Below are positions 1-34,840 of a stretch of DNA of 34,840 nucleotides, in pieces (the stretch's first letter is position 1; every line of letters begins with the position of its first letter). A program made the translations under genes and the position numbers. Origin of the DNA: Dorea sp. AF36-15AT (GTDB lineage: Bacteria > Bacillota > Clostridia > Lachnospirales > Lachnospiraceae); NCBI RefSeq assembly GCF_003477705.1, contig NZ_QUDV01000013.1, positions 1 to 34,840 of the forward strand, given 5' to 3'. The notes below the pieces were generated by a model that worked only from the letters and a program-made list of their open reading frames with translations, was not told where the DNA came from and did not search any database.

Positions 1-1
1 A

Positions 2-94
2 AAGCTGCGCCACAGCCTTGGCAGACCATCGCGCAGCGATTTTGTTCAACTGGAAGTTGTCGAGTTTTATATATTGACCAAAAGTTTGATTTAA
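2..94 (+). other. Open reading-frame tail at window edge, unrecognised
   Basis: A frame open from the window edge ends at TAA 92-94. It reads about 30 codons, including LRHSLGRPSRSDFVQLEVV. The base composition is more GC-rich than the genes that follow, so this may be the 3' end of a gene belonging to the host or to a neighbouring element. The product is not recognised, and a chance open frame of this length is quite possible. Confidence 0.2.
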
Positions 95-97
95 GAA

Positions 98-511
98 CTA
101 TAAGACTTTTTTCAAATAATATCTATAATGCTTTTCTGGACAATTTTCTAATATACCAAATACAATATACCCTTGCTTCTCATAAAATTCTTTGGCTTGA
201 AAATCAAATGTATCAAGATGAATAAGTTTAGCACCTTTTGATTTAGCATCATTTTCAACTTCTTCTAAAAGTAAGCTACCAAGTTTTTTCCCTCTATAAC
301 TAGAATCGACCCACAATGTATCAACATAAACTACATTCCAACAATACATCCTTGCTACAATACCAGCAACAATCTTATCATCCTTACCGATTTTCTTGCT
401 TAAATCTATGAAATTTTCTTTCTGTTTAGCCTCAACCTGAGATAGATTATATTCCACCAGTCTTTCAATAATATAATCCTGTTCTTTCTTTGAACATACA
501 TCAATTTTCAT
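98..511 (-). CDS. GNAT family N-acetyltransferase
   Basis: Encodes 137 residues with the GCN5-related fold. The acetyl-CoA binding signature is visible mid-protein as a beta strand (VVYVDTLWVD) followed by YRGKKLGSLLLEEVE, then the C-terminal FYEKQGYIVFG strand typical of the family. Members transfer acetyl from acetyl-CoA to an amine; the substrate cannot be read from sequence. I start at the ATG of MKIDVC because AAGGAA lies just upstream of it; the in-frame ATG six codons earlier has no Shine-Dalgarno. It is probably cargo of the mobile element, since it is AT-rich like the Rep and integrase genes. It could be an antibiotic or small-molecule acetyltransferase, but nothing here proves resistance. 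Confidence 0.85.
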   Translation of the reverse strand: MKIDVCSKKEQDYIIERLVEYNLSQVEAKQKENFIDLSKKIGKDDKIVAGIVARMYCWNVVYVDTLWVDSSYRGKKLGSLLLEEVENDAKSKGAKLIHLDTFDFQAKEFYEKQGYIVFGILENCPEKHYRYYLKKVL

Positions 512-619
512 AATATAATTTCCTTTCATATAATAAATCGGATTTGTCCAGATTTACAAATTCTATTTGCTTAACTTTCACTACTCACAGTATAATTCGA
601 TTTTATAAAATACACAAGT

Positions 620-661
620 AAAAAGGTATGAGAGACTTTCACACCTCCGCATACCCTTTTA
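620..661 (-). terminator. Rho-independent terminator of the small Xre gene
   Basis: Read on the minus strand, AAAAGGGTATG pairs with CATACCTTTTT around a loop of about 20 bases, followed by a T tract. It lies about 30 bases after the stop of the small HTH gene. Confidence 0.7.
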
Positions 662-692
662 TCCATTCCATGCCAATAACAGCAACAGCTCG

Positions 693-908
693 TTATTCTT
701 TTACATAACAAATCAATTCGCCAACTTCACAATCAAAATAATCACATAACTTACAAATCAAATTTGCATCCAGCCTTTGAAATTCATTTCTGCAATATCT
801 GTTAAAATTTGACCTCGGAATATCCAACTCTTTGCAAATGGTATTCTTACTGATATCCCGTTCTTTCAACAGTTCTTCTATCCTTAACTCTAAATGTCCA
901 TAATTCAT
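693..908 (-). CDS. Small Xre/Cro-CI type HTH regulator
   Basis: A 71-residue single-domain DNA-binding protein, consisting almost entirely of a helix-turn-helix: RIEELLKERDISKNTICKE, then IPRSNFNRYCRN as the recognition region, then LCDYFDCEVGELI. This matches the short Xre proteins (HTH_26-like) common in Firmicute phages and integrative elements. The start is the ATG of MNYGHL, preceded by AGGGG at good spacing; further in-frame starts just upstream sit too close to that site. It is divergent from the small secreted-protein gene at 1023, and the roughly 115-base gap between them holds AT-rich promoter-like sequence. It probably regulates genes of the element. Confidence 0.75.
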   Translation of the reverse strand: MNYGHLELRIEELLKERDISKNTICKELDIPRSNFNRYCRNEFQRLDANLICKLCDYFDCEVGELICYVKE

Positions 909-1022
909 ATGCATCACCCCTACACAAAGTATATTTAATAAATCTTTATGTAGTAATTCACTATACAGCGAGGTACTATATAGTTATCCCCTTAGGGATT
1001 TAAGAAAGAGAGGTGCATACAC

Positions 1023-1331
1023 ATGAAAATAAAAGTCATAACTACATTTTTATTGTTCTGTCTAATTGCCGGAATCTGCTATTACATCAGTCTGCCCGAT
1101 TACCATGTCCGTAACAGCATGTCACTCAGTAATCAAGGCACACGAGACACGGAGCTAACTGTTATTGTTTACAAATATTGGGGAATTGATGAGACTATTC
1201 GTAAAATCGAAACAGAACACAACAAGATTAACGGCACTCCTACTACCCTTGAAATCAATCTCTATTATTCTGCATGGCTGATTCGTTATGGAGAGAAACC
1301 CTTTAAAACCGTTGTTTTTGAATATGACTAA
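1023..1331 (+). CDS. Small secreted or membrane-anchored protein, unknown function
   Basis: 102 residues. The N terminus is a clear signal peptide or membrane anchor: MKIKV then a hydrophobic run, ITTFLLFCLIAGICYYI. The remaining roughly 80 residues are soluble and mixed alpha/beta with no motif I recognise. A purine-rich AAGAGAGG site lies about 8 bases before the ATG. It sits inside the mobile element and diverges from the small Xre gene. No function can be assigned. Confidence 0.6.
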   Translation: MKIKVITTFLLFCLIAGICYYISLPDYHVRNSMSLSNQGTRDTELTVIVYKYWGIDETIRKIETEHNKINGTPTTLEINLYYSAWLIRYGEKPFKTVVFEYD

Positions 1332-1336
1332 GAAAA

Positions 1337-1380
1337 AGAATAACAGACAACACTTTCGCAATCGTGCTGTCTGCTATTCT
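1337..1380. terminator. Strong hairpin, likely bidirectional terminator
   Basis: AGAATA-CAGACA-CAC on the left pairs with GTG-TGTCTG-TATTCT on the right with single mismatches, giving an arm of about 15 bp. On the minus strand the stem runs into a T-rich tract. It separates the secreted-protein gene from the convergent Xre repressor. Confidence 0.6.
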
Positions 1381-1514
1381 CTGTATACTTTCCACATCTA
1401 GTTCTTTCTTGTTCGTGTTCTTTCAAAAACCAACGTTCCGAAGGATGCCCAGAGCGACGGTTCCTAACAGGGCGGCGGGTCGGCTGGGCAAGTGGACGCC
1501 TTAGATTACTTCTG
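1381..1514. other. Intergenic spacer with a GC-rich patch
   Basis: No gene is seen. Bases about 1438-1502 are much richer in G and C than the surrounding AT-rich element and contain GCCCAG and CTGGGC as an imperfect inverted pair about 36 bases apart. This may be a fragment of older sequence or a replication or transfer site; it is unassigned. Confidence 0.3.
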
Positions 1515-1931
1515 CTATTTCGTCACATATTCGATTGGACTATCTTCAATTCCCTCATATTTCTTTATAGTAAGAAGATTGTTAATAAAGTCTAATACCT
1601 TGTTTGTATCTTCATCATCCAGTAGGTCCAACTTAGTCAAGATATCAATGTCTGTTTGATTTTCCACTTGTATTGATATGGGTTCTGACATATCCACAAC
1701 CGCTTTAAATTTTTTCTTTCTGTGAACCACATTAATATCTGTAGTCAATCCCATAACATGACTTTTGCTTACGCCAAACAGTTGTGATAACCTATCCCAT
1801 ATAGAATCATCCCTTGGAGTTCCATTCCCATTTTCATAGTTAGTCAGCATACTTTGTGAAATTCCCAACTCTTTTGCCAATTCCGCAACTGTGATGTTAT
1901 TTTCTTTTCTCAATTCTTTTATTTTATTCAT
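1515..1931 (-). CDS. Xre family (CI-like) repressor of the element
   Basis: 138 residues. An N-terminal HTH_3 domain covers about residues 1-60: IKELRKENNITVAELAKEL, then GISQSMLTNYENG, then IWDRLSQLFGVSKSHVMGL. A C-terminal acidic helical part of about 70 residues probably mediates dimerisation. A good AGGAGG precedes the ATG. The gene diverges from the small protein at 2093, and between them lie consensus promoters for both directions plus two copies of the same inverted operator (1990-2006, 2048-2064). By analogy with phage and ICE control regions it likely represses the rep-int operon and its own gene. There is no RecA-type cleavage domain, so induction would need another partner. Confidence 0.85.
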   Translation of the reverse strand: MNKIKELRKENNITVAELAKELGISQSMLTNYENGNGTPRDDSIWDRLSQLFGVSKSHVMGLTTDINVVHRKKKFKAVVDMSEPISIQVENQTDIDILTKLDLLDDEDTNKVLDFINNLLTIKKYEGIEDSPIEYVTK

Positions 1932-1954
1932 CGCAATCCTCCTTGTTTATGCTC

Positions 1955-2064
1955 ATTATATTTCAATGTTTTCACTCTGTCAATCTTTTTATCGGATATT
2001 AAGATATTTCTCTTGACATCGCTTATTCTGTGCTGTATTATAATAAATATCTGAATATCAGATA
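1955..2064. promoter_or_regulatory. Divergent promoters with paired operators
   Basis: Leftward promoter: TTGACA at 1983-1978, 17-base spacer, TATAAT at 1960-1955. Rightward promoter: TTGACA at 2013-2018, 17-base spacer, TATTAT at 2036-2041. Two operators share the pattern TATCNGA-N3-TNAGATA: TATCGGA/TAAGATA at 1990-2006, just upstream of the leftward -35, and TATCTGA/TCAGATA at 2048-2064, just after the rightward -10. The duplicated pattern is seen directly; binding by the adjacent Xre repressor is inferred. Confidence 0.75.
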
Positions 2065-2092
2065 ATCAAATATTTTAAGGAGGTCATATTTA

Positions 2093-2413
2093 TTGATTAG
2101 AGGAACTGATTTCATTTTAAACCCGGACAAACTGGAGGAACAATTTCAATTAGTCGAAGTATCTGAATGGATTGACTACAACACCAAAGAGAAACTAGGC
2201 TTCTACTACACTGTTCTTTTTCCAAAGCTGAAATTTGAGAAAATCAAAGTTGGCGTTAAAAATGCCAATCAGCTTGTGTCTAATGAAGAATTGGAGCAAA
2301 GAGGACAAGTGACCGTTTCATTTGAGGGACTACATACATGGGCGAGTCTTTATAATGGACGCTTATCCGTCAAAGCAGAAGCTGCCAATATCAGAAAAGC
2401 CGGAACAAAATAG
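2093..2413 (+). CDS. Conserved small protein preceding Rep, possible ssDNA-binding accessory
   Basis: 106 residues, no membrane segment, several predicted beta strands (FYYTVLFPKLKFEKIKVGV, GQVTVSFEGL). The start is a TTG, chosen because AAGGAGG sits 9 bases upstream and no ATG exists nearby. It is the first gene of the rightward rep-int transcript. Because the Rep behind it belongs to the phage/plasmid HUH class, where a small OB-fold single-strand binding protein often accompanies Rep, that role is possible. This is positional inference only; I do not recognise the family. Confidence 0.6.
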   Translation: MIRGTDFILNPDKLEEQFQLVEVSEWIDYNTKEKLGFYYTVLFPKLKFEKIKVGVKNANQLVSNEELEQRGQVTVSFEGLHTWASLYNGRLSVKAEAANIRKAGTK

Positions 2414-2485
2414 TTCCCTAAAGGGGGCAGATAGTCAGTGCCGGACAACGTCATAAGGTGCTGACTATCTGCACCATTTAAGGAA
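2414..2485. repeat. Large inverted repeat upstream of rep, candidate replication origin
   Basis: A perfect 12-bp stem, GCAGATAGTCAG (2427-2438) with CTGACTATCTGC (2461-2472), encloses 22 bases. It is extended outward by TTCCCTAAA and TTTAAGGAA with one mismatch. Such a structure directly ahead of a HUH Rep gene is the usual form of a double-strand origin or nick site. It could instead be a terminator or attenuator for the gene at 2093, but no T tract follows. Confidence 0.55.
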
Positions 2486-2584
2486 ACAGATATCGTTCTA
2501 TCTTTACTTGATATATAAAACAACATCTTCCGAAAAATCGGAGTAGAAACAAGCACATACAAAATAGGATACGAGGTGAATTTC

Positions 2585-3409
2585 GTGGGCAAAGCAAAAC
2601 AATGTTTTGTATACAATACGAAAATCATTGAAACTCCTACTACGAAAGAAGTGTATTTCTATGAAACTCCAATTTACAGCCATTCAAATTCAGATTCAAA
2701 AACAAGTAATACACAAGCACATAAACGTAAAGTATTTGATGAAATGTCGGCTCATAAGCAATATGACAGTTTAAAGCGCAAGCAAAAACACTATGAGCAA
2801 ACCCGTTGGGAGATTGCCCGTATTGTTGACTGCAATTTTGATAACAAGACCAAATTTTTAACGCTGACATTCCGAGAGAATATTCAAGACATCACTATAA
2901 CCAACAAGGAATTTAAGTATTTTATACAACGATTAAATTACTATCTGTATCAAACCAAAGTCCAGACATTGAAATATATTGCAACGTGGGAGAAACAGAA
3001 ACGTGGAGCAATCCACTACCATGTTATTTTCTTTGATTTTCCGTTTGTGGCAAAGGAAAAACTACAAGATTTATGGACGTATGGATTTATCAAAATAAAC
3101 CGCATTGATGTAGACAGCATGGAGAACAGAGGACGTTATTTAAGCAAATATTTTGGTAAAGACCTAGAGTTAAAGGAACACAAAAAAAAGGCATTTTTCA
3201 AATCTCAAAACCTTAAAATGCCAATTGAACAAAAGTTAATGCTTACAGATGATATTCTACAGGATTTAACACAAGAGAATGTCGTCTTTCAGAAAGAATA
3301 TACCAGACAGGTGTATGATACAAAATCTATCATTACAAACGGCTCACCCCTTAAAGACAGCAGTGTTACATATCTGAAAATTAAAAAGGGGCGTGATTGT
3401 ACTGGCTAA
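2585..3409 (+). CDS. HUH-type rolling-circle replication initiator
   Basis: About 274 residues. The three Rep motifs appear in order: motif I FLTLTF near residue 92, motif II GAIHYHVIFF (the His-x-His metal ligands near 144-146), and motif III RGRYLSKYFGKD with the candidate nicking tyrosine near 185 in a Y-x-x-K context. This matches Rep endonucleases of the G2P/ORF2 type found in filamentous phages and integrative mobilisable elements. The enzyme would nick a specific origin, join covalently to the 5' end and prime strand displacement. I prefer the GTG at 2585, which has GAGGTGAA in front; another GTG lies at 2576. The 3' end overlaps the integrase start, so both are translated from one message. 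Confidence 0.8.
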   Translation: MGKAKQCFVYNTKIIETPTTKEVYFYETPIYSHSNSDSKTSNTQAHKRKVFDEMSAHKQYDSLKRKQKHYEQTRWEIARIVDCNFDNKTKFLTLTFRENIQDITITNKEFKYFIQRLNYYLYQTKVQTLKYIATWEKQKRGAIHYHVIFFDFPFVAKEKLQDLWTYGFIKINRIDVDSMENRGRYLSKYFGKDLELKEHKKKAFFKSQNLKMPIEQKLMLTDDILQDLTQENVVFQKEYTRQVYDTKSIITNGSPLKDSSVTYLKIKKGRDCTG

Positions 3410-4721
3410 ACTGAACGCCCTTGAAATCCTGCAATATGAGAAAGCCATTATGTCGAGAGCAGATTCAATAAAGATATTGTATCAAGAATTAAAAACTGGT
3501 ATACTTTCGCTAACGGATATACAAGAACAGGTTGATATGAATAAAAAACAAGTTCTTGATTTACACAAAAAAATGTATAACTACTGGCAAGGAAAAAATG
3601 GTAAGTGGTACAGCTATTTACCAAAAGAGGGGGTTGAACCGCCAAAGGGAAAGCAGATTGAGAGTGTCAACGAGGAAAAATTGAATAGTAAAATCATAGA
3701 GTATTATGTCATTGAGGAATCCCGAAAAAAGCAGGAAAAGACTTGCCCTACTTTCCTAGAAGTCTATTACATGTGGCGAAGTATTAAGGATTTAGAATTA
3801 GACGATAACTCAATCTATAAGTTTAATACTGACTGCAAACGTTTCTTTGTTGGTACAGACTTTGCTGAGATGCCTATTAATCAGATTAATGAGAACACAA
3901 TAAAAGTTTTTATGTTGGAAACCATCAAGCGACTTGAATTGTGCAAAGAAACCACACGTAAGTTTTTCAGCTATATAAAAAACGTGATTAGATACGCAAG
4001 AATTGAAAAAATTATCACAGATAATCCAGTGGAATTTCTTGAGCCTAAGGACTTTACAAAACATTGTGGAGAAATTGAAGTATCTGACTGCGATAAATAC
4101 TATACCGATACTGAACTTGCTATTATCTTAAAAGCCTTGCATGGATATTATAGGGAGAACCCTTTATATATGCCGCCTTATGCCATAGAATTAGCAATGT
4201 ACACGGGTATGAGGGTTAGTGAGCTATCAACCTTGAAATGGTCTGATATCAATGATATCTGCATCAGTATCAATAAATCTGCAAAACACAATCGGTTAAA
4301 AAATGAATTTTCTGTTGGTAAGACTAAAACCAAGAAATCAAGAGCCTATCCGGTTGACGGACAGATTAATCACTTATTGGCACGCATCAAGCGAGTACAA
4401 GAAGAACATGGAATTTTATGTGAATGGATTTTCACGGATGGCAATGGAAGTTATACCCATGCAAGAAACATAACTGACTGCATGACACGGTTATGCCGGG
4501 AAAACAAATTAAACGGTGGTGGTATCACTAAGCTACGGAAAACAACCAGTTCCGACTTACAAGCTAAAGGCACACCAAAATCAGTGGTCGCAAGTATGTT
4601 AGGACATACTACCGAGGTCAACGAGAAGTATTATACCTATGACACTTCAAACCTTGCCGAAAAGAAAAAGATTATCCAAGAGCGAAATGCCAAATTTAAG
4701 AATCTGGCACACACTGGATAA
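3393..4721 (+). CDS. Tyrosine recombinase/integrase
   Basis: 442 residues. The N-terminal half holds a helical core-binding domain (about 115-220). The C-terminal catalytic domain shows TGMRVSELSTLKWSDI with Arg274, a lysine-rich beta hairpin near 310, LRKTTSSDL with Arg382, MLGHTTEVNEKYY with His404 and the Tyr nucleophile at 413/414. The usual HxxR box has Thr-Lys before the Arg instead of His, a substitution seen in some integrases. It starts at GTG inside the rep gene, although the Shine-Dalgarno is very close, so the start is uncertain. It excises and integrates the element, and the gene points at tRNA-Pro, a typical attachment target. Confidence 0.9.
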   Translation: MIVLAKLNALEILQYEKAIMSRADSIKILYQELKTGILSLTDIQEQVDMNKKQVLDLHKKMYNYWQGKNGKWYSYLPKEGVEPPKGKQIESVNEEKLNSKIIEYYVIEESRKKQEKTCPTFLEVYYMWRSIKDLELDDNSIYKFNTDCKRFFVGTDFAEMPINQINENTIKVFMLETIKRLELCKETTRKFFSYIKNVIRYARIEKIITDNPVEFLEPKDFTKHCGEIEVSDCDKYYTDTELAIILKALHGYYRENPLYMPPYAIELAMYTGMRVSELSTLKWSDINDICISINKSAKHNRLKNEFSVGKTKTKKSRAYPVDGQINHLLARIKRVQEEHGILCEWIFTDGNGSYTHARNITDCMTRLCRENKLNGGGITKLRKTTSSDLQAKGTPKSVVASMLGHTTEVNEKYYTYDTSNLAEKKKIIQERNAKFKNLAHTG

Positions 4722-4763
4722 TCCCAACCAAAGCCAACCAACTTTTTCAACACCTAAAAAATG

Positions 4764-4785
4764 AAAAACCCCCATAAAATGGGGG
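4764..4785 (-). terminator. Terminator of the tRNA-Gln/tRNA-Pro unit
   Basis: On the minus strand CCCCCAT-TTT-ATGGGGG is followed by TTTTT. It lies just beyond the 3' end of tRNA-Pro, between it and the integrase stop. Confidence 0.8.
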
Positions 4786-4790
4786 TAAAA

Positions 4791-4864
<74 letters not shown>

Positions 4865-4872
4865 ATTCAAGA

Positions 4873-4897
4873 ATCGGATACATATGATGTATCCGAT
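4873..4897. repeat. Perfect hairpin between the two tRNAs
   Basis: ATCGGATACAT and ATGTATCCGAT form an 11-bp stem with a 3-base loop. It probably marks processing or transcript separation between tRNA-Gln and tRNA-Pro. It lacks a strong T tract. Confidence 0.6.
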
Positions 4898-4905
4898 CTT
4901 AGTAG

Positions 4906-4976
4906 CTACGGATAGAGGACTCGAACCTCTACTAACAGAGTCAGAGTCTGCTGTGCTGCCATTACACCAATCCGCA
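4906..4976 (-). tRNA. tRNA-Gln (CTG)
   Basis: Minus strand. Acceptor TGCGGAT pairs with ATCCGTA with one G-U pair, and the 5' T is usual for tRNA-Gln. The D arm includes TGGTGTAATGGCAGCAC. The anticodon loop is CTCTGAC, giving anticodon CTG. The T arm is AGAGG-TTCGAGT-CCTCT. The discriminator is G and no CCA is encoded. It is transcribed before tRNA-Pro from the promoter at 5005-5032. Confidence 0.92.
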
Positions 4977-5004
4977 ATAGTGTTTCGCATCAGCGACAAA
5001 TATT

Positions 5005-5032
5005 ATTATAGCAGAACTTTTCTAAAATGCAA
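5005..5032 (-). promoter_or_regulatory. Sigma-A promoter for the tRNA-Gln/tRNA-Pro unit
   Basis: On the minus strand: TTGCAT at 5032-5027, 16-base spacer, TATAAT at 5010-5005, about 28 bases before the tRNA-Gln 5' end. Confidence 0.75.
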
Positions 5033-5069
5033 GTACTTTTTTAAATTTTTTAAAATATTTCAAAAATTA

Positions 5070-5237
5070 TTAAATCAGCAGCTCCTGCTCAATCTCCATT
5101 CCTTGTTTCAGGATGTCCTTCATCATATGATTCGTCACTTCTGGGTGACACATACCTTTCTTGGTTTCCTTTCGGTATGCATCACCGTCTATGATCTTAA
5201 TCAGCTGCTGTATCAGTTCCTGTCTGCTTTCTTCCAT
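5070..5237 (-). CDS. 55-residue small protein at the 3' end of the jet operon, unknown
   Basis: An ATG at 5237 opens 55 codons ending in TAA at 5070-5072. The start lies 41 bases inside the end of the jetC-like gene. AAGGAAG sits 8 bases upstream, so translation would be coupled to jetC. The product is charged and probably all-helical, starting MEESRQELIQQLIKIIDG and ending with an acidic helix (MEIEQELLI); it contains one Cys and no membrane segment. It occupies the place where jetD lies in four-gene Wadjet operons but is far too short to be the nuclease. I do not recognise a family. Coding is supported by the Shine-Dalgarno and by the frame filling the gap up to the tRNA promoter. Confidence 0.6.
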   Translation of the reverse strand: MEESRQELIQQLIKIIDGDAYRKETKKGMCHPEVTNHMMKDILKQGMEIEQELLI

Positions 5238-8200
5238 CTTTCACGTCTTCCTTGCCTGCATTTCCTTCCATCATTTCCAGATACTGCCCTTTATCGATAT
5301 GCATCATGGATATCTGATTCCTATGTCTGCGGAATCCATACACACTGTCCACATTGCGGATCAGTGACTGCAGACGTTCATCCGGCACGCACACGATTAA
5401 CTGCAGTTCCAGTTCTCTCGCATAGCGCAGGCACACTTCGCTTCGCTCCTTATCCATCTTGGAAAATGCCTCATCCAGAAGCACCAGACGGATCCTTGGA
5501 TCTCTGCTGCTCTGCTGCATGTACAGCATTGCAAATCCCGCAAGCAGTGCGACGTATTTCGGGTTCTGTCCCTCACCGCCCGAATCACGACCCGCCATCT
5601 CATCTACCGAATTCTTCTTCACATTACCATGTTCATCTTCCACACGCTCATACATACTGAAGGTAAGGTAATTCCGATAATCGGCATATTTTTCCATCTC
5701 CTGCTTGTGCAGGCTTCTTTTCTGACCATCTTCATCCTTCGGTGGCATGAATTTCTCCGTCAGACGCTCGATCTGCTTCTCGTATTTCTGGTAAAATGTA
5801 TCTTCCCCAAAGCTTAACTGTCCGTCAAAGCCGTCATTATCTAACACCTTGCTGTCCAGTTCTTCCGCCATCAGCATCTCATAGAACTGTCCGTTCTCAT
5901 TATCCGCCGGAAGAATATCGATCTGATACGTACTGTCCGAGAAACGGATACGGGACAGCATCCGGTTGATCTCTTTCCGATGACGGTATGCCGCCTTGAT
6001 CTCCCCGTGAATGGTCGCAATCACATTTTCCCGCAAGGAATGATATACCAGCAGATACTGCTTCTCGAATTCTGCCTTAAACTTCGGCTCATAATCCTGC
6101 TGAAGCTGATCCAACACCTTGTCATACACATCATTGTCATGCTCCAGACTGGTAAATCCATACGCCGGATATTCATTATTAAACCGGATTCTTGCAGAAG
6201 TCCGTTGGTCGCCGGCTGATTCTTCCTGTGCAGACAGCTTCGCAAGTAATTCTGTATTTTCCCGTCGGTACGCCTGCTCGGTGCGGTTCATGAGAACCTC
6301 TTTCACCTGCGCCAGAAGCTCCTGATTTGGCACAAATCCTTCCTGCAGCAGACTCAGACGTTCTTCATAACTCTTCTGCTCACTCTCAGCGATCCGCTTA
6401 TCTCCGGCACGTCCGATCCGTTCTTCATTCACAGACTTGATCTTTCGTTCCAGATCTTCCACTTCACGTTCCAGCGTCTCTCGTCTGACATTCAGTTCAG
6501 CAGTTCTGGTTCCGTCTTCCAGTTCTTTTAATTCCTGCTGAAGCTGATCCTTTTTCGCCAGATAACGCTCCAGCTCATCTGCTGCCCCGGCAAGACTTAA
6601 TATCTGCTCCGGACTCTGGCTGAGTCGTTCAAATCGCTGTGCCTGATTCAGGGTATCCCGCATCTGAATATCTTCAATCTGCTCTTTCTGCATATCAAAT
6701 ACTTCATCTTCCAGCTCTTTTAACTTCGCCTTGGATACTCGGGTACCGATACATGCATAACGGGTATAATCCATTTCCCGGAGATGTCTGAATATGTAAT
6801 TACTATAAGAATAACAGTCCGGTGTCACGCCATCACGCACCTGATGCAGTTCTTCTACCGTCTCACATTTATAAATGCGTCCAAGATATCTGCGCAGACA
6901 CAGATCCACATACGCCTCTTCGCTGCGCACTGCTTCATAGAGTGTTCCCTCTTCTGCTTTCGGCTCATCGCGCTTAATCGCTGCCGTATTGATCAGATCA
7001 ATCTCTTCATATTCCCTACGCTTCATCCTGCGGAAGATTCTCGCCGCATCCAGCGCATACTGCGGCTCCGTTACCAGACTGTGCTTAATCCTTCCAAGTC
7101 TTCCTTCGATAGCATTCTTCCATTTTTCATCCGTTATATCAAAAAGATCGCCAAATATCTCCACATGGATCGTTCGCCCGTACTGGCTGCTCAGTTCACT
7201 CTGAAGCTGAGCTCTGGCACTCTTTAACTCCTTACGATACGGCTTACGGTCATTTTTTAGATCCTCCACCATCTCCTGTTTCTCTTTCAGTTCTTTGGCA
7301 GTCTCTCGGATCCGTTCATTCAGATCAGCCAGTTCTTCCTCGATCAGTTCCATTGCCGCCTGAATGCCTTTTTTCAACTTCTCCATATTAGAAGAAGTCA
7401 CTTCTCCGCCCAACACATCTTCCAGACATTGCAGGGTTGGATTGCTGATATAACCGCTGATATCTTCATCTTCTGCCCACTGAGAAAGTCCCGCACGGAT
7501 TTCCCGCCACTGTCTGGAATTACCTGCGAGCAGCTGGATTGTCGTCTCCAGATCTTCCAGTTCTTTCTTCTTCACACCGTAATCACTTGCATGAAGTTCC
7601 GCACGCACTTCCACCAGTGCATCCGTCTTAATCTTTTTCTGCTGCTCCAGTCCTTCCTGCTTCTCCTCCAGTGCCTCAATCCGTTTACAGATGCCCTCTA
7701 GATCAAGCTTCTTCGCTTCCAGACGCACACGGCAGTTCTCGATATCTAAGATACGCAGAATCTGTTCCGTGCGAATCTTATCTGTCTTCACCTGCAGAAG
7801 TTCCAGATTATGTGCGCGAATCTCCGACAGGATCTCAATTCTGTGCTCCAGATCTTCTACCCTCTCCTTGATCTCACGATACGCTCCCAGCTGTTCACTG
7901 ATCGTAGACACCGTATCTTCCTTACTCCGCGGGAACATATAATCCTTGATAAACTGACCTGTACCATTGGTCATCCGTAGCGCAATGGCACTCTTTTCCA
8001 TCGTCATAAACCGCCCCGGATCGATATATCCAAAGATCACATCATACAGTGTATTCAGATATGCTTCTCTGGATGGGTATACACGGTTCACATCCCCACG
8101 CCCTCTGTTATCATCCGAATTCTTACGCTCATCCACAAGCTTTCTGATCTGTCCGATCGTATACGGTGTTCCATCCTCTGTCAGGTAATTATCTTCCGGA

Positions 8201-8613
8201 ATCTTGCCGGAATGGCTGAAAAAATGGTATCTACGCACATCGGTATCATTCTTTCCTACTTCAAACGCTGCTCCGATACAGGTCGTTACATTACTTCCCG
8301 TATCCAGAATCTCCAGCACAAGCTGGGAACAGAAGTCCATATTCTCACGGTTTGCCGTGCCATCCTTCTGCGCACCCCGGAGGTAGCTCAGCACGCTTCG
8401 TCTGTTCTTCGCGTCATCCGCCGCTTTATTCAAAAATGTCGCAGCAATACTTCCATATAATACAACCTGCACAGCATCCATAACGGTAGATTTACCTGAA
8501 CCGCTTTTCCCGCTGAACAGATTTACGTACTCATGAAATTCCATCACTTTATGACTGATACCGCCCCAGTTATTGATCACCATCCGGGTAAATATCTTCT
8601 TCGATTGTTTCAT
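5197..8613 (-). CDS. jetC: JetC/MksB-like SMC ATPase
   Basis: 1,138 residues with SMC-family architecture. Walker A GKSGSGKST is at 35-43, a long heptad-rich coiled coil occupies roughly 240-480 and 660-800, and a globular hinge region lies between (about 490-650). The ABC signature SGGEGQ is near 1011-1016 and Walker B LVLLDEAFSKMD ends near 1054. This is the MukB-like motor of Wadjet/MksBEF complexes, which use ATP to extrude DNA loops and, in Wadjet, to detect small circular DNA. The start overlaps the jetB-like gene by 44 bases and has AAGGAGG upstream. Homology to JetC is strong; plasmid-defence activity is uncertain because no JetD-type nuclease gene is present. Confidence 0.92.
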   Translation of the reverse strand: MKQSKKIFTRMVINNWGGISHKVMEFHEYVNLFSGKSGSGKSTVMDAVQVVLYGSIAATFLNKAADDAKNRRSVLSYLRGAQKDGTANRENMDFCSQLVLEILDTGSNVTTCIGAAFEVGKNDTDVRRYHFFSHSGKIPEDNYLTEDGTPYTIGQIRKLVDERKNSDDNRGRGDVNRVYPSREAYLNTLYDVIFGYIDPGRFMTMEKSAIALRMTNGTGQFIKDYMFPRSKEDTVSTISEQLGAYREIKERVEDLEHRIEILSEIRAHNLELLQVKTDKIRTEQILRILDIENCRVRLEAKKLDLEGICKRIEALEEKQEGLEQQKKIKTDALVEVRAELHASDYGVKKKELEDLETTIQLLAGNSRQWREIRAGLSQWAEDEDISGYISNPTLQCLEDVLGGEVTSSNMEKLKKGIQAAMELIEEELADLNERIRETAKELKEKQEMVEDLKNDRKPYRKELKSARAQLQSELSSQYGRTIHVEIFGDLFDITDEKWKNAIEGRLGRIKHSLVTEPQYALDAARIFRRMKRREYEEIDLINTAAIKRDEPKAEEGTLYEAVRSEEAYVDLCLRRYLGRIYKCETVEELHQVRDGVTPDCYSYSNYIFRHLREMDYTRYACIGTRVSKAKLKELEDEVFDMQKEQIEDIQMRDTLNQAQRFERLSQSPEQILSLAGAADELERYLAKKDQLQQELKELEDGTRTAELNVRRETLEREVEDLERKIKSVNEERIGRAGDKRIAESEQKSYEERLSLLQEGFVPNQELLAQVKEVLMNRTEQAYRRENTELLAKLSAQEESAGDQRTSARIRFNNEYPAYGFTSLEHDNDVYDKVLDQLQQDYEPKFKAEFEKQYLLVYHSLRENVIATIHGEIKAAYRHRKEINRMLSRIRFSDSTYQIDILPADNENGQFYEMLMAEELDSKVLDNDGFDGQLSFGEDTFYQKYEKQIERLTEKFMPPKDEDGQKRSLHKQEMEKYADYRNYLTFSMYERVEDEHGNVKKNSVDEMAGRDSGGEGQNPKYVALLAGFAMLYMQQSSRDPRIRLVLLDEAFSKMDKERSEVCLRYARELELQLIVCVPDERLQSLIRNVDSVYGFRRHRNQISMMHIDKGQYLEMMEGNAGKEDVKDGRKQTGTDTAAD

Positions 8614-9205
8614 TTGCCGCTTCCTCCTTGTATTCCTCGATCAATGCATTCATATCCGAAGCAGTCACGTAGAGATTAATCGTGCTGTACAGATAGATCG
8701 GTGTCTGATCCTCCACATCTCTTACCGCTCCCGGGAGCTCGATCATCTGATGCTTACTCATCAGGTACAGTGCTTCCCGCCATTCTGCCACCGTCAGCTT
8801 CCGGTTCAGCAGATTCGTATTCTTTCCATAGGTACGGATCTCTTCCAGGTTCGTCACCGTTGCTTCCAGTCCTTCTCCAAGAATCTTGTCACGATAAATG
8901 ATCCTTGCAAGCAGTATAATAATCGTGGTCGTCAGGCTGATCTTCTCTGCCTCTACACCTTCCCCCTTCAACCTAAAAATGTGTTCCTGCGGATCATGCA
9001 CCAGTTCACATCCAAGCACGGACAGATAATCTTCGATAAATCCCTTATGCCGGACACAGATCTCATAATCCGGATTATCCCTTGGCACCAACGTTACAGG
9101 ATCATACCGCATCTGCACAATGCAAGTCTGCCGGAATAATTTTGATATTGTTTTCTTTAGATTATCCGCTTCCGTGAGAGATAATCCTTCCATATATGCA
9201 ATCAT
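8570..9205 (-). CDS. jetB: JetB/MksE-like protein (DUF4194)
   Basis: 211 residues with the features of the DUF4194 family, the MukE-like KITE subunit of Wadjet complexes: a winged-helix pattern around DYEICVRHKGFIEDYLSVLG, then IFRLKGEG, then a helical section ISLTTTIIILLARIIYRD, with an acidic tail. It would dimerise and bridge the kleisin (JetA) and the SMC heads (JetC). The ATG has GGATAGGAG in front. It lies 22 bases after the jetA-like stop and overlaps jetC, fitting one transcript with coupled translation. Confidence 0.88.
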   Translation of the reverse strand: MIAYMEGLSLTEADNLKKTISKLFRQTCIVQMRYDPVTLVPRDNPDYEICVRHKGFIEDYLSVLGCELVHDPQEHIFRLKGEGVEAEKISLTTTIIILLARIIYRDKILGEGLEATVTNLEEIRTYGKNTNLLNRKLTVAEWREALYLMSKHQMIELPGAVRDVEDQTPIYLYSTINLYVTASDMNALIEEYKEEAANETIEEDIYPDGDQ

Positions 9206-9227
9206 TTTATAATCTCCTATCCGTTTT

Positions 9228-10670
9228 TTACTTTTCCCTGACAGTAAGTTCTGAGAACCGATATCCGTCTTTACTTTCCAGTTCTTTTCCTACCGTAATC
9301 TCCTTATCGGTATCTGCCACTTCGGTAGCCTCCTGCCAGACAAAAAATAATTTTTCCAGGTCTTCTACCGACTGTATCGTCTCCTCTGTAACCGTAAATC
9401 TGCCATCCTCCTGATTCTTTCTCCGAAATTCGGCGATTTCCTGACTGGTATACAACGGTTTCAGCACAAAGGAATCCAACATTTCTTCTGTTTCAGCTGC
9501 CACCACTGCCTGCGGCGCAAATACATCCCGCTCATTCTCACGTCTGCGGTAAAGACTGCGATCGGTCATCACTTTATACCGTTCGGTAAGTCCCATACGA
9601 TCCGCCAGTTTCATAAGCATCTCTTCCTGCTTTCCGCTCTGGTTCAGCAGATTCACAAGTGTCACCGTACGGTCTTCTTCCACAGCTCCTTCCATCAGGA
9701 TATAGCGGATTCTCGCTGCTGCTCGTCCTGCAAATACCGTCTTCTGCTCGATCAGCATATTGTATCTCCGCTCAATCGCATCAAACTCCCGTTCAATACG
9801 ATACAACAGATCATTTGCTTCTTTGCTCAGTTCCAGCGCACGTTCCAGCCTCCGGTACTGTGGCGAAAGTTCATACAGCACTTCTTCTGCCTGATCCATA
9901 TCTGCCCTCTTCTGCCCCTCGTATTCTGCCTTGCGGAGTAATATCTCCTGATAGCGGTCTTCATTTTCCACCAGGTTCTGATCAATCAGCTCCTTCACCG
10001 CTTCCTTATAACGGTAAAAGCTGTCTGTCGTCGTCAGAATGGCATACTTCTTACTATCACTGTTATTGATCTCCTTCACCAGTACTTCCTGAATTCCGAG
10101 AAAACTTCTCTGTCTGGACAATTCATCAAAATAGCCGCGCATACTCTCCTGCATATTAGCAAGCATCTGTAACAATCCCCTGGATGCGGATAATGCACTT
10201 TTCAATATCTCATTATTTTTCTCACGGTCTGTGCTGTACGTATGAAGATAACTGTACACTGCCAACACACTCTCCCGTTCCTTATCACGATTATCACTGT
10301 ACAATCTCTGAAAAAGCTCCACGAACTGCTGGCTGTATTCCGGAAATGACACCACGTAACTGTTCAGTGCTTCATCGTAATCCCGTTTCAGCCATCCCCA
10401 ATCTTCGAGATGCTTCAGACAGATTGATGCCATATTCGAGCGTGTCAGCAATTCTCCCTCCTCGTCAAACTGCTCCTCGCTCCAGTCCAGCGTCGTCTCC
10501 GCGATCCGCTCGTTCATCACAGCACGGCACTCGCCCTCCGTCAGTCCGAGCAGTGAAAATGACCTACCAGATTCTTCGTAGATTGCTGTCAGAAACTGCT
10601 GATAGTAATCCATATATTTACTTGCAAATAATTTATAAAATTCCCGTGGAATCTTATTCATCAGATTCAT
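9228..10670 (-). CDS. jetA: JetA/MksF-like kleisin subunit
   Basis: 480 residues. An N-terminal winged-helix region (IPREFYKLFASKYMDYYQQ and GLTEGECRAVMNERI) is followed by long helices through about 330 and a C-terminal helical/wing part, as in the MukF-like kleisins of Wadjet (the JetA family of Firmicutes, DUF5716-like, as I recall the naming). It would bridge the JetC heads and recruit JetB. GGGAGAAACTT precedes the ATG, and the start lies 17 bases inside the nucleotidyltransferase gene. The gene order A-B-C on one strand is that of Wadjet operons, but here two extra genes are fused to the front of the operon. Confidence 0.85.
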   Translation of the reverse strand: MNLMNKIPREFYKLFASKYMDYYQQFLTAIYEESGRSFSLLGLTEGECRAVMNERIAETTLDWSEEQFDEEGELLTRSNMASICLKHLEDWGWLKRDYDEALNSYVVSFPEYSQQFVELFQRLYSDNRDKERESVLAVYSYLHTYSTDREKNNEILKSALSASRGLLQMLANMQESMRGYFDELSRQRSFLGIQEVLVKEINNSDSKKYAILTTTDSFYRYKEAVKELIDQNLVENEDRYQEILLRKAEYEGQKRADMDQAEEVLYELSPQYRRLERALELSKEANDLLYRIEREFDAIERRYNMLIEQKTVFAGRAAARIRYILMEGAVEEDRTVTLVNLLNQSGKQEEMLMKLADRMGLTERYKVMTDRSLYRRRENERDVFAPQAVVAAETEEMLDSFVLKPLYTSQEIAEFRRKNQEDGRFTVTEETIQSVEDLEKLFFVWQEATEVADTDKEITVGKELESKDGYRFSELTVREK

Positions 10671-11415
10671 AAGTTTCTCCCTTTTCCGCTATCTTTTGTT
10701 CAGCTTTCCGCTGTCTCAGTATATCAAGAATATCATTTACATTGGACTGATTTAACACTCCACTATAATCCACCTCGAATCCCTGAAGAAGTAACCCCAT
10801 CTCCCCTTCAGATCCTCTCAGTTCTGCATATCTTTCTGCCAGATCTTTGCAACTTAATACATCCTTCAAAAAAGTTTTAGCTTCTTCTGTTATTGCATTC
10901 CAGGAGCCATATAAATTAATTACCGCACGGTCAATATCTCCATATGATATATGCTCATTTTTCTCTTCATGCTCCATAAGTACGCCAATAATGTCTGAGA
11001 AATCATTCTTATACTTTCTTCCCGCTCTCAGTTTCATAGCAATAATATATTCTGCTTTAATCGTTCTAACTTGAAGCACATTAGAATACTGTCTGTAAAA
11101 CTGCGAAAACTCTTCTATCTTTGGACTGTAAGAAACTGTTCTGACAAAATCTTCATTCAACCATCTATTCGCCAGATAATATTTATCTCCCACACGATTA
11201 ATTGCTTCTTTCATCGCAGATGCTGCATGAATAATAGCATCTACATCTGTAGTTGATGTACGAAAATTATAATTCGCTAATATAGCTCCTCCACCAATCA
11301 GCACGATTTCTGCCGGACTCTTTTTCCCTGCTAGCTTCCGATATTCTTTTCCCAATTCACGCAAATATATATCTAACTCTTTTTTCCCAATATCTTTTGA
11401 TGGGTTAGACAACAT
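10654..11415 (-). CDS. MNT-type nucleotidyltransferase (DUF6036-like)
   Basis: 253 residues. Near residues 36-60 is the polymerase-beta/MNT signature: a beta strand EIVLIGGGAIL, then about a dozen residues later TTDVDAII, with Gly41-43 and Asp57/Asp59 as the nucleotide and metal-binding pattern. A helical C-terminal half follows. Members resemble AbiEii-type toxins and DUF6036 proteins, which transfer nucleotides to RNA or protein targets. It overlaps the Xre gene by 11 bases and the jetA-like gene by 17 bases. An Xre/nucleotidyltransferase pair is a common toxin-antitoxin layout, though toxicity is not shown by sequence. Its place at the head of a jet operon is unusual. Confidence 0.78.
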   Translation of the reverse strand: MLSNPSKDIGKKELDIYLRELGKEYRKLAGKKSPAEIVLIGGGAILANYNFRTSTTDVDAIIHAASAMKEAINRVGDKYYLANRWLNEDFVRTVSYSPKIEEFSQFYRQYSNVLQVRTIKAEYIIAMKLRAGRKYKNDFSDIIGVLMEHEEKNEHISYGDIDRAVINLYGSWNAITEEAKTFLKDVLSCKDLAERYAELRGSEGEMGLLLQGFEVDYSGVLNQSNVNDILDILRQRKAEQKIAEKGETYESDE

Positions 11416-11974
11416 TTCTCACTTCGCCCTCCACTATATTATAATTCAAAAATTCCGGTATCGCTTCTTTTCTTGCCTGACGCAGCGGCTCTTTGCTGTT
11501 CTTTATCGCCGCCATCATCCGTACACTCTGCGGATAAATCACTTTATCTAATTTTTGCATTCGCATCGCATTATAATCTGTACAGACCGGAATCGCATTC
11601 ACTCTGCTCAAATAATCCAGCAGACCTAACAGATAAAATGCTTCCGGATACCATTTACGACGATAGTAAATGCCTATCTCATCGCCTTCGAGTATCTCAA
11701 TCATATATTCTACATCGCCACATTCTTTTAGTTTATGGCATACATTACTTTTAAATAATTCAAAATCACATCTTTTTTCCAAATGTTCTGCAAGGAGTTC
11801 TTCCATTGTAACCCCAAGAGCCTCCGCTAATCGGTACACTGTATCTGCACTGCTTTTTGTAATATCTGCCTTGCTACTGACAATATCGCTGATTGTACTA
11901 TAAGGAACGCCACTAAGAATAGACAATTCTCTCTTGGTAAGTTTTTTCTGATCCATTATTTCTTTTATTAGCAT
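11405..11974 (-). CDS. Xre-family regulator, likely antitoxin or operon repressor
   Basis: 189 residues. An HTH_3 domain spans about 4-62 (IMDQKKLTKRELSILSGVP, YSTISDIVSSKADI, TVYRLAEALGVTMEELL). A C-terminal part of about 120 residues (YMIEILEGDEIGIYYRRKW, YLLGLLDYLSR) resembles extensions found in Xre partners of nucleotidyltransferase toxins. I start at the ATG of MLIKEI because TTGGAGGG is placed correctly; a longer in-frame reading upstream would cross the promoter. It is the first gene of the six-gene minus-strand operon. An inverted repeat over its own -35 implies autorepression. Confidence 0.82.
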   Translation of the reverse strand: MLIKEIMDQKKLTKRELSILSGVPYSTISDIVSSKADITKSSADTVYRLAEALGVTMEELLAEHLEKRCDFELFKSNVCHKLKECGDVEYMIEILEGDEIGIYYRRKWYPEAFYLLGLLDYLSRVNAIPVCTDYNAMRMQKLDKVIYPQSVRMMAAIKNSKEPLRQARKEAIPEFLNYNIVEGEVRNVV

Positions 11975-11999
11975 AGATATCCCTCCAAGTTTTACTACT

Positions 12000-12030
12000 A
12001 TTTTAACGGTTGACCGTGATATTGTCAACC
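12000..12030 (-). promoter_or_regulatory. Promoter and operator of the Xre-NTase-jet operon
   Basis: Minus strand: TTGACA at 12028-12023, 17-base spacer, TAAAAT at 12005-12000. An inverted repeat, GGTTGAC and GTCAACC with 9 bases between (12008-12030), covers the -35 and spacer. A repressor bound here would block polymerase, and the Xre protein encoded just downstream is the obvious candidate. Confidence 0.75.
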
Positions 12031-12076
12031 TTCTGTAACTCCTCTCTTTATCCCCCCACACTCCGCCATCTGTCTA

Positions 12077-12105
12077 TTGCCTCACCCTCCCAAACCCGCT
12101 ATAAT
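12077..12105 (+). promoter_or_regulatory. Sigma-A promoter of the (p)ppGpp synthetase gene
   Basis: TTGCCT at 12077-12082, 17-base spacer, TATAAT at 12100-12105, ending 24 bases before the ATG. It diverges from the jet operon promoter. Confidence 0.65.
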
Positions 12106-12129
12106 AGGCATAGAAAGGGGCTTTTTATA

Positions 12130-12846
12130 ATGAAAGGTTTTGAAACTATTATCGAAAAAAGAAGAGATTCCATTCTTCGGAACAGTCTGCTGTCCGATGA
12201 ATTTATTAATTTTGTACAGAAGAACAAACGTCCATTTGACGAAATGATGTCTTATTATAAGTGTGCCATTATGGAAGTAGAGACCAAATTCCGCGTGCTG
12301 AACGAACAGTATTCACTGGAGTACGACCGCAATCCAATCGAGGATATCAAAAGCCGTACCAAATCTATGGAAAGTCTGATGCGCAAGATCCGTCGCAAAG
12401 ACATCCCACTGACAGTAGCCTCTATTGAGGAGAATATCCACGACATTGCCGGTGTCCGCGTGATCTGTTCTTTCCCGGATGACATCTATATGCTGGCAGA
12501 CTGTCTGCTCAGCCAGGACGATATTACATTAATTAAGAAGAAAGACTATATCAAGAATCCAAAGCCGGGCGGCTACCGAAGCCTGCATCTGATCATCAGC
12601 ATTCCCATCTTCCTACAGGAAGGAAAGCGCATGATAACTGTCGAAGTACAACTCCGTACCATAGCCATGGATTTTTGGGCAAGTCTGGAGCACAAGCTCC
12701 GCTACAAAAAAGATATCCCGGAAGATCAGGCACATTATCTGGAAGAAGAAATGCTGGAATGTGCCAACATCAGTGCTTCTCTGGACGCACGCATGCAACA
12801 TGTAAGGGATGTTCTGAACAGAACCTCCAAAGATGTATTTTTATAA
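12130..12846 (+). CDS. relQ: Small alarmone synthetase (RelQ-type GTP pyrophosphokinase)
   Basis: 238 residues, the length of RelQ/SAS1 proteins, with only the RelA/SpoT synthetase domain. Visible features are the ATP-side basic patch (DIKSRTKSMESLMRKIRRK), HDIAGVRVICSF, and the catalytic-loop region KNPKPGGYRSLHLII followed by EVQLRTIAMDFWASLEHKL. It transfers pyrophosphate from ATP to GDP or GTP, making (p)ppGpp; there is no HD hydrolase or TGS/ACT domain. The ATG at 12130 is chosen because GAAAGGGG lies 8 bases upstream; the longer open frame runs back over the promoter. It is monocistronic and divergent from the jet operon. Confidence 0.9.
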   Translation: MKGFETIIEKRRDSILRNSLLSDEFINFVQKNKRPFDEMMSYYKCAIMEVETKFRVLNEQYSLEYDRNPIEDIKSRTKSMESLMRKIRRKDIPLTVASIEENIHDIAGVRVICSFPDDIYMLADCLLSQDDITLIKKKDYIKNPKPGGYRSLHLIISIPIFLQEGKRMITVEVQLRTIAMDFWASLEHKLRYKKDIPEDQAHYLEEEMLECANISASLDARMQHVRDVLNRTSKDVFL

Positions 12847-12864
12847 AAACAATTTTTTCTTCTC

Positions 12865-12892
12865 TTGACATCTTAAAACGCAGGACTATAAT
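12865..12892 (+). promoter_or_regulatory. Perfect-consensus sigma-A promoter for the T-box leader and cstA
   Basis: TTGACA at 12865-12870, 16-base spacer, TATAAT at 12887-12892. Transcription would begin near 12899, just ahead of T-box Stem I. Confidence 0.85.
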
Positions 12893-12898
12893 GACTGT

Positions 12899-13193
12899 TA
12901 TCAACAATCAAATGCGACGAACAGGACAACACTTTTCGTTCACTTGTGTTTACAGAGAGTCTTCGGTCGGTGTAAGAAGACATCACAGGAACAAGAAGCT
13001 ATCACCTGCAAGCAGCCTGAGTCAACACAAATTACACGTTGCAAGTAATTCAGGTCGGAGATCCACCGTTACAGGGATGCTCATTCAAAGGATGAGACAG
13101 AGAGGCCGGTTATTCCGGCAAGAGAAGTGGTATCGCGAAGGTTTAAGTCTCCGTCTTCTTATGGATAATCCATAAAGGACGCAGGCTTTTTTT
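12899..13193 (+). promoter_or_regulatory. T-box riboswitch leader upstream of cstA
   Basis: The distal Stem I signature is canonical: AGAGAG (12954-12959), then GTCTTC and GAAGAC enclosing GGTCGGTGTAA (12965-12975). The next helix pairs CTTGTG (12943-12948) with CACAGG (12984-12989). The antiterminator T-box AAGTGGTATCGCG is at 13125-13137; its TGGT would pair with a tRNA end whose discriminator is A. The best specifier reading is ATC (Ile) at 13001-13003, followed by A and by CCTG pairing with CAGG; GCT (Ala) at 12998-13000 is the alternative. Uncharged cognate tRNA would favour read-through into the transporter gene. T-box identity is firm; specifier identity is tentative. Confidence 0.88.
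13152..13193 (+). terminator. Regulated terminator of the T-box
   Basis: CGTC...GACG encloses TTATGGAT and ATCCATAA around a short loop, followed by a seven-T tract. It overlaps the 3' side of the antiterminator, as the T-box mechanism requires. Confidence 0.75.
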
Positions 13194-13283
13194 ATTTTCC
13201 ATATATCCACTCATATCGATCGGATTTGATGTTGAAATATTATCTTATAGTATTAAGTATCAAGTAAAGGAGTGTATTAGAGT

Positions 13284-14981
13284 ATGAACACATTAGTAAT
13301 CGTATTGATCGCAGCAGTATGCCTCCTGGCCGGATATGCACTTTACGGTCGCTGGCTTGCAAAAAAGTGGGGTATTGATCCTACCGCAGAGACACCGGCC
13401 GTCAGACATAATGATGGCGAAGATTATGTACCGACCAACGGATGGACCGTATTTGCACATCAGTTTTCTTCTATCGCCGGAGCCGGTCCCGTCACCGGTG
13501 CCATTCAGGCAGCAGCATTCGGATGGCTTCCAGTACTTCTCTGGATCTTGTTAGGCGGCATCTTCTTCGGCGCAGTTACCGATTTCGGTGCACTGTACGC
13601 AAGTGTTAAAAATGAAGGTAAGTCCATGGGACTTCTGATTGAGAAATATATCGGCAAGACCGGACGTCGTCTGTTCCTCGGTTTCTGTTGGCTGTTCACA
13701 CTGATCGTTATCGCAGCATTTGCAGACATGGTTGCTGGTACATTTAACGCATATGTAGAAACCGATGGTGTCGTATCCCTCGCTGACAGTGCTAATGCAA
13801 ATGGTGCAGCAGGATGTATCTCACTGCTCTTCATCGCATTTGCAGTAGTATTTGGTCTGATCCAGAAGAAATTCAATTTCAAGGGCTGGAAACAGGTAGT
13901 CGTAGGACTGGTATTCACAGCAGCCGCTCTGCTGATCGGTATGAACCTTCCTATCATTGCTACCAAAGATACCTGGTCATACATCACATTTGCTTATATC
14001 TTCCTGGCAGCCGTACTTCCAATGTGGCTTCTGATGGAACCAAGAGATTACATGACCACATTCATGTTCGCAGGTATGATCATCGGTGCTGTGCTCGGTC
14101 TCGTTGTAGCACATCCATCTATGAACCTCCCTGCATACACAGGCTTCAGTAATGAAGCCCTCGGCAATCTGTTCCCGATCCTGTTCGTAACAGTTGCCTG
14201 CGGAGCTGTATCCGGATTCCACAGCCTGGTATCTTCCGGTACATCTTCTAAGATCATCGCAAATGAAAAAGATATGTTAAAGGTTGGCTATGGTGCCATG
14301 GTACTGGAAAGTCTGCTGGCTGTTGTAGCTCTCTGCGTTGCAGGTGCTGCCGCTTCCGCTGATGGAACTGCTGCCGTAGGCACACCATTCCAGATCTTCT
14401 CTGCCGGAGTTGCAGGATTCCTGAAAATGTTTGGTATCCACGCATTCGCAGCACAGTGCTTTATGACCATGTGCGTATCCGCACTGGCACTTACAAGTCT
14501 GGACTCTGTAGCACGTATCGGACGTATGTCCTTCCAGGAACTCTTCAGTGTTGATGATATGGAACATGCAGCAGGATGGCGCAAAGTTCTCTGCAACAAA
14601 TACTTCTCAACCATCATTACACTGGCTTGTGGATTCATCCTTACAAAGGTTGGATATGCCAATATCTGGCCACTGTTCGGCAGTGCCAACCAGCTGTTAA
14701 GCGCACTGGTTCTGATCACACTGTGTGTATTCCTAAAAGTTACAGGTCGTGAGAACCGCACACTGTTCCCGCCGCTCATCATCATGCTGTGTGTAACATT
14801 TACCGCACTGGTACAGCGTTCTATCGCACTGGTCAAAGCATTCAGCGCAGGAACTGCAGTATTCATGGTGGAAGGACTTCAGCTGATCCTTGCAATCCTG
14901 CTCATCATCCTTGGTGTTAATATCGTAGTCACATCAGGAAAAGAACTATTTAAAAAGAAAGCGGATAAAGCACAGGCTTAA
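13284..14981 (+). CDS. cstA: CstA family transporter, T-box controlled
   Basis: 565 residues, polytopic, with about 15 hydrophobic segments. The CstA signature is at the N terminus: TNGWTVFAHQFSSIAGAGPVTG, broken here into TNGWTVFAHQFSS and IAGAGPVTG, then WILLGGIFFGAVTDFGALY. Also seen are GFHSLVSSGTSSKII and LFGSANQLLSALVL. E. coli relatives (CstA, BtsT) take up pyruvate or peptides. AAGGAGTG precedes the ATG. Because a T-box reading aminoacyl-tRNA status controls it, the cargo here is probably an amino acid, a peptide, or a precursor. It is monocistronic, ending in the terminator at 15009. Confidence 0.92.
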   Translation: MNTLVIVLIAAVCLLAGYALYGRWLAKKWGIDPTAETPAVRHNDGEDYVPTNGWTVFAHQFSSIAGAGPVTGAIQAAAFGWLPVLLWILLGGIFFGAVTDFGALYASVKNEGKSMGLLIEKYIGKTGRRLFLGFCWLFTLIVIAAFADMVAGTFNAYVETDGVVSLADSANANGAAGCISLLFIAFAVVFGLIQKKFNFKGWKQVVVGLVFTAAALLIGMNLPIIATKDTWSYITFAYIFLAAVLPMWLLMEPRDYMTTFMFAGMIIGAVLGLVVAHPSMNLPAYTGFSNEALGNLFPILFVTVACGAVSGFHSLVSSGTSSKIIANEKDMLKVGYGAMVLESLLAVVALCVAGAAASADGTAAVGTPFQIFSAGVAGFLKMFGIHAFAAQCFMTMCVSALALTSLDSVARIGRMSFQELFSVDDMEHAAGWRKVLCNKYFSTIITLACGFILTKVGYANIWPLFGSANQLLSALVLITLCVFLKVTGRENRTLFPPLIIMLCVTFTALVQRSIALVKAFSAGTAVFMVEGLQLILAILLIILGVNIVVTSGKELFKKKADKAQA

Positions 14982-15008
14982 TCCTGATCAAGCTTAATTC
15001 AAGAATTT

Positions 15009-15046
15009 CAAAGGGCGTGAATCAAATTACGATTCACGCCCTTTTC
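15009..15046. terminator. Bidirectional terminator between cstA and the surface protein
   Basis: AAAGGGCGTGAATC and GATTCACGCCCTTTT form a perfect long stem with a 7-base loop, with A and T tracts on the two sides. It serves the convergent genes. Confidence 0.9.
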
Positions 15047-15086
15047 TTATCTTATTATTCTTATTCTATCAGATGAGTTCCTGATC

Positions 15087-18000
15087 TTATCTGTTCTTTC
15101 TTCTCTTGTACACAACGGTTCCGCCTGTAACTACTACACTCATTGCAAGGAGCAGACACAGCAGTCCAATGTGGTTATAATCACCAGTCTTAGCTGCTTT
15201 CTTTGCATCTGCCGGTTTCTTATTATTACCATCATTCTTGCCATCTGTTGTTCCAGCTCCACCATTACCCTTATCACCTGTTCCTCCAGCAGTTCCCTTT
15301 ACATCCTGCTCTGTATACCAGATAGAATAGGTAGAGAATCTGTCTGTCTCAAATGTAATGGTCTTTCCATTCAGTGTTGTAGGAAGAATCTCTGCGACTC
15401 CGTCATGAACACGGATTACATAGTAAGTTCTTGTCTTACCTTTTGGTGCGATCAGATTCTCTGGAAGTTCTACAGATATCTTCACTTTCTTAGACAGTTC
15501 AGCACCTGTAACTTTCTCAGGTTCACTGTCACCGATTACTTTCCACATAGAGATATCCAGATATAATCCCTTCTTGATACCTTCGATCTCAGCTGCTTTT
15601 GCATTGGTTTTTACAATATCCTCTGCCGGTACAGCCGATTCTTCTAACTTGGTAACTTCCAGATATACATTAGCCTTTTCTCCAGCCTCAACCTGTGCTT
15701 TTTCTTCATCAGTCAGCACATCCTTCTTGATGCTGTCCTTATCGAAGTCATCTGCTTTTGTAGATGGAGCAGACGGTTTCACTACAACGTTAGCCTTATC
15801 AGAAGCTACAATCTTAAATGTCTTATTCAGTGTACCCTCGTACTTACCAATACCTTTAATAATCACATGTCCAACACCAAGCTCTACATTATCTGTATAA
15901 GATACTTCAAAATCTGTACCTTCCTTCAGACCTTCGATCGTTACTGTCGGTTTGATCTCTTTGCCAGTATAATCAGCCTTATCAAATTCTACTGTCACCT
16001 TATCTTCTACTTCATCCAAGCCGATCTTACCAGTATAGTTGATTACATAAGTATCGTCTGTAAGTTTTCTATGTTCTTTATTTGTCGTTGTAACCTCTAC
16101 AACATGGCTTCCGTCTTTTCCTTTGTTATTACGGAAAGGCTGTGCGCCAACTGTAGTAATAGAGTTCGGGAATGCAACTGTCTCAAGCAATGCTTCTTTG
16201 AATGCAAACTTACCAATGCTTTCTACACCCTCTTCAAGAACCAGAGTCTTTAATGTAGTAGCTTTGTAAGTTCCTTCAAATGCAGACTCACCAATCTCTT
16301 TTACACTTCCAGGAATAACCAGGCTTGAAAGGTGATGTAAGTGGAATGCTTTCATACCAATCTTAGTTACAGAATTCGGGATCTCCAGAGATGTCAGTCT
16401 TGCTCCTGCAAATGCAGTCTGTCCGATCTCTGTTACAGTATTCGGAATCGTCACATGATCCAGACGGATATTCATAGAGAACGCTCCTGCCGGGATTACG
16501 GTTACTCCGCTTGACAGTCTTACTTCTGTAATATCATTAGCTGAGAATGCTCCGTCTCCAAGTTCTGTTACTGTATCCGGAAGAATTGCCTCTACCAGAT
16601 CATTGCCATAGAATGCGGATCCTCCAATCGATGTGATACCTGTAAAATCAACTCTAACCAACGCATTCTGAGAGAAAGCTTCTTTACCAATCACAGTAGC
16701 CTTTTCCGGAAGTACAACAGATGTCATACCATTTGGAGAATTGACACCGAATTTGGTTATCTCTACTTCTGCATCCGGAATCTTAAATGCAGCTTCACCG
16801 ATTGCAGTAATATCCTGTCTGTCAGGTGTCTGATCCGGAAGCACCAGTGTTCTGATCGTCTGTCTCTTAAGCTGTCCGCTTTCAGACCATCCTGTGATGG
16901 TTGTTCCATCGTATGTGAAATCATCCAATGTCCAGCCCGAACCAACAAGCTTATCATATACAACTATATGTGATTTTTGATTTGCAAGAGTTGTATTCCA
17001 CTCCTGTGCTTTTGTCTTATCAGCCACTTTAACTGTAACGATCGGACTTGCCGCCGCTTTTGATGTTCCAAAGATTAAATCAACTGATTTATTTGCATGA
17101 GACAAAGTCACAGTACTTGGAAGCTCCACTTCTGTAATAACGCTTCCGACAAAAGCTTCCTGTCCGATTGTTTCCAATCCTTCATTCAAACTTACAGTAG
17201 AAAGCTTATGCTCAAGTCCTTTCTGAAATACTCGAAATGCTCGTTTTCCAATTGTCTTAACATTTGTCGGTAATGTAAGTTTGGTCAATTGATGATTCTC
17301 AAATGCCTGATCTCCAATTGTCTCTAATGTACTTGGCAGTACAACTTCTTCGACATGTCTGCCTGCGAAAGCACTCTTTCCGATAGTAACAACGCCTTCC
17401 GGAACTACCAGAGTACCAAACTTAGACAATGAAGTTCCACCGTTCATAAATGCACTTGCCGGAATATCTTTTACATTAGCAGACAGTTTAATTACCTGTA
17501 GTTCCTGACTTCCGGTAAATGTTGCATTCCCCATAGTAGTTACACTATCCGGAATTGAAACAGCTGTCAGTTTGGAGTTCTGGAATGCTGTCGCTCCAAT
17601 TTCTTCTAATCCCTCTGGGAATGTAATAGAAGTCATTGCGCTCTCATAGGTCAAAGTTCCATTCAGTGCAAATGCACAATTACCAATCGTCTTCAACGTA
17701 GTCGGAAGCGATACGCTTGCCGGTGTGTAGTTCTTATCGTCTGCACTTACAACAAAAATACCCTGGTTATTTGCTCCGGCTCCTAATGCCGTAATTGCTT
17801 CTCCATTTGGTCCTTCTTTTGGAAGAATCAGATTCGGATTATTCTTAATCTTAGCTTTACCTGAATCAGCAAGACCGGTAATGGTTGTTCCGGCCTCATC
17901 ATATGTGAAGTCCTTCACACCCCACGGTGCCTGTTCTTCAGGAATAGCTTTCTTAATGATTCTGTGATACTTAGAAGTTGTCTCATCAGCTACAAATGCT

Positions 18001-20633
18001 CCAAGTGTTTCTGAATCGATATATACATCCACTACCACATTATTCTTATTAACAAATGTATTTTTATCTAATTTGCTTGTATTGGCAGGAAGCTGAACCG
18101 ATGTGATCTTGTTAACACCAAACGCTCCTCCATCTACCTGGAACGGATAGTCCGTTTTCTCAGGAAAATCTAAAACTGTAATTTCATTGTTTCCAAATGC
18201 CTGGCTTGCAACCTGCATAATCGTCTTCGGGAATTTGACAGATGTAAGCCCATTATATTTAAAAGAATTACCCCCTACATAAATCACACCTTCCGGAAGA
18301 TCTAAGGTTGCCAGCTTATTTCTCATAAAAGCACTTGCGCCGATAAAGAAGTCGCCACGCTCATTCAGTCCCTGAACCTCCTGCCATGTCGATGGTTCAC
18401 AAGAAGCTTTGACATTCTCCGGAAGAGTTAATGTTTCTATTTGTAAATCCTCTTCTCCGGTAGCCTTTCTTTGAAATGCACCGGTTCCGATACCCTGAAT
18501 TTTTTTGCCATTTGCGTCTTTTGCCGGAATCACCAGATTCTTATTGACTTTAATCTTCTCCTTACCTTGATCAGAGAATCCAGTCACTACATGAACAGTA
18601 AAGTTCTTTGTTGATTGATAGGCATCTGCCGGCCACAGACCGAAGCTCTCTTCTCCATAAGTAAAATCATCAGCAGTCCATACTGAATCATCTTTTAAGT
18701 ACAGCTTGTGTCCAGTACCTACTGGGAAGTTCTTGGTATCTTCATATTGTTCTTTCGATGTTACATATACTTTTGTAATTACATCAGACTGTGTTTTCTC
18801 AAAAGTATTTTTATTAAGTTTCTTTACTGTGGTCGGAAGCATTACTTCTGCAACTACTTTGTTTCTGAATGCATAGCTTCCAATAGTTGTCAGGCCTTCC
18901 GGAAGTGTCAATGTACATGGATCTGTCAGATATTCCTTGGTCGAAAATGCATAAGCTCCAATCTCTGTCACCGTTGACGGAATGTTGATTGCAGAAAAAT
19001 TATTGCCCGCAAAAGCATTTCTGCCAATCTTGGTAATTCCTTCCGGAATCACAATACTTTTCAGATTAGTCATATAATGCTTTGCATCACTGCAGCCAAA
19101 TGCTGCATCTGGGATCTCAGTCAATCCCTTAGAAAGATTGATTCTTTCCAGACTCGGATTTGTTGCAAATGCTCCGTTTCCAAGAGTTGTTACTGTATCC
19201 GGCAGGATAACGCTTGTAAGATTATTATTCTGAAATGCTGTTGCTCCAATTTCAGCAAGTTTAGATGGGAATGTTACTTCTTTCAATCCATTTGCCTGGA
19301 ATGCGAAGGATCCCACTTTCTGCAATCCAACCGGAAGATATACTGTATCAAATCCTTCTGTTGCCGATGCAAAAAGTCCGTTGCCGCCAGCTTTCGCATC
19401 TGCGATTGCAGTCACATACGTACCTTCACTGGTAAAATCCGGGATAACCAGATCTTTATTTGTTGCTCTTTTTGCAATACCTGATTCAGACAAGCCAGTT
19501 ACAGTCTGTCCTTCAAAGGTAAAGTCATTAACATTCCATGGAAGATCCGGGTTTTCTGTTTCCTCAGAACCGTCATTGATGATCAGTCTCTGTACCCATG
19601 AGTGCTGTGATTCTGTCTCTTTCTTATCATGATGGATTCTGTCTTTTACCTCAAACTCTGCATTATCCGCATACATATATACGATACCTGCGGTATGTGT
19701 TTTTCCATCTGCTCCCTTATATGACTTATATTTGTCCGGTGCCTCATTTGCCAATGGTTCTTTTCCCGGATTCCAGAAAAAGCTGTCTTTATTAACAACT
19801 TCTGTATAATCCGGCAGTCTTACAGACGTAATTAAGTTATTGGCAAATGCCATACCGTGCATTTCCAACTGGAAATCACAGGTAGTCGGGAAATTAACAG
19901 TCGTGATAAGATTCCTTCCAAAAGACTGTGTTTCCAGCCACCAGATTGTCTTTGGTAATTTTACAGTTGTAATCTTATTGCCCATAAATGAATTAGACAG
20001 ACATGCGATCACACCTTCCGGAAGAGTAACGGAAGTAAGTTCATTGCCTGAAAATGCATTTTCACCAATTACAAAGTTACCTCTCTTTGTTACCTTTCCA
20101 TTCGTAACTGTATCATTATAGTCCACCATCATTCCGGTAGGAAATTGTACAGATGTAAGTCCCTTTTTTGCAAATGCGCTTGGTGCTACACCTACTACCG
20201 CATCTCCTTCATCATCTGTAGCCGGAAGCACCAGATCTTTGTTCTTCTCTAACTTAGCAAGACCTGATTCTGAAAATCCTGCAATCGCAGATCCTTTGAT
20301 TGTAAAGTCTCTGGAATAATCGCAACCATACAGACGCTTCTCATAATAAGTGTATGTAAAGTCTTCTACCTTCCATACAGAAGCATCTATCTCGTCTGCT
20401 CCCTGAGCAGTCGGCTCTTCAGCTGCATCAACTGTACCCGGTTCTGCGACCGGTTCCGTTTTGTCTTCTTCTGTTACATCCTCCGACTGTTTGTCATCTC
20501 CAGTCTTCTCAACTTCCTGAGTCACTTCTGTATCTGCATCTGTTCCGCTTATTTCGGCTGCTGATACAGACAGCGCACTGGAAAAGACCATGCACAGACA
20601 GAGAATAAGTGCTATAAGTCGTTTCTTTTTCAC
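15087..20633 (-). CDS. Giant BspA-like leucine-rich-repeat surface protein
   Basis: 1,848 residues. An N-terminal signal peptide (KKKRLIALILCLCMVFSSA, cleavage near SVSA-AE) precedes an acidic Thr/Glu/Asp-rich stretch. Five large modules follow, each opening with W-x-x-x-DFTY or DFTF, then a (V/I)TG(F/L/W)S-x-x-G motif, then BspA-type LRR_5 repeats of the form LP-x-T-V-T-x-IG-x-x-AF-x-x-N. Next comes a beta-rich domain (VTVEFDKADYTGKEIKPTV) and a Gly/Asn/Lys-rich linker. The end has AKTGD, a hydrophobic segment and YKRRKNR, resembling a sortase signal but without LPxTG. The start is the GTG with AGGAGG 8 bases upstream; longer in-frame starts lack a site. Probably an adhesin displayed on the surface. 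Confidence 0.88.
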   Translation of the reverse strand: MKKKRLIALILCLCMVFSSALSVSAAEISGTDADTEVTQEVEKTGDDKQSEDVTEEDKTEPVAEPGTVDAAEEPTAQGADEIDASVWKVEDFTYTYYEKRLYGCDYSRDFTIKGSAIAGFSESGLAKLEKNKDLVLPATDDEGDAVVGVAPSAFAKKGLTSVQFPTGMMVDYNDTVTNGKVTKRGNFVIGENAFSGNELTSVTLPEGVIACLSNSFMGNKITTVKLPKTIWWLETQSFGRNLITTVNFPTTCDFQLEMHGMAFANNLITSVRLPDYTEVVNKDSFFWNPGKEPLANEAPDKYKSYKGADGKTHTAGIVYMYADNAEFEVKDRIHHDKKETESQHSWVQRLIINDGSEETENPDLPWNVNDFTFEGQTVTGLSESGIAKRATNKDLVIPDFTSEGTYVTAIADAKAGGNGLFASATEGFDTVYLPVGLQKVGSFAFQANGLKEVTFPSKLAEIGATAFQNNNLTSVILPDTVTTLGNGAFATNPSLERINLSKGLTEIPDAAFGCSDAKHYMTNLKSIVIPEGITKIGRNAFAGNNFSAINIPSTVTEIGAYAFSTKEYLTDPCTLTLPEGLTTIGSYAFRNKVVAEVMLPTTVKKLNKNTFEKTQSDVITKVYVTSKEQYEDTKNFPVGTGHKLYLKDDSVWTADDFTYGEESFGLWPADAYQSTKNFTVHVVTGFSDQGKEKIKVNKNLVIPAKDANGKKIQGIGTGAFQRKATGEEDLQIETLTLPENVKASCEPSTWQEVQGLNERGDFFIGASAFMRNKLATLDLPEGVIYVGGNSFKYNGLTSVKFPKTIMQVASQAFGNNEITVLDFPEKTDYPFQVDGGAFGVNKITSVQLPANTSKLDKNTFVNKNNVVVDVYIDSETLGAFVADETTSKYHRIIKKAIPEEQAPWGVKDFTYDEAGTTITGLADSGKAKIKNNPNLILPKEGPNGEAITALGAGANNQGIFVVSADDKNYTPASVSLPTTLKTIGNCAFALNGTLTYESAMTSITFPEGLEEIGATAFQNSKLTAVSIPDSVTTMGNATFTGSQELQVIKLSANVKDIPASAFMNGGTSLSKFGTLVVPEGVVTIGKSAFAGRHVEEVVLPSTLETIGDQAFENHQLTKLTLPTNVKTIGKRAFRVFQKGLEHKLSTVSLNEGLETIGQEAFVGSVITEVELPSTVTLSHANKSVDLIFGTSKAAASPIVTVKVADKTKAQEWNTTLANQKSHIVVYDKLVGSGWTLDDFTYDGTTITGWSESGQLKRQTIRTLVLPDQTPDRQDITAIGEAAFKIPDAEVEITKFGVNSPNGMTSVVLPEKATVIGKEAFSQNALVRVDFTGITSIGGSAFYGNDLVEAILPDTVTELGDGAFSANDITEVRLSSGVTVIPAGAFSMNIRLDHVTIPNTVTEIGQTAFAGARLTSLEIPNSVTKIGMKAFHLHHLSSLVIPGSVKEIGESAFEGTYKATTLKTLVLEEGVESIGKFAFKEALLETVAFPNSITTVGAQPFRNNKGKDGSHVVEVTTTNKEHRKLTDDTYVINYTGKIGLDEVEDKVTVEFDKADYTGKEIKPTVTIEGLKEGTDFEVSYTDNVELGVGHVIIKGIGKYEGTLNKTFKIVASDKANVVVKPSAPSTKADDFDKDSIKKDVLTDEEKAQVEAGEKANVYLEVTKLEESAVPAEDIVKTNAKAAEIEGIKKGLYLDISMWKVIGDSEPEKVTGAELSKKVKISVELPENLIAPKGKTRTYYVIRVHDGVAEILPTTLNGKTITFETDRFSTYSIWYTEQDVKGTAGGTGDKGNGGAGTTDGKNDGNNKKPADAKKAAKTGDYNHIGLLCLLLAMSVVVTGGTVVYKRRKNR

Positions 20634-20834
20634 TTCATTTACCTCCTGTTCTCGACACTCCATTAATATCTTTAGCATAACATTTATTTCACTTTTTTGA
20701 TAATTGGTAATTTTTATATATATTATGTATTTATTGATATTATCTATAGTGTGTATTGCACGATATAAAACTTGCATTTTGGCTCCATTTGTGAAATTAT
20801 ATACTATATATAAGAAAATACAGGAGATTTTATT

Positions 20835-21914
20835 ATGAAGTTTTTAACTCAGAAGTCTACAGCTTTTTTACTGCTTGTGCTTTCGGCGGCAACTGGTTTA
20901 CTGCTGCTTACATTCAGCCACAATCTAATGTACTACTGGTTATTCGGATTAGGATTTGGAATCATATTACAGCGGTCTCATGTATGCTTTGTATCCGCTG
21001 CAAGTGATCCGATTCTATCCCAGTCTACCGATCAGTTTCGATCTATATTAATTGCTATCCTGATTGCCTCCTTCGGAATATCGGCAATCAAGTACCTGTC
21101 TGGCGGTATGTACGACACTCTGGGAGTTGCAGCTGTAAGTATTCCTCTGGTTCTTGGAGCATTTATATTCGGTATTGGCATGGAACTTGCAGGTTGTTGC
21201 TGTTCCGGCATGTTTATTCGAATGGGTGAAGGTTATTCTGTTCACTTCATTACATTCATATTCGTAGTACTCGGATATACATTGGGTAATACCCATTACG
21301 ATCAGCTATGGGCTCCACTTGTTCAGCAATCGCCCTCTATATTCTTCCCGGAACGATTCGGCTGGGGACTTGGTGTCGGCATTCATATTGCAATTTTGAT
21401 GACTTTCTATATAATAGCAGTTAAGAGAGATACGCAGCCTGCTGCCAATGAGAATACTGCTTATCTAAAAGGAGCAATATGCCTGGGCATTTTAAGTGTC
21501 ATACACATTATCCTTCTCAAGTCTCAATGGTCAGTATCCGGTGCTTTTTACTGGATCGAGGGCTGTACTAAGAATCTGTTCACTGGCACTATTAAAGATT
21601 TTCTAAATTGCAAGGCTTCTATCGAAGTAGCCGCAGGCTCGAACCTGCGTAATTTAGGATTATTAGTTGGATCCCTGATTTCTGTATTATTCAGTTCTCA
21701 GTTTAACTTCCGAAAGATCCATTCCAGACAACAGGTAATCAAGTCCGTGATCGGTGGTTCTCTCATGGGCTATGGCGCATGCATTGCCGGTGGATGTAAC
21801 ATTACCGCTTTCTTTATGGCAACTGCATCCCTGTCTTTGTCCGGCTGGGTATTTATGATTGCATTATTCGGCGGCGCATTTGTTGGTATCAAATTATTGT
21901 ACAAATTTGTATGA
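20835..21914 (+). CDS. yedE: YedE/YeeE (TsuA-like) membrane transporter, putative selenium or thiosulfate importer
   Basis: 359 residues with about nine membrane segments in two related halves. Conserved Cys-containing loops are seen: LQRSHVCF near residue 50, ELAGCCCSGMFIRMGEG near 117-133, and GYGACIAGGCNITAFF near 314. In the TsuA/YeeE family such cysteines pass thiosulfate through the pore; a subfamily of Clostridia is annotated as putative selenium transporter because it co-occurs with selenium genes. CAGGAG precedes the ATG. The TGA stop overlaps the ATGAGG just before the next gene, so the two are translationally coupled. That neighbour carries a probable Sec codon, which supports the selenium reading, but substrate is not proven. 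Confidence 0.85.
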   Translation: MKFLTQKSTAFLLLVLSAATGLLLLTFSHNLMYYWLFGLGFGIILQRSHVCFVSAASDPILSQSTDQFRSILIAILIASFGISAIKYLSGGMYDTLGVAAVSIPLVLGAFIFGIGMELAGCCCSGMFIRMGEGYSVHFITFIFVVLGYTLGNTHYDQLWAPLVQQSPSIFFPERFGWGLGVGIHIAILMTFYIIAVKRDTQPAANENTAYLKGAICLGILSVIHIILLKSQWSVSGAFYWIEGCTKNLFTGTIKDFLNCKASIEVAAGSNLRNLGLLVGSLISVLFSSQFNFRKIHSRQQVIKSVIGGSLMGYGACIAGGCNITAFFMATASLSLSGWVFMIALFGGAFVGIKLLYKFV

Positions 21915-21925
21915 GGATTTATAAT

Positions 21926-22630
21926 ATGAAGATTATTACAAAGTTCAAAGATCGGTTTTCTTATCCAATCAAACATCAAAAAGAAAAAATAGTAATTGCC
22001 ATTACTCTGATCTGTTTTTTGATCTCAGGTTTTTCCCTTCCGTCAATTCGGGCTGCTTACGGCATTGAACCCGTTGAAGATACCATAACGCAGCAGGACT
22101 CCGATTCTAAGGATGCTAACACAGTTCAAACAAAGAAGACCAAAAAGACAGAGAAGAAAAAAGAAGATAAGGAAGAGGCTGATAAGGAAGATATAGAAGA
22201 AAGTGATAAAGAAGACAAGGAAGAAGTAGCAGAAGCACCAAAAGATTCTGAGAACGATGGCAAGAATGAAAAGTCCTCGGAGAAAAAAGGCTCTGAGAAT
22301 TCTGCTTCAGATACTGCTTCATCCAATAACAATGCCGGAAGTTCCGACAACTCCGGAAACACACCTGCCCCTGCGCCACCACCGCAGAAGGTATGGGTGC
22401 CTCCGGTTTATCAGACCATTCATCATGACGCTGTATATAATACTGTCAAAGTAGTTGTCTGCAATTACTGTGGTGCCGAATTTGGTTCAGCCGGTGAATT
22501 CCAGGTACACAAAGATGCCAATGGCGGATGATCAGGCTTGCACACGACTTGCAGGTATGTAAGTAAACAAGTCCTGGTTCAGGCAGCCTGGGACGAGCAG
22601 GTGCTCGTTCAGGAAGGCTATTATAAATAG
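21926..22630 (+). CDS. Candidate selenoprotein: membrane-anchored protein with Cys-Cys-His-Sec motif
   Basis: Read with TGA at 22529-22531 as selenocysteine, this is 234 residues ending at TAG 22628-22630. A membrane anchor or signal covers about 22-40 (IVIAITLICFLISGF). A long Lys/Glu then Ser/Asn/Pro-rich linker follows. The C-terminal domain has tandem VYQTIHHDAVYNTV and CNYCGAEF: Cys179, Cys182, His195, Sec202, then His206 and Cys209. The spacing Cx2C-x12-H-x6-U resembles a zinc finger whose fourth ligand is Sec. After the TGA the frame stays open 32 codons with the family-like ending QAAWDEQVLVQEGYYK, and a terminator lies 5 bases on. A SECIS-like hairpin follows the TGA. The alternative is a premature stop giving 201 residues. 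Coupled to yedE; GAGG precedes the ATG. Confidence 0.65.
22529..22564 (+). promoter_or_regulatory. Candidate bacterial SECIS element after the in-frame TGA
   Basis: TGA at 22529-22531. Starting 15 bases later, ACTTGCA (22547-22553) pairs with TGTAAGT (22558-22564) in 7 bp including one G-U, closing the 4-base loop GGTA. The loop starts 22 bases after the TGA and begins with G. These values fall within the published bacterial SECIS consensus as I know it (small loop with G in the first two positions, stem 4-16 bp, TGA-to-loop about 16-37). A competing pairing, GACTTG with CAAGTC, has a 16-base loop and is weaker. Confidence 0.6.
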
Positions 22631-22635
22631 CTTAT

Positions 22636-22670
22636 AAAAGGAGATGCGGCACGAGCTGCATCTCCTTTTT
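22636..22670. terminator. Bidirectional terminator between the yedE unit and the lar operon
   Basis: AAAAGGAGATGC and GCATCTCCTTTTT form a near-perfect stem (12 bp) with an 11-base loop. It begins 5 bases after the TAG at 22630, supporting that TAG as the real end of the upstream gene. Confidence 0.88.
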
Positions 22671-22718
22671 GTATTGCTTTTGGCACTTCTGTTGATTTTC
22701 TTTCTGGTTTTATCTGTT

Positions 22719-23825
22719 CTACTGCACACCCAAACCTTTTGCCACCAGTGTAATAAAATCCTGCACATTTGTTACCATCGTAGTCGCACTCAGACTTCCC
22801 CGATCCAGTAATTTATTTACCACAAATTCATCGATATCGATCGTATACAGATACACCGGACGAATTGTGCCGTCCTCGAGCATTCGGAATGACGGTGTCA
22901 TATTACCGGTTGCTATAGTATGAAGCATGGTCGCCATACAGATCACCGTCGTTGCGTTACGCACCAGTCCTCGCATAGCATCTGCCGCATCATAGACATT
23001 GCCGATTACTTCCGGTAGCGGTCCGTCATCACGGATGGAACCTGCCAGCACGAATGGAACATTATGCTTAACGCAGCTACAGATAATGCCATCATCTAGC
23101 TTATAGTCCTCAATAAACTGCGGGATAGATCCGCTTCTTCTTACCTTATTCAGCACATCCAGATGATTATAATGTCCATTTGGCTGTGACTCCTGCGTAT
23201 AAATGTCCTGTCCCAGCGCTGTATGCAGAAGTGCCCCTTCCAGATCATGTGTTGCAAGTGCATTGCCCGCCAGCACGCCCTGCGCATATCCATTCTCAAT
23301 CAATGCCTGCATAGCTGCTCTTGCATCCGCATCAAATGCAAATGCCGGTCCCATTACCCAGACTACATTTCCGCCATTCTCCTTTTCATATTTTAACAAT
23401 TCAAATAACTTATCATAATCTCTTGCATAAGAGGTCTCACGGCTTCTTCCCTGACGGAATACAAACTGATCATCAAGCTTTGCTCCCGGCTCTTCAAAAC
23501 CATGACAGTGCATATAGATGCCTTCCTCACAACGTTCTGTTCTGCCTGTGATTACACGGTCACCCTTTTTCAGGTTCCGTGCCTCTACAACTGCCAGATG
23601 TCCATCCTCGCAATACACGACACAGGAGTCCATACGACTTTCTTCTGCGAGCTTCCACTCTCCGTCTATTTTAAAATATTCTGGATACATGGATGTGCTG
23701 TGAAAATTCTCCGGCGCAACGCCATCCTTCTCCGCTGCTTCATACTTTACACTTGGTGCATTTACAAACATTTCCTGACTAAAATCCGGATGTCTGTACT
23801 CTGGCATTTCAAATTTGTTCATCAT
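22719..23825 (-). CDS. TIGR00300/LOR-SDH family protein, putative (nickel-pincer-linked) ornithine cyclodeaminase
   Basis: 368 residues (or 367 from the second ATG; AAAGGAGG serves both). The N-terminal LOR/SDH domain includes GDRVITGRTERCEEGIY; the C-terminal Rossmann-like domain includes NVVWVMGPAFAFDADARAAM, VLAGNALATHDLEGALL and CSCVKHNVPFVLAGSIRDDGP. Archaeal TIGR00300 proteins and the C-terminal domain of cyanobacterial ArgZ/AgrE are linked to ornithine cyclodeamination, giving proline and ammonia. It is not a member of the usual mu-crystallin-type cyclodeaminases. It is the last gene of the larB-larC-larE unit, in place of larA, so use of the nickel-pincer cofactor by this protein is a reasonable inference. 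I recall a similar annotation in reference databases but cannot check it here. Confidence 0.78.
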   Translation of the reverse strand: MMNKFEMPEYRHPDFSQEMFVNAPSVKYEAAEKDGVAPENFHSTSMYPEYFKIDGEWKLAEESRMDSCVVYCEDGHLAVVEARNLKKGDRVITGRTERCEEGIYMHCHGFEEPGAKLDDQFVFRQGRSRETSYARDYDKLFELLKYEKENGGNVVWVMGPAFAFDADARAAMQALIENGYAQGVLAGNALATHDLEGALLHTALGQDIYTQESQPNGHYNHLDVLNKVRRSGSIPQFIEDYKLDDGIICSCVKHNVPFVLAGSIRDDGPLPEVIGNVYDAADAMRGLVRNATTVICMATMLHTIATGNMTPSFRMLEDGTIRPVYLYTIDIDEFVVNKLLDRGSLSATTMVTNVQDFITLVAKGLGVQ

Positions 23826-23857
23826 ATTTCCTCCTTTGCTGTCGTTCCTCTTTGCAG

Positions 23858-24676
23858 TTATTTCTTTACATGAAGATCCATGCTTCCGGATCGGAAGCCT
23901 TCCAGATCCACTGTAATGTAATCATAGCCCAGATTTTTTAATTTCGCAACAATCTGCTCGCAATGCTCCAACAAATGAGGCATCTCGTTCACATCCACTT
24001 CAATTCTTGCAACATCATTATGAATGCGCAGACGCACATTGTAGAAACCCAGACTTCTGATAAATACTTCTCCCTCGTCAACCTTTCTCATAGCCTCATA
24101 CGAAATACGTGTTCCATACGGGAATCTGGTTGCAAGACATGGCATAGACGGCTTATTCGATACGGATACGCCAAGCTCTCCCGCCAGCTTTCTGACCTCT
24201 GCTTTCGTCATTCCTGCTTCCGCTAATGGACTGTGGATGCCAAGTTCACGAATTGCCCGAAGACCCGGGCGATATACATGCAGGTCATCCTCATTAGTTC
24301 CTTCCATCATAACAGACACGCCAAGTTTCTCGCCCTCTTCTATCAGATTACGAAACAGATATTTCTTACAGCGATAGCAACGATCCACCGGATTATCCAG
24401 AATATCCGCACCTTTCAGTTCATCAATCTCAAGCACCCGGAATTCTGCTCCAATCTGCTCTGCTGTTACCCTCGCATCCTCTACTTCTCCCATCGGATGG
24501 AGCATCGTATGCATCATAATACCATATACCTGATGTCCAGTTTTCGCAGCTGCCTGCACCGCAAGCTTCAGGATCAGACTACTGTCTACTCCTCCTGAAA
24601 ATGCAACCAACATATCTCCCTGTGCATATACAAGCATCTGTTCCTGTAGTTTTTGTTTCTTCTCTTCATACGTCAT
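23858..24676 (-). CDS. larE: LarE, sulfur transferase for nickel-pincer cofactor synthesis
   Basis: 272 residues. An ATP-pyrophosphatase PP-loop, AFSGGVDSSLIL, lies near 25-36; the nucleotide-binding region is followed by EGTNEDDLHVYRPGLRA, KPSMPCLATRFPYG and a C-terminal LarE domain with RIEVDVNEM. LarE activates the pyridinium carboxylates by adenylylation and inserts sulfur to make the thiocarboxylates. Cys100 and Cys103 (DRCYRCK) plus Cys180 (PCLATR) are all present; LarE proteins with three such cysteines have been reported to hold an iron-sulfur cluster, unlike the single-Cys sacrificial type. I start at the ATG of MTYEEK with AGGAGG 9 bases upstream; a longer frame adds 14 residues without support. 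Confidence 0.92.
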   Translation of the reverse strand: MTYEEKKQKLQEQMLVYAQGDMLVAFSGGVDSSLILKLAVQAAAKTGHQVYGIMMHTMLHPMGEVEDARVTAEQIGAEFRVLEIDELKGADILDNPVDRCYRCKKYLFRNLIEEGEKLGVSVMMEGTNEDDLHVYRPGLRAIRELGIHSPLAEAGMTKAEVRKLAGELGVSVSNKPSMPCLATRFPYGTRISYEAMRKVDEGEVFIRSLGFYNVRLRIHNDVARIEVDVNEMPHLLEHCEQIVAKLKNLGYDYITVDLEGFRSGSMDLHVKK

Positions 24677-24742
24677 GTCACCTATCCTCCTGCCATCATT
24701 GTCTGTCATAGTGACCATATACGAATCCTGTTCTTTTTAAGT

Positions 24743-26074
24743 TTATTTCTCCACAGTATCCGTTGCTGCACTTGCTATGCGCCATGCCTTCTGAAATGAC
24801 ATATTATGCGTTTTGCAGAGTTCCACCACACTGTCATATTCCGGATACGCTCGGATTTCTTCTCCGATCCGGCATACCTTAACCTGTACTTTTCCATATG
24901 GTGTATCTATCTGTCTGATTTCCCTCGGAAGTATTGTGCGCTCCATACGACACCTGCGCACGCCAATTGTCGTAGTGTTACAGAACAATATATTCTGCAA
25001 TTTATCAACATCCTGCTCCCGGCAGATTATATTAATCTGAACCGCCGGACGGTTCTTTTTCATATAAATAGGTGTATAATATACATCCCTTGCACCTGCA
25101 GCAAAAAGTTCATCCATCACAAAACCAAGGACTTCTCCACTGCAATCGTCCAGATTGCTCTCGAGACGCCATATTGTATCTGCCGCTTCCGCACTTCCAC
25201 TTTCCAGCAGCATTGCTCTCAATATACCGGTACCCTCATATTCTCTTTTTCCTGCACCCATTCCAATCTTTACAATACGACAGGCCTGCGGTAACTTGTC
25301 TGATGTACGTACTGCTGCCACAATCGCAGCTCCTGTCGGTGTCACCAGTTCTCCCTGCACACCTGTCGGCTTCAAAGTTAGTCCATGTGCCTGTGCGATA
25401 TTAACTACCGCCGGAACCGGTACTGGAATAATGCCATGCTGACAGCGAATAGAGCCCTGACCTTCACACAGAAACGGTACAATCACTTCCGTGATATCCA
25501 GATTATCCAGACATACTGCCACTGCAAGAATATCTACAATAGAATCTACTGCTCCTACCTCATGGAAATGTACCTGATCTGCCGGTACGCCGTGTGCCTT
25601 TGATTCCGCTTCCGCAAGTATCTGGAAAATACGGACAGCAGTCTCCTTTGCACGTTCTGTCATATCTGCATGCTCAATAATATGTAAGATTTCATGAAGC
25701 CCTCGGTGCTCATGATGATGTCCATGATCGTGATGATGCTCGTGACTGTGGTCATGGTGGTGATGCTCGTGTGTGTGTACACTTCCATCCTCGTGTACAT
25801 GCTCATGGTCATGTGTGTGCTGATGATCATGCCCATGCAGATACTCCATATCATGGTCATGGTTCTCATGTTCCGCATCCAATATCACATCAAAATCACA
25901 GACATCTAATCCTGACTTTACTTTTCTTGTAACTGCTATCTCAAAGCCTCCCACCGGAAGGCTTGCAAGTGCTTTTCTTAATATCTGCTCGTCTGCCCCC
26001 AGATCCAGCAGTGCTGCAACCGTCATATCACCGCTGATGCCGGAATAGCATTCCAAATATAACTGTCTATTCAT
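24743..26074 (-). CDS. larC: LarC, nickel insertase, uninterrupted form with His-rich domain
   Basis: 443 residues. LYLECYSGISGDMTVAALLDLGA is typical of LarC; shown here in pieces, ECYSGISGDM lies at 8-17. A strongly His-rich region runs about 69-124 (alternating H-D-H-E), then the core with VHFHEVGAVDSIVDILAVAV, GELVTPTGAAIV and NLDDCSGEVLGFVMDELFAAGARDVYY. LarC places nickel into the pincer nucleotide in a CTP-dependent reaction. In Lactobacillus plantarum larC is split into larC1 and larC2 joined by programmed frameshift; here it is a single frame. ATG at 26074 is chosen (AGGTGG upstream) over an in-frame GTG three codons earlier. It lies between larB and larE. Confidence 0.93.
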   Translation of the reverse strand: MNRQLYLECYSGISGDMTVAALLDLGADEQILRKALASLPVGGFEIAVTRKVKSGLDVCDFDVILDAEHENHDHDMEYLHGHDHQHTHDHEHVHEDGSVHTHEHHHHDHSHEHHHDHGHHHEHRGLHEILHIIEHADMTERAKETAVRIFQILAEAESKAHGVPADQVHFHEVGAVDSIVDILAVAVCLDNLDITEVIVPFLCEGQGSIRCQHGIIPVPVPAVVNIAQAHGLTLKPTGVQGELVTPTGAAIVAAVRTSDKLPQACRIVKIGMGAGKREYEGTGILRAMLLESGSAEAADTIWRLESNLDDCSGEVLGFVMDELFAAGARDVYYTPIYMKKNRPAVQINIICREQDVDKLQNILFCNTTTIGVRRCRMERTILPREIRQIDTPYGKVQVKVCRIGEEIRAYPEYDSVVELCKTHNMSFQKAWRIASAATDTVEK

Positions 26075-26092
26075 CCTGTCCACCTATAACCT

Positions 26093-26836
26093 TTATTTTA
26101 CTGCAAGCCGGTTGATCTGTGTTGCCATATATCCGGCTCCATATCCGTTATCAATATTTACCACAGCAATTCCATTTGCACAGGAATTGATCATAGTAAG
26201 AAGCGCCGATAATCCGTGCATACTTGCACCATAGCCGACCGAAGTCGGCACTGCGATCACCGGATTACTCACCAGTCCGCCAACTACGCTTGCCAGTGCG
26301 CCTTCCATGCCAGCCACTGCCACAACACAGTTCGCCTCCTGAACGGTATCAAGCTGCGCTAATAATCTATGCACACCGCTGACACCCACATCGTAAATCC
26401 GATCTACATTTGCACCAAAAAATTCTGCTGTCTGAGCTGCCTCTTCTGCTACCGGGATATCCGCAGTACCTGCACTGCAGATTGCGATTTTACCAATATG
26501 TTCCTTATCTTCTTTTTCGATTTTCAAAATATGAGAAATCGGATCATACACGACCTGCGGAAGCACCTGTTTTACAATCTCATACTGATGCTCACTTGCC
26601 CGTGTTCCGAATACTTCTCCATTTTCATCATACAATTTCTGATAAATGGATGCCAGAAATTCATCCGGCTTACCACTGCAATACACAACTTCCGGAAAAC
26701 CGGAGCGGATCTCCCTGTGCGAATCCAGCTTGGCATAGCCCATTTCTTCATACGGCTGCTTCCGCAAATGCTTCTCCGCTTCCTCTATCTCTATTGTTCC
26801 ATTTTTCACCTGTTCAAGTAAATCTTTCACATTCAT
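26093..26836 (-). CDS. larB: LarB, pyridinium dicarboxylate synthase
   Basis: 247 residues. The C-terminal half carries the PurE-like core of LarB: KIAICSAGTADIPVAEEA, IYDVGVSGVHRLLAQLD, VAVAGMEGALASVVGGLV and AVPTSVGYGASMHGLSALL. The N-terminal half (residues 1-110) begins MNVKDLLEQVKNGTIEIEEAE as usual. LarB carboxylates nicotinic acid adenine dinucleotide at C5 and cleaves the phosphoanhydride, the first step to the nickel-pincer nucleotide. CAGGAAA precedes the ATG. The stop is about 18 bases before the larC start, so it heads the biosynthesis block after the AraC regulator. Confidence 0.93.
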   Translation of the reverse strand: MNVKDLLEQVKNGTIEIEEAEKHLRKQPYEEMGYAKLDSHREIRSGFPEVVYCSGKPDEFLASIYQKLYDENGEVFGTRASEHQYEIVKQVLPQVVYDPISHILKIEKEDKEHIGKIAICSAGTADIPVAEEAAQTAEFFGANVDRIYDVGVSGVHRLLAQLDTVQEANCVVAVAGMEGALASVVGGLVSNPVIAVPTSVGYGASMHGLSALLTMINSCANGIAVVNIDNGYGAGYMATQINRLAVK

Positions 26837-26914
26837 TTGTAATTTCCTGCCTTCCGTTTATCTTATCATATTTCGTTTTCACATTGAACCTCAAGAAAAT
26901 GCTTCTTTCGTCTG

Positions 26915-28168
26915 TTAAATATTTTCGATCCCTTGAAAACGCATATTTGTACGGAATTTTCCCGGCGTGATATGACGAATCATGATAAAATTACGGGACA
27001 ATGTTTTTTCCGTATTGTATCCAACTTCCAATGCAATATCTAAAATAGTTTTATCCGTTGTCAGGAGCAACTCCGACGCTTTGTTTACCCGGATATAATT
27101 CAAATATCCATGAAAGGTCATTTCTACCTGATACAGCAAAATACGATTCAGATTCTTCATTGTCACACCAAATTTTCTGCTCAGATCACTGCCTTTCAAA
27201 TCTTCTGCATAATGTCTGTAAATATATGCCACAATCTCATAATATACTTTTCGATCACTGATACGACACTGATCTCCAATCCTCTGATAGGTTTTTCTAT
27301 ATTCGCTGACCTTCATGCCAGTTCTTGCCTTGAATACTTTGCTGATATGTGCACCGTCTACAAATCCCAGTATCTCTGCCAGTTCTTCCAGCGTAAGATC
27401 CGTATATAGTAGGTAATTCATTGTTCGTCCGATCCTCATCTCATTTATCAGATCAAAGAATGATAATCCCGTCGTCTTTTTAATATAAGTTCCGATTGCG
27501 GATTCGCTCATATAGAATTTATGTGAAAGCTGTTCCAATGTTATCCGTTCATTAAGATGTGAATACAGATACAGAAAAATTTCACTGGCATCAATCGTCT
27601 CCCACTTCTTTTTCGTTTTTTTCTCATAGCGCATCAGCACAAGCATAATCTCAACCAACTTATTTGTAATAAACAAGTTCCTTAATGCTCTGTCTTCTTC
27701 GTTCTCCTCTACTTCGTCTGCTGTATACATCTCATGCACTTCATCTTCTAACTGCATAAACAGTATCTGCATCTGCTGATATGCCCTGTCATGTAGCTCT
27801 ATCATCGGATGTGCTGTAATTCTGTGCAATATCGACATCTCTATACTCCCGGGATTATAAAATGTCTTAATAATCTCATTAACATTATCGTAATAATATA
27901 CAACCAGATAGAACGTAATCGGCTTCTTTACCTCAATCACTTCTGTAATCTGCCACGGCAAAATGCCTACACAGCAGCCTTTTTTTAAACAGTATTCTTT
28001 ATTATTAATCAAGACTACTGCTTCCCCTTCATTGATTAACCATATACGAGCCATAGAATGCAGAATCGGCGATGTCGGAGTTGAGATGGTCTCTGTCTCA
28101 AAGCTGCATATCATCGGCTCTGAAGTATTTCTGTCACAAAAATTCTGTATCGTAATTAAATCCGACAT
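26915..28168 (-). CDS. AraC-family regulator with two HTH domains
   Basis: 417 residues. A cupin-like N-terminal sensor region (EAVVLINNKEYCLKKGCCVGILPW) spans about 40-110. Two complete AraC-type DNA-binding domains follow: the first about 200-300 (ITLEQLSHKFYMSESAIG and LTLEELAEILGFVDGAHIS), the second about 310-410 (DLSRKFGVTMKNLNRI and ILDIALEVGYNTEKTLSRNF, ending PGKFRTN). Doubled HTH units are uncommon in this family. AAAGGAGG precedes the ATG. It lies 78 bases upstream of larB on the same strand, so it likely controls the lar unit. The inducer is unknown; ornithine, arginine or nickel are guesses. Confidence 0.85.
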   Translation of the reverse strand: MSDLITIQNFCDRNTSEPMICSFETETISTPTSPILHSMARIWLINEGEAVVLINNKEYCLKKGCCVGILPWQITEVIEVKKPITFYLVVYYYDNVNEIIKTFYNPGSIEMSILHRITAHPMIELHDRAYQQMQILFMQLEDEVHEMYTADEVEENEEDRALRNLFITNKLVEIMLVLMRYEKKTKKKWETIDASEIFLYLYSHLNERITLEQLSHKFYMSESAIGTYIKKTTGLSFFDLINEMRIGRTMNYLLYTDLTLEELAEILGFVDGAHISKVFKARTGMKVSEYRKTYQRIGDQCRISDRKVYYEIVAYIYRHYAEDLKGSDLSRKFGVTMKNLNRILLYQVEMTFHGYLNYIRVNKASELLLTTDKTILDIALEVGYNTEKTLSRNFIMIRHITPGKFRTNMRFQGIENI

Positions 28169-28191
28169 TCTCCCATATCCTCCTTTAATCT

Positions 28192-28218
28192 ATGTCATAT
28201 GTTCTAATTATATGACAT
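28192..28218 (-). promoter_or_regulatory. Inverted-repeat operator over the promoter of the AraC-lar unit
   Basis: ATGTCATAT (28192-28200) and ATATGACAT (28210-28218) form a perfect 9-bp inverted repeat with a 9-base spacer. On the minus strand it overlaps a TATAAT -10; the -35 is weak, as expected for an activated promoter. It is not a NikR box: GTATGA/TCATAC half-sites would be in the opposite orientation. Confidence 0.65.
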
Positions 28219-28318
28219 CAAAATAATCTAACCGGACATTTTTCTTCTGTTCTTCTGTATTTTAATCTTATTGATAGCAAATAAGAGACAACGACGTTAT
28301 CTCTTTTATATCATATTG

Positions 28319-28378
28319 GAGCAGAGAAAGCCCTAAAAACAATTTCCTACTTATAACTGTTTTCAGAGCTTTCTGCTC
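28319..28378 (-). terminator. Long hairpin downstream of the CsoR-like gene
   Basis: GAGCAGAGAAAGC (28319-28331) pairs with GCTTTCTGCTC (28368-28378) with minor mismatches, extended inward by AAAACA/TGTTTT. It lies about 12 bases after the stop at 28390. A second short stem (AAGAGA/TCTCTT) is at about 28283-28306. Confidence 0.55.
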
Positions 28379-28389
28379 TTTATATGAAA

Positions 28390-28821
28390 CTATTTCATAA
28401 ATTGATCGATAGCTTTATTTAACTGCTCGATTGCTTCCATATCATGCTCTTTAACTGCTTCTACAATGCAGTGATTCATATGGTTCTTTAACACTACCTT
28501 ACCTGTATTATTAATTGCAGAACGCACTGCTGCAAGCTGAATAAGGACCTCACTGCAATCTGCATCTCTTTCCACCATACGTTTCACAGCTTCCAGATGA
28601 CCGATAGCTTTGGCAAGACGGTTCACAACTGCTTTCTTTTCTTTCTCACTGTGCACATGATGATGTCCATGTTCTCCATGTCCATGCTCGTGGCTATGCT
28701 CCCCATCATGATCGTGCGGATGATCATGCGAGTGTTCGTGACTGTGCTCGTGTGCAATTCCCAGCTCATGCAATTCTTCATGCGTATATTTCTTTTTTGT
28801 CTGTGCATTCTCTGTATTCAT
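28390..28821 (-). CDS. CsoR/RcnR-family metal-sensing repressor with His-rich N terminus
   Basis: 143 residues. Residues 23-57 are an alternating His/Glu/Asp/Gly tract with about 18 histidines. The C-terminal part is the all-helical DUF156 fold: KAVVNRLAKAIGHLEAVKRM, Cys89, then His114 and Cys118. The Cys-x24-His-x3-Cys spacing equals that of Mycobacterium CsoR (Cys36, His61, Cys65), a copper(I) site; nickel-sensing RcnR has His in place of the last Cys. The His tract is not part of the core family and could store or sense nickel, zinc or copper. ATG of MNTENA chosen (GAGTGG upstream). Transcribed after the HAD gene with a 26-base gap. Confidence 0.82.
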   Translation of the reverse strand: MNTENAQTKKKYTHEELHELGIAHEHSHEHSHDHPHDHDGEHSHEHGHGEHGHHHVHSEKEKKAVVNRLAKAIGHLEAVKRMVERDADCSEVLIQLAAVRSAINNTGKVVLKNHMNHCIVEAVKEHDMEAIEQLNKAIDQFMK

Positions 28822-28847
28822 ATCAACCACTCTTTTCTGTATTACTC

Positions 28848-29639
28848 TTATCCTGCAATGTTCAGGATCTCTCGAAGCTTCTTCAATACCGCATCGTCTT
28901 TCATTTCTCCGATTACCTGCGAAGCCGTCTCCTTTAATCTTGTGCTCGCCGCTGCAACAGCATAACTATGCGCTGCATTCTGGAGCATCGGAATGTCATT
29001 ATCTGCATTACCGAATGCTACTGTATCTTCTCTGCCAATACCATAATGCCCCTGCATAATAGACAACGCTTTTCCTTTGTTACAGCCTTTTGCCATAAAG
29101 TCCAGAAAACACTCTCCCGCCATACATACTTCCATGACGTCTGACCATTTTTCCTGCATGCACCGTTCCACAGCCGGATCAATTCCTTCCTCTCGCCATA
29201 CCGATATCTTACAGATATCTTTTATGCCACGCATATCATCCGTATATTCTCCTACATACGGATACGTCTTCATATGTTCAAAATACTTTTCATGACCATA
29301 TTCGAAATAAGCAATGTCTGGCTTACACGCCATAATAGAATAGCCTTCCAGCTCATGTATGTCATCAATCAATTCTGTATATAGCTCATATGGTAATTTC
29401 ATCGATGTCTGATATTGACTGCTCCAGATATCTGTACCATTATCTGCCAGGATAAAAATCTCATCTAACACAGGTTCAAACAGCTTCCTTACACAAGGCT
29501 TCTGTCTTCCGCTTGCCACGCCAAAGATAATGCCTCTTTTTCTACATTCACGAATTATATCATAATATTCCGGATTGATCTCACTTCCCGCTTCCGGCAC
29601 TAATGTATCATCCACATCTGTAACAATCAGTTTTACCAT
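28848..29639 (-). CDS. Cof-type HAD phosphatase
   Basis: 263 residues. HAD motif I is LIVTDVDDTLV at residues 4-14 (Asp nucleophile and acid), with VASGRQKP (motif II), a C2 cap in the middle, a conserved KG before the last domain (GCNKGKALSIM) and VAFGNADNDIPML as motif IV. These soluble enzymes dephosphorylate sugar phosphates, FMN or related compounds; substrate cannot be told. The start is the ATG with AAGGAG 6 bases upstream. A longer reading frame (32 more residues) lacks a site and is Cys/basic-rich in an unlikely way. First gene of a two-gene unit with the CsoR-like repressor. Confidence 0.85.
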   Translation of the reverse strand: MVKLIVTDVDDTLVPEAGSEINPEYYDIIRECRKRGIIFGVASGRQKPCVRKLFEPVLDEIFILADNGTDIWSSQYQTSMKLPYELYTELIDDIHELEGYSIMACKPDIAYFEYGHEKYFEHMKTYPYVGEYTDDMRGIKDICKISVWREEGIDPAVERCMQEKWSDVMEVCMAGECFLDFMAKGCNKGKALSIMQGHYGIGREDTVAFGNADNDIPMLQNAAHSYAVAAASTRLKETASQVIGEMKDDAVLKKLREILNIAG

Positions 29640-29806
29640 TTTTCTTCTCCTTTTCGATTTATCCATGTAATAGTTTAATTGATACCAGTCTTCAATGCAA
29701 GAGCATAATCTGCACACTTGATTCTGTTGCTGCAAAAGACTATACTAAAAGATACCGACAATTCACATTGTCACATATATAAGTCATTTATAAGAGAGGT
29801 ATACTA

Positions 29807-30355
29807 ATGAAAATAATGATTGCATCTGACATTCACGGAAGTGCTTATTATCTGGAACAGCTTCTTAATCGTTATGATGAAGAGAATCCGGATAAACTCC
29901 TTCTTCTTGGAGACATTCTTTACCATGGTCCGCGCAATGATCTGCCAAAGGGTTACGCCCCAAAGGACGTCATCCTTCTGCTGAATACACACAAAGAAGA
30001 GATTCTCTGTGTGCGTGGCAACTGCGATACCGAAGTTGACCAGATGGTTCTGGATTTTCCAATCCTTGCAGACTACTGCATTTTATATGAAAAAGGACAC
30101 ATGATCTTTGCCACCCATGGTCATCATTATAATATGGAGACTCCTCCAATGCTGAAAAAAGGTGATATTCTGCTCCATGGGCACACGCATGTACCTGTAT
30201 CCGAAGAATTTGACGAACGCATTTATCTAAATCCTGGTTCTGTATCCATTCCCAAAAATGGAAGTGCACACAGCTACATGATGTTGGAAGACGGTCTGTT
30301 CACCTGGAAAGACCTGGATGGAAACAGCTATAAGACATATCGAATGGAGTCATAA
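29807..30355 (+). CDS. yfcE: YfcE-type calcineurin-like phosphodiesterase
   Basis: 182 residues with the full metallophosphoesterase set: ASDIHGS (5-11), LLGDILYHGPRN, VRGNCDTE, FATHGHHYN and LLHGHTHVP, which bind two metals. YfcE in E. coli is a manganese-dependent phosphodiesterase on artificial substrates; its natural substrate is unknown. AAGAGAGG precedes the ATG. It is the first of three plus-strand genes with azlC and azlD, with only 2 bases before azlC, so they are probably coexpressed although no direct functional link is evident. Confidence 0.9.
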   Translation: MKIMIASDIHGSAYYLEQLLNRYDEENPDKLLLLGDILYHGPRNDLPKGYAPKDVILLLNTHKEEILCVRGNCDTEVDQMVLDFPILADYCILYEKGHMIFATHGHHYNMETPPMLKKGDILLHGHTHVPVSEEFDERIYLNPGSVSIPKNGSAHSYMMLEDGLFTWKDLDGNSYKTYRMES

Positions 30356-30357
30356 TC

Positions 30358-31101
30358 ATGAATCGTAATAAAAATGCATTTTTCAACGGTGTGCGTGATG
30401 GTATTCCGATTGCTCTTGGATATTTTGCAGTAGCTTTTTCACTTGGTATTGTTGCCAGACGTGCCGGATTAAGTCCGATTCAGGGATTTCTCTCCAGTCT
30501 TCTTAATCATGCTTCTGCTGGCGAATACGCAGAATTTACTGTAATCATGGCAAATGCTCCTTATGTGGAAATGGCTTTTGTCATTCTGATTACCAATATC
30601 CGTTACCTGCTAATGAGCTGTGCACTGAGTCAAAAATTCAACGCCAACACACCTTTGCTTCACCGTTTTATGGTAGGCTTCGGTATAACAGACGAAATCT
30701 TTGGCATTTCCATTTCACGTGCAGGTAATCTGAATCCCTGGTATTCCTACGGAGCTATATTCATTGCTCTGCCGGCATGGTCAGTTGGAACCGCGCTTGG
30801 AATTGTTGCCGGTAATATCCTTCCGGTTTCTATTGTCAGCGCACTAAGTGTAGCACTGTATGGCATGTTCTTAGCGATCATCATTCCACCTTCCAAAAAG
30901 GACAAGGTTGTTGGTGGTATCGTTATTGCAGGTTTCCTGATCAGCTATATCGTATCGAAGATTCCGCAGCTGAACAATGTATCTGACAGTATGAAAATAA
31001 GTGTAATCACAATCATCATATCCGGACTTGCAGCATTCTTCTTCCCTATACCTAAAGAAAATGAGCCCGCCGATACTGATATTACGCAGGAGGAAGCATA
31101 G
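30358..31101 (+). CDS. azlC: AzlC family branched-chain amino acid exporter, large subunit
   Basis: 247 residues with about seven hydrophobic segments. AzlC signature sequences seen are GVRDGIPIALGYFAVAFSLGIVA at the N terminus (in part: IPIALGYFAVAFSLG), GFLSSLLNHASAGEYAEF, LITNIRYLLMSCALS and GITDEIFGIS. With AzlD it forms an exporter for valine, leucine, isoleucine and their analogues. GGAG lies 8 bases upstream of the ATG inside the yfcE 3' end. Three bases separate its stop from the azlD start. Confidence 0.93.
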   Translation: MNRNKNAFFNGVRDGIPIALGYFAVAFSLGIVARRAGLSPIQGFLSSLLNHASAGEYAEFTVIMANAPYVEMAFVILITNIRYLLMSCALSQKFNANTPLLHRFMVGFGITDEIFGISISRAGNLNPWYSYGAIFIALPAWSVGTALGIVAGNILPVSIVSALSVALYGMFLAIIIPPSKKDKVVGGIVIAGFLISYIVSKIPQLNNVSDSMKISVITIIISGLAAFFFPIPKENEPADTDITQEEA

Positions 31102-31104
31102 ACC

Positions 31105-31422
31105 ATGACACACAATATTTATTTATACATACTCGTAGCGGCACTGGTGTCTACGTTGATCCGGGTAATTCCGCTCACACTAATAAAAGGAAAGATACAG
31201 AATCCATTTCTCCGCTCTTTCCTCTACTATGTACCATACGCAACACTGGCTGTTATGACATTTCCAGCCATTATTACCGCACCACAGCTTCCGATTGCCG
31301 GCATTCTCGCACTGATTGTAGGTGTAGTGGCAGCCTGGCACGGTATGAATATGATGGGGATTGCAGCGCTTTGTTGTGTCGTCGTATTCTTTATCGAAAA
31401 TGTAGCTGTGAATTTCTTTTAA
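31105..31422 (+). CDS. azlD: AzlD family branched-chain amino acid exporter, small subunit
   Basis: 105 residues, four hydrophobic segments: YLYILVAALVSTLIRVIPL, then SFLYYVPYATLAVMTFPAI, then an Ile/Ala/Val/Leu-rich stretch, then a C-terminal IAALCCVVVFFIENV. This is the small partner of AzlC. GGAGGA sits upstream of the ATG. It is the last gene before a degenerate gene remnant on the opposite strand. Confidence 0.92.
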   Translation: MTHNIYLYILVAALVSTLIRVIPLTLIKGKIQNPFLRSFLYYVPYATLAVMTFPAIITAPQLPIAGILALIVGVVAAWHGMNMMGIAALCCVVVFFIENVAVNFF

Positions 31423-31443
31423 CTGACCAGCGATTTTTCTTCT

Positions 31444-31554
31444 TTATCTTTTGATCAGAACAACTGCTACGTCATTTACATTTGTACCTGTAGCTCCGGT
31501 CTTAATAAGCCCATCCACACATTCCAATGCGTGGTAAGCATCATTTGACCGGAG
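31444..31554 (-). pseudogene. C-terminal remnant of a type-2 glycerate kinase (MOFRL)
   Basis: On the minus strand the frame ending at TAA 31444-31446 reads, in pieces, SNDAYHALECVDGLIKTG then ATGTNVNDVAVVLIKR. This is the conserved end of MOFRL-type glycerate kinases (TGPTGTNVNDVAV in the family). Only about 37 codons remain; upstream the frame runs into the tRNA-Asn terminator and then the rRNA operon. The 5' part of the gene is therefore missing. The missing N-terminal portion could lie elsewhere in the genome if this is an rRNA-operon rearrangement joint. Confidence 0.8.
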
Positions 31555-31564
31555 CTTTTCATAT

Positions 31565-31601
31565 ACAAAAAACCTGTAAAAACTTACGCTTCTACAGGTT
31601 T
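31565..31601 (-). terminator. Terminator of the rRNA/tRNA-Asn transcript
   Basis: Minus strand AACCTGTA pairs with TACAGGTT around a 14-base loop, followed by six T. It lies 5 bases beyond tRNA-Asn. Confidence 0.85.
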
Positions 31602-31605
31602 ATAA

Positions 31606-31677
31606 CTCCCCGAGTTGGGCTCGAACCAACAACCCCACGGTTAACAGCCGTGTGCTCTACCATTGAGCTATCGAGGA
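31606..31677 (-). tRNA. tRNA-Asn (GTT)
   Basis: Minus strand. Acceptor TCCTCGA pairs with TCGGGGA (one G-U), discriminator G. The D arm is AGCTCAATGGTAGAGC, the anticodon loop CTGTTAA gives GTT, and the T arm is GTTGG-TTCGAGC-CCAAC. It follows 23S directly in the rRNA transcript. No CCA is encoded. Confidence 0.95.
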
Positions 31678-31690
31678 ATATTCAATTAAT

Positions 31691-31717
31691 ATGTACCTTC
31701 AAAACTGCATACAAGAA
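31691..31717 (-). repeat. 3' arm of the 23S processing stem
   Basis: This 27-base segment is the inverted complement of 34807-34833 with two mismatches. The two flank the 23S gene, so the transcript can fold into a long stem, the usual RNase III target in pre-23S. Confidence 0.8.
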
Positions 31718-31745
31718 ACTCTACATCTTCTTACCTATCTCCGTC

Positions 31746-34633
<2,888 letters not shown>

Positions 34634-34840
34634 AACTAGATATTGGAAACGGGTTGTTCCAACATCCACACATGTATAGCGTTACATGCGTTGGTTCTAG
34701 GTTTGTTTTTACTTGTTTTCTCAAGTGTGTAATCATTACTACATTACTCTGTTTATAACAATTACCTCGGATGTCTTGATTAAGATATTTAAAAATCTTA
34801 TCATATTTCTTGTATGCGGTTTTCAAGGTACATATCTGAC
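34634..34840 (-). other. 16S-23S spacer (partial)
   Basis: AT-rich spacer upstream of 23S. No tRNA gene is seen in the visible 207 bases. It holds the 5' arm of the 23S processing stem (34807-34833). The 16S gene, if present, lies beyond the window. Confidence 0.7.
34807..34833 (-). repeat. 5' arm of the 23S processing stem
   Basis: Contains TTCTTGTATGCGGTTTTCAA and the following bases; it complements 31691-31717 across the 23S gene with two mismatches. Confidence 0.8.

Follow-up and report, generated by a model that had tools for sequence, protein, structure and literature searches.

A predicted selenoprotein with a zinc-finger-like domain encoded beside a YedE/TsuA-like transporter

Genes and features of the locus

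The window, by which we mean the whole 34,840-nucleotide stretch of Dorea sp. AF36-15AT analysed here, carries a predicted selenoprotein gene on its forward strand (21926..22630), recognised from its reading frame and its homologues. The frame opens with an ATG at 21926, reaches an in-frame TGA at codon 202 (22529..22531, forward strand; the predicted selenocysteine codon), continues for 32 sense codons and closes with a TAG at 22628-22630. If the TGA is read, the product has 234 residues, with selenocysteine (Sec) at position 202. A terminator-like stem-loop follows (22636..22669, forward strand), its stem beginning 5 bases 3′ of the TAG. The initial annotation had described this frame in the same terms, from the TGA at 22529 to the terminator, and the sequence bears it out. 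Immediately upstream lies the gene of a YedE/TsuA-like transporter (20835..21914, forward strand; PF04143, 163.6 bits against a cut-off of 27) with relay cysteines C51, C122 and C321. A GAGG adjoins the stop codon of this yedE gene, and the selenoprotein ATG stands 11 nt past its end at 21914. Divergent from the pair is the gene of a giant BspA-type leucine-rich repeat (LRR) surface protein (15087..20777, reverse strand), which profile matches and locus comparison identify as a conserved neighbour and which the initial annotation had missed.

Following a basic N-terminus, a hydrophobic segment of the selenoprotein (residues 23-41; 21992..22048, forward strand) is predicted from hydropathy to form a membrane anchor, and by the same measure 85 of 87 homologues have a hydrophobic N-terminal segment. 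This arrangement leads us to predict an anchored selenoprotein with an external domain, and the C-terminal domain very likely lies outside the cell. A linker of about 114 residues, charged in composition and rich in Ser, Asn, Gly and Pro (22049..22390, forward strand), connects the anchor to this C-terminal zinc-finger-like domain (22394..22627, forward strand), which is delimited by alignments and a predicted core and carries C179, C182, H195, U202 and H206. The C-x2-C-x12-H-x6-U spacing and the nearby Cys209 noted initially are indeed present as C179, C182, H195, U202 and C209, the last of which occurs in most close forms. A structure model predicts a beta-beta-alpha core for the domain, in keeping with its zinc-finger-like reading. 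The modelled selenoprotein has four long strands, two of which would be missing from a product that stopped at the UGA. Searches with the domain gave nothing over the Pfam cut-offs (PF13894, 16.7 of 27 bits; PF00096, 14.8 of 25.2 bits) and no NCBIfam match at E up to 5. Structure searches returned no clear relative, a result in which an absent fold excludes nothing.

Several other features of the window deserve mention. Converging on the selenoprotein gene from the reverse strand (22719-26836) is a nickel-pincer cofactor cluster comprising a variant of the NPN-dependent ornithine cyclodeaminase together with larE, larC and larB. No homologue of larB, larC, larE or the cyclodeaminase was present in the loci compared, and a link between the selenoprotein and this cluster was rejected on that ground. 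Further along the same strand (28390-28830) lies a metal-sensitive repressor of the CsoR/FrmR type, whose N-terminus carries a long stretch rich in His. On the forward strand, a T-box leader (12908-13161; 98.1 bits) stands just 5′ of the gene of a 565-residue membrane protein (13284-14981), which may be a CstA-type transporter.

Reading of the in-frame UGA

Residues 150-234 were searched against 5.8 billion predicted proteins, which yielded 160 candidates for scoring and, from these, 87 homologues. In 84 of the 87 the last residue is the one before the TGA; of the remaining three, P0002 seems to be frameshifted near the site, P0003 has Trp at the UGA place, and P0088 is a distant relative. Scanning species genomes gave 11 loci (L001-L011). 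In seven of these (L001-L007), which include loci of Clostridium cadaveris and Anaerovorax odorimutans, the in-frame TGA is present and the extension is complete as far as its final AWDE-x-VLVSEG. Of the remaining four, L008 has Cys, the more distantly related L011 has a TGA, and the motif is absent from L009 and L010, which belong to one species. The initial annotation had named homologues that end at residue 201 with nothing conserved downstream as an observation that would count against it; the DNA of L001-L007 carries the extension. It had likewise raised a sequencing error, which we reject as the source of the TGA, given that the codon recurs in many separate contigs.

Purifying selection acts on the extension as it does on the sequence ahead of the TGA. 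Pooled over six sequences (the window, L001, L002, L004, L005 and L006, omitting L003 as a near-duplicate of L001 and L007 for its differing length), pN/pS is 0.206 before the TGA and 0.219 after it. Nucleotide identity of the extension to the window is 0.69-0.77. On the 3′ side of the second stop the sequence is unrelated; ungapped comparison with the window gives an identity there of just 0.18-0.33. Wider sampling of 299, 8, 225, 391 and 1 genomes produced strong TGA forms only in genomes already known to have them, and one weak linker match with both TGA and TAA (G446) was disregarded. An origin from mobile elements was rejected, since the search of plasmids produced no match and none of 10 pattern matches in viral contigs was confirmed.

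A hairpin after the UGA, as claimed in the initial annotation, is present at 22547..22564 (forward strand), where folding and a recoding test predict a SECIS element with a 6-bp stem (ACUUGC/GUAAGU) and a 6-nt loop. The window and L001-L006 all pair ACUUGC with G[U/C]AAGU at a distance of exactly 15 nt from the UGA. In each of them the loop begins 21 nt after the UGA, and a G occupies loop position 2. Published limits on the stem, loop and spacing of bacterial SECIS elements, as given in PMC13188914 (section 5), accommodate this hairpin. Among residues identical in all seven sequences, only four codons besides those for Met, Trp and Sec are without synonymous variation, and the invariant stem codons ACT, TGC and AGT belong to this set. 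When codons were redrawn among their synonyms, at frequencies estimated from these loci, the stem survived in 0.4-3.9% of draws for each sequence. In 20,000 draws the stem never occurred in more than three of six sequences at once (L003 being left out of this count), while all the real sequences have it.

L007 has other letters at this place and keeps four of the six pairs, two of them by changes on both sides. An eight-row alignment pairs in 95.8% of its cells, against at most 35.4% when the pairing is slid, with the caution that 12 of 500 shuffles score as high and that both double changes come from L007 alone, which breaks two of the six pairs. Across nine stretches, folding energy was outstanding against shuffles only in the window (z -3.1) and in L005 (z -2.7, with another pairing), and the minimum folds of L005 and L007 differ from the hairpin. 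The energy of the 53-nt stretch was below -7.5 in eight of nine cases, L011 being the exception. Overall, the sequences show the hairpin to be under selection at the RNA level.

Cysteine stands at the U place in distant homologues, namely in L008, in L013 of genome G154 and in all eight of P0089-P0096. L013 and P0089-P0096 read HRPxPC-DG-[NK]H where the window reads HKDANGG-U-SG-LH. Four columns are invariant in an alignment of eleven domains: the one holding U or Cys, the second Cys of the CxxC, the His in the helix and the His that follows U. A 25-row alignment (A4) sets the U two columns away from the Cys of the distant form, and the two coincide in another alignment (A5) and in tblastn. 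No close Cys homologue was found; 21 candidates had words in common with residues 195-234, and the only ones among them to score, and to carry the extension, were P0002 and P0003. The initial expectation that homologues would have TGA or Cys at residue 202 and share the extension is thus borne out for TGA and the extension in L001-L007 and for Cys in the distant forms, and fails for close Cys forms. L011 (6121-6357) is a more distant member whose TGA stands where L013 has Cys; its host has selA, selB, selC and selD, and its 12-kb locus showed no yedE.

A check for selA, selB, selC and selD in the host had also been proposed, and in related genomes its outcome is divided. All four genes for Sec synthesis and insertion were found in five of the seven genomes carrying a close form, and none of them in the other two, the metagenome-assembled genomes G003 (L003) and G007 (L007). 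In several genomes the sel genes lie on one or a few contigs, so a single missing fragment of a metagenome assembly could remove them all. More broadly, selA, selB, tRNA-Sec and selD exceeded their cut-offs in 8 of 10 genomes, and in all eight selD has an in-frame TGA of its own. Among 14 control genomes, 5 also came up to the cut-off of the tRNA-Sec model, which makes scores near 47 bits weak (G008, 48.5); the five close-form genomes score 62-76 bits. Within the family, selA is over its cut-off in 44 of 299 genomes. The best 23S match to the window in the sample is G241 (95%), a genome that has selA and belongs to the same genus as G001 and G003.

Taken together, these patterns suggest that the UGA at codon 202 is almost certainly read as selenocysteine. 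That the TGA is an ordinary stop followed by a chance open frame has practically no chance of being right. Open length by itself is weak evidence, as among 19 others in the window, 2 genes also stay open for at least 32 codons past their stops; it is conservation that decides the matter, and the pattern of selection (extension kept in frame, pN/pS 0.22) rejects this reading. Reading of the UGA as another amino acid, or unspecific read-through, could draw on the Trp of P0003 and on the two genomes without sel genes. It is nonetheless very improbable against a hairpin under synonymous constraint, Cys in the distant homologues and sel genes in five of seven genomes. Only slightly more probable is a selenium-dependent switch in which the 201-residue and the full-length forms are both functional. 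The two forms would differ strongly, the short one being without two of the four long strands, but no second role for it is visible, and it would keep the CxxC and the His with no fourth ligand.

Genomic neighbours and proposed function

The transporter is a regular companion of the selenoprotein. In the window and at six of the seven close loci (L001 and L003-L007), a codirectional yedE precedes the selenoprotein gene by 6-78 nt; those of the loci have 47-58% identity to that of the window. The gene is split in two in L004 and L006, and between the halves in L004 lies a TusA gene (L004:5248-5472; 80 bits). At L002 no yedE was seen, and a run of 269 Ns separates the LRR gene from the selenoprotein gene. 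Weaker PF04143 genes occur on the sel-gene contigs of G001, G002, G004 and G006, and in G002 these weak matches are the only ones; their position on such contigs implies that the yedE of the window is a second paralogue. The Cys form of G154 adjoins a YedE of 35% identity with the gene order reversed, an independent pairing. Gene order therefore supports the link to a transporter made in the initial annotation.

The kind of transporter differs from what had been supposed. The initial annotation connected yedE with a family that includes putative selenium transporters, and the YedE of the window is not the seleno-YedE of TIGR04112, a name we rejected at 23.9 bits against a cut-off of 200. It appears to be an FdhT/TsuA-like paralogue, though it scores below those cut-offs too (NF033796 FdhT, 145.1 of 350 bits; NF052577 TsuA, 104.3 of 400 bits). 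Its C51, C122 and C321 align with C22, C91 and C293 of YeeE. Elsewhere, in genome G010 (contig C23, 47771-48730), a full-length PF04143 transporter contains one in-frame TGA and is possibly the Sec-containing YedE given as GUxSG in PMC13188914.

We consider it fairly likely that the selenoprotein is a partner of YedE. Our reading of the whole, to which we give close to an even chance, is that a membrane-anchored and probably extracytoplasmic protein, with Sec read at position 202, presents sulfur or selenium to the adjacent YedE-type transporter. Reading of the UGA would add the last 33 residues to the anchored protein. From its N-terminus onwards, this protein is predicted to consist of an anchor, a flexible linker and a finger-like core with Sec at the fourth metal-ligand place. 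The selenolate at this Cys2-His site, metal-bound or free, might act on the outside of the cell by attacking thiosulfate, sulfane sulfur or an oxidised form of selenium, after which the tethered domain would swing to the outer mouth of YedE. The three channel cysteines could then relay the chalcogen to the inside for pick-up by a TusA-type carrier, such as the one whose gene separates the yedE halves at one locus. The hand-over of chalcogen to YedE is, taken alone, a tentative and somewhat doubtful step. The LRR surface protein would be a likely outer partner or scaffold. A bolder version, which we think unlikely, is that an extracellular Cys2-His-Sec finger uses a metal-bound selenolate to strip sulfur or selenium and load YedE, forming with the LRR protein a chalcogen-scavenging machine at the cell surface.

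The main rival to a YedE partnership makes the LRR protein the partner, with the selenoprotein forming, repairing or anchoring its conserved cysteines and yedE being secondary. A divergent LRR gene adjoins the selenoprotein gene in the window and in L001-L008 (48-64% identical to that of the window in the best stretch), including L008, where no yedE occurs within the 12-kb locus. Of the two neighbours, the LRR protein is thus possibly the more constant one. In its mature part, three cysteines are kept in all eight aligned proteins and a fourth in seven, and L009 too adjoins a large surface protein. We nevertheless judge this explanation unlikely, since yedE is codirectional and close upstream in the window and at six loci, and the Cys form of G154 adjoins yedE rather than an LRR_5 protein. 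Less probable again is that Sec completes a structural or stress-sensing metal site, an extracellular zinc finger that carries no chalcogen. The predicted finger-like core, the zinc-finger profile matches and the conserved CxxC, His and U/C columns are in keeping with such a site, but a purely structural one has no need of costly Sec, and the linkage to yedE, and to TusA in L004, would go unexplained.

Comparison with known systems

Table 1 of PMC13188914 gives 119 bacterial selenoprotein families or subfamilies, and has no entry for a YedE-linked, membrane-anchored, zinc-finger-like protein. Nor was the present protein found in print in the open-licence literature. We thus regard the protein as representing a new selenoprotein family with an unusual site. 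Gene callers have cut this family at the UGA in 84 database clusters, and the whole family is consequently stored in shortened form. The predicted protein resembles the catalogued selenoproteins in having Sec at a Cys place and a hairpin within the SECIS limits, whereas most of the characterised ones listed there have a thioredoxin-like fold. Here Sec would instead occupy the fourth-ligand place of a finger-like fold, probably outside the cell. The hypothetical protein DG of Desulfosediminicola (NF049953) has, according to PMC12013277, a G-U-x-G motif like the GG-U-SG here; the domain in the window has no match among the NCBIfam models searched.

The domain resembles C2H2 zinc fingers in its CxxC and its helix His, and it matches their profiles, and possibly their fold, weakly; yet it falls below the Pfam cut-offs, its fourth ligand place is Sec or Cys after a six-residue gap, and two long hairpins are added. 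The FmdB family is of zinc-ribbon nature. Its selenoprotein member likewise has Sec in a presumed metal-binding protein, but is listed in PMC13188914 with two Sec residues in a UxxU motif; the domain here has no UxxU and no NCBIfam match to TIGR02605.

Further parallels come from sulfur transport. According to PMC11073785, thiosulfate moves through YeeE by way of C293, C91 and C22 and on to YeeD, a TusA-type protein of the cytoplasm. In the case of SoxT it has been proposed that thiol proteins outside the cytoplasm present sulfur to the outer side (PMC11582611), and we propose this outer role, with a selenolate, for the selenoprotein here. TsuA with TsuB (YeeD), and SoxT with SoxS or a DsbA-like protein, resemble the present pair in that a transporter with three relay cysteines has a redox-active partner encoded beside it. 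The partners themselves differ: TsuB (YeeD) is cytoplasmic and TusA-like, and SoxS and DsbA are thioredoxin-like, whereas the partner predicted here would be tethered outside the cell, finger-like and equipped with Sec.
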